Positions 1-64,000 of a stretch of DNA of 64,000 nucleotides are shown here, piece by piece. How positions within the stretch are numbered: the first letter of the stretch is position 1; each line of letters opens with the position of its first letter. A program made the position numbers and the translations under genes. The DNA comes from Anadara kagoshimensis (taxonomy: Eukaryota > Mollusca > Bivalvia > Arcoida > Arcidae): contig CM037865.1 in the NCBI GenBank assembly GCA_021292105.1, positions 20,787,428 to 20,851,427 on the forward strand. Direction: 5' to 3'. Below the pieces are notes generated by a model. That model saw only the letters and a list, made by a program, of their open reading frames with translations. It ran no database searches and had not been told where the DNA came from.

Positions 1-56
1 AAGTGAAATATTTCTGACTGGGACGTTAATCACCATTACTCAACTCAGCTCACAAT
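1..56 (+). mobile_element. SINE-A 3' tail, cut by window start
   Basis: The window opens inside the conserved 3' tail shared by the SINEs here (GTGAAATA...GACTGGGACGTTAA...CCATTACTCAACTC). The body lies upstream of the window. The same tail closes the full-length copies at 30224-30553 and 55157-55493. Confidence 0.75.
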
Positions 57-382
57 CAATCACAATAGCATCAACTACTTGTTGGGCGTTTTTGAACCAC
101 TACACGTAAACGATTCCGCTGCTGTATATAACCTGCATTTTGCAAAAGTATAAACACGAAGAAGACAATAACAATGAATTAATGTAAACCCTGTATATAA
201 AAACAACCACGAAACTGAAGAAATGTTCTTTCATAGACATGGTTTTGGTTATCTTGAAATTTTAAGACGCATGCACCTCTTAATGTTACCCCTGCATTCT
301 AGTTCAGTCTTACTAATGTGTACATTGTCTTTACTGATATAACTTATTTCATTTATTGATTCTTTTTCTTACGTTATTTTAC

Positions 383-387
<5 letters not shown>
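57..387. other. interval without recognised gene
   Basis: AT-rich sequence with no open frame of note and no repeat that I could match elsewhere in the window. Confidence 0.5.
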
Positions 388-432
<45 letters not shown>

Positions 433-459
433 CAAATTATTATTATTATTATTATTTAA
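386..459. repeat. (TTA)n microsatellite
   Basis: An ATT/TTA trinucleotide run with one short interruption (ATGCAAATT) near 430-440. Confidence 0.95.
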
Positions 460-784
460 CACTATGAGTTCATTCTAATAAAGTTGCCTATTTATTTATA
501 CATGCTTCTTTTCATTTTTCGGACCAAAAGTTCAATATAGACCTACTTGTAGCTAAATTTCACTTTCTGACCTCGCAAAGCAACTATAACTTCATTATCT
601 GGTAACTTAACACTAAACAGAGCCTAAAGACAACATCTATAAATTTCTGATCTAATGTTTCAAAATATTTTCATTAACAAACTAATAATTGGTTTATATT
701 TTATGCCTGTTTGCACTCAATGAAATTAACAAAGATAGAAGTCTCCATATTCTTTATTCTTATTCAGCATTTTCACATAACTAT

Positions 785-1001
785 GGTACCGACCTGTCGG
801 AAGTTTAACACCGAGCTAACGAAAAATGAGCCCAAGCTTGCCTGTCGAGTGGCATTAGCTAGATGTCAAAAAGCTGCAGTTACATAAATAACAGCTGTTA
901 AAAAGCTGTCGCGATTAAGGTAACGAGGAACTGGCATAAGCCGTCGTTTCTGTTCTAGTACGTTAGCTTAGTGTTAAATTTTCGACAAACCTGTACTGTA
1001 T
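785..1001. mobile_element. TIR family 1 palindromic element
   Basis: A non-coding element of about 217 bp. The left end reads ACCGACCTGTCGGAAGTTTA and the right end is its imperfect reverse complement (TTAGCTTAGTGTTAAA...CCTGTACTGTA). The same ends bound copies at 8087, 12360, 12791, 15784, 18469, 29340 and 60505, so this is a dispersed MITE-like family. TA-containing termini suggest a Tc1/mariner/pogo-type insertion, but this is inference. Confidence 0.85.
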
Positions 1002-1259
1002 AGACATAAATGGTTGATGCACCAATAATTTTTCGTGACGGACCCAATCATTCAGGATATTAAGATATCTATGCCATGTAAATCAACATAATATTTCTTT
1101 ATCCATGAGCAACTGTAGATTAGGTAAACTAATAAACTCAAATAATGTTTTTTGTTTTCAATATAAAAAGTTATCATATAAGTAAATTCGTTTTCAACAC
1201 GGGAATACAAAATTGATCAAATACTTTATAAACTGGATATATTTCAAACCAAACAATAG

Positions 1260-1490
1260 CCAGAACTGGGTAAGGAGAATGCTCTGTTGAAACTTCACGA
1301 TATGAGGTCAATATGAGAGTATAGTATTTTTGAAAAAAGGTTTACATTTGTTACAATGGAATAGTTTGAATGTATCTTGTATAAATTGCAATATATTTAC
1401 GACTGAACTTGAGATATTTCTCTCATATCCAGAACTGGGTAAGGAGAATGCTCTGCTGAAAATCAATGATATGAGGTCAATTTGAGAGTA
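1260..1490. repeat. direct repeat, about 60 bp, two copies
   Basis: CCAGAACTGGGTAAGGAGAA begins at 1260 and again at 1429, and each copy continues for about 60 bp with few differences. The spacing is 169 bp. A small open frame on the minus strand across it shows no recognisable domain. Confidence 0.8.
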
Positions 1491-1744
1491 AAGGCAAAAA
1501 CGTTTAATCGGGATATCAAGGTCATCAACGTTGGCCATCATCACAATATTGGCGTTAAGTATGCTATCGCCATTTCAGATAAAATAAAGTCGTGCAATTT
1601 CGAAAATAAATTTATTTTGTAATGTCAAGAAGACTACTCGTCTGAAGCCTCACACTTTGGTCTTCATTAGGCGTCGAGGTCCGGACTTCACCAGACGTTG
1701 GACTTTATTAGGAGTTGTTACAATGCTATCTTTGTTGGACATAT

Positions 1745-1850
1745 TTATACATTTATATATTCCATGTCCCTTTCATTTTTAATTCATTTTAACGTGACGG
1801 GTGTAGCTAGTTATACAGGGGATGGGAGTTTTGCACTTGTTCCTGAATCC
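1745..1850 (+). mobile_element. 3' UTR remnant of the Penelope-like element
   Basis: A diverged fragment of the 3' UTR that follows the reverse transcriptase at 4466-5465. Shared signatures are TTCCATGT, CCTTTC and ACGTGACGGGTGTAGCTAG. No coding part remains. Confidence 0.6.
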
Positions 1851-2618
1851 CTGATTACTTATTTATGAATACATTTATTATTAATGAAATTAAATACTTT
1901 TTAATTAACAAAAGAAATCTATTTGGCAAAAGCGTAAATAGATATATGCTAAAATAAACAAACAATCATATCAACAACTTTTAAAATCTTCCATATTCGG
2001 ATTGACCTTGTACTGCAAACTGGACATAAAAACAAAATTGTGTCAAACCTTTTAAGAGCAAATCAATATAAGAATATTTTTCTTGTTTTCTTTATGGAAG
2101 TGGGATTATATTTTGATCTGTACCCATTTACAATATATTTACAAAACACTGGTAAATGGGGTATTTTGTATCCAACACATGGCCAATATTCTTGTGTAAA
2201 TTGTTCTCTAAGGAATAAACATACAATCCAAAAAGGTAAACGTGACATGAAAATTTTTTTTTACTCCGGATTCAATCTATGTCAAGGACTTCATTTTCAC
2301 ATACAGTAATTCAATCTTACACTCTAGAGGCATAATTCCATTAGTATGCTATAGACAATAATTGTGTACATGAAAAATATCGTTGAAAGTGAACAATCAT
2401 GAGTTAGCACATCATTTTCTATGACGTTTAGTCAGAAATGTAAGTACTCAATTGTCTTTATTTTGTTAGAGGTAGTTCTCAGCACCTGAGGCGAAAACTT
2501 TTTCCCGAAATATATTTTCCTGGAAATTTGCATGTTGCACACGTATACATGAGTATTGGCTTTGTTGAATACCAAAAGATAGACATATGATTGGGTGTTT
2601 TCAGTAGCATGTGTTAAA
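1851..2618. other. interval without recognised gene
   Basis: AT-rich. The two overlapping open frames of under 90 codons on opposite strands near 2040-2310 have no recognisable domain and look like chance. Confidence 0.5.
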
Positions 2619-2650
2619 CCTCCCCCCCCCCCCCTTTTTTTTTTTTTTTT
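2619..2650. repeat. poly-C / poly-T junction
   Basis: An uninterrupted run of about 15 C followed directly by about 16 T. It could be a retroelement-related homopolymer or a place where assembly length is unreliable. Confidence 0.9.
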
Positions 2651-2852
2651 AGGTTATCTGAATGGATATATGAACATCTGTAAAATGTATCATATGGAGG
2701 ATGAAAGCTGATATTTCCATATCTTTCAATTCTCTTTTGTTTCAAGAATTTTGATTGGTCAGTTCTTTTTTTATATTTTTGCATGAAAGGATTGGCTCTC
2801 CGTGACGTCATGTAAATATGCACGACCTGAAAGATATTTGAATTCATACGCC

Positions 2853-3238
2853 ATATATTTGTACGGTGGCTGAATAAGGCCATGTGGATTATTTTTTTTA
2901 TCTTGTTCCCTCAAGATAGTATCTCGTTCCCTCAAGTTCGTATCTTGTTCCCTCAAGTTAGTACCTCGTTCCCTCAAGATAGTAACTCGTTCCCTCAAGA
3001 TAGTCATCTCGTTCCCTCAAGTTAGTATCTCGTTCCCTCAAGATAGTATCTCGTTCCCTCAAGATAATATCTCGTTCCCTCAAGTTAGTATCTCGTTCCC
3101 TCAAGATAGTAACTTGTTCCCTCAAGATAGTTATTTGATTCCCTCAAGATAGTATCTCGTTCCCTCAACATAGTATCTTCGTCCCTCGAGTAATGATAAC
3201 TAAATCTGTGTTTCCGGGACGCTTTGTTTGAATGGCTT
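2853..3238 (+). repeat. left arm of 4.75 kb inverted repeat
   Basis: The arm runs from GTACGGTGGCTGAATAAGG through a 21-bp minisatellite to CTGTGTTTCCGGGACGC and GAATGGC. The same three parts occur in reverse order on the opposite strand at 6713-7600. No protein is encoded. Confidence 0.9.
2900..3190 (+). repeat. 21-bp minisatellite, about 13-14 units
   Basis: The unit is approximately CTCGTTCCCTCAAGATAGTAT, with variation at a few positions (CTCG/CTTG, AGATAG/AGTTAG). Because 21 is divisible by three it leaves long open frames in several registers. These are artefacts. Confidence 0.95.
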
Positions 3239-3464
3239 GGCCATTCAAGCTATTGAATGTTTCTTATTTTGAATCCAGGGCGAAGTTATTTCTTTGTATT
3301 TCAATTACATTAAAGATATTATACCCATATTATTCAAAACAGAAACTAAATAAGAGGTCACGCTCCTTTATTGACAGAGTTGAATATTTGAGTCTAAGAC
3401 ATATCTTTAGTGACCAGATATGGTGGGCTTAATATTCATTTGAAGTTATTAATTATACCCGTTT

Positions 3465-3672
3465 AATTTTGCACCACTAGACGGCCGTTTCAGATTACAA
3501 TTCCTCATCAGTAGTGCTTGGATAAAAAACTTGAAGTGGACAGCCATTTTTCAAGATGCTGAAAAACATTATCCAAAGACCCAAAATATAATTTACAAAA
3601 CCAAGCTAGCCTAGGGAAATACTTTGCACGATTGAGCGTACTATAGTTGTTGAGGAATTTCAAAATTTAACA
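3465..3672 (-). mobile_element. hammerhead-bearing repeat module, copy 1
   Basis: A non-coding module of about 200 bp that ends, on the minus strand, in a hammerhead-like core. A diverged copy lies on the plus strand at 14104-14283. Shared blocks include TTGAAATTCCTCAA, GCAAAGTATTT, ATTATATTTTGG and ACTACTGATGAGGAATTGTA. Penelope-like retroelements are known to carry hammerhead ribozymes in their terminal repeats, and a Penelope-like RT fragment lies on the same strand 1 kb upstream. Linking the two is inference. Confidence 0.65.
3471..3517 (-). ncRNA. type I hammerhead ribozyme candidate
   Basis: On the minus strand the core boxes appear in order: CTGATGAG (3504-3511), GAAAC (3487-3491) and the cleavage triplet GTC (3480-3482). 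Stem I forms between GCACTA (3512-3517) and TAGTG/TGC (3471-3479). Stem III is minimal, AC-GGCC-GT. Stem II (GGAATTGTAATCT) is weak: a G-U, a G-C and an A-U pair, then a mismatch. All invariant core bases are present, so self-cleavage is plausible but unproven. Confidence 0.6.
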
Positions 3673-4436
3673 AGTGGATGATTTAGATATAACAGTATAT
3701 TTCTGACAATACCAAATGAAATGTCATGCATAATAGTTATGGGTAATGTTGCTTCATCCACGGAGTTATGATCTGTGTTTTTTTTTTTTTTTTCATTATT
3801 TCAATTCAGGGCATAACATAAAAAAATAATCAAAACAACTTGTGTTATTTGTATAAATCTGTAAGTGTATACTGGTGTCCTCAATGAACATTGGTCAGCA
3901 ACTTACTTGCCAAATATAATAATTATAACCATTTCATTACGTCTTTTCATAGTTACAAGATGCTCCGGGTAGCATCCATCAGCACTATTTCAACTAGTCT
4001 GGGCGAGAATTATAACAATTTTAACTATTTTCAACCTTTAATGATTACAAATAAATGTGCGACATGCATACCAAATACCTCAGTCAATCGCATTATAATG
4101 ACTTTGAGCACACTGGCCGTTGCTCTAACTTCAAAATGCCGAGTGTCTGGCGAAGGAAAGATTTTACATTATAGAGCGGATGCTATATAACCATTGCATG
4201 ATCAAGATTAGAATTATGTTAGTGTAGTTAGAAATATACTCGTATCATCAGAAATATCCGGGTTTTATGGCGTTTAGAGGCAAAAGTTCTCACTAAATGA
4301 ACCAGAACAGGGCAGAGTCTTAACGGCTACGAATAATAAATACCTACTTATGACAATCGTAGAAAAATTACGGATAACTTGAAACAGTCTTAAGTACATC
4401 AGCCATTGTTCTCTACGACAGCAATTTGATTTAATT
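3673..4436. other. interval without recognised gene
   Basis: Non-coding, with a poly-T tract at about 3779-3794. A short block near 4136-4160 resembles the inside of SINE-A on the minus strand (GCCGAGTG...TGGCGAA), suggesting an old fragment. Confidence 0.45.
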
Positions 4437-4465
4437 TGATTTAATAGTGTTTAACGTCCCAGTCA
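4437..4465 (-). mobile_element. displaced 3' tail of SINE-A
   Basis: The minus strand reads GACTGGGACGTTAAACACTA, which is the SINE tail. Its body sits 1 kb away at 5466-5675 in the same orientation. The intervening reverse-transcriptase element therefore appears to have inserted into the SINE tail. Confidence 0.7.
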
Positions 4466-4665
4466 AATCAAAAACAAACATACTAATCCATGTCCGAATC
4501 ATAATCCAGAAGAAAAGTAAACACTTTGGAACTGACAAGTTAGGTTAGACACGTGAACTTCCACCAGGGAAGTGAGGCCGGGTGCTCCGGAAGGGTAAGC
4601 ACCTCCTGTTTAGCTAGCTACACCCGTCACGTGTGTAATCAAAATTGTGTGAAAGGAACATGGAA
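4466..4665 (-). mobile_element. 3' UTR of the Penelope-like element
   Basis: Non-coding sequence immediately after the RT stop codon. It recurs, usually without coding sequence, at 1745, 13318, 53880 (after about 30 codons) and 57925. These five copies define a repeat family dominated by 5'-truncated ends, as expected for target-primed retroelements. Confidence 0.75.
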
Positions 4666-5465
4666 CTATGAGACGTCAAATATATCCAGGGCAATCCTGG
4701 ACACAGAGACATTAAACTTATCAACACTACTGTGATGACGGCCATAAAACTTTTTAGAGCCTTGATAAGCCTAGGCTTGCAATATCCCCGAGTCAACATT
4801 TTATTTGCAAGCAGTCTACTTCGTTGTACAAAGTCCCCGTAGTGGGAACAAGCTCTACCATAGCGTATTAATTGGGAAACAAATACACCATAAGCAGGAG
4901 AAGCAGGTATATTGCTGCATAAAAAAGAAAAGTTGACAATAGAAAAATTGAAGTCATCACGTTTGTCATAAAATTTCAAATGTAGCCTTTCGTGTGCGTC
5001 ATAATTCAGGTATAAGTCTAAAAATGAAGCAGAACTTGAGGAATCAGTCGTGTCTTTTATTTCAAGCTCACTAGGATAGATGACATTTACATAGTCTCCA
5101 AATTTAGGATTGTTAAGAGACAGAACGTCATCTATATATCTGTATGTTGAGTTGAATGATTTGGCGACAGTTTTCTCTCCAGATTTAACAAGGTTCTGCT
5201 TCATAAGAATAAAGAAACAAATCAGCAAGTAATGGTGCACAGTTTGTACCCATTGGTATACCGATTGTTTGCTGAAAAACTATATTACCAAACACAACAA
5301 ATATGTTATTCATCAAAAACTCCAACATTTTGTCGATGGTATCCTCAGTATATTTTTGTTTGGAATCCGTATGATGCTTGACAAAATAACCAGAATCCCT
5401 GTTCAGCACCAGATATTTGTATCTTGGCTTACCGTTTTTTGTAAAAGAAAGACAAAATTATTTCA
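4666..5465 (-). pseudogene. broken reverse transcriptase, Penelope-like type (tentative)
   Basis: This is the C-terminal part of a retroelement reverse transcriptase on the minus strand. Motifs in order are GIPMGTNCAPLLADLF (about 5233-5280), the catalytic YRYIDDVLSL (about 5120-5150), then FYDKRDDFNF, a hydrophobic NIPASPAYGVFVSQLIRYGR block, and a FYGRHH-like motif near 4730. The reading frame shifts near 5190-5240, just before the YIDD motif, and again by one base near 4740, so no intact protein is possible. The 5' end is cut at 5465 by junction with a SINE. No GIY-YIG endonuclease domain remains. Assignment to Penelope-like elements rests on motif style and on the nearby hammerhead. Another non-LTR class is possible. 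Confidence 0.7.
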
Positions 5466-5675
5466 CATATATCGAGACGTCGCCAGCTATAGGTAAAGGT
5501 GCAGAAATTGTGATCTGAGCTATGCGCTGATGGCATTGTGGAGTAAGGGTTCTTTAACGTGCCATGCCTACCGTGACACGGTGACGGGAACTCGGTTTTT
5601 AAAGTCTCACCCGAAAGACCCGTAACTTTCATTTCTCAATGCCGAGTGCTTGGCGTAAGAACAGTCACTACCCAT
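5466..5675 (-). mobile_element. SINE-A body, 5' truncated, split by insertion
   Basis: The reverse complement matches the body of full-length SINE-A copies (GGGTAGTGACTGTTC, GCCAAGCACTC, CATGGCACGTTAAAGAACCC, AGCTGGCGACGTCTCGATA). It lacks the tRNA-like head and stops inside the tail at GTGAAATA, where RT sequence begins. The missing tail is at 4437-4465. Confidence 0.8.
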
Positions 5676-6302
5676 ATTCCTCTTATTTAGTTTTTGTTTT
5701 GAATAACATTGGCATAAGATATTGTTTTTTAATCTTTTTTATTGTCCCAGACATTGAATACGGGATGGTCAAGCAGTGTCAGTGTTTGGGGCCGCTGGGC
5801 TCACTTGCCAGGTAACAATAGGTCAACTTTACATACATAAAACATATGTACATATATACAATTGTATACTGTTTGGGGATTCTAGGGATTGATCTAGATT
5901 TTGTAGTAAGGCACATTTCTGATTATTTGGGGGTCTTATTCAAGTAACTATTAAATCACCAGCGGCGTAGCTAGTAAAGAATAAATGTGCAAGCCCGGAG
6001 CAAAAAGCACTAAACGCACCGTAGACTTCTTCACACTAAGAGGTCCGGGTGCATGTTCCCCAGTTAAATTTTGAAAAATAAGAAGCAATTTGATACGTGT
6101 TTCTATACTCTAAAACAATAGTTTCGTGAGTAAAAAGATTACACAAAAAGATAAAGTTTTTGTTACATTCCACTGAGCCGAATTTTCAGAGCCACATTTT
6201 CATCCTATTTTTTCAAAAGACATATTTTACTTCAAAATCTCAACATTTTTGATAAAAAAATAATGTGCAAGCACATGATTACTGGCTTATATGCACGCTA
6301 CG
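5676..6302. other. interval without recognised gene
   Basis: Non-coding. It includes sequence around 5960-6010 and 6260-6310 (GTGCAAGC..., CGTAGCTAG / CTACGTCACTG) that resembles worn ends of a repeat. Nothing in it can be named. Confidence 0.4.
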
Positions 6303-6527
6303 TCACTGATCACTTAAGCTTTTGAGAGTAAGTTTACTATGATATTTGAAAAATATAGCAATACAATCATTTAAAGAAAGGTTATTAAGATTTAAGATTT
6401 TCAAAAATATCAGAAGAAAACGATCAGTAATGTCAGATGAACAGTTAGTAAGGTCAAGCCAGATTAATTCCTTCATCAAGTAACTAAGTAAATGAAAAAA
6501 ATTAAAGGTCTTGTTTCCAATATTCAT
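6303..6527 (-). pseudogene. short leucine-rich-repeat-like open frame
   Basis: A frame of 74 codons with an LRR-like pattern: WLDLTNCSSDITDRFLL followed about 15 residues later by LNNLSLNDC. This spacing and the L-x-L-x-x-C / ITD signature resemble F-box/LRR (FBXL/AMN1-type) repeats. A possible splice acceptor (pyrimidine-rich, TTTACTTAG) precedes it on the minus strand. No neighbouring exon is visible and the region is full of retroelements, so a decayed gene fragment is likelier than a live exon. Chance resemblance in AT-rich DNA is also possible. Confidence 0.25.
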
Positions 6528-6772
6528 AATAATATCTTTTTCAGTATTTACAATTTTTAATACACATTTTTTTCAGTTTTGTCTTGGTTTTTGTTTTTTA
6601 ATCTTTATATAATATAATTGAAATACAATAGAAAAGAATAACTTTGCCTTTGATTCAAAATAAGAAACATGTAACAGCTTGAATAGATCAGCTATCTCCT
6701 CACTCGATCTCCGCCATTCAAACACCGCGTCCCGGAAACACAGATTAATTTATCATTATCTCGAGAGAACGA

Positions 6773-7138
6773 GGGTTTGTTGGTTGGTTAATTGAATCTT
6801 GTTTAATGTCGCATCAGCAGTTTTTCAGCTATTCGCGACGAGAACTAATGTATTAATCTCTATGGAATTATCAATAAACAATTCCGTGTATGCATATGAA
6901 TTATGGTATGGTCTGTCTTGTACTTGCGCGCACGCAGGGCGACTTTAACGTGCTAGCTCACAGATTCAATTCGCCGCAGAGAAGCGTGTCACTCCCCAGT
7001 CCATTATACAGATACCAATAAAGGCCAACGGCAAAGACAATTCACTTTCCCACTTGTGGTCTGAGCGGGACTCGAACTCACAGCGGTGAGAGACCCTGAA
7101 TTTGAAGACTAACGTCTTATCCATTAGGCCACCGCGGC
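6773..7138 (-). mobile_element. SINE-C, tRNA-derived
   Basis: On the minus strand the head has an excellent Pol III A box (TGGCCTAATGG, 7121-7131) and B box (GAGTTCGAGTCC, 7068-7079). The tail is at the other end (ATTAACCAACCAACA). A second copy in the same orientation is at 57455-57828. TCTCGAG(A/G)GAACGAG on both sides is a probable 14-15 bp target duplication, although the flank is itself minisatellite. The tRNA-like part lacks an acceptor stem pair, so it is not a tRNA gene. Confidence 0.85.
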
Positions 7139-7556
7139 CTCTCGAGGGAACGAGATTCTAACTTGAGGGAACAAGATACTATCTTGAGGGAACAAGTTAT
7201 TATCTTGAGGGAACAAGTAACTATCTTGAGGGAACGAGATACTGACTTTAAGGAACAAGTTACTATCTTGAGGGAATGAGATATTATCTTGAGGGAACAA
7301 GTTACTATCTTGAGGGAACGAGATACTAACTTGAGGGAATGAGATATTATCTTGAGGGAACAAGTTACCATCTTGAGGGAACGAGATACTAACTTGAGGG
7401 AACGAGATGACTATCTTGAGGGAACGAGTTACTATCTTGAGGGAACGAGATACTAACTTGAGGGAACGAGATATTATCTTGAGGGAACGAGATACTAACT
7501 TGAGGGAACAAGATACTATCTTGAGGGAACGAGATATTAACTTGAGGGAACGAGAT
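7139..7556 (-). repeat. 21-bp minisatellite, about 20 units
   Basis: The unit CTTGAGGGAACGAGATACTAA is the reverse complement of the array at 2900-3190. Units alternate AACTTGAG and ATCTTGAG, and some carry ACAAG for ACGAG. Confidence 0.95.
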
Positions 7557-7600
7557 AAAAAATATTTTTTACATGGCCTTATTCAGCCACCGTATATTTG

Positions 7601-8086
7601 CATACGGTTCTATTAAATAGTTTATGTTTAATTTTATGATTTGATTTTTTTAAAATGCAATAAAAATGAAAATAATCTTTTTGTTTACAGAAACAAATGA
7701 AATAATACTGCACATTTTGCACACGTAGTATTATTCGCGTGTAATTCGCTAAAAAAAACAATGTGCAAAATATCCGATTCTTTCATTTTTCCATGAAAAA
7801 AAGAAAGGAAGATAATACATCTATTTTTATAATGGTTGGGAATGAGTTATGTCACATAATTATTATATAAACACATTTGTTTTTATATATCTTCCATATG
7901 ACCTCAAAATTGTTAATGTTGTTTTTTATTGGCAATTTCCATAAGGAATCGTAAATAATAATCACAATCATTTCAGTATATAGGCCAGTGATGTGAAGTA
8001 GGTTACAAAATGTATCCTAGAATCCTAGTAAAATTGGAACCAATTCGCATCAATGATAATGTTTGATAATCTTGTTTCTATTACAT
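7601..8086. other. interval without recognised gene
   Basis: AT-rich sequence. I see no repeat match and no coding signal. Confidence 0.5.
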
Positions 8087-8296
8087 AGTACTGCCATGTA
8101 GAAAGTTTAACACCAAGTTAAGGCATTAGTGCCGAATCTCTAGCCATCTAGTTATCGTTAAAAATTGTCGGCCACCGCAAATTATCTCTAGGCATCATTT
8201 CAGTCCCTGGCTACCCATATCTCGGTCACTCGGCAGTCAAGCTTCGACTCCTTTTCGTTTGTGCAATGTTAAACTTTCGACTGGCCTGTGTTATAA
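8087..8296. mobile_element. TIR family 1 element
   Basis: The left end has GAAAGTTTAACACCAAGTTA and the right end TTAAACTTTCGACTGGCCTG. It is a diverged copy with no coding capacity. Confidence 0.75.
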
Positions 8297-8543
8297 AGCA
8301 TTGTTTGATGTCGGGATACGATCTTGATCATAAATACTAAGCATGGACAAAAACGATTCCTGGAGCAAAATTTAAACTACAAATTTATAATTCCAGGGAC
8401 AATGTCGGTATAATGAAGCTTAGTTCTGTAGATTTTTCTAAATTATTATTTCTTCTCCTTGATCTGCCTAGCAGATTATCTTGGGGGTAACGTGTATCAG
8501 ATATTCCTCTTTTCTATTTCTATAATCAAGTTACCCCAAATTT

Positions 8544-8684
8544 AATAGACTGATCACTATTTTTTATGTTCCGAGCCATATTTTTTCTGATACATGGCTT
8601 CTAATAAAATTATAATAGACTAATCACAACTTTTTATGTTCCGAGTCATATTGCTTTTTTCTCATACATGACTCCTAATAAAAT
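8544..8684. repeat. 70-bp tandem duplication
   Basis: Two copies of a block starting AATAGACTGATCAC / AATAGACTAATCAC at 8544 and 8614, each ending CTAATAAAATTAT. Confidence 0.85.
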
Positions 8685-9574
8685 TATTTTGATACAATAT
8701 GGTCAGATTTTAATTTATATTGGTTCCCGTGTATTGGCTACAGCGCCAATATAATAATTTTGCAGCATTGTGTCTAGCGACTTTAAGAGGTGTGTGACCT
8801 ACATTTAGTAGTTATAAAACCTGATAAAACATCAAAATAATACATCTGCGGCTTTGTGTCTAGCATTTGTGAAGAGAAAACAAAAGTATTAAAGCATTGA
8901 ATGGGTCAATGAGAAATAATCTGAACTTTGTGCACTGTGGAGTTTGCCAAATGAAACATTTTACATCATTTTGACAATTTTAGTAATTGCTTTTTCAAAT
9001 GACATGTATATACAGATATAAATATATTTGTAGCTAAAGTATTTGTCTCCACGATTGGAAATATCCAATGTAATCAGATGCAAGAACAGAAGCAAATATT
9101 GAAAATAACAACATAAGACAAAACACAAAATATTGAACACTGTTTACAAAACGACGGGTGATAAATGTTGTCTAGCAGTGTGGTTAAAGCACTTTCAATA
9201 CCCAATGGTCCACAGAGACGCAAAATCGTATTCTATAGTTTCTTTTATAACAATTTCAAATAATATAGCGCTTTCAAAGACATCTTTGGTCGTACAAAAA
9301 TAAATAAAATATCAATCTATAATAGTTTTAGATACTATCAATCAAAAATCAAAAACCGATAGTGTCAATACATAAAATTTAAATAAAATTAATTAATGAT
9401 TGTATTACATGGCTTTGTTCAATTTTTGAACTCATAACTTTAATATCCAATATTAATTACCAATAAAGGTAGCTAAAATTCTTCAATGTTATCCTTAAAT
9501 AACACAGCCCTGTTGATGATAGATTTGACAAAATAAAAACTGACGCCTCTTGTTTTCAGAAATGCTCCAGTGAG
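8685..9574. other. interval without recognised gene
   Basis: Non-coding. I see no open frame, tRNA-like box pair or repeat match. Confidence 0.5.
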
Positions 9575-9766
9575 TGGTATTTACGAACCAATGACCCGCA
9601 TTTACAACCTGTCAATCAAAATCACGGGTACTCTGGTTCAGACAGCTGCATGGGTGAAATATAATGGTGCAAGCTTCATGATAAGATGACATTGGCAGGT
9701 GGTATCTACTAAACAATGGTACGCATTTATATACTGTCACTCAAAACTACGATTACTCTGGTTCAG
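9575..9766. repeat. 67-bp block duplicated at 125-bp spacing
   Basis: The block TGGTATTTACGAACCAATG... to TACTCTGGTTCAG at 9575 recurs at 9700 with about four-fifths identity. The first copy directly follows a splice-acceptor-like CTCTTGTTTTCAG and is open in two frames for about 35 codons. No domain is recognisable. Confidence 0.65.
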
Positions 9767-10185
9767 CCGGTTAAAACAGCTAATTGTGAAAGTCAGAAAA
9801 ACAAACAACAGAATCTCATTAATGTTACAAAACGAAAATGAACACTTATCTTTTTAAAAAAACAATTTGTGATAGTACTTGATGTCGTAGCGTGCTAAAT
9901 TATGTATTTTGTCACTCATTTTTAAAATTTCAAGAAACGCATAAGATACCAGCATGCATATTAATACATTCTATGGTAGAGTGGATGGCGTGCACTTGCA
10001 CCAAGTATTAACGAAACAATTGACCCATTGCGTCACTGGCATGCAAAGAAGCGTTTGACGCGAAATTGGCATAATAAGTGTTTAATAGTACTAGAAAGTT
10101 GTGCACATCTGAAAATTTGAACCTCGTCACATAAAAGGAAGCTAGCGTCTCTAGGGACATCGGTGACATAGTGATCAGAGGCGCT

Positions 10186-10350
10186 TGAGACAAAAGGGTG
10201 CGTAACCTTGAACGACACTCAGGGCAGACCCTGGTATGAATAGGTTTTTTCCTGGCAGTACAATTTGCTCCATCGCTTTGAGCTGATCCTCTCGATATAA
10301 GTGAAAAGGACTGGGACGTAAAACACCATTACTCCACTTCACTTCACTCT
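10186..10350 (+). mobile_element. SINE 3' portion
   Basis: It ends in CTCGATATAAGTG...GACTGGGACGTAAAACACCA, the shared SINE tail. The upstream part is too diverged to assign to family A or B. Confidence 0.6.
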
Positions 10351-10383
10351 ATTCCAAGTTTGTTTCTAAATTAATGCAATTAG

Positions 10384-10990
10384 GCATAATTATTTTGTAA
10401 AGACCTAGATCTTAAGATAATACTTAAGAACATATACTTGAGTCTCATTCCACTTGTCAATGGAAGAGAAAGTATTTTTATTTGTTTATTTTTATTTATT
10501 TATTTTTTTGGCAGTTCAAATTCAATTATTTAAGTTTGTATTCAGAATTTTCGTATTTAACATATTTAACTGTCTAAACCGCGCGATTATGGATCACAGC
10601 ACCTATAGGGGCGTATTCTTGTGTGAGAGGGGTTTTCAGTCATCTTGCTGAAGGCCGGTGGGTTAACTTCAGACAATCTGGTTTCTTCCAATATTTTTTA
10701 ACTGACTGCCTCGATATAATTTAAGTGAAATATCCTTGACTAGGGCATAAAACTGCACTACCCAACTACAGGTTTCTAAATTGCTACATGTATAAAGAGG
10801 CGCAGTGATCCAGTAGAAACTTAGATCTTAAGAGAATACTTAGATATACACACACTTTTCTTCCACTTGTCAATGAAGGAGAAAGTTTCTTTTATTTTTT
10901 CTTTCATTTACATCTGTCGTTGGCATGTCAAATATTCAATTATTGAAGTTTGTATTAGGAATTTACGTATTCAACATGTTTAATTAACAC
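10384..10990. repeat. direct duplication, period about 413 bp
   Basis: CCACTTGTCAATG plus about 120 bp of following sequence occurs at 10450 and 10863, and CTTAGATCTTAAGA-like blocks precede both. The first unit also holds a SINE-B copy. Confidence 0.7.
10584..10772 (+). mobile_element. SINE-B copy
   Basis: It matches other SINE-B copies: GGATCACAGCACC, TGTGTGAGAGG, GCTGAAGGCCGGTGG, then CTGACTGCCTCGATATAA and the GACTAGGGCATAAAAC tail. The head is worn. Confidence 0.65.
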
Positions 10991-11392
10991 CGGAACTTTA
11001 TTTAGTGTTTATGATGATACAAAAATAAACAAAAGAATTTATCGTCTGCTAGAATTAACTCTCGTCTGCAAATGTCAGATTCGTGCATCTCTGACAAAGT
11101 GATTATAATGGCTCAGACGACGGGTATTCCCATGAGGTTTTTCCCGCGTCTATAATATAAGGCCGCACTGTATTGCTAGCAATTTTACACACCATATCTT
11201 TAATTATTGATACCAGACGGATTTTATCTAATATACTGTACGAAAAATGTTTTCTGTGGTGTTTTGAAAAAAAGGCCGTCTGTACCTTTTGCTGAAAGCG
11301 ACTAGCTCATCAGAAGACCGCGAAAAGCTGAATAATGCTGATGCGGCTTTAAACAATAGTACACTCACTTCCCTTCACTCATCAGATCATAA

Positions 11393-11396
<4 letters not shown>

Positions 11397-11445
<49 letters not shown>

Positions 11446-11502
11446 GTAATGGAGTTTACAACCCTCTCCCCCTCCCCCCTCCCCATCCCCCCCTCCCCGT
11501 AA
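11397..11502. repeat. (GT)n microsatellite and C-rich tract
   Basis: About 23 GT units (11397-11443), then a C/T-rich purine-free stretch (11460-11500). An open frame crossing it encodes only Val-Cys repeats and is not a gene. Confidence 0.95.
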
Positions 11503-12359
11503 AGATTTCTAGGATAAAAAGATGGAGTTGATGGACAAAGAATTCTTGCAGTTTGGAGTAAAATTAGTGGAGTGTATAATCTTTTTGGAATAGGGTTTTG
11601 GGCAGGGACTGGACTTGATCATTAGGTCGTTTTCTAATATAATAATGCCAGTAGCAAGAAAGGCCTAGGTATGTTTTGTAAAATGTAGCTCAGTATAATC
11701 TGAAAAATGGAGTTTTATCGATAGTGAATATGATTTAGTAGTATTCTTATTCCAACGGAAAACCTAGTGTAAATACTTTTAATAATGATTCTTTCTATAT
11801 TTTCATTTACTGGGGATTCTGTACCAGGAAAGAAATTGCGCCAACATACAGATTGCTCACGTCTTGACAAAATAGGGTTTTATGTAATAAATTTTAACAC
11901 TACTGACTGATTAGTAATCATCAATTCATATGTATGTGTTAGTTCGGAGCAAACGAATACATATAACCTTCAGCATTACTTCGTCGTCAAATACTATTAA
12001 CTCGTCATAAGGTCCAATTTTTCATGGCTTAGCAGTTAATAGTCCATCAGACAAGCAATAATTGCATGATGGGATGTATTCAAGGTTCCATAAATCGTCA
12101 CCTTTCCCGGAATTATCGATAATATTTACACCTATCGGAAAAAATATAACAAAATTACTGATCATTCTACTGCCAGTCTGGTGATGATAGCCTGATCTTC
12201 TGGGGTAAATTATTGCTCTTTCATGACGTTTTATGTTAGTTTAACTTCATATTCTGTCAAAATGTGAAGCCGTTAGGGAAGATAAAAAGTTTGACTCCGT
12301 TCCAAGTGGAATATGGAATAAAGATCCGCATAGTGTACAGCATGATGCAGCTACATAGA
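11503..12359. other. interval without recognised gene
   Basis: Non-coding AT-rich sequence with no feature that I could match elsewhere. Confidence 0.5.
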
Positions 12360-12573
12360 GTACCGACCTGTCAAAAGTTTAACACTAAGCTAATGAAAAG
12401 AAGTCTAAGCTCGGCTGCCAAGTGACCAAAATACGGATAACTAGTAACCGAAAAAACTGCCGAAAGGTACTGAGCAATTGTCGAGATATGGCTAACGAGG
12501 GGCTGGGATGAGCTGCCAATTCGACAATAATCAGTTGCACTTTGTGTTAAACTTTCGACAGGTCCGTACCGTA
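12360..12573. mobile_element. TIR family 1 element
   Basis: It starts TACCGACCTGTCAAAAGTTT and ends TTAAACTTTCGACAGGTCCG. It is a well-preserved copy of about 214 bp. Confidence 0.9.
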
Positions 12574-12790
12574 AAACACATAAAAAATTAATACACAGAG
12601 GACCGGTGATATTTTATCTCAAAAATAACTAGTTATTGACATTAAACATATATTATACTAACATTTATTACTCAACAAATATGAGTTCATTTATTTTTTT
12701 TCCTTGCCACGGATATTGTGATAAATTGTACAAAAATGAAAGTTTTTTATTCTTATCTAAATATTTACATTGCGTAACCATGACAATACA

Positions 12791-13018
12791 TACAGCACAG
12801 ACCTGTCGAAAGTTTAACACTAAGTTAACAAATTGATGCCGATCGCGCTAAGTGACAGCTTATCTAGGACGGTCATTCGTTAGGTAAATTTTGACAGTTG
12901 TTCAGTATTAGCTGACAGCTTTATACTCACAAACTATCCATATAACGGCCACTTGACAGCCGAACATCGACTTCTTTTCGTGAGCTCAGTGTTAAACATT
13001 CGACAGGTCTGTACTGTT
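12791..13018. mobile_element. TIR family 1 element
   Basis: It starts TACAGCACAGACCTGTCGAA and ends CATTCGACAGGTCTGTACTG, showing the full TIR. It is only 218 bp from the preceding copy. Confidence 0.9.
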
Positions 13019-13218
13019 TGTAGATTAAGGTTACTGATGATAGGGAGGATGTCGTGTCTAACAAGTGTATGTTTAGACACGTCGCTAGGTTAATTGTGCC
13101 ATTAAGAACACATTATCCTGATTGTAGACAAATTGTGATGACATTCAAGAAGCATGTAGAGCACCAGCATGCTGCCTGCTTTTGTGTCTAATAAATTGAA
13201 CGTATTCGCTTGATGAAT

Positions 13219-13305
13219 ACAGTAATACCTAAATATAAAGACCACCCATAGGTTGTAGAGAAACTGGGATCTATAATCATGTGGTCTTCACTGATGGTTC
13301 TGTAT
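13219..13305. mobile_element. short TIR family 4 element
   Basis: An 87-bp deletion derivative bounded by TACAGTAATACC and GGTTCTGTA, with the internal words AAAGACCACC and GTGGTCTTCA. It is related to elements at 36529, 39120 and 60620. Confidence 0.55.
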
Positions 13306-13317
13306 AAAAATTATCCT

Positions 13318-13500
13318 GGGTATATTTGACGTCCCATAGTTCCATGTTCCTGTCATTCATAATTTTAATTTCACACTTGTCGGGTAAAGCTGTCTAGACA
13401 TGAGTTGCTTACCCTTCCAGAACACCCGGCCTTACTTCTCAACTGAAGGTTATCGTTTTTAACTAAATTTGCCAGTTTTCATTTTTTACTTTGCCTTTGG
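13318..13500 (+). mobile_element. 3' end of the Penelope-like element
   Basis: It begins with the last codons and stop (TATTTGACGTCCCATAG) and continues into the 3' UTR (TTCCATGTTCC, TGCTTACCCTTCCAGAACAC). It is a 5'-truncated copy whose far end has been amplified into the following triplicate. Confidence 0.75.
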
Positions 13501-13613
13501 GATTGTGGTTTAGACATGTATTTGGTTATATAAAATTGGGATTGTGGTTTAGACATGTATTTGGTTATATAAAATTGGGATTGTGGTTTAGACATGTATT
13601 TGGTCATATAAAA
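13500..13613 (+). repeat. 39-bp triplicate derived from retroelement tail
   Basis: GGATTGTGGTTTAGACATGT starts near 13500, 13539 and 13578, giving an exact 39-bp period with one difference in the last unit. The unit corresponds to the 3' end of the element (GATTGTGATTCGGACATGG in other copies). Confidence 0.9.
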
Positions 13614-14103
13614 CATCAGTTACTATTTTGCTTTGATTTTTGGCCGATGACGTCATAATGGACAAGGTATTTCAGATGGATAAGGTTATCTCTAACAGAA
13701 CTTGTTTTGGCAGCAAAATAATAGGAAATTCGACAGCATGATTATACAGGGGTTGTTTTATCTATTGACTTACTGGAGCAATAATACTGTCTAAAGTATC
13801 CTCCATATATGCAGCAAAGGTCTGGCGATAATAATTAATAGTTGAGGAATTGCTGCGTTTGGCCGAGATATTGATAACATGTAAGCGAAAAGCTACCAAG
13901 GTATATGTATATATAGCACCTGTCAATAGATATAGATAACGAGGGGACAAGAAAAGATACCGGTTCGGAACTTATTATAACATTAACTTAAAACCCTGAG
14001 CCGGTGGTGGCTGGTTCCCCGAGGATATCACAAACTCATTAGGCAATAACTGTGTATTATTATCAGAGAGATACTATTGTCTAAATTTGCAGCTAGGTAA
14101 CAT
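13614..14103. other. interval without recognised gene
   Basis: Non-coding. It contains one perfect CRE octamer TGACGTCA at 13648-13655. Confidence 0.5.
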
Positions 14104-14283
14104 TTGAAATTCCTCAAAAACTCATGCAAAGTATTTACTTAGCTAAATTTGGTAAAATATATTTTGGTCCTTTTGGGTATCTTTTCAACGTCTTGAAAGC
14201 AGTTTTGACCCAAGTACTACTGATGAGGAATTGTATCTCGGAACGCTCGTCTAGTGCTGTTAAATTAAAACTTGTTTAGTATG
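14104..14283 (+). mobile_element. hammerhead-bearing repeat module, copy 2 (decayed)
   Basis: A diverged plus-strand copy of the module at 3465-3672. The hammerhead region (14214-14257) keeps CTGATGAG, GTC and a 6-bp stem I (GTACTA/TAGTGC) but reads GGAAC where GAAAC is required, so the core is probably dead. Confidence 0.6.
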
Positions 14284-14289
14284 TAATTT

Positions 14290-14329
14290 GTTGGCTTAGT
14301 GTTAAACATTCAACATGGCTGCACTGTAA
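14290..14329. mobile_element. TIR family 1, right end only
   Basis: TTGGCTTAGTGTTAAACATT followed by CAACATGGCTGCACTGTA. No matching left end is visible. Confidence 0.6.
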
Positions 14330-15783
14330 TTGTTGCATTAGACTTAGAGTAACTTAATAATCAATTGTAGTTTTAAAGCAAAATATATTTACATGAAACT
14401 GACATATTGAAGTTGGGTTACTTCCAAAAAAGAACTTTTCAATAAATGGAAAAATACAATGTATAAAATATTTTTATAAGTGCAAAACCGTTTGAAATAT
14501 TGAAGTTTGAAATAAAGCCAAGAAACGATCTATTCAATAAAGAAAAAGATTATATTATTATTTTTGTCTAAACTTTAAATCCTTGATCATCTTTTCTAAA
14601 CAACAACATGTTATATGACTTGTAATATTTGAAATAAAACGAAGAAAGGATCTAATCAATATAAGATTTTAAAATTTTTTGCTATAGTAATCTTTTCTTA
14701 ACACCAATCCAACATACATGTCATGATAATATGTGATATTTGAGTTACACCATATCATATCAATAAAGATCCCATCACTAGTTGTTGGTTCAGATTTTGC
14801 AATATTTTTAAATGTTCCTCTGTCTGCTTCTATTCAGAATATGTCAAATTTTGTGCGTTTCAAAAAATATTTACAGATAATGTTCTAAAGTATCGTCTTA
14901 TATTTGAATACAAAAATTTACGCATAAGAACATAATTTTTGGACAATATATGTGCGTAATGCAAGCGGGAGACATACGATGTGTAACGAGCATTACGTAA
15001 ATGTTTCCTTCAAATATATGTTAAAAATTGAATCGTTATTGTTTAAATCAATATGTTATCCATCCCCTTGGATCGTCTATTTTAAACGCCTCCAGTTGGT
15101 TTTCCATTGTTCACGTATAAACAGTATAAATTAGACTGCGTGTTCTGCGTGCATAATACACACACGAGAAAATTAATTTCTTTGACAATAGATGACATCA
15201 AGCAAGGGTAAAAAAAAAGTTTACCATGTATTATAAAAATGTAAAATATCGGTGTTGTTAATTCCGTTGTGACCAATAAAGGGTAAGGTGGCGTCATTGA
15301 AAACAGCCTAAGATGCTGTTTATGAGGACTTTATAAACACCCTACCTTCAGATCGCGAACAATCTATACGAACAACAAGTGTGGGTAAGAAAAACGTCTA
15401 CCAATTACTTAATTGCAACATTGGGTCGTTATTGTGTTAATTTTGCGTGTTAATTCAAACCATTAGTCTATCAATTAAAATTCTTTTAGGTGTTGCTTCA
15501 CTGTACACTTTTATTCACTATACATCATATTATGTGCGTATGAATGAAGTTCTCACCTATAATTTTCTAAAGGGGCGTCCTATATCCGAGATCAAAAATA
15601 TACACAAGACCAAAATACATGGGCTTTAACAAAAAGTGAGACAAGTACTTAAAATGTACTTTCAGAACACATAAATATAAAATTCGATAGATTTTGTATA
15701 ATTCTTGTGCTGGTTTAGCCATATAGATAAAAAATACACGGGCAGCCAAATTAATATTTAAAAGAACATAAACTTTATTGTTA
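14330..15783. other. interval without recognised gene
   Basis: Very AT-rich. From 14455 to 14760 a loose repeat (TTTGAAATAAA(G/A)C(C/G)AAG(A/G)AA...GATC(T)ATTCAATA) recurs about every 120 bp. No coding signal is visible. Confidence 0.45.
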
Positions 15784-15975
15784 TACAGAACAGACCTGTC
15801 GAAAGTTTAACACTGAGCTTATGAAAAGGAGTCGAAGTTCGGCTACCGAGTGACTGAGATATGGATAGCTAGTGGTCGAAAATCTGTCAAATAAAAGATA
15901 ACAGATGATAAAAAACTGTCAGGATATACAGCTAACGATGGGTCGCAATGAGCTGACTCTGTTGGCTAAGTGTTA
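15784..15975. mobile_element. TIR family 1 element
   Basis: The left end is TACAGAACAGACCTGTCGAA. The right end (GGCTAAGTGTTAATATTTAC) is eroded. Confidence 0.8.
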
Positions 15976-16014
15976 ATATTTACATTTTGTCTGTTTTCTG
16001 TCTTCTACACAAGG

Positions 16015-16200
16015 TTTCAGAGCAATTGCGTTCATATCGGCTATGAACTGCAAGATCTACCTTGGTGACGTCACGGGAATAGAGGCGTTTAACATTGTTT
16101 ATTACGCATGCGCAAGGCCCGTGACCTTATGAGATTGGACGCGATTGAACGTGATTTGCAATCGAGGGGGCAGTCGTAATAAAGGTCTAAGGCTGGTAAC
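16015..16200. promoter_or_regulatory. GC-richer block with CRE and NRF1-like sites
   Basis: It contains a perfect CRE palindrome TGACGTCA (16066-16073) and an NRF1-type site, TGCGCATGCG on the minus strand, near 16106-16118. It stands out from its AT-rich surroundings. No transcript start or flanking exon is visible, so promoter function is only a possibility. Confidence 0.25.
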
Positions 16201-17544
16201 GCTTTTAAATGGTTACACATTGCCGTAAAGAGGTAAATGGGATATATTTACATTCATTCATGAATAAATATATATATTATGTGACAAAACTTTTTCTTAC
16301 AAATAAATTTATATTTTCTTTAAGTCAAATATGTTAATTTTTTAATATTTTAGAAATTAAAACTATCAAGAATTAAAAAAAAACAGTTAAAATTAAAAGA
16401 TGATAAAAATGAATAAACCAAATTAAAGAAGTATAATTAATATATTTTGTTTAGCATTTTAAACTTTAAAATAAAATAAAATGGTTATGTTTGCTACAAG
16501 GACAAAGATGTGATATTACTAATAGGCAGTCTATAGCTAGAAAAACAATCTTGAATACATACAAGTTTGTGGAAGAACTGTATCATGTTCTTTTCTTGAA
16601 ATAGTATCAAAACTTATAAAGTTTACGCCGATGGGAGAAAATTAAATCGAATATTCGTATACATGTATATAATTGCCTTTGACAGAATACATTAATTAAA
16701 CGAACCCACATTATGCGATTACAATTACATTTACATTTTATTCTTTCCCTTACCCAATATTTGCTCCAAGAAATATGATGCTCCTCATATCTACATGTTA
16801 CATTACTGTTTATTAAAAAGTTTCTCATTGATGAATTGTTTATCCCGTAATGTATTATTAAGATGATGGTGTTGAAGTCTTAATCTGTTAATTAGTATCC
16901 GTAATTCACATACCTCCGCACACCTGTCAACATTACCGGATGACTCAATACATGACACGTACCGACAAACGACAAATGAACCCTTTTATGGTCAGCATCC
17001 ATCGATAACATTAAGAATTTACAAGTATCGTTTTTATTAATTACACAAACTTCATCAAACTTATTCAATATACAAGATAATATCAAAACTTATAAACTTA
17101 TAAATGAAATGTATGAATGTTAGATAATATTGTAAAAGTATTTAGAATGTGAATAAAAAAAATTAAAATAAACTTTAACATTAAATATTTGTATGGTTTA
17201 AATAATTTTATCCGTTTTTTGGTTGTCATATTTTTTTAAATTTTGATTTCATAAAAAATGGCATATGAAATGGTAAACGATTCATTACTTTTTAGAAAAA
17301 AATCCCTATTTATTTCAAATGTAACCAACTAAAGTAACCAACCATTCCCTTATAAAGTTACTTTCCAAAATAAAATTTAAATTAAATAAATAACTAAATA
17401 AATAAATTGATAGACATGACATGAATTTTTTTTCACTGTGTGTCAATGAAAAAAAAGTAAAAAAAAAATGAATAAATAAAAATAAAAAATAAAATAAAGA
17501 TTTAAAATATTTAAAGTGTATATTGATGCGGCATTCAAGGTCAT
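16201..17544. other. interval without recognised gene
   Basis: Very AT-rich with many A and T runs. Short open frames near 16607-17086 show no domain. Confidence 0.5.
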
Positions 17545-17546
17545 GT

Positions 17547-17590
<44 letters not shown>

Positions 17591-17668
17591 ATACTATAAT
17601 GCAACCTTGCATCAATCATTATTCAATTACATTGTTGATACTTGTTGGGTCAAGATTACTTTTCAGTC

Positions 17669-17731
<63 letters not shown>

Positions 17732-17733
17732 TT
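17545..17733. repeat. two (TTTA)n microsatellites
   Basis: TTTA/ATTT runs at 17545-17589 and 17670-17733, separated by 80 bp of unique sequence. The 101-codon frame across them is mostly simple repeat. Confidence 0.95.
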
Positions 17734-18149
17734 TTCAGACGAAACACTTTAAGAAAATAAAATATAATGTAGATACATTTATATGTATTACATATACTAA
17801 GTTTCATACTAGCACATTATACATGTAGGTAATAGGGGAATGCCCCCTGGCTTGCAGACGGTACACTTTCTTACCTCTAACCATAGAGAGTAATCAAGGG
17901 AGATAAAATTGTTAAACTCCCGTATTCCAGTCACAACAATCTGTCACGATCTGCTGTTCCATCAGCTGTTCCGTTAATCGAAAATCGTTATTGACAAAGC
18001 GCGGAATTAAAATTTTTTAAAATGATTTTGAACCAAGAAAAAGAAAAGAAAATAGTTTTAAACGTAAATATAACATAACGCGCGTTATTCAGTTTGCTTG
18101 CATATCAATTGCGTTCATATCGACTATGAACCACATTTCTAAACAGTTC

Positions 18150-18182
18150 AATTGTTAAATATTTCGACAGGCCTGTACTGTT
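18150..18182. mobile_element. TIR family 1, right end only
   Basis: It reads ATTTCGACAGGCCTGTACTG. It is preceded by a short phrase (AATTGCGTTCATATCG) also present at 16023, downstream of another family 1 copy. Confidence 0.55.
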
Positions 18183-18468
18183 ACGTTATATTACACGGAA
18201 ACCCATAATACAATCGTATAAACAAACTGTAACTGAATCCGTTAGATAGGTCATCATTATAAAGAAATAAAAAATGAAGAAAGCAATCCAATTTACTCAT
18301 GTTAGCCATTTTTTCACGTAATATCAGACTGTGAAGGATCGTTATCGGGAGTAATAAATATAAATATGGAACCTAGCTCGATAGCCATGTTAGGATCACA
18401 AACAACATTCGCTAATACTTTCAATTAAATTCAAATTTGTTACGAGACGAAATCAATAAGACCCATAG

Positions 18469-18684
18469 TATAGGCCGGCCGAAAGTTTAACACTAAGCTA
18501 ATGAATTAGTGCCGAATCGGCAGTCAACTCATTTCGCTCCCTTTGGAGCTGTATCTCGACAAATGCTATCTATCTTCCTGCAGTTTTACGGTCACTAGTA
18601 ATCCATATCTCGGTAAGTCCGTAGCCGAGCTTTCGATCCCTTTTCGTTAGTTCAGTGATAAACTTTCAACAGGTCTGTACTATA
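18469..18684. mobile_element. TIR family 1 element
   Basis: The left end is GCCGGCCGAAAGTTTAACAC and the right end GATAAACTTTCAACAGGTCT. Confidence 0.85.
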
Positions 18685-19959
18685 CGTGTGATGCTATCGT
18701 TTTATATTAATGACTAAAGATAAGATTATCAACGTCGAAATGCCTAAACTCTACAAATAACATGAAATAAAACTCACGCGATAGAGAAAAAATACCGATT
18801 ATTAATCCCATAGAGATTGGAAAGTTTATAGAAACATAAAAATACCATAATAAACCCTTTTGGAATTTTTTTTTTAGAATTTAGAATTAAAATATATTTT
18901 GTAGTTTGTTGTTGATGATAAATTTTATTTATTTATTTGTTTATTTTTTAATGTATTTATTTAATCCATATTACTTTACTTTATTTAATTTTATTTTCCC
19001 CGTTCATGTGTTTTTATAAGAAAATGAAAAAAAAACTTCCATTAAAATAATTTAAAACCAATTTAAGTATCGTCGAGGAATCAATTTAATGGGAACGAGG
19101 TCGCTTTTATCTGTGTAATTTGATGTTTGTATGTAGCCTGATAGAAAAACTATCACCGGAAATGAGCTTTCCCTATCCAAATAGGAACCGATTCAGAGCA
19201 AGACACGGAAACCCATCACGAGAGCACGTTTTAAAAGGAGGATTGTACGTTCATGATTTTCTAAATTTTTGTGTTGTTTGACCTTGCTATATGTGCGTTC
19301 TATACTATATGTATACAATACATTTAAGATTTTTAGATGGTGAGTGCAAATTAAAACCATTTATTATGAACCTTGCAGGCTGAGAGCAATGTGATTGTAC
19401 TTGTTTCATAGTTATGATCAGAGCACATTCGTTAAAGGTTTCAAAAGGGTTTTGACTGTGATAAAGTCTGACATTCTTTCATATTTAAACAATACGCTTA
19501 TACATGCCATATTGGAAAAACATTGATTTGAGGTATATGACATCTAACTTGGACTTAGTTTTTAAGCAGGAAAATCATAATTCACAGCTATTTAGAAAAG
19601 GGGAAACAACGAGAAAATATCTGCAAACTATGTCACACTTATAAAATTTATTTCACCAGTTTTTGTGGTAAAGTAGTGCACGAAATGTAATTAGTGTAAA
19701 ACTGTTATAGTTTTCTTATTTAATTTTAGGTACAACATTATGCTTAACTGCCAATATTGATTTTTTAATCTGTTGCAACAAAGCGCAGTTAGCTCTAATG
19801 ATGAAACACGTTACATTGCGTTACAGTTTAACATTGCATAGGTAACTTTTACTTATTCAACAATCTAATTCTTTTTCGCCAGTTTCGTTTCAGTGGTACT
19901 ACATCTAACCAAACGATTTATATTGCATTTCACAACTTATATTAACGATTGTTAGTATT
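18685..19959. other. interval without recognised gene
   Basis: Non-coding AT-rich DNA. I see no feature in it that I can support. Confidence 0.5.
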
Positions 19960-20617
19960 GGTATCACCACTACATTGCATTACATCGGAACACCTTGGCT
20001 CATCAGAGAATTTTCGTATGTGGCAAGTCATGTTCAAAAGCTGGTGGGGTCTAACGCAGAATTGAAATTGTTCTTTCAACAAGCACTCGGCATTAATAAA
20101 CGGAAGTCGCGGGTCCTTTCCATCGGAAGAGACCTTAAAAGCCGATACACCGTCACGGTAGCATGGAATGCTAAAGATCTCTCTTAGCATAGTGCCTAGC
20201 ACTACAATAGTAACTTAATTTTAATTAAGAAATGTCATTTCTTATATTTACAATTCTTTCTTTTAATAAATATTTTTTACCTTGGCGCTTTTTTTTTCCA
20301 TATCTGCTCGTGTTTTATAGGGGTTTTAGCCATGCGAAATCGACGTGTCTCACATGACCGCGCGACCCCCTGTGTAGGACATGACGTAATATTGCGGGAA
20401 AATTGATACACATCAAGGGTCATGACCCCCATTGTCTTACATTGGGAATTGAAATACAATTGCTTCTGTATGTTACATCGAAGACAGGTACAGTCATATT
20501 GTAAATATATGAAATTTATACCACTTTACCTATAGTTGGTGACGTCTCGACAAAAGTGAAATGTTATCGACTCGGACGTAAAACCCCAATAATTCAATCA
20601 ATCAATCAATTTCATAT
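19960..20617 (+). mobile_element. diverged SINE-A with internal insertion
   Basis: A worn tRNA-like head (about 19980-20060) is followed by the SINE-A middle (CTTTCAACAAGCACTCGGCA; CACCGTCACGGTAGCATGG). The tail resumes at 20529 (ATAGTTGGTGACGTCTCGAC, CGGACGTAAAACC) and ends in (AATC)n. About 300 bp of unrelated sequence (20220-20525) separates the two parts. Open frames on both strands are incidental. Confidence 0.6.
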
Positions 20618-20928
20618 GCAATGCACTTTGAAGGCAAAATCCAGCTTCACCGTTATAGTGCTACGTGTGTTCCAACAACAACAATTTAATGGGAGGATTA
20701 CACGGAGACAGTAACATATTGGGTTTAATTTTGTCTAAGATCTTTATGCAGTGTTAACGTTATTAAAAATATTTTAATATCTTCTACCGTTGTTTACGAT
20801 CTGCACTTAGGAATTTTCAATATTTTCAAACAGACGAAAGAGATGCGTTGTAAGTTATTAAAGCTTAAAATATGTAATGCCAGCGTGATATAGACACAAT
20901 TCCGCAAAGCCACAGAATTATCTAGTCT

Positions 20929-21660
20929 TAAACACTTGAAATTGATTTAAATTAACACACCGTTGACGCAAATAATAAATAAGTAGGTAAGTCCAACAGC
21001 ATTTAATTGAGTTTACTTACATAACATTATCAGCATGTTTTAAATACACATTTTACGAATAACATTTATATTATGGTGTCCAGTTAAGGCCAAATTTTCA
21101 ATTATCGCCCCTTCGCTGCTTCGACCTTAACACGAAAGAGCGATATGGCCTCGGAAAACGCAAAGGATCAAGGATGTAAAGACGAAAGAACGAAGATTCG
21201 ATGGCAAAGGACCGAAAAAGAAAGAAGTCTATGGTCTTTTCAAAGTTCATGTTTCGCTCCTTTCGTCGTCGTATTAATTTTTATCATCGGTTCTAAACAC
21301 TTGAAATCGATTTAAATTAAAACATCGTTGACGCAAATAATAAACCTGTACGCAAGTCCTACAGTATCTAATTGAGTTTACTCTCATAACATTTCAGCAT
21401 GTTTTACTCTACGTAAATACGACCCCTTACGAATAAGTTCTACATATTATGGTGTCCAGTAAGGACTTGTATCCAATTATGGCTAATATCATTTTCCAAC
21501 CTAAATGCGAATGAATGAAATTGCGATGGTGAATGAACGAAGTTAGAAGACGTAGTTGCGAAAGCAAGTTTTCATTTCGAAGGAGTAAAATTTTTAAAAC
21601 TAAGAAGCTAATTTTCCAGGGCGGAGGAGGGAAGTTACGAAGGTGAAGGAGCAAATATTT
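20929..21660. repeat. 365-bp tandem duplication
   Basis: AAACACTTGAAAT(T/C)GATTTAAA starts at 20929 and 21294, and both units run through CGTTGACGCAAATAATAAA, CAGCATGTTTTA and ATTATGGTGTCCAGT. Each ends in a purine-rich stretch of GAA/GGA/CGAAG words, which continues more weakly to about 21870. Confidence 0.85.
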
Positions 21661-22081
21661 TTATCATTCCATCGTCTAGGCAACTTAGCTCCTTTTCTCT
21701 TTTCGCAATCGTATCTTTTTTCCTTCATGTTTCATCAGTTTGAAGGTTAGACCTAAATAACCTAAATAACACAAACAAACGAGGTTGTCTCGGTTGCAAA
21801 GGAGACGGGTTGTATGTGCGATGAATCAAAGTAGTAAATGCAAAAGAGAACGAATGAGATAGCAAGCGAATTCCCTACTTAAGCTTCGTCATCGTCATAG
21901 ATGAAAGCGTTTCCTTGTGCTAATAAATTATTTTTCAATTATATCTTTAATAAAATTCAGAAAGTTACACATCACACGTCGATAAAACGGGGTATAAAAG
22001 CTAAAAATAGAAATGGTATTGAAAGACGTAAGTTTGTCGGTAAGTTGTGTAACTGACCCTGGGTGTAGGGTTTTTTTTCTA

Positions 22082-22087
<6 letters not shown>

Positions 22088-22123
<36 letters not shown>
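22088..22123. repeat. (GA)n microsatellite
   Basis: An uninterrupted GA dinucleotide run of about 18 units. Confidence 0.95.
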
Positions 22124-22125
<2 letters not shown>

Positions 22126-22499
22126 ATGACATCTTTTTTTATTATTATCTTCTGTGGAATTGCATTTCTAGTTAATCATTGGCTTTTCATTTTTGATAGA
22201 GTTCTAATGGTTTTAATTTAAGGAACGTCTAAGATTTCTATTAAGAGAAGACGTAGTTTTAACTTTAATTTCAACACACATTACATTTATTGCTTTCACA
22301 GTTACTCAAGCGAAAATTTTGAAATTGTGCAAAAATATTTTTGAATTGATACAAATTGAAAAGTGTGGTGATGCAGAAATACCTTTCCATCACTTTATTG
22401 TTTTGAGATTCAGTCATCGAAAATGTATTTTGATGTTATCAGTGGAGTGCAGAAACGGTATTTTATACCCAAGTCATCTTTTTTTTTCTCTTATATTGA

Positions 22500-22612
22500 C
22501 AAGGTCAGTCCAAGTTTGGTGGAAGAGATGGGAATGCCCGGAGAAAGCCACCAATCTCTGAAATGGCAAACACTGACTAGGATCTGACCACAGTGCTGCT
22601 GACCCGAGAGTA
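22500..22612 (-). mobile_element. SINE-B fragment
   Basis: The plus strand shows GGTGGAAGAGATGGGAATGC, CGGAGAAAGCCACC and GGATCTGACC, which are reverse-strand SINE-B landmarks. Confidence 0.55.
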
Positions 22613-22630
22613 TATTGAACTGTCTTGAAA

Positions 22631-23149
22631 TGGCGTTTATAGTGCTAAGCAAACCGTAAGTTAAATACAAAAACATTGCTCTTCATATAAACCAATACAA
22701 TAAAGGTTCAGTATTTTGAACATTTGTACAGAAAAAGGTTAACCGTTCTATGATATAATCGATGTTGGAGGGCTTTATACTCCGGTCCAACAAAACACGT
22801 TAAACTTAAACTCAGTTAACAATTGATTGTTTCTACACTGCTGCTCTCTAAGAGTCAACGTATTTGTTTCATGTACATCCGCAATTACCAAATAAAAACC
22901 CTCTGCAGTGAGTAAATCGTTGCGGCTATGTTGAAAAACCATTCTTGTTAACTAATAATTTAGAAATCTAGTTTTGAAAAAGCAAACAAACAAAAACAAT
23001 GATCATACTAATGATAATGTAGATTTCTAAATTATTAGTGTCTTGATAAAGACTGTATATCCGAGCTGACTTTATATTGTCATTTTAAAATGGATTTCTC
23101 CTCAGGGAATATTAAGAAAAATAAAAATAAATATAAATGCACTGCGTAC
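22631..23149. other. interval without recognised gene
   Basis: Non-coding. A near-palindromic pair, TAATAATTTAGAAATCTAG (near 22950) and TAGATTTCTAAATTATTAG (near 23020), could form a hairpin. Confidence 0.5.
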
Positions 23150-25435
23150 TATAAGCTAATGGTTCTCAACAGTAGAGATATAGAAGGTGCAAATGTAAGG
23201 CATTACATAAGTATTACATAAAACATACACATGTACGTCTTAGGTGAAAACAAAAGAGCGAAGATAAATTGGAATAATTTTTGTCGGCAATATTTTCAGA
23301 ATTTCAAGTTCAACGACTCCACCTGTTACCAAATCACACGACCAAATATAATCAAACTACGTAAATCTTTGTTACCAAACTAAAACACATTGTTACCAAA
23401 ACACGCCACCTATTGTCATCAAACCAAGGAACCACTACGCAATTCATTGTTTCCAAATCACGCAATTCATTGTCACCAATCCACGCAGACAAAGTCAACA
23501 AACACGATCAGTATGATATTCAAAATTGACACAACAATATCTTATACTAATAAATATATATAAATATTGTACGCCATCGCTGACTACAAACTTTAGCGAT
23601 TAGAAAAGAAATACAATGCGTCCTGCGTAATATAGACTAATGTTTTCTAAAAGAATAGATATAGAAGGTGTCAATGTAAGGAGCGAGTATTACATAAATA
23701 TAACATAAAACATACGTCATAGGTGAAAACAAAAGATCGAAGCTTGATAATTAGTATAATTTTTGTCAGCAATATTATCTGGACTTTCAAGTTCAAAGAA
23801 TCCTCATGTTACCTATTCACGCGACCCAATATAATCAAACCACACAAATCATTTTTACCAAACCACTGCCCTTTGTTACCAAACCACGCAACCAAATATA
23901 ATTAAACCACACAAATCATTTTTAAAAAACCACAGCCCTTTGTTACCAAACCACGCAACCCAATATAATCGAACCACGCAAATCATTGTTACCAACCACA
24001 ACCCTTTGTTATCAAACCACGCAACCCAATGTAATCAAACCACGCAAATCATTGTTACCAAACCACAGCCTTTTGTTACCAAACCACGCAACCAAATATA
24101 ATCAAACCACGCAAATCATTGTTACCAACCACAACCCTTTGTTATCAAACCACGCAACCCAATATAATCAAACCACACAAAGCATTGTTACCAAACCACA
24201 ACCCTTTGTTACAAACCACACAACCCAATATAATCAAACCACGCAAATCATTGTTACCAAACCACAACCTTTTGTTACCAAACCACGCAATCCAATGTAA
24301 TCAAACTACGCAAATCATTGTTACCAAACCACAGCCTTTTGTTACCAAACCACGCAACCCAATGTAATCACACTACGCAAATCATTGTTACCAAACCACA
24401 GCCTTTTGTTACCAAACCACGCAACCCAATGTAATCAAACTTCGCAAATCATTGTTACCAAACCACAACTTTTTGTTACCAAACCACGCAACCCAATGTA
24501 AGCAAACCACGCAAATCTTTGTTACCAAGCCACGCCACCTATTGTCATCAAACCACGGAACCACTATGCAATTCATTGTTTCCAAACCACGCAACTCATT
24601 GGCACCGAACTACGCAAACAATGTCACCAAACCACGCAGACAAAGTCACCAAACACGATCAGTATGATATTCAAAATCAGCAGTACATGTATTTTATACC
24701 AATAATATTGTACTCACTCACTGACTACAAACTTAGGCGAAAAAAGAAATACAAATGCGTCCTGCATAATATAGACTAATGTTTTCTAAAAGAATAGATA
24801 TAGAAGGTGTCAATGTAAGGAGCGAGTATTACATAAAAATTACATAAAACATACGCCTTAGACAAACAAAAGATCGAAGCTTGATAATTGTTGTCAGCAA
24901 TATTATCAGGACTTTCAAGTTCAACGAATCCTCATGTTACCAAATCACGCGATCCAATATAATCAAACCACGCAAATCTTTGTTACAAAACCACGCCACC
25001 TGTTGCAATCATCCCACGTGATCACTACGCAATTCATTGTTTCCAAACCTCGCAACTCATTGTCCTCAAACCAGACAGACAATGTCACCAAACCAGGCAG
25101 ACAATGTCACCAAGCACGATCAGTATATATTCGAAATCAGCAGTACATGTATCTTATACCAATAAATATTGTAAGCACTCACTGACTACAAACTTGGGCG
25201 ATTATAAAAGAAATACAAATGCATAATATAAGCTAATGTTTCCCAACAGTATAGATAGCGAAGGTGCTAATGTTAGGAGCGAACATTACATAAATATTAC
25301 ATAAAACACAATTGTAAGGTATAAATAATACATAAAACATAACCTTTGGTGAAAACAATAGAGCCAAGCTTGATAAATTGGTTTCAAATTTGTCAGCCAG
25401 ATTGTCAAGACTTACAAGTTCAACAAATCCCAATA
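23150..25435. repeat. higher-order satellite, about 460-480 bp unit, 3.5 copies
   Basis: Units begin at ATA(A/G)(G/A)CTAATG near 23150, 23630, 24770 and 25228. Each includes ATAGATATAGAAGGTG, TTACATAAAACATA, a GTTACCAAA(C/T)CACG block and AACACGATCAGTATGATATT. The second unit is stretched to about 1140 bp by an internal 67-bp array. Multi-frame open readings (LLPNHATQ-type) follow from the repeats. Confidence 0.9.
23820..24520. repeat. 67-bp tandem array, about 10 units
   Basis: The unit contains CGCAACCCAATATAATCAAA, CGCAAATCATTGTTACCAAA and a CCACAACCCTTTGTTACC block. It carries an internal subrepeat (TTACCAAACCAC). There are no spacers of unique sequence, so it is not a CRISPR array. Confidence 0.95.
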
Positions 25436-26330
25436 TTTTAAATTTTTTGTCGGTTCTTCTGGTGTGTTACATTAATAACGATTAAAGCATGCCCCCCAGT
25501 GTATGAAATCTTACAAAATATACAAAACATCACAGTTTATTGACCTTATAGTATGTACGGAGGCTCATAAGTCCCAATTTGTTTTGTTTTTTTTATAAAA
25601 AACGGTTATTTTAATGAAAAAGTTGCAAACTACAGTAAAGATTATAATATACGTAAATTGTTCGCGTTAATTAAATTTCAATTGATTTCAATTAATAAAA
25701 ATCACCATTTCGAAATATTTTAATATTTTTAACGTCATCAGATAATGGTAAGTACAGTTGCGAGTGATTCTTATAAAAATAGAGTATTTCTGAAGTTCAA
25801 TGTTTGATTATTGCTTATTGTTACTTTTGCGACAATAAAACGAACGCCATTGTTTCCAAAACTTCACTAGATAGCTTTTTAAAATCTTAAAATATAAAGA
25901 TAGAATTAAAAGAAAAACAAAAGAAAGAAAAAGACAAAATTAAAATCGCTGAGTAGTGTATCAACGCTATATAAATTGCACAAATAAGCTACCATATACA
26001 GTTCGATTGAAGAGGCTGCAAGGTGCTCGAAAGTTAATATTCTATGTGAAACCTTTTAATCAGAAACAATGTTCAATAGGTGCTTAAACACGAAACTAAT
26101 ATGTACCTCACTTTCTATCAGTATATGGTATTAATTTAGATTTAAAAAAGCAATTTGCTGAAGAACATGTTTAGAATATGTAGAATATTTTAAATTAATG
26201 TTTAAATTAAAATATGCATTACAAGCTCATCCATATACTGGTTCAAAGACATGTGCATAGTGTTAACAGTAAATGTTATATTAAAAGAAAGAAATATTGA
26301 CCCTTTGGGATTGGCACTTTAAGCTATGTA
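25436..26330. other. interval without recognised gene
   Basis: Non-coding AT-rich sequence with no match elsewhere in the window. Confidence 0.5.
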
Positions 26331-26654
26331 GTAAGAGTTGTTGCGATTAGCAAGCGCGCTCTCAACTCACAATGAATATTGAAATCTGCAATGATTTTAT
26401 GTGAGCTTACTCCACAATTATATTTGGACCTCGTACCCAAGTGATCTTATCGCCGACTGTCTTAGGGACCGCAGTGTTTCTTTAGTAGGTTTTATCGAAC
26501 TGTAGACAGTTCCTAGTTGAATTGACGAAAATAGGCGTTTTTCTCCAAGTATTTGAATGTCCTCCACAATACAAGAACCAGCTTAGGTATAAATAAAAAA
26601 AAATGGGACTGGGACATAAACAACTATTCTGGGCATCTATCACTATCCACTCAC

Positions 26655-26725
26655 GCAACTATTTACCAACCAACCAACCAGCCAACAAACCAACCAATCG
26701 TCTTCCCAACCTTTAACCAACCAAT
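26655..26725. repeat. (CCAA)n-like simple repeat
   Basis: An imperfect CCAACCAACCAGCCAA run. A SINE-like tail (GGGACTGGGACATAAAC) lies just upstream at 26603-26622. Confidence 0.8.
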
Positions 26726-26959
26726 CTTACAATGGCGAATGGTATATTTCACTGCGAAATCAATTGTGATTACATTTCTTTATACAATCACTGCTTTCCT
26801 TCTTTTCCTTCTTCTTACAATTAAAACAAACTGTGCATTTAGCTTCTAGCAAAAATAAGTAAATAACATTGTTTCTTTCGAAAATTGATTTGTTAATGAA
26901 ATAAGAACGGGGTTTTAATTAAGTAAAAAGAACAATAAATGGTTGTTTTGTTACCATTG

Positions 26960-27645
26960 ATGATGTCGTTACAACAGTTATAAATATAATTATCAGTGAC
27001 GGAAGAATTGTTTTCAAATTAGGACATACTCAATAGTTTGATTACTTTGTGTTTGTTAGGTTTTGTTTAACATTGTTTTTATTGTAGGGTCTCAGTGGTT
27101 AGCTGTGAATGGTCTAATGTGCGTGTTTACGGATACCTTGGTATCACATTCTGTTCGAAGACCCTAGTAGTCTGTGGAATTTTGCCATTTTGCTTGCCTA
27201 AAGTCGAGGGTTTTGTGTGTTTCCTCCACCATACCAGAACCAAAGTGAATGAATCTTGAATCAAAAGTTTTCAAAAAACGTTAAATGATTATTCCCTTTC
27301 TATTGGTAAATGTCATTACAAGAAGTTATAGTAAACTATATATAGTATGAGTATATTGTTTCAAAATTAGGAAGAGCTCCATACTGTGATTATGTTTTGC
27401 TTGTTCAGATTTGTTAAACATTGCCTTAATTTTAGGTTGTGGCTGGCTGAGGGATATGAAGCACGTGATTGTGGATTACAGTTCCTCTAACCGCGCATAC
27501 ACTTTGTTCGAAGATACTATCGGCTTTCTTTGGTTTCCTCCACCATCCGACCATCTTGAATTAAAATTGGTCAGAAGAATATTAAACGATTTTTCCATTA
27601 GTAATGTCAGTACAAGAAGTTATAAATATCAGTAATGGAGTCAAT
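26960..27645. repeat. tandem duplication, about 300-350 bp units
   Basis: Landmarks repeat in order: ATGTC(A/G)TTACAA(G/C)A(A/G)GTTATA at 26962, 27310 and 27604; GTTTCAAAATTAGGA; TTGTTAAACATTGC(C)TT; and GTTTCCTCCACCAT, a SINE-B word. An ancestral SINE-containing segment was apparently duplicated. Confidence 0.7.
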
Positions 27646-27909
27646 GGAAACAATATTGCCCCAATATTTAAATTACATGTACATTGCTTTATTGTAATAA
27701 GTGAGCATTGAGAAGCTTGCAAACACCGCCAATGCCATATGAGGATGAAATAACGCAAAGTATTTTTGTTGCAACAAAGAAATTATTAAAATATAACAAT
27801 ATGCACTTTTCATAACAAATGCAACGCCCAATCGAACACAAAACAACAACGAATGAAACAAATAAAAAACACCAATGAACGAAACAAACACTAAAGATTA
27901 ATAACGAGC

Positions 27910-28175
27910 ACTGGTACAAAATATTCAGAAATTTATTGAAAAAAACACATGAAAACATACAAAAGACCTAATTATTGCAACTCTAGTTGTTGCGAAATAT
28001 TTGGAAATTTATGCAAAATCGCCTAAACATATACAAAAGATATTACGGAATATTTGGAAATTTATGCAGAAAAAAATTACAAAATGTCTAGGTCTCATTT
28101 CTATAACTTCAAGTTTAAATAAAATTGGGAATTTATACAGAAATCGCCAGAAGAACGCATACAAAAGGTCTCGTC
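27910..28175. repeat. degenerate short tandem repeat
   Basis: Words such as ATATTTGGAAATTTATGCA, CATACAAAAG and AAATCGCC recur three or four times at irregular 55-80 bp spacing. Confidence 0.6.
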
Positions 28176-28737
28176 TCCAGTTGGTAATATAAAAGACTTA
28201 ATTCCTCTAACATCCCCGGCGAGTAGACAAAACAAGGTTTCACGAGAATTAAAAAATGCGATATTAGATTAGTTTTTCACAGACTACAGACGTTAAATTA
28301 ATCTGGCGTTTTTAAGGCAATGCTCTAATTAACAGCTTCTTCGCTCTACGTTACAGCTGATGATTATTGAAATGGACCGCCATATCAGACAACCACATTC
28401 ATATAAATTGGCGCCCCACATGGTCAAAACGTGATCATATCTGGTGATCCAAGAATAAACATTGAATTTAATACATTGATCTGGAACGAAATAAAGAGCC
28501 AGAAATAATGGTTATATTGTTTAGCGGTCTATAAAGAGTAAAAGATGATCTTATCATGGCAGAATCTAAAAGGAACAAGAAGCAAGCGTATAAAATGACA
28601 GTATTGTGATATTAAACATCGGATGAAGCGTGATCTGTTGTAACCTTACGATGTTAACTGTCACTTTGAAGGTCTGACTGAGTAAAATACACTACAACTA
28701 AATTAAGAATACATTTTAGATTTTGAGATTCTAGTGT
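28176..28737. other. interval without recognised gene
   Basis: Non-coding. No repeat or coding signal is recognised. Confidence 0.5.
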
Positions 28738-29068
28738 GCAGTAAAACCTCGATTCATTGCCACCACTAGTTCAGTTAAATTTTGGCGTTATAAAAGGGTT
28801 AAATATAAGGCGCCGTTTCTATATTGATCCACTATTTTTACATATGCATAATACATTTATGGATATCCATAAATCGAATTTAACATATGTAAAATAATTT
28901 TGAGATATCCAACATGTAAAAATGATTTTTAACATAAATCGATTTGTGCATATGTTAGAATAGCTACCATTTTTCCATATGCAAAAATCGATTAATGTAT
29001 ATGTAAAAATAGCGAATCAATATAAAAACGGCGCCTCAGTCAAACGATAAATTGAGAGGTTTTACTAC
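28738..29068. mobile_element. TIR family 2 element carrying a nested element
   Basis: The ends GCAGTAAAACCTCGATTCAT and ATTGAGAGGTTTTACTA are complementary. The same ends bound copies at 39296 and 47480. A separate palindromic element (28809-29035) has inserted inside. Confidence 0.8.
28809..29035. mobile_element. 227-bp palindromic element with GGCGCC ends
   Basis: The left end GGCGCCGTTTCTATATTGAT pairs with the right end (ATCAATATAAAAACGGCGCC), and the TIR runs for about 55 bp (ACTATTTTTACATATGCATA). It is non-coding and interrupts a family 2 element. Confidence 0.85.
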
Positions 29069-29195
29069 CATGATCCGGCAACGAGCTCAAGGCTGATGGA
29101 ATATTCTCAAACTGTAAGATCTTGCGTTTACTCTCATGATCCGGCCACGAGCTCAAGGCTGATGGAAAATTCTCAAGGTGTAAGTTTGAATATTT
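29069..29195. repeat. 66-bp tandem duplication
   Basis: CATGATCCGGC(A/C)ACGAGCTC starts at 29069 and 29135, and the copies are nearly identical over about 55 bp. Confidence 0.9.
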
Positions 29196-29339
29196 GTTTC
29201 TACTGTTTGTCTAAGAGTGGGGCACAACAAAAACAAACTAATATTAAAAAGTAAAACTATTTTAATAGCCATTTCAAAAATACCAGGCATTAAAGTTTAT
29301 GAATATGTCAATGTTCTGACGAGCACAACAAACATACTT

Positions 29340-29537
29340 TCAGTACAGACCTGTCGAAAGTTTAATACTTAGCTAACGAAAAGCAATCGAAGATCGAATG
29401 TAAATTGTCCAAAAATATCGAAAAATGACCGAAAATGTGCCGAAAGATATATAGCAGATGTCGGGGGTGAGATGAGATGTGTAATTGGAACTTATTCGTT
29501 AGCTCAGCTGTTAAAACTTTGGACAGGCCCGTACTCT
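29340..29537. mobile_element. TIR family 1 element
   Basis: It starts CAGTACAGACCTGTCGAAAG and ends GGACAGGCCCGTACT. Confidence 0.85.
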
Positions 29538-30223
29538 ATGTCGGACTGTAAAACTATTATCGCAATAAACATCCTATAAGACAATACCTTAGTGTACCTA
29601 GGTCTTTTGGGTATAAACAATATACACAGCATACGTATAGTAGGAATTTAGTATTCACTGGGGACATATCTCATATAATACTTTTATTATATATGGACCA
29701 TAAAAATGTCGTCGTTTATGTTCGAGGGTAATATATCATAATGATCTTGTTGATGCTCCTGTTCGTAATGGAACTTTATAGGTATTTGAGGTCTAATGGT
29801 ATCGTCGCTTGACTTCTTGCAAAATTTTCAATGTTTTTTTCACGTCTTGTTGCACTTTTAAGTTGTGGTTTTATTTCCGATGGTAATATTTCAAAATGAG
29901 TTTTTGATGTTCCTATTCCTGATGGAACTTTATGTTATAATTGGCAATGTCGATTACCTTTTTTCCGTCGCTAAATCGTCATTGCCCATTTTTAGTACTT
30001 TAGCTGTTGTTGCTACTATTGTTTTTTTAATTCATGTAGTTTTTGTCCGATGGTAATGTATTAAAATGGTGTTGTTAATGTTCCTGGTCTTAATGGTCTT
30101 AATGGAACTTTATGGGCCAATCGTCGCATATCTTTTCCCGTTGATTCTAGCAATATTGAGTAACTTTGCTGTTGTTGTCACTGATGTTTTTACGTTTTGC
30201 ATTTTTAAATTTTAATTTATATC

Positions 30224-30553
30224 ACCACTGCGGTAGCTCAGTTGGTAGAGTACTCGCTCCGTCAGTGGAAGGTCGTGGGTTCGAACCCTGGTAGGGTCTG
30301 ACCCAAGACTTAACAGTGGGCAGTGACTGTTCTTTCGCCAAGCATTCAGCATTACGAAATGAAAACCACGGTTTTGTCGGATGGGAACTTAAAACAAACG
30401 AGGTCCTTGGTAGGCTTGACACGATAAAGAACCCTGCTGTATAATGCCATCAGCGCAACGCACAGGCAAAATTTCTGCACCTTCGCCTATAGCTGGCGAC
30501 GTCTCAATATAGGTGGGACGTTAAACCCCATTACTCACACCATTACTCAACTC
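30224..30553 (+). mobile_element. SINE-A, full length, with target duplication
   Basis: The tRNA-like head carries an A box (TAGCTCAGTTGG, about 30234-30245) and a B box (GGTTCGAACCC, about 30278-30288). The body and tail follow (TTCTGCACCTTCGCC, AGCTGGCGACGTCTC, ACGTTAAACCCCATTACTC). It is flanked by TTAATTTATATC (30212-30223) and TTGATTTATATC (30554-30565), a 12-bp target duplication with one change. It inserted into the 160-bp satellite. Confidence 0.9.
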
Positions 30554-31079
30554 TTGATTTATATCATATAATAATATATCAAAATGATATTCTTGTTGAT
30601 GCTCCTACTTCTAATTGAACTCTATAGGTACTGGGTCAAGCAGCACTGTTTCTAGCCATTTTCCGTCGTACCTCGCAAAATCTTCAATGAAGTTTTGATG
30701 TTGTTGTTACTGAAAATTTTTACTCTTGTTCTTTAAGTCAGGGTTTATGCCCGATGGAACTGTAAGTAAGAATTCTTGATAGTGTAGGGGACATAAATTA
30801 CGAGTACCTGTGATGGTAATATATCAAAAGGATCCTGTTGAAGTCCCTGTTCTAAATAGAACTTTATGGGTACTCGGGATCAAAAGGCATCGTCTCGAAT
30901 TTTTTCCGTCGTATCTTGCAAAATCTTCATTTACATTGCATTGTTTTTGTTGTTGATACTGACGCTTTTATGTCTTGTTGTACTTTTAGGTCAAAGTGTA
31001 TATCCGATGATAATATGTATCAAAATAATCTTGGTCCTGGATCACTCGATTTTTACCGCCTTACTTCGCAAAATCTTTA

Positions 31080-31562
31080 ATGTACAAAGTGGTGCAATAT
31101 ATATTCGGACACTTTGTAAAATCTTTCTTTATTTCATATAAAATCATATATTTTTTAAAAATTCTCAAAAATTTATTTCGTGGTCAATTTCCACGATTTT
31201 TCATCGTTAAATGTAATATTAGTTGTAGTTTCTTCCAATATTTTTCAAAATACTGTCCGTCTTATAACAGTCAGGAAATCATAAGCTGAACAGCATTGTA
31301 AATTTTCAACAGCCACGTGAAGCATGATTACATAGTAGATTTCAATTTTAGAAATTTTCCGTTGAATTTAAAATGTGTATCTATTAAAAACGTCTAAAAA
31401 ATTTCTAATTATTTAAAAAAAAACTTCAACAAAATTTACATTTAACAGTGAAAAATTCATGGAAATTGACCAAGAAATAAAGTTTGAGAATTTCTTAAAA
31501 ATAAGTGGTTTTATATGAAACAAAAGATTTTACAAAGTGTCCGAATATATATTGCACCTCTA
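31080..31562. mobile_element. foldback element, about 480 bp
   Basis: The left arm (31091-31145, GGTGCAATATATATTCGGAC) is matched by the reverse-complement right arm at 31505-31559 (GTCCGAATATATATTGCACC). Complementarity continues weakly inward (TTCTCAAAAATTTATTTCGT / AAATAAAGTTTGAGAATTTC). The element interrupts a satellite unit and is non-coding, so it is probably a MITE. Confidence 0.85.
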
Positions 31563-32614
31563 CATTGAGTAGTTACTGATGTTTTACATCTAGTTGTTCT
31601 GTTAAGTTTTTGTTTATGTTACTTGGTAAAATATATATCAAAAAGGTCTTGCTGGTATTCTTGTTCTTAATGGAACTTTATGAACCTGAGGCCGTAACTT
31701 GAAAATCTTTAATGTGGATTGAGGAGTTTTTCTTTCTTTCTTAACGTCTTGTTGGATTTTTAAATCGTAGTTTTGGTCCGATTGCAATATATCAAAATGA
31801 TCTTGTTCTTGTTCCTGTTCGTAATGGAAATTTTTATAAGTACTCGAGGTCAAACGGCATCGTCGCTCAGGTTTTTTGTTGTTCCTCGCAAAATCATCGG
31901 AGTCTTGCTTCTGTTTAAATCGTAGTTTTTGTCCGATTGTAATATATCAAAATGATCTTGTTGATGCTCCTGTTCGTAATAGAGCTTTATAGGTACTCGA
32001 GGTTAAATGGCGTCGTCGACCAGGTTTTTTGTTGTTCCTCGCAAAATCATACGAGTCTTGTTGCTGTTTAAATCGTAGTTTACTTTTTGTCCGATTGTGA
32101 TATATCAAAATGATCTTGTTGATGTTTCTGTTCTTAATGCAACTTTATGGTTACTGGATCAAATGGCAGCATCGATTGTGCCTCGCAAAATTTTCATGTA
32201 TATGGTATTCTAGCTTGTTACTGACGTTTTATGTCTTGTTGGTTCAATTGTACTTTTTAAGTAAAATGGAACTCGGTGACCGAGGGGTCTAAGGCCACTT
32301 TGTTTAGAGCTGAAAACGAGAAAGTGATGTCCTACTTCCGTGTTGTCTTAAATCTTTGAAAATAGTATGGTTACCGTATTCTTTTCGAAAGTATTGAAAA
32401 TTGTGAATAATTTTTCGAGAAATGCGTTTTTACAATTAGTTTCGCCATTATGCCCTCTGTTACTAAAAGTGACAAACATATAAAACTGGATATTTTATAT
32501 TTATTTGTTGGTAAAGACGGTCATACGTACTGCAAAATTGAACAAAGGACAATTGTACACTGCAGGATAGGACAACCGAATAGTAGTTTTAAAAACAGTT
32601 GTAGATTTTTTCAA

Positions 32615-32800
32615 TTCTATTGAGTTGGTCAGCTCTGGGTAAGTGGAGAAGAAAATGGAGTACCTAGAGAAACCCACAGATCTTCATCAAGCGAACTGAC
32701 AAACCTTGTCAAAGTACATTAAGCCCAGTAGAATTACATCTAGGAAGTTAGAGGTGCTGTGTTCTGTAGGTAAGTGCTTTAACCTCCGAAGTCCCCAGAG
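32615..32800 (-). mobile_element. SINE-B copy
   Basis: Reverse-strand landmarks are TCAGCTCTGGG, AACCCACAGATCTTCATCAA and GTAGAATTACATCTAGGAAG. The tail has been lost. Confidence 0.6.
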
Positions 32801-32819
32801 ATATTCCATCAACCTGATG

Positions 32820-32960
32820 ATTCCATGATTGGAAGGCGAAATCGCCGTTGGAAACTGCTTTCTCAGGAATGCTTTCAGAAAGTAACCCATTTTAGCAAAT
32901 TTGTGAAAAATCCTGAAAAAGGACTATATTTTCAAAATTTTTGGAAATGTCCTTACTATT
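32820..32960. mobile_element. TIR family 6 fragment
   Basis: It shares TTTCAGAAAGTAACCCATTT and GGACTATATTTTCAAAATTT with copies at 43219 and 45616. Confidence 0.65.
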
Positions 32961-33022
32961 AATCCTAGATCAACCCAAGTATGGAATTAGAATCAGAGAG
33001 ATAAATACATCATGCATGTTAG

Positions 33023-33028
33023 TTTATT
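33023..33028 (-). promoter_or_regulatory. MAP3K7: candidate poly(A) signal AATAAA
   Basis: AATAAA on the minus strand lies at the point where UTR-like sequence gives way to repeat-bearing DNA. It is followed by GATGTATTTATCTCTCTGAT, which could supply the downstream element. Confidence 0.35.
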
Positions 33029-33601
33029 GTCATATAAATATTATTTACAGTCATGATTAACAATATATCTAAATAATTTACAATCAAAACAAACAAAATT
33101 TTACATTTAATTACACATGTACAACACTTCACTTTATACACAAAATTGTCATAAAAAATGACTTAAAATGTTTAAATCAATTATTTTCGTGGTGTCTAAT
33201 TTTCATGTTTATTTACAAAAAATACAATGTTGTGAATTTTTGGTTTTTGGTTTCTTTATAAGGTAAGCTGTAATATATTCTTTTTTAATGACATGTAAAT
33301 TTGTGGGTCAGAATATCTACGAAAATTGAGACACAACGAAAAACATATGATTTCACATTATTCTTGATCTATCACATTAAGTTTTATCTTTCAATTTTTG
33401 ATTTTAAAGAAATTTTTTGGAAATCAAACAATATCATGTGTAGCAACAAAAATAATCATCATTCGCCAAGCCATAATATATGTGAACATACATGTGATAA
33501 GAGCAAGGTTTGGCCTAAAAATGCAATCTAATCCAGTTTAGAGTAAGTTTGTTGTAAGGTAAGTCTTTGTTTTTTTTTCATCAAAATATTCAACATACAT
33601 T

Positions 33602-33735
33602 TGATAAACTTTCAAAAGACATTACATGAACTGACTACAATGAGTTGATGAACTTTCAAAAGACATTACATGAACTGACTACAATGATTTGATGAACTTT
33701 TCACAAGATATTACATTGGAAAAAAGTATATGCTG
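33602..33735. repeat. 44-bp tandem repeat, three units
   Basis: Units start TGAT(A/G)AACTTTC at 33602, 33646 and 33690. The first two are nearly identical (AAAGACATTACATGAACTGA). Confidence 0.9.
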
Positions 33736-33834
33736 CAAAGTCCCAGAACAATACAGGTACATGTCAACTGACATGATTTCATATCCAATGGAAATACCTA
33801 TCCCAGAAAAAAAAACATTGGAGAGATCACATAG

Positions 33835-33990
33835 TTTGCTGTTCATCCCAATTAACAGGTCGCCAGTCACGTCCACAATGTTCCGACAAAGGCCTGGCAT
33901 GCATGAATTACACACAAAAAGAACAAAATTTCGGCCTAAAATCTGCCATTTAATGACGTCACTGATACTAGTACGTCATTATTTGCCATG
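33835..33990 (-). repeat. dispersed repeat shared with 51105-51245
   Basis: The minus strand matches the plus strand at 51105-51245 across GTGACGTCAT, TTCTTTTTGTGTGTAATTCA and TGGAACAT. Both copies read CNSxMPxLCxNIV-like in one frame, but neither has an extended open frame, so a mobile non-coding repeat is the likelier reading. Confidence 0.65.
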
Positions 33991-34824
33991 AAACTGCTTT
34001 GGTGCCATGATGGTGAATAATTGTTGGTGTGGCCGACGATCCATCGATTAATACTGCTATTTTGCTAAACAGTGACTAATACATGTACCTTATAAAAGAT
34101 AGTTTGCAAAGAAGCTTATAAATGAAAACGATGTATGTTCATACCATGGTACAGTAAAAACCTTGCCCCTTTCTAATTTTGTCATCTTGTTTATCGCAAT
34201 CTCAAAATCTATTTCTTCCCTGATTTTCATTATAAGACTTCCTTGATTTATCACCAAACCAATTTATTACGCCTAAATTTGACTCCAACATACATGTGTC
34301 TACAGTGGCCATGAATCAAGATTTAAATTATTTTGAATAAAAAAATTTCAGTAGTTAAGGACTTAACCACAAAAACAAATTCATAATTTGACAAAACAAA
34401 TGTGGGTGGTTGAAAAAGAAAACACCAGACAAAAACATTCTCCTAGATAAATGTGAAATAGACATTAAATGAAAATGACATCTCCAGCTGCAATTTAATT
34501 ATTTAACTTTATCAGCTCATAATCACATTGTCTGTCTTAAACACTTGCCAATATATAAAATTTTTAATAAGTTTAGTTAGGTCAAACTTTTCTGTCTCTT
34601 AAAGAGTTCTGCGCAAATTTTTCTGTCTGGTTTAAGAATCTGCTAATTCTATTAAAATGATCTCAGAATCAAATTAATGTCCCCATTTGATGCATATTTG
34701 ATCAACACTCAGAGAAAACAACAGCAGGCAGTAGTGGATATCACATTGAAGTAATTCCCTGATGAATGTTATGTTGGTAGATAACCTACCTAACAACCTC
34801 GCTAATGTCACACTTTAAATCTTA

Positions 34825-34970
34825 TTTTTAAGGTTATGAAAACAAAATGTTTTACCTATTTTTTGTTAATTTTATTGTAATTGTTTTTACCTAAAGACAT
34901 TGGTAATGCCAATCTCTTTAAATTTTATTTTCAAGGTAAAGAAAACAAAATGTTTTAGCTACCATTTTAT
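34825..34970. repeat. imperfect duplication, about 105 bp apart
   Basis: AAGGTTATGAAAACAAAATG (near 34831) and AAGGTAAAGAAAACAAAATG (near 34935) with flanking CTTTAAAT(C)TTATTTT. Confidence 0.65.
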
Positions 34971-35628
34971 ATTTCCATAAAAAATTGTTTACTATATAAC
35001 AGACCTAAACTACATTAAAATTATTTCAAAACGTGTTGAAATTTCAAAATCCTTTTCTTGATTTTTTTAAAATCAATTAAGGCATGGCCTAAGCAAAATT
35101 TAAAACTTTTGCTAAAAGGGTTAAAAATCTGTTACTCAAATACCCACTATTTGAACTTTTTTTATACATTGCACATAAAACACCATTGATCAAATCCTCT
35201 ATACACTGATCCAAACTGCCAAAATAATAACTGCTTAGGAGCAAACTCCATTTTGCCTGCAAACTCAAAGTAAAAATTCATATGCTTAGAAAAAAACATT
35301 ACTGACAACAAATAGAGTCTGCAAATAATGAATAAAGTAACACTTTACATATAAATTTGAAGCAAAAGTTTAAGTTCATCATATGAAACATGTTAAAACA
35401 CAATTATTTATATCCAGTATAATTATTTACATTTACAATAATTTCGTTTCTATTAAACACCATTATGACTATGTTTGAGATATAAATCCCATTCATACAT
35501 TTGCCTTGCTTATGTGGCATCATCTATATGGCTATTCCAGTGAGTTTACATACATATCATAGGCAGCATTTTAATTTCTTTGAGCCTTAACAAAAAGTAA
35601 ATAATATTGAAAAATTAGAAAATGTAAA

Positions 35629-36515
35629 TACAGTTGACTCTCGTTATCTCGAACTCGACGAGGAAAACCAAAAAGTTCGACTTATCCGGAGTTCGAGATA
35701 ACCGATGTTAAAAACGGCAACAAAAGGGAAGTAACTCGTACACGCCTACCGGAAGTCGCTTCCGGTTTTGTCTTGTCAAACTGTATATTGCCGTTTTCTA
35801 CTATATCGTATGTATTCAATTAGGCATTTTGTTTTATAAGATTTTCTTTAATTACTCAAATCTGTCAATAACCAATTGTGCTATTGTTATTAGTCGACAA
35901 ATAGTGGAGTCCGCTTTGGTCTCCATACCAGTTTCGCTTTGTGTACTGTAATCAACCCAAGCTTCCGGTTGTATTGAGTAATGTTCTCATCACACGCTTT
36001 TCGGCAGCCATGTTCAGCTTGGCAGTAATTATAACACCTGTTAATCACCTTGAGGGTTTAATTTCTTATGCAAGGGATAATAATTAAGGGCTTAAGGAAA
36101 TCGGGAGGTCAGTGCAATGTTGTCATTTTAAAACACGAGGCCGACAGTCAAATATTTTATTTATGTCGGAATGTGTTTTTTCTACCAAAAAATTTGTAGG
36201 CGTTGACAAATTTGATTTTCCAAAATTTTTTGTTCGAGTTAACAAATTTAATTTTCCTAAATTTTTTTGTTCGAGTTAACAAATTTAATTTTCCTAAATT
36301 TTTTGTTCGAGTTAACGAGTGTAATTTTCCTAGGATTTTCATTCAAGGGGACGAAAATATTGTTCGACATATCCGATAATTCGAGATATCCGAGTTCGAG
36401 ATAACCGGAGTGATTTTGGTTTAATAAAGAACAACTCTGTTCGGACTTTTTAAAAAAGTTCGAGATATCCGGTAGTTCGAGATATCCGAGTTCGAGATAA
36501 CGAGATTCAACTGTA
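35629..36515. mobile_element. TIR family 3, pogo-like non-autonomous element
   Basis: 887 bp bounded by TACAGTTGACTCTCGTTATC and its complement GATAACGAGATTCAACTGTA. CAGTTGA(C)TCTCG...TCGAA termini flanked by TA are typical of pogo/Tigger-type transposons. No transposase is encoded, and the longest frame comes from an internal tandem repeat. A partial second copy lies at 41215-41473. Confidence 0.85.
36225..36345. repeat. tandem repeat inside the pogo-like element
   Basis: About three units of a roughly 40-bp sequence containing TTTTTTGTTCGAGTTAAC and AATTTAATTTTCCTAAA. Confidence 0.85.
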
Positions 36516-36528
36516 TTACATACTGAAC

Positions 36529-36783
36529 TACAGTAAACCTGTCATAGTGACCACCTCTCTATACACAACACTGGTCCATTAAGACAAGTGTTTAAAGGTC
36601 CCCTTGCTTTAAATTTCAATCAAGGGAAACCTCTACATAAAGACTACTTTTTCATTTTGACCAATGCTTTAGGTCCTTTTGCTTGAAATTTTGACCAAAG
36701 AAAACTATATATAAAGACCAACTGCCTACAAAATCTATTTTCTTTACTTCCATATTAGGTTTTTATATACAGGTTTCACTGTA
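36529..36783. mobile_element. TIR family 4 element
   Basis: Bounded by TACAGTAAACCTGTCATAGT and ACAGGTTTCACTGTA, with internal GACCACC and AAAGACCAAC. It starts 13 bp after the pogo-like element. Related copies are at 39120 and 60620. Confidence 0.8.
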
Positions 36784-36989
36784 TCTAGAAATGATGTCTA
36801 TCATGCTGTAACTTCCACCGTTATACAAATCAAACTAATCCTAAGACACTAGTGCACATTAATCAGTTTGCTCTCTGCAGTGGTAAAAGTTATAGCACTA
36901 TAAACACCATTTTTATGACAGTCCAATAGTTAAATGTCAAAAAAGCAGAAAACATCAATTTCAATGAGTAACAAAAAAGCTATGACAAT

Positions 36990-37140
36990 ACTCTTAAATC
37001 ACCTAAGATTTTCTCTCCCATAGATGACTAGAAGAACAAAACATATTTAAACAAAACATCTATAAAACAGCTATGATAATACTCCTAAATCACCAAGATT
37101 TTCTTTCTCACAGACAAACAGGAGAAAAAAACTTCTCTAA
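36990..37140. repeat. about 90-bp tandem duplication
   Basis: AGCTATGACAATACTCTTAA and AGCTATGATAATACTCCTAA each continue through ATCACC(TA)AGATTTTCT and a CA(T/C)AGA block. Confidence 0.8.
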
Positions 37141-37339
37141 AAACATCAATTGTAAAATCATTGTACAAAAAAATATTCATATAAATATGTGTCTATATGG
37201 CAAATTAATATGTCTCTCTGAATCAAAGATAGACATTTAACGTCGCTTCATTTAAGTCTGGCTTGTAAAGCAAAAATATATATATTATATAGCAAATATT
37301 TCCTTGTTTATGTTGCATATTTAAAAATAACTGCTAAAA

Positions 37340-37600
37340 TGGACATTATTCATTGGTTAAACCTTCATAAATTGTTTTAAAAAGTCTACTTTCATCAATT
37401 TATAAAGTTCATTTCATTAGTGCAAAACCATTAATAAATTTATTCACCATGAAAATAGTTTTTACTGATGTTGAACATTTAAAACAATTGTGAAATGAAC
37501 ATTTCTGTGGGTTAAATTATTTTTATAAATTGTTGAAAAAAAAGTCTATTTACTCCAACTTACAAAATGTATTTCACTAGTGCAAAATATAATCTCAAGC
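37340..37600. repeat. about 156-bp tandem duplication
   Basis: The shared order is GGTTAAA, TAAATTGTT, AAAAGTCTA(C/T)TT and ATTTCA(T/C)TAGTGCAAAA, in two units. Confidence 0.75.
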
Positions 37601-37624
37601 TCAAAAAATAGATATATTATATAA

Positions 37625-37935
37625 ACATGGACTTCAGAATTTTATTTAATCTTTTAAAGTGCATATTTCATCTCATTCAGAGGTCAAAATTCTGCATTAA
37701 AACCTCTAAAATGACAATACATTATGAAAACCAAGCTTATTTAAACATGTAAAAGTTCAAAAGACTTTATTTATAATATAAAATGAAGGAATCCTTACTG
37801 AACTTCAGAATTTTATTATTTTAATCTTTTATGGTGCTCATTTTAGTTCCTTTAGAGGTCTAAATTCTGCATTAAAGTCCCTAAAAAGAACATTACATCA
37901 TGAAAACAGCTCATTTAAACATGTAAATTCCCCAT
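37625..37935. repeat. about 175-bp tandem duplication
   Basis: Two units from ACTTCAGAATTTTATT through AGAGGTC(A/T)AAATTCTGCAT, CATTA(CATCA)TGAAAAC and ATTTAAACATGTAAA. A fragment (TTTAAACATGTAAA) recurs again near 37950. Confidence 0.85.
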
Positions 37936-38309
37936 ATATTCACGATATTTAAACATGTAAAATTCCCATAAGGGAATGTTTATTTCTCTACACAGATACA
38001 GGTATTCTATGTTAATCAAGAATATGCACTTCGATCTTTAGTTGTGTTTCTGTTCAAGAAAGTTAATAATACACATGCACTCCATTTCATTCAAAGGAGT
38101 ACATTTTGGATAAATGATAAGGGCCCTATTACAATTAGCACTGAAATTTGTACGTGCTAAAATTAATAAATTTACATTATTTCATTTCTATGAAAAATTA
38201 ACCCAATGAATACAAACATTTTCACAATTATTTGCCATTTTAACAACTTTTTATCACACTTGCAAACCTGATCAAAAAGTTTCAATAAATTTAATTTGTC
38301 TCAGCTTGT

Positions 38310-38322
38310 TGACCTTTGACCT
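38310..38322 (-). promoter_or_regulatory. perfect DR1 nuclear-receptor motif
   Basis: On the minus strand the sequence is AGGTCAAAGGTCA: two perfect AGGTCA half-sites with one-base spacing, the classic RXR/HNF4/COUP-TF binding arrangement. It lies in the candidate MAP3K7 3' UTR. Binding is untested and one site can occur by chance. Confidence 0.35.
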
Positions 38323-38469
38323 TTAATAGTTCAATAACACCTTATTACATTTTTTTCTCTCTTTAGTGAATATTTTTCTAAAGTCACTGACTTGGTTGTA
38401 ACACAACAAAAAATGCAAATATATTTTATGAGAAATCTATGGCCAATTCACTTGTAGACATCCTTTTAA

Positions 38470-38668
38470 CAAGAACCAATCAAGCAGCACCATCCATTCA
38501 AATGAACAAATCACACTACTATATCATCTATGACCAACAACCAATCAAACTGCATCATCTATGGACAACCAATCAAACTGCATCATCTATCAACAACAAA
38601 TCAAATGGCATTATCTAGGGACAACCAATCAGATTGTAGTATCACATTATTTTCTTTAACCAATAAAA
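38470..38668. repeat. 28-34 bp minisatellite, about 5 units
   Basis: Variants of ACAACCAATCAAACTGCATC plus ATCTATGG repeat near 38475, 38538, 38566, 38596 and 38632. It begins about 25 bases downstream of the MAP3K7 stop codon on the minus strand. Confidence 0.8.
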
Positions 38669-38691
38669 CTGTAGTATCCATTTTTCTTCTT

Positions 38692-38704
38692 CTATCTCCA
38701 TGAC
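38692..38704 (-). CDS. MAP3K7: MAP3K7 (TAK1) terminal coding segment, exon 4 of 4 seen
   Basis: The last 13 coding bases. The acceptor is a good pyrimidine tract with TTTGACAG (AG at 38705-38706). The first base completes the split codon left by the exon at 48092-48162 (AG+G, Arg), followed by Ser-Trp-Arg and a TAG stop at 38692-38694. The protein would end QQKR-SWR, close in length to vertebrate TAK1, which also ends a few residues after a QQQKR motif. The preceding intron is 9.4 kb. The tail itself is not conserved, so this exon rests on phase, splice signal and length. An unseen alternative last exon within the intron remains possible. Confidence 0.6.
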
Positions 38705-39119
38705 CTGTCAAAAAAAGAATATAAATAAATGATAAGTAATAATAAATAATAGACAAACAAAGTCCATTGTACTTATAACTTAATAAAAGTATATAAGTTA
38801 TATGACAAGTAAAGCCATTCTGTTATAAAACCATATCATTGAATAGAGAACATAATTTCTGTATGCAACTTTTATTGGTTACTTTTGGCTTTTACAGACT
38901 ATTTTATAGTCATCTTTGAAAATAAATCTTATCGGTCACTTTTGGCTTTTAAATCTATTTATAGCTATTCATTACTAGAATATTTGGATATAAAATTTTC
39001 CCCTTAAATTAGTAGAATCAGTAGTTATAAGGTTGGATTTGTGTCATTCATGACATAGTGACTGATGAAATCCAGATATATATAAGTTCTGATTCCTTAT
39101 AAAATTCCAGTTGACATAA

Positions 39120-39302
39120 ATGCAGTAAAACCTACTATGACGACCACCACAAATCAAGACCAACTGTCTAATGAGAAACATTGTTTAAAGGTCCCTTATT
39201 TAATATTTCAACTTAAAGGAACTTCTACATACAGATCACATGTCTATTAAGTTCATATTTCTCAAGTTCCATTTGTGGTCTTTATACAAAATGTATACAG
39301 TA
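39120..39302. mobile_element. TIR family 4 element
   Basis: TGCAGTAAAACCTACTATGA at the left and GTATACAGTA at the right, with internal GACCACCAC and GTGGTCTTTAT. It abuts the next element. Confidence 0.65.
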
Positions 39303-39485
39303 AAACCTTGATTCATCCCCACCATTTGTTCAGTCAAATTTTGGCATTATAAAGGGGTTTGGCGATAAGTTGGGGAAGGCGAATAAAGGAAAACATGAAG
39401 AAAATGTATTTTGGGACTTCAAAATAGTGTGGCGATAAGCGAGGTGACAAAGTTATCGAGGGGCATTATAATGAGGTTTACTGTA
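39296..39485. mobile_element. TIR family 2 element
   Basis: It starts ACAGTAAAACCTTGATTCAT and ends CATTATAATGAGGTTTACTG. It is an uninterrupted 190-bp copy of the family split at 28738. Confidence 0.8.
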
Positions 39486-40034
39486 TATGTTTTACTATAT
39501 ATTTTAATTTGCAGATGATTTCAAGCAAGCAAAGAAGAGTCCAAGGGTGGTCAATTAATATTTTATTTTGGACAATGGTTTCAGAATCATCATAAACAAT
39601 GTTCATTCAACTGTGAAATATAAATTTTAATTTTAAAACTCCAGATTCACAATAACCAGGGATTTTTATTTTATTACTCCACATTAACCAAATCTTTGGG
39701 GTAAAATTAAAATGCGGTAATTTCAGCTTTAGGAGCCACAAGTCTGTCTAATTAGATCAATGAAGAAGCAACCAAAGGGATGTTAGTTTTTAGCCTGAGA
39801 GTTTAAACATGTGAAGTTTATATATTGGTTACATTATCGTTACATTGAGAGAAGCGATTAAACCCATTAGTAGATCTATCCTAATCGCTCAATAACCAAT
39901 AAACGGGATTTCCCAAAAGACCAACCAAAAAATTTATTTCCAATATAATATGTCAATGGCCTAAATAATATACAGACCTTGAAAAGATATAGATATATAT
40001 ATGTGAAATTAATACAGAGAAAACAATTATCTGT
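39486..40034. other. interval without recognised gene
   Basis: Non-coding intronic sequence. A small hairpin (AGCGATTA ... TAATCGCT) lies at about 39853-39890. Confidence 0.45.
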
Positions 40035-40053
40035 TGAGAGAGAGAGAGAGAGT
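40035..40053. repeat. short (GA)n run
   Basis: About 9 GA units. Confidence 0.85.
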
Positions 40054-40157
40054 GGCCAGGTTGATTATCTGGGATTGAGACAGATATATGTGAAAATAAC
40101 ATTTGTATATATAAAATGTTTAACTGTCATTAAGAGTGGAATTGAATCATTGTCTTT

Positions 40158-40350
40158 AATGCCCCAGTCAGGATTCTTTCACTTAAATTGAGACTACCAG
40201 TTCTGGGATGATGGAGGAAACTGGAGTGCACAAAGAAATATATTGACAAGCAGCAAGTGAACTGACAAACTTTCTCACATAAGAATATGCCCCAGTGGCA
40301 TTGGAACCTAAGCTGTGAGAGGTACTGAGCAGGTTTGAGAGGTACTGAGC
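40158..40350 (-). mobile_element. SINE-B copy
   Basis: Reverse-strand landmarks: GCCCCAGTCAGGATTCTTTC (tail), CAGTTCTGGGATGATGGAGG, GTGAACTGACAAACTTTCTC and GGCATTGGAACCTAAGCTGT (B-box region). An 18-bp unit (GAGGTACTGAGCAGGTTT) is duplicated at the head. Confidence 0.8.
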
Positions 40351-40555
40351 AGGTTTTCTGAACATTCCTTGTGTGAAGGACTATTATGCATTTCAGTAAG
40401 CTTTTTTCATGTGATGCATTTATTTTTACTAAATGATTAGAGACATATTAATTATGTGTTTAATGATTATACTTATGTTTATCCACTGATATTTTTATCT
40501 ATGTTGATGATAATAATTATAATATCTATTTCTGTTTTATGGCTACTTCTATATA

Positions 40556-40777
40556 GCCAAACAACATTGACCTGTCTGCTTGACCTTTCATTAGGAATAT
40601 TCATATAGGAAAATCCACCCATTATATGGATAGTATTAGGTATTGAATTCAGTGTTCAGGTTTAGTGTTACTTCGTATGTAAACGAAATAAACATGTGCA
40701 TTCCCTATACATAAATAAAATCATTCATGATAGATATTTAAATTAAAGGTCAAACAGACAGGTCAAAGTTGTTTGCC
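40556..40777. mobile_element. hairpin element with 33-bp inverted ends
   Basis: The left arm 40556-40588 (CAAACAACATTGACCTGTCT...) matches the reverse complement of 40745-40777 at 30 of 33 positions. Each arm holds two TGACCT half-sites. It is non-coding. Confidence 0.8.
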
Positions 40778-41214
40778 TATACTTTATCTTTAACACTAAT
40801 TTTATTAGTTGCTTTATTTGTTTATTTGTTGTTTTCACTAATTGTCTGTAATTCTGTATTATATCTATCTGTATACCAATCAAATCAACCGTTATCTGAA
40901 TAACAACATAAACAATAATTTTATGTTTGTTTTCAACTTGTGAACATCAACAGACAATAAGTCATTTCTGACTTATCTGCACTTATTTTACTGAAATTCA
41001 ATAATAAACTACAAGAATGACATGAAGTAGAGTGGAGAAATGGTGTATTATGTCCTAGTCACCATTTCAGTTAAATCTCAACAAGAACTTGCTAAGTTCC
41101 TGACAGTAATTGAAATTAAATTTAGTAAAAGTTGTTTCTAAATGTTATTCATTAATTTTGATTTTCTAATAAATATTGTTTAAAATGTAATTAAATTTTA
41201 TCAATACATGTTTG
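40778..41214. other. interval without recognised gene
   Basis: AT-rich intronic sequence in which I see nothing to annotate. Confidence 0.5.
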
Positions 41215-41473
41215 GTCAATGTTAACGAAATTTTTAGGACTTAAGATTGTAGTTTAAGTTGACTGAAAATTTAAGTTTGAGTTAACAAGCACTTTATTTG
41301 TTGAATTTTCATTCCAGGGACTTAAAATTGGTTTGCCTTTTCCACAAATTTGAGATGTCCAAGTTTGAGATTACCAGAATAAAGAATAACTTATTCCAGA
41401 CTTTGTTTGACAAAGTTGGACTTCTCTGGAAATTTGAGATATCCATGTTATACAGCTCACAAGATTCCATTGT
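41215..41473. mobile_element. TIR family 3 (pogo-like), right end of a decayed copy
   Basis: It matches the right part of 35629-36515: GAGTTAACAA, TTTCATTCCAGGGAC, GAGATTACCAGAATAAAGAA, CAGACTTTGTTTGACAAAGT, and the terminal AAGATTCCATTGTA. Overlapping short frames here are not genes. Confidence 0.7.
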
Positions 41474-41689
41474 ATTTCATTTATGTAGATTTTGGTCATT
41501 TTTGGCATTGGTCAGTTCTGGGTCGAGAGTTGGAATACATATTTTGTATGCTTAGAACAAAAATACTATTATTAGACCAGATAGGGATGGTACTCAAGGT
41601 TGTGGACCGAGTCCTAGCAAGATTAATGATTATAATATGTGAACTACATTACATGCTACTGAAATCTGTCCAGTTGGATATTTATTGAT

Positions 41690-41880
41690 GTTTTAAGGCC
41701 CAGTCAAGAATATTTCACTTATACTGAGATGACACCAACCACAGGTGACAGAATTTATTACCTTTTGAGCAATCTGCAGGGAGGGTTTACTGCTCAAGAA
41801 TTTTAGCATGTTAAGTGTGTCAAGCTTACAGTGACATGGGACATTGGTTTTGAAGGTCTCTTCTGAGAATCTCTGCAGAG
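41690..41880 (-). mobile_element. SINE-A copy, head missing
   Basis: Reverse-strand landmarks: GCCCAGTCAAGAATATTTCA (tail), GAGATGACACCAACCACAGG, GTGTCAAGCTTACAGTGACA and GAAGGTCTCTTCTGAGA. Confidence 0.7.
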
Positions 41881-42398
41881 TTATAATTGACAAATTAGAC
41901 TCGAATTTCCTTAAAATGGCAGTGATTAATGTTAAACTAAAACTAAATCCATGCATTAAAAACAAGGCACTTAAAATAATATACTAGTTAATGAAAGACT
42001 AGATTTGTAGGTGTGATGTAACTTATTTTCTTAATAATATTTACAGGATTTATTGTTGTCTCCATGGATACCATAACAACACTAAATATCAGGTAATTAG
42101 GGTGAATTAGTAGTTACACTGACTTGGTTCTTCTATTTGTTTTAGATTTCTCGGTTAATGATTACTCTGAGGATATAAGGATATGATTATCCCCACTCAT
42201 ATAATTAACACTTTAGAGACCAATAATGGCAAATATTCTATAAAAATCACCAATTATAGAAAAACTCAAATAGTGAACAAGAAACATAAATTGGAAAAAA
42301 GTGGGAGTCTTTGTAAAGAAAAAGGAAAAAATTTGTCATGTGGGAGATTAAATTTGAAAAAATGGAACAAATTGTAGAAAAGATTGAATATTGAGAGA

Positions 42399-42399
42399 A

Positions 42400-42434
<35 letters not shown>

Positions 42435-42564
42435 TCTAAAGATTGATCTATATGGGATAATTTTCCAAAAGCATGTGAGTGAGTGTATTAATGTTTAAAA
42501 ATAATTACCAGAATGGCTGAAAATATTTGTTGTTTCATGGAGAGAGAAAGAGAGAGAGAGAGGG
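42399..42564. repeat. two (GA)n microsatellites
   Basis: GA-rich runs at about 42399-42434 and 42540-42564, about 100 bp apart and probably from one ancestral tract. Confidence 0.85.
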
Positions 42565-43218
42565 TGAGAAAAAGACTACTGTAAAGTTTTTTTTCAACAG
42601 TGTTCTAATTTGTGTCACTTATTTCGTGGTTGTTTGTTTTGCACAATTAATACAATGCGAAAATTAAATTATGCTTATTGTTTTACTGTGCATATTTTAA
42701 AAAAAATGTGGAAATGTCTGAATTTCATATACCACTAAAATAAATATATGCAAATTTCAATACGTTTACAGAATTATGAGAGAGGGATATTTAAATCACT
42801 GAAATTCTAAAGAATGGGGGGATTTTCAGAAAGCAAGTCATGCAGTATTGTGAGTGCATTAATGTTAAAGCTATATCAGCATGACTATGATATTTGTAGA
42901 GAGAGTAAGAGAAAATCACTGAAATTTCTATATGGTGACAATCGACTGAAGGAGAAGATTTCTTATATTATTGGATATATTTGTATAAGTTGTAAAACTT
43001 TATTATCATAAGCTAAGTTGCCTTGGTTACGTGTCAATTAACTCATACTCCTGTACCTTAAGATTTAGATGTAGTTTTGTCAAGTTTCAGTCTAGCAGAG
43101 TTGTCAGTACTCTTACATAATTTAATACTATTTCACATAAATGATTTATCATTGGAATATATAGACAAGTGGTCAAACCAGTAAAAAACAGAAATAATTA
43201 ATGGAATATTTTAGTAAA

Positions 43219-43450
43219 GCTATGTTTCCATTCCTGGTAGCCAAAATCACCATTGGCTACTCATTTTTGTGAAATTCTTTCAAAAAGTAACCTATTTTAA
43301 CACATTTGTGAAAAATTACTTTAAAAAGTACTATATTTTCACAAATTTTGGAAATTTGGCTAAAACAATTTTAAAATTAATATTGTATTTCCATCCCAAA
43401 GCAAAAAACACCAATAGCTACTAAATTCTGAGAAATTCTTTTTTATTATT
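43219..43450. mobile_element. TIR family 6 element, with a second partial copy
   Basis: Starts CTATGTTTCCATTCCTGGTA and includes TCAAAAAGTAACCTATTTTA and CACAAATTTTGGAAATTTGG. At about 43388 a second start (TATTTCCATCCCAAAGC) begins a nested or tandem copy that runs into a T-rich tract. Confidence 0.75.
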
Positions 43451-43511
43451 ATTATAATCTTTTTTTTTGTTTTTTTTTTGCACTACAACATTATTAAGAA
43501 ATCATCATCAT

Positions 43512-44680
43512 AACAAGAGGCCCATGGGCCTTAACGCTCACCTGATGAAGAGTACATATCTTATGCAGAGGTTCAATGGCCAATGACATTAATAAAAGAG
43601 AATATCAAAATTTTCAGCAGTAAGGGCCAATAATATGCAAGTATTTTTGCAAATTATTTATAATAATTATTATATAAGTATGCTATATATAACATATTTA
43701 AAGTCTAGCTACAATATATTATTTATAAACAGCTAAAACATCTGTATATTAATATGTGCATTAGGCCAATACCTACAATATTCCAATATACATGCCTATA
43801 CAAAGAGTTTATAGTTTTTGAGATAATTAACCATTTAAGTATTCGTTTGCATCTATGACCTTGACCTTTGAACCTATGACCTTCATTCATATATCAAAAT
43901 GATCGATAGGCCAATACCTACAATATTCTAATATACATGCCTATACAAAAAGTTTATAGTTTCTGAGATAATTAACCATTTAAGTATTAGTTTGCATCTA
44001 TGACCTTGACCTTTGAACCTATGAACTTCATTCATATATCAAAATGATCGTTGTGCAAATGCCTACAATATTCTAATATACATGCCTATACAAAATGTTT
44101 ATAGTTTTTGAGATAATTAACCATTTAAATATTCGTTCGCAGCTATGACCTTGACCTTTGAACCTATGACCTTCATTCATATATCAAAATGATCGTTAGG
44201 CCAATACATAAAATATTCCAATATACATGCCTATACAAAAAGTTAATAGTTTTCAAGATATATTGACAAATACATAATTTTTAGCAATTTCCCCACTCAG
44301 CACCTTACCATTTCCCCATTTTGAGCCCCATGGCTACCATTTGTGCAAATCTGAAACTAGATGACCTAAGGATGTTATATATGAAATAAATAAGGTATAT
44401 GTCTTGTAGATTCAGAGGAGAAGATTTTTAAAGTTTTTCACTATTTCCCCCCTTATGGGGCCCCAAGGGGACATAACTCCTTCATTTGTGCAAATCTGAG
44501 AGGGCTTCACCCAGGCATGATGGTTACCAAGTTTCATTAAATTTGGCCCAGTGGTTTTGGAGGAGAAGATTAAAATGTAAAAAGTTTACGCACGACGGAC
44601 GACGGACGACGGACGACGCACGACGGACGAAGATGGATAGCAATAGCTCATCTGAGCTTTCAGCTCAGGTGAGCTAAAAA
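43512..44680. mobile_element. long bivalve-type repeat with CTCACCTGA ends
   Basis: About 1.17 kb running from AACAAGAGGCCCATGGGCCT (followed by GCTCACCTGATGA) to TCATCTGAGC...TCAGGTGAGCTAAAAA. The ends share the inverted word GCTCACCTGA. It includes a 145-bp tandem block (43764-44260) and a GACGGAC heptamer run (about 44590-44632). I recognise this from bivalve genomes as a common interspersed repeat but cannot place it in a transposon superfamily. It encodes no protein. Confidence 0.75.
43764..44260. repeat. 145-bp tandem units, about 3.4 copies
   Basis: Units start at about 43764, 43909, 44054 and 44199 (GGCCAATACCTACAATATTC). Each full unit contains CTATGACCTTGACCTTTGAA followed by CCTATGACC or a one-base variant, that is, four clustered nuclear-receptor-type half-sites. 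Confidence 0.95.
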
Positions 44681-44889
44681 TGTCAGGTGGCTTAAATTTA
44701 TAACATACTGGTAAATTAAATGGATTTTCAATGTAACATACAGATGTAGATGTAAACAAATAAAGCATCTAAAAGGGTGTTTAACTTGTTGTAAAATTAA
44801 TTAAGAGGATAAAGAGAGGAGATTCTATAATATAATGCAGATTTCTAACTTTGTATTCAGTGAAAATTGAGGCTAAGTGGTTAAGTAAT

Positions 44890-45050
44890 TTAAAGCATAT
44901 GCTATTTATAGATCGCAGCACAAATCACAGCCTAAGCTCAAATTCCACTTGTTCAAATTATCACACTACTTGTCAAAGGGAACTTTGTTACAAGATCTTT
45001 TTGTGAGAAAGTTTGTAATTGAGGCCCCAAGGTGTGACCATTATAATCTG
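44890..45050 (+). mobile_element. SINE-B copy, diverged
   Basis: ATAGATCGCAGCACAAATCACAGCC, CTCAAATTCCACTTG (B-box region) and GTGAGAAAGTTTGTAATTGA. The tail is absent. Confidence 0.6.
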
Positions 45051-45615
45051 AATGTATAAATAAACATGTAACATGTAATGCGAGTTTGTCCATTCATATT
45101 TGTGGACATGAAATTAATAAGGAAACTAAATTTGAATTCTAGAAGGGCTGGGTGATACAGACATGCCATGATATGACATGTATTGCGATACACTGTAGGA
45201 GATATGATATGTATCACGATATATCCATTATACATGCATGCATAAGACACTTTCAATTAAATCTTTAAATCACATTAAACAATTATTCTTGGTTCTCAAC
45301 CATGTGACATCAAAAATGACATAATTTACATATATCATATTTTGTGGCTATCTGCCTATTAATTTTATATACAGGATATCTGAAACTCCTCTAGACATCC
45401 AACTTCAAGTTGAAGGCATAATGTCAAATTCATAGTGCTGATGATAGATGTATTGATTTTTCAGGGCTTGTACCAATATGTATATTATAGTTCTATCAAT
45501 TTTAATTGTAAAAAGGGAGGGAAATTATAGTTGTCTGATCTATAGCCTGACGTGTAACCCTAGTTGAGTCATATTACATTGAGATTACCCATTGTAGCTT
45601 AAACTGGTGAATATA
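45051..45615. other. interval without recognised gene
   Basis: Intronic sequence. A block at 45149-45240 (GGGTGATACAG...GTATTGCGATACA...GTATCACGATATA) is internally repetitive and palindromic in part. Confidence 0.45.
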
Positions 45616-45788
45616 CTATGTTTCCATTCCTGGTAGCCAAAATCGCCATGGGCTACTAATTTCTGAGGAATTCTTTCAAAAAGTAACCTATTTTAGCAAA
45701 TTTGTGGAAAAATACTTTAAAAAGGACTATATTTTCACAAATTTTGGAAATTTGGCTACTAATTATTTCAAATTTGTGGAAACCTAGA
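45616..45788. mobile_element. TIR family 6 element
   Basis: 173 bp from ACTATGTTTCCATTCCTGGT to ATTTGTGGAAACCTAG. The ends are inverted (GTTTCCA/TGGAAAC). This is the best-preserved copy of the family. Confidence 0.75.
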
Positions 45789-45796
45789 ATATAAAT

Positions 45797-45985
45797 ACAA
45801 TAAAGGGAAGATACTAAACAAGTTGGTTCACTGTTAGGATACAATGGAGCCGACAATACGCCTTAATACAGTGAGCTGTAATAAAAAGTAGCCTGACCAG
45901 TTTCGGCAATCTCTGCTTCTGATGAAGGATTAACAATATCCAAAACTGGTCAGGCTACTTATTTGGAATCTTCCCTTTATTATAT
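45797..45985. mobile_element. foldback element
   Basis: Outer inverted words ATAAAGGGAAGAT / ATCTTCCCTTTAT and an inner perfect arm AGTAGCCTGACCAGTTT / AAACTGGTCAGGCTACT (about 45887 and 45943). The loop contains a hammerhead-like core (see 45915-45955). Confidence 0.75.
45915..45955 (+). ncRNA. degenerate hammerhead-like core
   Basis: CTGATGA (45919-45925), a 4-bp stem II (GGAT/ATCC) with a 7-base loop, AAAAC in place of the required GAAAC, a tiny stem III (AC-TG-GT) and the triplet GTC (45949-45951). Stem I would be GCTT/AGGC. The G-to-A change in the core predicts loss of activity. Confidence 0.35.
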
Positions 45986-46579
45986 CAATTTTAATTGATT
46001 ATGGATATATCATCCCACTCCTAACTTCTAGCAACAAAAGATGACAATATGTAAACAGATATTTAATATTCTGCTCATACGAATTTCGAAGGAAAAAAAT
46101 GCAAACTTGCCAACATCAATTCCTAGCAGACTCGAAAACAGACAATTTAAAATGAGACTTCAATATTCAAATCACATGAATTTTGGCTGAAAACTAACCT
46201 GGCACGTTAAATCGGACTATTCATATGCAGACACATAGCATTCAGATCACACATGAATTCAGCAAACAAAACCACGACCTTGCCATCTTTTATTCCCGGA
46301 GGACCGAGATTAGTAACATAATTTAAGACCTGGCCAGACATGTGTTAATTATAAATGTGATGACTACCAGTCTCCTATTTCTGACACGATAACTTTATGA
46401 ATTAAACAGTAATATTATCACCCAAAATAAAATACGTTTACCAGCTACAGAAAATACACACATAACCAATCCCCGATGCTGAGGGATTATTGATATTTAA
46501 ATGTTACTATGATGGCTAGATTATATTTACTTTTCATCATTTGTTAGCGTCTATAATCAACTTATATATTCATAAAGTG

Positions 46580-46830
46580 CGGACTCAAGCTTCTCTCGAA
46601 GGATTCGCTGGAGGTGATAAAAAACAAATATTGTGTTGGTGGGTTTAAAGAAGTGCAGACTTGTCTTCCTCTCCGAGGACTTGATTCAGGTATTAAAAAT
46701 AAAAAACATATACTGTGTAAGCATTGTTTTTATTTTCATTTTTATTTTTATAAAAATGCGGGCTCATGCTTCTCTCGGAGGACTCGCTCAAGTTGATGAA
46801 AAATATATTGTGTTGGCGGGTTTTTTATAC
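46580..46830. repeat. three imperfect direct repeats
   Basis: GCGGACTCAAGCTTCTCTCG (46578), GCAGACTTGTCTTCCTCTCC (about 46654) and GCGGGCTCATGCTTCTCTCG (about 46758). Each is followed by GAGGACT(C/T)G. The first and third continue into ATATTGTGTTGG(T/C)GGG. Confidence 0.75.
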
Positions 46831-46880
46831 AGTGACTTGTATTTTGCTTTTTTAACAACTGTGTTAATGAATAACCTTTG

Positions 46881-47479
46881 AGAATAATACTATCATCAGG
46901 AGAAGGGCTTTTAAACAGTGAATTTGAACTATTACCATGGCATCTTTCAACGACTGCTCTTAAGAATACCACCAATTAATGGAAGCCAGTTTATAGCTCA
47001 CCTGGTCAACCAGGTTGATATGAAGGCCAACCCTAATATGATAGATCTTCTCAAAAAGTGTTGTTTTTCAAAGTTGGAACACTGTCCGGGCCAAGAACAT
47101 CCTTGGTTATCACAAACCTTTTTTAGTAACAGGTCTGCGTTTCTTGGAATTTTCGAATACCTGGGTATGGATTGTTTATAAAGTTTTGGTTACCCAGGTA
47201 CAAAAATTGGTATCTGTGACTGCCTTGGTTTTGAACATTGGGGATGGGGCCCATTTTTGGACATGTTTTGCATAATTTCCTCTAAATTAGTTCGTAACAA
47301 AATTACACTTATGCAGGACCATTTTTATTTCAAGATAAATTTTGAAATAAACATTAATGACATTCATCTAACTTCCAAAGAAATAAGTTTGTTTACCAAT
47401 GTGTTACCAACATATGCCAAAAATGACCTTTCTGTAAGTTTGCAAACACAACATCGTAAATAAAATTATTTTTTAAACA
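46881..47479. other. interval without recognised gene
   Basis: Two open frames (46918-47181, 87 codons; 47257-47463, 68 codons) on the plus strand. Neither shows a domain, splice context or repeat match. They oppose the direction of MAP3K7 within its intron and are probably chance. Confidence 0.4.
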
Positions 47480-47652
47480 TACAGTTAAACCTCAATTTAA
47501 TGCCCTTTGATAACTTTGCCACACCCAATTATCATAAATATTTAGAAACCTATTTCTTTTATGTTTGTGTCTAAAACAAAAAGCCTTCCTTGAACCTATT
47601 CATAACACAATATGCAGAATAAATAGTGGCAATGAATCTAGGTTTTAATGTA
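47480..47652. mobile_element. TIR family 2 element
   Basis: TACAGTTAAACCTCAATTTA at the left and GAATCTAGGTTTTAATGTA at the right. Confidence 0.7.
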
Positions 47653-47754
47653 TCAAACTATGGAATCCCATGACAATATCAGCCCTGCAGAAAAAAAGAT
47701 TTAGTATAACAGCTAGATATACAACACTAGTGAATATAAATGAGCCGCAAAGAC

Positions 47755-47975
47755 CAAGTGGTGTATGGTGTAGTGTGCTTTCAGATCACAACTCCTCTCA
47801 CCACCTATCTAGTTTCAAATCTCTATTAAAACTGATCTTAGTGTGAGACAGATTGTCAGTTTGTTTGCCGAAGGTCAATGGTTTTCTCCAGGCACTCTAG
47901 TTTCCTCCATCATCCTTGAACTTACTGAACGGAATGCCTTAATAGGTAATCCTTGATATAAGTGAAGGAGTTGAG
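47755..47975 (+). mobile_element. SINE-B copy
   Basis: TTTCAGATCACAACTCCTCT, GTTTCAAATCTC (B box), TTAGTGTGAGACAGATTGTC, CCGAAGGTCAATGG and TTTCCTCCATCATCC, ending CTTGATATAAGTGAAGG. It joins directly to an opposite-strand SINE-A tail. Confidence 0.75.
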
Positions 47976-48032
47976 TAATAGCTTTTAATGTCTCAGTCAA
48001 TAATATTTCACTTATATCGACTCGTCACCAAG
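47976..48032 (-). mobile_element. SINE-A tail fragment
   Basis: The plus strand reads GCTTTTAATGTCTCAGTCAA and ATTTCACTTATATCGACTCG, the reversed SINE-A tail. It ends about 60 bp from MAP3K7 coding sequence. Confidence 0.65.
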
Positions 48033-48091
48033 TATATCAGTGAAGGAAACTCTTCTGAAGTCATGGAGATATTATTGTATTATGACTTTAC

Positions 48092-48162
48092 CTTTTCTGT
48101 TGCATCTGTCGTATTTGTTCGGCTTGTTTGTGTAGATTTTCATGTAACAACAACAGACTTTC
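48092..48162 (-). CDS. MAP3K7: MAP3K7 (TAK1) coding exon 3 of 4 seen
   Basis: 71 bases between acceptor ATATATTACAG (AG at 48163-48164) and donor AAAAG/GTAAAG (GT at 48090-48091). It is read in phase 0 from the previous exon and leaves two bases (AG). It encodes ESLLLLHENLHKQAEQIRQM plus QQK. This matches the end of known TAK1 proteins (EN-KSL...YQQCKKQLEVIR-QQQKR), which is the last part of the C-terminal coiled coil that recruits the ubiquitin-binding adaptors TAB2/TAB3. The internal motif IR-x-QQK is the best anchor. No frame damage is seen. Confidence 0.85.
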
Positions 48163-48289
48163 CTGTAATATATAAATGACATAAATAACCACTATAGTCT
48201 TAAAATATACATGATACAATAACTGGTTAGTTGGTTACTTGGAAATTTCTGTTTTACTTCAAAATCAAGATTTTTTTTACATAGAGGGT

Positions 48290-48500
48290 CTTAAATTAAC
48301 TAGAACTGTCTATTGAGAGCCAAATACCCCCTGCCCCGAACATCTACAAGAGTTAAATGTTTTCCTGCACCTTGACCTTTCCAATATGACCTTGGTTCAA
48401 GGTCATGATACACCTTTGGACCATGAAGATTATTCATGACAGTTGTCCACAGCAATTATGAGATATGGCCCAGACAAAATTTTACAGGGTATCATGTGGT
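48290..48500. repeat. AGGTCA-rich dispersed repeat (putative)
   Basis: GCACCTTGACCTTTCC, ATATGACCTTGGTTCAAGGT and CATGATACACC resemble a mollusc interspersed repeat. It carries four TGACCT/AGGTCA half-sites in direct and inverted order in the intron between exons 48092-48162 and 48713-48800. Confidence 0.55.
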
Positions 48501-48712
48501 AGAGAGGCAAACCGTATTTATCGAAAAATAACTAGCAAAGTATTCATTATCCACTTCATACATTTTTTTAAGACATCAACAACTTTTTGTAGAAAAACAT
48601 AAAGTGTCATGTGAACCAATTGATTCATTAAAAAATATACCTATTTTCTACATCAGTAATTTACTGTAGAGAATTTATTTTGATTGTAAATTTTTTAATA
48701 TATTTTACTTAC

Positions 48713-48800
48713 ATTTTCGTGTGATAAAGCCGTGTATTCTTCTACAAGTCTACTCTGTTGATTGCTCTCATCCATTTCAAACTCTTTAATTAGTTCATGT
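48713..48800 (-). CDS. MAP3K7: MAP3K7 (TAK1) coding exon 2 of 4 seen
   Basis: 88 bases between acceptor TTTGTTCCCGACAG (AG at 48801-48802) and a consensus donor GTAAGT (48712-48707). The first base completes a Lys codon begun in the exon at 54357-54412. It then encodes HELIKEFEMDESNQQSRLVE plus EYTALSHEN. Known TAK1 proteins have QELV-x-ELDQDEKDQQN-SRLV-x-EH-LL-EN at this place. The QQ-SRLVEE run and the terminal EN are the clear matches. The segment is a heptad-rich coiled coil used for TAB2/TAB3 binding, which couples the kinase to Lys63-linked ubiquitin chains upstream of JNK, p38 and NF-kB signalling. Confidence 0.92.
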
Positions 48801-48879
48801 CTGTCGGGAACAAATGCAAAGAATTAGTTTAAGCATGTAAACTTATATGCTTATATAAAGAATGCAAAAGATATTGGAT

Positions 48880-48960
48880 TTTAGGACTTCAAATTCAAAA
48901 TACTGTGGAGGTAGGTAAGGCAGCATAGTTTTTTAAAGGACATTATAAGGAGGTTTATTA
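48880..48960. mobile_element. TIR family 2, right end only
   Basis: It matches 39410-39485 (GGACTTCAAA...AATA(C/G)TGTGG..., GACATTATAAGGAGGTTTA). Confidence 0.55.
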
Positions 48961-49299
48961 ATCTTACATCATAGACAAGAAATCTGTGAGCTACTTCTCA
49001 CTCAGTATATCCCGCTTTTAACATACAAAGAAAGGTAAGCTTGAAATCAGTACTTGTGTAATGGGACCTCATACTGAACTTGAATACAAAAATTCAAGTG
49101 GCTGTGTTTAATAGTTGCCAATTAAACTGTTACAAAAATCTTTGTTTCAGACAAATGGACTGACTGATATATGGATTGACAGAAGGAAAGAGGTAAAGCA
49201 GTATACCTACTTGACTTCTTCCAAATGCCTTATTCCATTTTAACAAAATATTGTAAAAACACACTGTGTTGTGCACAAATTACTTCTTACCACAAATCC

Positions 49300-49465
49300 T
49301 GCATGTGCAGATAATAAAACTTGTCAGTTTCCTTGCCAAAAGTTGATGGTTTTCTCAAAATTCTCCAGTTTCCTGCACCATCCAAGACAACTGAACTGAC
49401 TGTCTTGATATAAGTAAAAAAATCTTGACTCAGGGCATAAAACACCATTACTCAACTCAACTCCC
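49300..49465 (+). mobile_element. SINE-B, 5' truncated
   Basis: ACTTGTCAGTTTCCTTGCCA, AGTTGATGGTTTTCTC, CAGTTTCCTGCACCATCCA and the tail ATATAAGTAAAAAAATCTTGACTCAGGGCA...CCATTACTCAACTC. Confidence 0.8.
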
Positions 49466-50218
49466 AAATTTCAGTTAGTTCATTTATGATAATTGCAAGT
49501 TTTAAAATTAGGGTTGAATGAATGTCCCCAATTACCATAAAAAAAAAGAACTGAAAGTTAGTCAATTCTGGAATACAATCATGCACTCATTGTTCTTAGT
49601 GTCTTTACATTTTTTACAGAATTTTCCCAAAAAATGGACCGTATTACCCCAAAAAATGAACCTTATTTAAAAACAGAGAGAACGAAAAGTCAGTTAATTC
49701 TGAAATACATGCACTCATTTCTCTTCTTGTCTTTATATTATCTTTTTTTTTTAAAGATTTTCACACAATTTTTTCACCACCTCTTTTTTATTCACAGTAA
49801 ATAACTCTTTTTAATTAGTATAATTACACTAATGGGCCTAATTACTGCAATAAAACATGGTGATAACACTGTAATAACAATTTACAATCCACAAATAGGT
49901 TAAAAGATGGAAACGTTTACACGTTACCATGGAAACATTTGACGACCATTAATTAAACAAGTTGCTCTCTAGAGTTTTTTAGGAGAATGTTTTAAAAAAT
50001 GATTTTATTTAAGTGTAATTATCAGTATAATAATTAAAGACATCTTAAGAACATTAATAAGACTAGTTACTTTATCGAGATTTTTTAAAAAGTTTTTTTT
50101 GTCGAAAAAAATTTGCTCTAGTGTCATCATGGGATAAGTTACACAATGCTTCAATTGGCTCTATAAAGGTTTATTAGAATCTAATTACACCATTGTGTAC
50201 AGATTTTATCTTCCAGGT
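49466..50218. other. interval without recognised gene
   Basis: AT-rich intron sequence. A loose duplication (GAA(A)GT(T)AGTCAATTCTG(G)AATACA ... CACTCATT) occurs at 49556 and 49690. Confidence 0.45.
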
Positions 50219-50409
50219 GGACTCGGGGATAGAAGTAGCACAGATTTACTTTGATTATTTGGTTATTGTTGAAGTAGCTGTAACATAATTCTGTTTTTAT
50301 TGCTATTTCTCACATTACATCGGTCTCTGATTACCAATTATAGCACGCTTCTCTTACGTGTTTTACCAGGAAGTATCTTAAGAAAAAATAAGTACATTTT
50401 TTCTTCTTA

Positions 50410-50600
50410 TATGTTGGTTGCCAAATGGTCAAGGTTCTGTGCTTACAGATAACAGTAGCTGTCACTCCCTATGTTTTAAGTCCAATCACAAATGATCCTA
50501 GTGTGAGAAAGTTTATCAGTTCACTTGCTGAAGGTCAGTGGTTTATTTGGGCACTGACTGGTTTCTGGTCTTACACATTATCCCAGAAAGTATCTTTAGA
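50410..50600 (+). mobile_element. SINE-B copy
   Basis: GTCCAATCACAAATGATCCTAGTGTGAGAAAG, CTTGCTGAAGGTCAGTGG and GGGCACTGACTGGTTTC. A frame across it is incidental. Confidence 0.65.
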
Positions 50601-50647
50601 CAAAATAAGTACATTTTTATGCTTCCATGTTTTATTCCTCATTGTCT

Positions 50648-50810
50648 GAGTAATCTGTAGTGTATGCTTATGTATCACAGCACTTCTCACAGCCTAGGTT
50701 CAAATCCTACCTGGGACAGATCCTAGTGTGAAAAGTGTGTTAGGTTGGCTTGCCAAAGGTCAGAGGTTTTCTTGGGACATTCCGGTTTCAAGTCTTACCC
50801 ATTAAACAGG
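50648..50810 (+). mobile_element. SINE-B copy with clear tRNA-like B box
   Basis: GAGTAATCTGTAGTGTATGC, TATCACAGCACTTCTCACAG and a perfect B box GGTTCAAATCC (about 50699-50709), followed by GACAGATCCTAGTGTG and CTTGCCAAAGGTCAGAGG. Confidence 0.8.
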
Positions 50811-51104
50811 GAAGTGTTTTCATAATTTTTATTGTCCAAATGGACTCAGGATTAAAGTAGCACAGATTTACTTTGATTATTTGTTAACTGCTGAAGTAGC
50901 TGTAACATAATTCCCTTTTTATTGCTATTTCTCACATAACATTGGTCTCTGATTACCAATTATAACACACTTCTAATACGTCATTATACAAGGAAGTTTC
51001 TTTAGATACAATAAGTACATTTTTCTCTTTACAATTGGGGAATTGATGTATCGCCGGTCATGCCTATTACGTTACGACACTGACCGCCATCACAGTATCA
51101 AAGC

Positions 51105-51245
51105 AGTGTCACAGAAACTAATGATGTACTGTGTCAGTGATGTCATATAACGGCACAATTCAGGTCCGAGTTTTTATTCTTTTTGTGTGTAATTCAAGTA
51201 TGCCAGCCCTTTGTTGGAACATCGTGGGCATGGTCGGTGATCTGT
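51105..51245 (+). repeat. dispersed repeat shared with 33835-33990
   Basis: See 33835-33990 for the matching words. It is joined here to SINE-B sequence. Confidence 0.65.
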
Positions 51246-51390
51246 CAATTTGCTGGCAGAGTGGTCTGAAGTGCTTGCTTATAGATCACATCATCCCACT
51301 TAGGACAGATCCTAGTGTGAGAAAGTTTGTCAGTTGGCTAGCTAAAGGTCAGATGTTATTTCTGTAGGCACACTGTATTCCAGTATTGCA
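51240..51390 (+). mobile_element. SINE-B copy
   Basis: GTGCTTGCTTATAGATCACA, GGACAGATCCTAGTGTGAGA, AAGTTTGTCAGTTGGCTAGC. Confidence 0.7.
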
Positions 51391-51654
51391 CAGGTAAGTA
51401 TCTTCAGAAAAAAATAAGTACATCCTGTTTCCTTACATGTTAGCTAGTGGTCAAGTAGTCTAAAGTCCACAGCAGTTTTCTCCAAACACTCCAGTTTCCA
51501 ATGTTACACATTATACAATGGAAGTATTTTCCGATAACTTAAGTACATCTTGAAGATCACAGGACATCTCACCACTACTGGCCGATGATAACATAAGAAA
51601 GTGCGTCAGTTAATTTGCAAAAAGTTGGTGGTCTTCTCTGGGCACTTATAACAA

Positions 51655-51768
51655 GGCAGTCAGTTCAAGGATGGTGGAAGAATCTGGAGTGCCTAGGATG
51701 TGTCCAGATTGCAATTTGAACCTAGGCCATAGGTTTATGACTGACACCATTCGGGCCCACAAGCATTA
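51655..51768 (-). mobile_element. SINE-B copy
   Basis: GCAGTCAGTTCAAGGATGGT, GGAAGAATCTGGAGTGCCTA and TTTGAACCTAGGCCATAGG (B-box region). Confidence 0.7.
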
Positions 51769-51770
51769 AC

Positions 51771-52116
51771 TACCACTGCAGTAGCTCAGTTTGTAGAGTG
51801 CTCCCTCTGTAAGAGGAAGGTTGTGGGTTCAATGCCCGACCTGGTCTGATTCAAGACTTGAAAGTGGGTAGTGACTGCTCTTTCAACCAAGCACTTGCTA
51901 ATAAGGAATGAAAGTTGCAGTTCTTTCAGGTGGGAACTTAAAATAAACTAGGTCCCGTGTCATGGTAGGCGTGGCATGATCAAGAACACTGCTGTATAAT
52001 GCCATCAGCAAAACACACAGGCAAAATTGATGCACCTTCGCCTATAGCTAGCGATGTCTCAATATAAATGAAATATTCTTGGCTAGGACATTAAACATCA
52101 TTACTCAACTCAACTC
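51771..52116 (+). mobile_element. SINE-A, full length
   Basis: Head with A box TAGCTCAGTTTG and B-box-like GGTTCAATGCC, then TTCAAGACTTGAAAGTGGGT, CATGGTAGGCGTGGCATGAT, CTTCGCCTATAGCTAGCGAT and a CATTAAACATCATTACTCAA tail. No clear target duplication is seen. Confidence 0.88.
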
Positions 52117-53239
52117 AGCTCTGAGGCCCCACCTTGACAGAGGTTTGGTAAAGGACTTCAATTATATGATTTGACACAGTTATGACAACAATACATTTAT
52201 ACAGTAACACATTAAATTAGGGCTATCAAATTTGAATGTCAGAATGGATGGAGGCATGAGACCATAAAAAATAAGGTTTGAAATACGAGTGGACATCGAG
52301 GTGGAAATCACACTGATCAAGTGTAACACAATTTTTTATGGCAACCTTTTAACCTGTTTGTATTCTGTAATTCTTCCATGCTCCACTATACATAATTAAA
52401 CCATAAATATCCCTGAAGTCTATCGCAACAAATTTATAAGTCCATCACAAACGGGACAATTCACGATCATAACTCATTCAGAATAGACAATTTCCCTAAA
52501 TTGGTCTTTTCGCTGATTTTATTCACAATTCAATACACATCATAGAATTCAGAGTAATATAATCATAATGGTTATTTACAAACTTTTCCTGAGTAATTCT
52601 GCGTGGAAATTCCGACTGTTCCGAATGCCGAAACATTACTGGTCAGTAAGAAGAATATATTGAAGGCGATATAGATAAAAATGAAATATAGCTGATGAGT
52701 TTTTCTAAGCACATTAGAGTAATGAACAAATTTATTTTTCGTCCCTGGAGAGAACAAATTATCGTGTCTTATAATGTGATGGGAGATATAGCAATTTTAT
52801 GGCATAAATAACCCGTTTTCTTGAAATTAAATTCTGACAGTTTGAGCAATATCGGGTAAAACCTTTTGGACGGTATTTTTACTTTGATGAATTATATAAT
52901 TATAAGCAAGATGTTTATCGCAGTCCAGAATTTATGTTATCAATAAGATAAAGCAGAACAAACACATATAAAAACCTTAAAAAAAGATCGTTAACGACAA
53001 AAATTCAGACCTTAACGAGCGAAATCCAGACATTTTCCACTTTTTATCAGTTACAGTTGGACAATTTACATCTTTATTTCACATTTTTAACAAAATTCTT
53101 ATCACCAAAAGTTACCACTGTATGAAATGGAATTGTCTGAACAACATAATGAAAGTGATATCTTTTTGCTGATTGAAACTAAGTTCAGTAAGTTTATATT
53201 CTTTTCATTATCAATATGTTTATCGAGTGGAGTAACAGA
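52117..53239. other. interval without recognised gene
   Basis: Intron sequence without repeat matches. A 61-codon frame on the minus strand near 52572-52757 has no support. Confidence 0.5.
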
Positions 53240-53345
53240 TTTTACGTCCTAGGAAAGATTCTTTAACTTATATTGAGCATCAGTTCAGGGATGATAGAGG
53301 AAACTGGAGTGACTTAGGAGAATCACCAACCTTTGATAGTGCACA
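53240..53345 (-). mobile_element. SINE-B, 3' part
   Basis: AAGATTCTTTAACTTATATTGAGCATCAG, AGGGATGATAGAGGAAACTG and GAATCACCAACCTTTG. Confidence 0.65.
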
Positions 53346-53559
53346 CAATGGCATATTCTGGTAATCATGTATATCTGGTAATCATATATATACTCAACGT
53401 AAAAGGTTAGGGATCAATGTATGATTTGAGAGAACAATCCAAGAACTGAAAAATATAAAATCCATCTGTATTTTGTTCTCTTATTCTTTCAAATGATGCT
53501 ATGAAGAACATTTTTGTGCATGAAATCAAAACTCATTAATGAAATTACAATAAGTGTGA

Positions 53560-53642
53560 AGGTGAAATGATATGATTTATGTTCTAAAAAAAATTAAATA
53601 AAGGTGAAATGATATGATTTACGTTCTAAAAAAATTAAATAA
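53560..53642. repeat. 42-bp tandem duplication
   Basis: AGGTGAAATGATATGATTTA at 53560 and 53602, each followed by (T/C)GTTCTAAAAAAA and TTAAATAA. Confidence 0.92.
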
Positions 53643-53879
53643 TGTTTTTGATGTGGTCCTTAACATTTTTGTTGAGAATATATCTTCAATGTTGTTGGAA
53701 GAGTAGGTCAGACAAACTATTACAGACATAAAGACGAATAATGCTTCAATGTTATTCTTCCTGTTTACAGACATTGGAATATGAACTAGAGCAATCTCTT
53801 GAGAGACATACACCCTAGTCCCCAATTAGACCTTGTTTTCTTGACCTATGCAACTAAATTTGGTATGTCCTCTCAAAAA

Positions 53880-54165
53880 GTTTTATGGCTGTTAGTGTTA
53901 TCACAGTATTGTTGATAAGTTTGATGTCTCTGTGTCCAGGATTGCCTTGGATATATTTGACGTCCCATAGTTCCATGTTCCTTTCACACAATTTTGATTA
54001 CACACACGGCAGGTGTAGCTAGCTAAACAGGAGGTGCTTACCCTTCCAGAGCACCCAGCCTCACTTCCCTGGTGGAAGTGCATGTGTCTAACCTAACTTG
54101 TCAGTTCCAAAGTTTTTACTTTGCTTCTGGATTGTGATTCGGACATGGATTAGTATGTTTTTTTT
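53880..54165 (+). mobile_element. 3' end of the Penelope-like element
   Basis: About 30 degraded terminal codons, a stop (GACGTCCCATAG) and the family 3' UTR (AGGAGGTGCTTACCCTTCCA, CACTTCCCTGGTGGAAGTGC, TCTGGATTGTGATTCGGACA). It lies only about 190 bp from MAP3K7 exon 54357-54412, on the opposite strand, in the intron. Confidence 0.85.
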
Positions 54166-54356
54166 TATTGTTGGTTTACATTTGTGCCATATGAACCAAT
54201 GATAGACATTGAAGATATGGCTACAATATTGAGATGGAGTGCCAGGCAGATAGATGAATAATGACAAATAAATTTCCCTCTAAACTTCATTTGTGTGGGA
54301 GATGGGAGGGGTGGGGGTAGGGGTATAAAAACTACCGGTATATATGATGTACTTAC

Positions 54357-54412
54357 TTTCTTTGTATCAATAAGGATAATTCTGTCTGTACTTTAAGGTA
54401 TTCCTGGGCCAA
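54357..54412 (-). CDS. MAP3K7: MAP3K7 (TAK1) coding exon 1 of 4 seen
   Basis: 56 bases between an acceptor (TTTGTATATTTGTAG, AG at 54413-54414) and a perfect GTAAGT donor (54356-54351). In phase 0 it encodes LAQEYLKVQTELSLLIQR, and its last two bases plus the first base of the next exon make Lys. Known TAK1 proteins have MAQEY(M/L)KVQTEIALLLQRK here, an almost unbroken match. This is the strongest evidence for the gene. TAK1 is a MAP3K that phosphorylates MKK3/4/6/7 and IKK-beta in the cytosol. This segment is not catalytic but opens the C-terminal coiled coil for TAB2/TAB3. I found no upstream exon in the remaining 9.6 kb, so the next intron is at least that long. Confidence 0.95.
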
Positions 54413-54589
54413 CTACAAATATACAAATGAAAGAAAACATTTATCAATAAGAAAAAATGTAACTATCATGTCTTGAATCAAAACATGGAAGTGGGTACAA
54501 ATGTATCTATCTTCTTGCTCAGTCTGTTTCATTCGCTTCTAGTTGTAAGCATCCTCTGTAGCTGCCACAGTTGGCCTACTCTTTTTCTG

Positions 54590-54785
54590 ACTCTAGTGTG
54601 CACTGAGAAAAGGGATCTAAGTTTTGAGTCTCATCCGAAAGACTATTCTGGTAACAAGCTTTTTACCACTCTAGTATGGGCAGGAGATGAAAATCACCTC
54701 AGAAAATTTCCAAGTCCTGAGTGAGGTTCGAACCCACAGCCCTTGACTTCGAAAGCTAATGACAGTACCACTCGGCCATGTCTGT
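54590..54785 (-). mobile_element. SINE-D, tRNA-derived
   Basis: On the minus strand the head has a perfect A box TGGCCGAGTGG (54768-54778) and B box GGTTCGAACCT (54724-54734), resembling a Leu/Ser-type tRNA. The body (GTCTCATCCGAAAGACTATT on the plus strand) shares words with SINE-A. The 3' limit is uncertain. Confidence 0.75.
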
Positions 54786-55140
54786 TGATCTAGATTTAAT
54801 TCAAATACATACAGTGCTATGCCAAAAGTCTTTCACAAAAAAGCATTATGATGAAGAAAGAAAATCCATTTTACGATGTAACTGTCAATGTAACTGTCAA
54901 TTTGTCTCATATCAAAACAAGGAAGAAAGTATCGGAATTAATTCAAACAAAAACATTGATCTTTTACATTACATAATGTTCCCATTGTTTTCTATGTTAA
55001 ATCAATTTTTTTAAGATTTTATTGTTAGACACACAGTAACTCCTTTTTTCTTCTAGTATTTCAAACAATTTTGTCTGATTTTTTTTTTTTTTTGTAGATT
55101 ACAAATTAAACATAGTTGAAAAGTTTTATGGAACATTTTC

Positions 55141-55152
55141 AGTACAATTATA
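55141..55152. repeat. target-site duplication, left
   Basis: AGTACAATTATA, repeated exactly at 55494-55505 on the other side of the SINE-A copy. Confidence 0.9.
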
Positions 55153-55156
55153 AATA

Positions 55157-55493
55157 ACCACTGCGGTAGCTCAGTTGGTATAGTGCTTGCTCCATAAGTG
55201 GGAGGTCGTGGGTTCGAACCCCGGCCGGGCCTGACCCAAGACTTGAAAATGGGTAGTGACTGTTTTTTCGCCAAGCATACAGCATTACGAAATGAAAGCC
55301 ACGATTCTTTTGGATGGGAACTTAAAAAACAGGGTCCCATGTCACGGTGGGCTTGGCAAGCTAAAGAACCCTGCTGTATAATGCCATCAGTGCAAGGCAC
55401 AGGCAAAATTTCTGCACCTTTGATTATAGCTGGCGACATCTCAATATAAGTGAAATATTCTTGACTGGGACATTAAACACCATTTCTCAACTC
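55157..55493 (+). mobile_element. SINE-A, full length and recent
   Basis: The best-preserved copy. A box TAGCTCAGTTGG (about 55167-55178), B box GGTTCGAACCC (about 55211-55221), GACCCAAGACTTGAAAATGG, GCCAAGCATACAGCATTACG, AAAGAACCCTGCTGTATAAT, CTGGCGACATCTCAATATAA and CTTGACTGGGACATTAAACA. Exact 12-bp target duplications flank it. Frames of up to 128 codons on either strand come from the SINE. Confidence 0.95.
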
Positions 55494-55505
55494 AGTACAA
55501 TTATA
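55494..55505. repeat. target-site duplication, right
   Basis: AGTACAATTATA, matching 55141-55152. Confidence 0.9.
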
Positions 55506-56544
55506 TATAAAATTGCCTCATAATTAAACTCTTTTATTACAACAGTATCTAATTCATGAAAATTGACCCAGAAATATATACAGGAAAAATTTTGAAAAAA
55601 AAATCTGAATTTACTGGGAAAATTATTGTAAACCAATTTTTATTCATTTACTTTTGTGAGGACTAAAAAAATGCACAGTCAATCACCATGAACTTGTTTC
55701 TGTAAATTGTATTATTAATCAAATATTCAGCAATTTCAAATTGTTTTGGTAAGAGAATAGTAAAATTGCATAAAGAAAAATTTGGTACAGAACTGTATGT
55801 AACATGTCTTGCCCTCAATGACTACATAAATTTGACAGAAATGACAAAAATCTATGAAAAATTGCAAAAGCATTACACCTTTACACTTAACAAAACAAAT
55901 ACCATAGCCAAGTGTATAAAATTGCTTCAAAATAAGTAGACTAATTGAAGTTGATCTATGTAAGCTGAAAGTAAAAGTTGAGAACTTGAGCAACTTGTCA
56001 TGTCTAGCAGACGTTAGTGATTGATGACATCGTTTTGTATTGATCAAGTACCAAAATGACCAATGTTATCCAAAGTTAAAATAAATATTATTATATTATG
56101 ACAAGTAAACTTTCCCATAAGTCAGGAAAATTATCCCAGACAATCCAATAATCGTAAATCCTTGTACAGCCTAGATTCTGTGGTGCTCTCAACAATATAC
56201 TCTGCCAAAATGTCTGCCATAGTAGCCGTTGTTTTGCCGCCAGTGCTCTTTGCTTAAATTAAAATCTTTTGTCTTAGGGTACTGAAATTGTGATAGTTAC
56301 TATCTTATATCCAGAGTTACTAATAATACCATTGATTTATTTCCTTATTTTGAACCAAGTGTACTGCTCAAGGATATTTCAATGTTGATATGATAAACAT
56401 ATAATACAGGAATTCCAGGACACTTCAATCAACACAAAGTATTAACATAATCAGATGGACTACAAGTCTCTCTGAATTTTGATTTTGTACTAACTATTGA
56501 ATAAAGATTGATATTTTTCACTTACTTGTACCTAGTCGTAACAG
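55506..56544. other. interval without recognised gene
   Basis: AT-rich intron or upstream sequence. A 103-codon minus-strand frame (55736-56047) shows no domain and no match to MAP3K7. Confidence 0.5.
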
Positions 56545-56760
56545 GAAATTTGTATGTGCATCAGCGATTAGCATAGGGTAAAATGTTGGCGCTATTGGGA
56601 GTTGAAAAAACCAGGCAAATGTTGGACCCCGTTGCACATATGACATAAAACGTCACAAAGGACATCACCATTTTTGCCGTGTAAAATCCCTATAGAGCCA
56701 ACATTTTCCTTTCTATAGAAATACTTTATGACAATCGCAGATGTGCATACAGATTTTCAG
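56545..56760. mobile_element. TIR element, about 215 bp
   Basis: Left TTTGTATGTGCATCAGCGAT...AAAATGTTGGCGC and right GCCAACATTTTCC...ATCGCAGATGTGCATACAGA are inverted. It is non-coding and appears once in the window. Confidence 0.75.
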
Positions 56761-57219
56761 TGAACATGTAGGTCAAGGTCAATCAGCTTAAGAAACTTGG
56801 AAGTTTAAGATAACAAAACAAGAATCTAATTGCTAACCTTGAATCTTTGGCACAATTTCCTATCAATATGTTTTGATTTACCATAAAGTTTTCAAATTAA
56901 CCACATTATATATATATGAAAGGACACTAAAACTCAGTTTTATCTTTAATTTGAAACAATAAAACTGTAAGATTTCCAAAATTGTTCCAAGAAAATTATT
57001 TCAGAATTAGAAATAAAACAGAAATAGTTTTTTACAAGGTTATTTTCTCATTACAAAAAAAGTACAAAATGATACCTTTACTTGTACTGCTCATGATAAA
57101 AAACGCTCAGAATGATATTTGTATTTGTAAATAATAATAGAATTTTTAATAGCTATAAAGATAGGGCTTCTTTAAGATTTACTTCGTAGGATTGGCATTC
57201 AACTTAAACCGATCAATAA
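56761..57219. other. interval without recognised gene
   Basis: AT-rich non-coding sequence in which I see nothing to annotate. Confidence 0.5.
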
Positions 57220-57445
57220 TGAAGTGGAGTAATGGAGTATTATGCCCTCGTCAAGATTGTTTCACCTTTATTGAAGTGGTCAGCTCAGGGATGGTCAAGA
57301 AAGCCAGAATGTCTGGAGAAAATTACTGACCTTCAGCAAGTGAACTGACAAACTTTCTCACAATAGGATAAGACCCAAGAGAGATTTAAACTTCAAGGTG
57401 ATGAGAACTGCTGTAATTTGCAAGCTAGTGCTGTAGGCAACTTGA
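57220..57445 (-). mobile_element. SINE-B, near full length
   Basis: TTATGCCCTCGTCAAGATTG (tail), GTGGTCAGCTCAGGGATGGT, AGTGAACTGACAAACTTTCT, GATAAGACCCAAGAGAGATT and TTTAAACTTCAAGGTGATGAG (B-box region). Confidence 0.8.
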
Positions 57446-57454
57446 CAACCAAGG

Positions 57455-57828
57455 TTGGTTGGTTGAATGTTGCTTAAGATCACATCAGCAATTTTTCAGC
57501 TATTTGGACAAGAACTATTTTATTATCTCTATGAATTAATCTATGAACAATTTTGTGTATGCATGTGAAGTGCGAGTGTGTTGTATAGTCTGCCTTGTAC
57601 TAGTGCACACTCAGGGCAATTTTACCATGCTAGCTCAGAGTCAGTAGGCAGCAGACAAAGCGTACCACTCCCCCAGTCCATTATACTGATACCAGTTGAA
57701 TCAGTAAAGGCCAACAGCAAGGAAAATTCAATTTCCCACAAGTGGTCTTTGCGGAACTCAAACTCACAGCAGTGAGAGACCCTGGATTTAAAGACTGATG
57801 TCTTATCCATTAGGCCAAGCAACCTCTT
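57455..57828 (-). mobile_element. SINE-C, tRNA-derived
   Basis: Same orientation and structure as 6773-7138: tail GGTTGGTTGAATGTTGC at 57455, head with A box TGGCCTAATGG (minus strand, 57807-57817) and a B box GAGTTTGAGTTCC-like near 57755-57770. Confidence 0.85.
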
Positions 57829-57924
57829 TGACAACCAAGGACTGGTTAAGATGTGCAAAGAATTTTTTTCTTCTCAAAAGAGACTAAACAAAACCATGCT
57901 GAAGCTAAACTAGTTTGTAATCAA

Positions 57925-58055
57925 AAACAAACATACTAATCCAAGTCCGAATCACAATCCAGAAGCAAAGTAAAACCTTTGGAACTAACAAGTCAGGTTG
58001 GACATGTGAACTTCCACCAGGGAAGTGAGGCCGGGTGCTTTGGAAGGGTAAGCAC
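57925..58055 (-). mobile_element. 3' UTR of the Penelope-like element
   Basis: AAACATACTAATCCAAGTCC, CCAGAAGCAAAGTAAAACCT, TTCCACCAGGGAAGTGAGGC and GGAAGGGTAAGCACT, matching 4466-4665 in the same orientation. Confidence 0.85.
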
Positions 58056-58094
58056 TCATTACAATCTAAAAGAGTAAGGAATGGATTGGAGTGA

Positions 58095-58260
58095 AATGGA
58101 ATAGAGTTGAGTGGAGTTAAAATCTTTTACACCATGGTAAAGATTCTTTCACTTATACTGAGGCAGTCGCTTCTGGGATGGTGGTGGAAACAGGCATACC
58201 CAGAGAAACCAACCAACCTTTGGCAAGCAAACTTACAAACTTTCTTACTATATGGTCTGC
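58095..58260 (-). mobile_element. SINE-B, 3' part
   Basis: AGATTCTTTCACTTATACTGAGGCAGTCG, TCTGGGATGGTGGTGGAAAC, CCAACCAACCTTTGGCAAGC and ACTTACAAACTTTCTTAC. Confidence 0.75.
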
Positions 58261-58966
58261 CCAATCATTCATTTAGTTGTGTGTTTTTGGTGATTATTCT
58301 GGCTCTAAAACATTTTATATTGTTTACATTAAGCAGCAAATTTCCAATAAATGGATCTATATCTATATTTATATATTCTCAATACAATTACATAAATCTG
58401 GCTTGTCTTCAATACCCCAACATCCAAAAATACTTCAAAAAAGAGATGTTACTATTCACAAATATAATAAAAAAGACATTTAATGCTAAAACTGGACATT
58501 GCCCAAGAGTAAATTCTACTGTAGACCAACAAAACCCGAGACCTGACCATCCATCATTAACTAAATGACCAGTCAAGATAGAAAACAGCTTCAGAAGACC
58601 ACTGGCTATAGCTATCATTAAGGAACCTATTATTTATAAATTAGGGTGCAAACATTCAATTTACCGTGTTCCGAACATTCAGATCAATGTGTACCTGCCA
58701 ATATCTGCCAATAACGGGAAACGGTCCTATATATACTGGATGATAAATCTCTGTAACTTGTTCTTAAAGAATCCTAACCACGTAAATGTATTTATTTGAC
58801 AATTAAATTATACATATTAACTAATCTTGACAAGCGAAGGCCTTCCGTAAATAACTTGACCACAAATGGACGGTCAACAGATTTTTATTACACATTATAC
58901 AGCAATAAAGTCCAGTACCTGTTATATAAGTTATCAATCAAAAGTCTAATAATATTGGAAGTAATT
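58261..58966. other. interval without recognised gene
   Basis: Non-coding. The end of a 153-codon plus-strand frame beginning in SINE-B falls here. It has no domain. Confidence 0.45.
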
Positions 58967-59290
58967 TTCCAAAAATGACCTAAATTAGTTCTTATGTCTT
59001 TTTATATTTGTAATGTGGATAAGATAGGAATTCTATGAAATTGACGTTAATTTCCAAAAATGACCTAAATTAGTTTTAGTATCTGAAAACTAATGTCTTT
59101 TTATATGTATAATGTGATTAAGACAGGAATTCCTTGCTATTGTGATTAATTTCCAAAAATGACCTAAAATATATAACACTAATATAATGTGGATAAGATG
59201 GGAAGTCTATGATATTGATGTTAATTTCCAAAAATGACCTAAATTATCTCATATTAATGTCTTTTTGTACATAAAATGTGGATAATATTT
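58967..59290. repeat. tandem repeat, 75-99 bp units, four copies
   Basis: TTCCAAAAATGACCTAAA starts at 58967, 59052, 59151 and 59226, each followed by ATGTCTTTTT(A/G)TA or TAATGTGGATAAGA words. Confidence 0.9.
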
Positions 59291-59426
59291 GATGATATAT
59301 GGTAGACAATATAGAGCAATGACAGGTCTACATTAATCGTGAGACAAGGAATTTTATCTGCATCCTGTATTCTTCACAGTACCAGGTAGTGCTTCAGTTT
59401 ATGATTGATTGATTGATCGATTGAAT

Positions 59427-59490
59427 GGGGTTTTTACAACCTAGTCAAGAATATTTCATTTATATCAAGATGTCACCAGCTAAAGACAGT
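59427..59490 (-). mobile_element. SINE-A tail fragment
   Basis: AACCTAGTCAAGAATATTTCATTTATATC and AAGATGTCACCAGCTAAAG. An (ATTG)n run lies just before it (59403-59425). Confidence 0.7.
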
Positions 59491-59689
59491 TTACTTAATT
59501 AGGCTTTGGTACCAGTTCTCCCAGACCATTATTTTCTATTTCATGGATCCAGGATTTTACGTGACTTCTTCCCCGCAAACACTTAAATGCATACTGGATC
59601 ACCTTAATACAAGCTTGGTCTCTGCCTGATTTCCTCTCTCGCAGATTGACTCCACAGGGATAAGACTCAATATATTGATTGATGGATGG

Positions 59690-59985
59690 ATTGAAAGGAG
59701 CTTTGTGTCCCAGTCAAAAATATTTTACTTATATCAAGATGTCACCAGCTATAGGTGAAGTGGAAGAATTTTTACCATTGCAGTGTGCTCAAGGCAATGT
59801 ACCTGCTGTGACACAAGGCATTGATTTTTAGGGCTTCTTCAAAAGGATCAAATGTCTGACTAATTTCAAGTGCTTAGCCACAGTCACTACCTATTTTCAA
59901 CATTTGGTCCAATCCTGACTTGGGTTCAAAACTCTGACCTAAATATGAAGGGAACACTCTATCCACAAAGCTACCTTGCTGTTCT
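59690..59985 (-). mobile_element. SINE-A, diverged full length
   Basis: Tail GTCCCAGTCAAAAATATTTT, AAGATGTCACCAGCTATAGG, CTTAGCCACAGTCACTACC, then a worn tRNA head. On the minus strand the head reads GGTAGCTTTGTGGATAGAG (A-box region) and GAGTTTTGAACCC (B-box region). Confidence 0.75.
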
Positions 59986-60047
59986 GATTCTAACTTTTTC
60001 ATTTTTCATCCCAATGAGTGGTGCAAATTGGCAAGTATTTTCACTAA

Positions 60048-60265
60048 TCAAGTAAGTGGATTGAAGTGGGGTAATCCCAATAAAGATTCTTTCACTTATA
60101 TTAAGGCAGCTTGAGGCAGTCAATTAATTCTTTATGGGTGGAGGAAAAACGTTCGCCTGAAGAAAACCACCCACCTTTGGTTAGCAACCTTACAAACTTT
60201 CTCACACTTAAATTTTCCCAGTAGTATTCAAACCAAGGTAATAAGAACAGTCTTTGTATCATTAC
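60048..60265 (-). mobile_element. SINE-B copy
   Basis: AAAGATTCTTTCACTTATATTAAGG, TTATGGGTGGAGGAAAAACG, AAACCACCCACCTTTGG, ACTTTCTCACACTTA and TTCAAACCAAGG. Confidence 0.75.
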
Positions 60266-60619
60266 AAAACTATATAAGGTTAATTGGTACTTCTATCACA
60301 TGCCCTTATAAATCACTTTTTAACTTGATAGGTCAATCTGTTAATTAGAAATCCCATGGTGTTATGTAACCATGGTAACAATAACAATTAATCAATCACT
60401 ACAACATCAGGGCTGTATCTGGGTTGTCAATTAATGTAGACTTTTAAGTTTCTCCATTAAGATGGAGGGTCTGTTGATATTCTCTACCATATAAGTAAAT
60501 AAAATACAGACCTGTCCAAAGTTTAACAATGAGCAAACAAAAAGGAGTCTTTGCTGGGCTGTTGAAAGGATAAGTATGGATAGCTAGTAGATGAAAAGCT
60601 TCTAAATGATATATATGTA

Positions 60620-60802
60620 TACAGTCCAGCCTGCCTTAATGGTCACCTCTATATAACGATCACCTGCTTATATAGGCTGGTCGAATTTTATCAAATTGTT
60701 CTTTATTAATATTATTTAAACTTGCATATAAAGGCTACCTGCCCATAAAGGCCACTTTTACTTATTCCCTTGGGTGGCCTTTATACACAGATTTGACTGT
60801 AT
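60620..60802. mobile_element. TIR family 4 element, nested
   Basis: TACAGTCCAGCCTGCCTTAA to ACACAGATTTGACTGTA, with GGTCACCTCTATATAACGAT and AAAGGCCACTTTTAC inside. Confidence 0.75.
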
Positions 60803-60837
60803 ATCATATTCATTAAACCATATTCATTATTACTGTT

Positions 60838-61080
60838 TTCCAAGGATTATAGCCACATTTAACCAAAATTTTACTTTTTTCTAGTGGCTTTCTTATTAGG
60901 AAGTAACCTAATGTCTAATGCCAGTCTACCCAAAATCTTATTTCAAAATGTCTGCACACACCGTAAAATTTTCAATTTCACTTCAAACTGAAAAATTTCT
61001 ATGTCTAACAACTCCACCTTTTTATACTTTAAAGGAAACTTTTTTTATAAAATGTGGCTACAATCTCTGGAAAATGGTAA
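60838..61080. mobile_element. TIR family 6-like element, nested
   Basis: TTTCCAAGGATTATAGCCAC at the left and GTGGCTACAATCTCTGGAAA at the right are inverted, and TTAGGAAGTAACCTAATG matches family 6. Confidence 0.65.
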
Positions 61081-61439
61081 TAATGAATATGGTTCAGTTA
61101 CTGTTGACATATGGCTAACAGAAGGTTGAGATGAGCTGCCGATTCGACATTAGTTTGTTAGCTTAGTGTTAAACTTTGGACAGGCCTGTACTGTATGTAT
61201 TACATAGAACAATTAAATACAGCTCCGTCAAATAATCTCAGATATGACAATTATAGATCAATCCTGATGATGATCATGATTAGGAATACTCTCTGAATAC
61301 ATCAAACTCTGGGATATATTTTATACATATAATGAAGCAGATTGGTGAATATCAATAAAACTTTCTTATGTAGGGTGATGATGTACTAGTTTCAATCCAA
61401 TGGCAAGACAGACAATTTGGTCAAACTTATGGTTAAACA

Positions 61440-61600
61440 AGTGTCAGACAGATGAAAGTCAGAACAATGGATAGATGGAGGGATATTGGTGGATAGATAA
61501 ATGGTCTGTTGTTCAGATGGATGGATAAATTAAGGCATGACTACTACAGGTGGATGGATGGATAGATGGATTGATGGATGGATGGACAAAAGGACAAATG
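61440..61600. repeat. (GATG/GGAT)n-like simple repeat
   Basis: GGATGGATAGATGGATTGATGG and similar runs, densest at 61550-61590, with a following ACAGAAGAACAGATGTACAGA stretch. Confidence 0.85.
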
Positions 61601-61684
61601 TACAGAAGAACAGATGTACAGAAAGACAAATTCCACAAATACAAATAGGAACCTCTTATTATATACTAGTATATGCCTCACTTT

Positions 61685-61935
61685 CCTGGTGGCCAAGCAG
61701 TTAAAAGTAGCAGTCTTAAAGATCATGTCTCCCACTGTCTAGGTTTGAGTCCCACTGTCAGGTCCTAGTAGTATGAGAAATTTTGTCTGTTGGCTTGCTG
61801 AAAATTTGTGTTTTCTCTGGGCATTCTGGTTTCCTCTGCCATCCCAGAACTGACTGTCTGTATATAAGTGAAAGAATACTGACTGGGGTGTAAAACTTTA
61901 CTTCATTCCACCCCACTCCGGTAAGCAAACATGGT
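61685..61935 (+). mobile_element. SINE-B, full length
   Basis: The head has A-box TGGCCAAGCAG (about 61691-61701) and B-box GGTTTGAGTCC (about 61742-61752). It continues CAGGTCCTAGTAGTATGAGA, GTTGGCTTGCTGAAAAT, TTTCCTCTGCCATCCCAGAA and a tail ATATAAGTGAAAGAATACTGACTGGGGTG. It is the clearest tRNA-derived head of this family. Confidence 0.85.
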
Positions 61936-62379
61936 TTATCAGAAACCAAATTTCCTCATCTGTACACCTGAATACAAACATTAGTGCAGTTATGCTCATG
62001 TTAGGGTTAACTGCATTTCTTACACAAGCATGAATCCATAGGATAGAATATCATAATTTTAATTACACAGATTACAAACAGAATACATAATTCAGCTGTT
62101 AATTATGAAACCTAGCAGGGTGGAAAAAATGATTTTAAAATAATTTACACCATAACATGATATATTCAGACAATTTATTAAATTACTTAGCGACTGGCTT
62201 CAGACCAATCTAGATGTTTAATTAGCATATTTTAGTTAAAAATATAACAAAAATAATTACTCAACCAAATTATGAATTAAAATAAACATTAATTACAAAA
62301 ACTCTAAATGAATTCACGTCTAATTTTCTCCTACATGATGTTCTCAGTTGGAATTTTATCAGCTTAATATGACAATTTT
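61936..62379. other. interval without recognised gene
   Basis: AT-rich non-coding sequence. Confidence 0.5.
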
Positions 62380-62384
62380 TTATT

Positions 62385-62850
62385 TATTTGTAGGAGAGAC
62401 GGAACAATTTATCCAAAATACACCCCCCTTCAATTTTTTACAGTTATTGCATGTGTATTTACATACATGAAGCATATGTGTGACCAGACAATTTTTCCAA
62501 AATACATCCCTTCATTTCTTTTTTTAACGGTTATTATTTACATGTGTGCACTACAAGTTTACTGAAACAACTGAATGTAATTATAATTTAATTAAAAAGA
62601 TCATTAAATGGCTGGTAGTTTCAGCAGCATACATGTTATAAACCACTAAACATGTTAAATGGTTACATGGTAAAAGGAAGATCATTAAATTGCTGAAGTT
62701 TCAGCCACATACATGTACATGAGGTCTAAAGTAGTTTACTCAATTGGCTTAAGAGTCAGACAAATACATGTGGTACAAAGTAGTTCATTCATTTAGCTGA
62801 AGTTTCAGCCACATAGTTTTAAAATGTATCATAAAATGTCCTTGATGTTT
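62385..62850. repeat. two small local duplications
   Basis: TTTATCCAAAATACACCCCC / TTTTTCCAAAATACATCCCT (62408, 62492), and ATTAAAT(G/T)GCTG...GTTTCAGC(A/C)(G/A)CATACATGT repeated near 62605, 62685 and 62798. Confidence 0.75.
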
Positions 62851-63070
62851 GAGTAATCTAACACATGCACTTACAGATCACAGCATCTCTTACCATCTGA
62901 GTTCTAACCCCATATGTGACAGATCATAGTGTGAGTAAGTTTTTAAGTTTCCTTGCCAAAGGGTGGTAGTTTTCTCTGGGCACTTTGGTTTCTTCCACTA
63001 TTCAGGAAATGACAGTCTCGATATAAGTGAAAGAATCTTGACTGGGCATTAAATAGCTGCATACGGGTGG
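62850..63070 (+). mobile_element. SINE-B, full length
   Basis: TTGAGTAATCTAACACATGC, CTTACAGATCACAGCATCTC, GAGTTCTAACCCC (B-box region), GACAGATCATAGTGTGAG, CCTTGCCAAAGGGTGG and a tail CTCGATATAAGTGAAAGAATCTTGACTGGGC. Confidence 0.8.
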
Positions 63071-63234
63071 TATAAATAGCTCATTAAATAAAACATGTAT
63101 GTTGATTTTGATTTATGTTCTGAATTTATTTAATGATTAATTAAACTAATCAGGACCCTCAGCTAACTATAATGTTTGTGATGAGTTAACACCACTGTTT
63201 CAATTATCTCCCTTCCTTTGTGGTATGATTCCAG

Positions 63235-64000
63235 ACAAAGAACATATATTGTGGCGAGACAAAAATTTGTTTCACTTTTACATCCATTTGATGCATTATG
63301 TTTCACTGCTTTTCCATCATGTACATTTCAAACATGAAAACTGTTTTATATAAACAAATATTTAGTAACTGTAACTTCACAAAAATTGTAACTTTGAAGC
63401 TTATGTTACTTATAAAATGTTGCAAGTAATACTAGTGGTTCATTTCCACACCTCTTATACAGGGCATGGTGGCGGGACCAAAAAAATTGGTGTCGGGACA
63501 AAAACATGTTTGATTTCTCAATCTAGTATTAATTAAGATTTTTCTTATTATATCATCATGTAAATTTCAAATGCTTTTACTTCATTATATAAACCAATAT
63601 TTAAGAACTTAAACTTCACAAAAATCGGGACTTTGAAGCTGATGCATATAAAAGAATACAAGTATCGGTAGTGTTCATCTCCACAATTTCTAGATGGTGT
63701 ACATGTTGAGACAAAAAAATTGTTCCTTTTTTTAAACTGATGCTACATTTCTTTGATACATCATATTTTCTCATTATTTCATCTTGTAATTTAAAAAATT
63801 AAAAACACATACATACACAAAACTATAACTTTACATAAACATGATAAATCTGGACTTTGAAGCTTAGGTTTCTTATAAAATGTTACAAGTAATATTTGTG
63901 GTTCATCTGCATATCTAATATATGGTGTCGGGACAAAAAAACTGTTTCTCTTTTCCAACTGACTCTTAATTATATTAAAACATCATATTTTCTTATTATC
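63235..64000. repeat. satellite, about 215-240 bp unit, running off the window
   Basis: Units begin G(C/T)(G/C)(G/A)GGACAAAAA-like near 63254, 63493, 63707 and 63927, and share AACTTCACAAAAAT, GACTTTGAAGCT, TATAAAA(T/G) and GTGGTTCAT(C/T)TCCA. It is non-coding. The array continues past 64000. Confidence 0.85.

Follow-up and report, generated by a model that had tools for sequence, protein, structure and literature searches.

The hammerhead-like sequence on the minus strand at 3471-3517 of the window, by which we mean the whole 64,000-nt stretch of Anadara kagoshimensis DNA analyzed here, is a real but decayed hammerhead, a relic rather than an intact ribozyme. It is very probably the hammerhead of a non-LTR retrozyme of about 330 nt that entered an ancestral DNA transposon and was then multiplied as a passenger. 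Stand-alone copies of the same retrozyme are present elsewhere in the genome, including a second copy in the window. They constitute a new family among the animal non-LTR retrozymes, a known kind of element (Cervera and de la Pena 2020, PMC7229834).

The hammerhead motif and its decay

3471..3517, minus strand: relic of a type I hammerhead with an intact core (CTGATGA/GAAA/TC) and mismatches in stem I (G.G) and stem II (A.A)

Read directly from the minus strand, positions 3517-3471 are GCACTA-CTGATGA-GGAATTGTAATCT-GAAA-CGGCCG-TC-TAGTGGTGC. The elements CTGATGA, GAAA and GTC occur in hammerhead order, just as the original prediction had reported for this place and strand, and the type I core (CUGANGA, GAAA and UH, in that order) is complete. 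Cleavage is predicted 3' of the C at 3480. A descriptor of this arrangement (CTGATGA, GAAA, stem III of at least 2 bp, C17, stem I of at least 5 bp and stem II of at least 3 bp) matched random sequence with the dinucleotide make-up of the window 12 times in 1.54 Gb, or about 0.001 times per window when both strands are considered. Because so few matches are expected by chance, the motif merited closer study. Among the sites listed for the real window, it was the one with a stem I of at least 4 bp.

The stems are less well preserved than the core letters. Stem III has 2 bp and a palindromic GGCC loop, which is the minimal stem that had been described, whereas the supposedly good stem I meets a G.G mismatch after 5 bp. 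Stem II is composed of G.U, G-C and A-U pairs, an A.A mismatch and a U-A pair. A nearest-neighbor energy model, in which tertiary contacts play no part, favors a shifted hairpin (-15.0 kcal/mol) as the fold of lowest energy and puts the hammerhead at +2.3, a gap of about 17.

The Rfam model Hammerhead_1 (RF00163), applied to 91 bases around the motif, yielded 19.0 bits in a shifted register, so the covariance check proposed for the motif came out below the gathering cut-off of 34. The score was also under this threshold for a copy at another fetched locus (L013, 18.9 bits) and for a stand-alone copy (L055, 28.1 bits). Rfam listed no hammerhead for window positions 2500-4500 at E values up to 5, nor for nine fetched loci given whole at E values up to 10, and no Rfam match within the window attains its cut-off. 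The motif had been called intact-looking, a description that does not survive the flaws in stems I and II, the preferred shifted fold and the low Rfam score. The embedded copy is probably inactive or nearly so. The covariance model R1, which we built from sequences outside the window and the transposon, scored 68.8 bits at 3524-3465. Moreover, a hammerhead origin is supported despite the sub-threshold Rfam score because homology to a repeated stand-alone element provides independent evidence.

A stand-alone retrozyme family

3452..3712, minus strand: retrozyme-derived segment, 5'-truncated (profile 61-314 of 322), nhmmer E 8.5e-45
13985..14288, plus strand: second copy of the retrozyme, roughly one unit long and carrying the 3' end typical of the family; nhmmer E 3.4e-83 at 13993-14287
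14212..14258, plus strand: hammerhead relic of the second copy; GAAA changed to GGAA, and the cleavage site would follow 14251

Two short matches, one beside a transposon copy (L012, 8406-8491) and one in the window itself (14203-14288), share the hammerhead block and are free of transposon ends. When the L012 copy was used as a query, at least 40 matches at 97-100% identity were found on 15 contigs, the query included, together with one weaker match (2018 first-look candidates). The second copy in the window likewise returned at least 40 matches, itself among them (1684 candidates). Twelve of the first 41 matches and 20 of the second 40 were fetched as loci. Tandem units are present at six of these (L055, L058, L061, L071, L077 and L078), and the hammerhead-to-hammerhead length is 339 nt in L061, where GC is 0.33, and 328 nt in L055. 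No tandem arrangement is found in the embedded segment of the window.

The hammerhead of L055 has stems I, II and III of 7, 5 and 2 bp. Its lowest-energy fold (-13.4 kcal/mol) contains stems I and II, and the complete hammerhead is predicted at -8.9 kcal/mol. RF00163 aligns this well-preserved hammerhead in the correct register at E 2e-05, although its 28.1 bits are still under the cut-off. The proposal that the window motif derives from the type I hammerhead of some retroelement is therefore borne out by stand-alone copies in the same genome.

A window-free profile built from eight stand-alone units matches the window at 13994-14287 (E 1.8e-67) and at 3712-3452 (E 3.5e-45), and the next match has an E value of 7.7. 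R1 finds the same two places, with 74.7 bits at 14207-14266 in addition to the score given above, and no other at E values up to 10. Because both models match it, the segment within the transposon is a 5'-truncated copy of the retrozyme. Window positions 3711-3480 and the L061 unit are 74.5% identical over 235 columns. Upstream of the segment in common, the transposon body resembles the second copy no more than shuffled sequence does (285; 30 shuffles gave a mean of 250 and a maximum of 301).

Two loci hold more complicated arrangements. At one (L012:8403-8487), the 3' end of a stand-alone retrozyme is the site at which a transposon copy has inserted. At the other (L062:569-736), two retrozyme copies of unequal divergence are inverted and joined at their 3' ends.

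The host DNA transposon

2862..7593, no strand assigned: host DNA transposon, 4.7 kb, bounded by terminal inverted repeats; close to each end lie 21-bp tandem repeats, those of one end inverted relative to those of the other
2862..2885, plus strand: left terminal inverted repeat TACGGTGGCTGAATAAGGCCATGT, also at other loci
7570..7593, minus strand: right terminal inverted repeat; 24-bp inverted ends
2856..2861, plus strand: target site duplication TATTTG, left copy (direct reading)
7594..7599, plus strand: target site duplication TATTTG, right copy (direct reading)

The embedded segment lies within a TIR DNA transposon, which has inverted terminal repeats and a target duplication of fixed length. 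The genome (1.115 Gb, 36 contigs) was searched with window positions 3400-3600, giving at least 40 matches at 87-100% identity, of which the window is one (2177 first-look candidates). The hammerhead motif recurs in other copies of the 4.7-kb element. Allowing up to four mismatches, the transposon end TACGGTGGCTGAATAAGGCCATGT is present in 32 of the 34 loci fetched; it was not found in L025 and L040. The window copy has an exact 6-bp target duplication, and so do four (L045, L046, L048 and L050) of the seven copies in L044-L050 for which both ends were read. The duplication is not exact in L044, L047 and L049, and those of L011, L012 and L043 were left out of the scoring.

The 24-bp inverted ends and 6-bp target duplication resemble those of non-autonomous TIR DNA transposons, and the host differs from these in the arrays of inverted 21-bp tandem repeats inside both of its ends. 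Further inverted repeats lie beside these arrays, where window positions 3191-3357 pair with 5679-5723 and 6610-6772. This additional pairing suggests that the transposon may have a layered or composite origin. The transposon has also inserted into itself, with one copy nested in another at L009, L013, L018 and L031. In the right part of the element, at 7020-7140, tRNA-like box letters can be made out by eye, and this region is perhaps a SINE.

The reverse transcriptase fragment

~4467..5452, minus strand: RT fragment, presumably Penelope-like; a later insertion in some transposon copies, not the ribozyme's element

A fragment of a reverse transcriptase (RT) had been noted 1.1 kb upstream of the hammerhead on the same strand, and open reading frames are indeed found there on the minus strand, at 4614-5279 and 5185-5457. 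Library support for an RT is weak. The signals in these frames are RVT_1 at E 0.079 and telomerase RT at E 0.1; the longer frame has no Pfam match, and neither has an NCBIfam match. We tentatively take the fragment to be Penelope-like on the basis of its motifs.

Ten loci were compared for the presence of this fragment. It is absent from L012, L044, L046, L048, L049, L050 and one of two L043 copies, in which position 4466 is joined directly to 5450-5458. The junction letters of these empty sites were read in L046, L048, L049 and L050. The fragment is carried by L011, L045, L047 and the other L043 copy. The hammerhead segment occurs in transposon copies with the fragment and in copies without it, and sequence from window position 4467 onward is also found outside the transposon (L047, 7967-8203). 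Because empty sites are present in transposon copies that have the hammerhead segment, the RT fragment was inserted later and does not belong to the element of the ribozyme.

Constraint and covariation

Diversity was computed for 36 transposon copies, the one in the window and 35 others, that were picked by their similarity to window positions 3400-3600 and had 700 or more aligned bases. Nucleotide diversity (pi) is 0.064 in the hammerhead core and 0.043-0.049 in its surroundings. Of 226 segments of 47 nt, 76% equal or surpass the hammerhead in conservation. Twenty-one of the 36 copies retain an intact core, and six copies that cluster in the tree (L026, L028, L029, L030, L032 and L033) carry a change of G8 to A. 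The sampled transposon copies thus give no sign that the hammerhead is maintained, as judged from their diversity.

Among 21 stand-alone units, pi is 0.015 in the core, 0.048 in the hammerhead, 0.049 in the 3' tail and 0.079 in the 5' body. The difference between core and body is inflated because the copies were found with queries that hold the hammerhead and tail. The tail was part of the queries as well, and yet the core is less diverse than the tail. Full hammerheads retain an intact core in 30 of 37 cases, even though 20 of the loci were fetched with the second copy in the window, which itself has GGAA in its core and is among the seven changed.

Covariation was assessed with 25 distinct sequences, in which two pairs have changes on both sides, a number reached by 105 of 500 shuffles. 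The covariation score was reached by 22 of 500 shuffles, and the paired cells by 27 of 500. In a mixed set, one such pair was found and nothing exceeded the shuffles.

Alternative explanations

A motif of this kind might be a chance match in a DNA transposon that was never a ribozyme. The Rfam score under the cut-off, the competing fold, the lack of constraint among transposon copies and the weak covariation would all agree with such an origin. Against these points stand about 260 nt of homology to a family in which a better-formed hammerhead recurs at unit-length repeats, and the expectation of 0.001 matches per window. A chance origin was rejected on account of the low expectation and the homology to a stand-alone tandem family, and we regard it as extremely improbable. 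Alternatively, the embedded hammerhead could work and serve the DNA transposon, for example by cutting read-through transcripts. The core letters are intact in more than half of the copies, the window copy included, but diversity in the core is not below that of the flanks, the G8 change is common to a whole cluster of copies, and the stems are weakened. A working ribozyme kept by the transposon is very unlikely, and it was rejected in view of these stems, the competing fold and a core no less variable than its flanks.

A third possibility is that the hammerhead belongs to the neighboring Penelope-like element, whose transcript it would process. The two lie on the same strand only 1.1 kb apart, and Penelope-like elements carry minimal type I hammerheads (PMC7761336). 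This link, which the original prediction had drawn, is contradicted by the transposon copies that keep the hammerhead segment and lack the RT fragment, and by the occurrence outside the transposon of sequence beginning at 4467. The hammerhead is not located within an RT-carrying element, since the RT fragment is a separate insertion. Ownership of the motif by a Penelope-like element is therefore contradicted by the empty sites, and we give it almost no weight.

How retrozyme copies end

The 3' ends of retrozyme copies were surveyed with 53 loose matches in 33 sequences (L051-L082 and window positions 13001-15500). The end falls exactly 37 nt past the cleavage site in 36 of the 53, among which 30 are without the start of a next unit behind them and six have it. 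Twelve matches ending at 24 nt were set aside as spurious, since they lie on the strand opposite to the hammerhead of their locus, and the remaining five end at 38, 43 or 44 nt. The 37-nt rule has exceptions because L058 (38) and L062 (43) are real copies with small insertions. At the other end, the homology of the main copies begins anywhere from profile position 1 to 241 among the 20 loci fetched with the second query. Stretches of 4-8 nt are present in common at 11 of 13 junctions examined and at two there are none; these stretches are too short to prove target duplications.

Copies that have a fixed 3' end but are truncated to varying extents at the 5' end suggest that reverse transcription begins at a set position and frequently stops short. 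The 30 copies that end exactly 37 nt past the cut therefore mark the probable start of reverse transcription. In a Penelope-like element of Anolis, the genomic “tail” is set by the start of reverse transcription, which lies at an internal site of the RNA downstream of the hammerhead cut (PMC11167929). The ends at 37 nt are directly comparable with the mapped start sites of that enzyme (PMC11167929), and because the fixed end resembles a Penelope tail, the identity of the mobilizing enzyme becomes testable. In the same study, insertion in vitro went ahead even when the hammerhead was dead, and the hammerhead of the Penelope element cleaved only with protein (PMC11167929). It follows that a hammerhead is not necessarily a direct driver of mobility.

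Penelope-like elements with minimal hammerheads resemble the family in their type I hammerhead (PMC11167929, PMC7761336 and PMC6155905) and in having DNA copies that end downstream of the cleavage site, as would a tail from an internal RT start (PMC11167929). The usual junction of the family has AATT, and the Penelope-like enzyme prefers ATT (PMC11167929). The retrozyme unit differs in having no RT. The distances are also dissimilar: against the 37 nt of the family, the Anolis element has its cut site 26 bp and its commonest RT start 111-118 bp into the ORF (PMC11167929).

Placement of the family and a possible route

The stand-alone family has the features of animal non-LTR retrozymes: a length within 170-400 nt, low GC and one type I hammerhead per unit. 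Compared with those described in PMC7229834, its units are putatively noncoding, lie inside the reported size range and, in L061, have the GC content given above; they are in tandem at some loci, have a weak stem III and exist as many dispersed copies. Differences from that account are also evident. Many sampled copies are single, 5'-truncated and end 37 nt past the cleavage site, and one version of the family rides in a DNA transposon. Other retrozymes are described as having a stable self-paired circular fold (PMC7229834), whereas the predicted circular monomer of L055, the sole unit compared, is no stabler than 50 shuffles (-56.4 against a mean of -54.4, s.d. 4.8). The core and three-stem layout are those of RF00163, although the L055 and window copies score below its cut-off and the window copy does so in a shifted register.

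A sequence of events consistent with these observations can be outlined. Transcripts of stand-alone retrozymes would cut themselves at each hammerhead, and the resulting monomers would be circularized by a host ligase. A helper RT would then copy the circles from a fixed internal site. One retrozyme copy very probably joined the ancestor of the DNA transposon, by insertion or by recombination, and the transposon has multiplied the captured copy since. The embedded hammerhead is probably a passenger because the retrozyme copy sits inside another jumping element and is copied along with it. A literature search found no retrozyme carried by a DNA transposon in the titles and abstract openings covered, which is no proof of absence.

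Candidate mobilizers of animal retrozymes are LINEs or Penelope-like elements, the latter being a strong candidate (PMC7229834). We tentatively propose, with somewhat more doubt than conviction, that a Penelope-type RT starting 37 nt past the hammerhead cut mobilizes the family and gives it a Penelope-like tail, and that retrozymes can escape into cut-and-paste transposons so that hammerhead relics are spread by a DNA route. Isolated hammerhead motifs in animal genomes may accordingly be nonfunctional, some of them being relics that an unrelated DNA transposon has spread.

Elsewhere in the window, positions 23926-24779 hold repetitive reading frames (YQTTQ-like) in a stretch of strongly negative GC skew (-0.29 at 24001-26000). 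This region is probably a tandem repeat.
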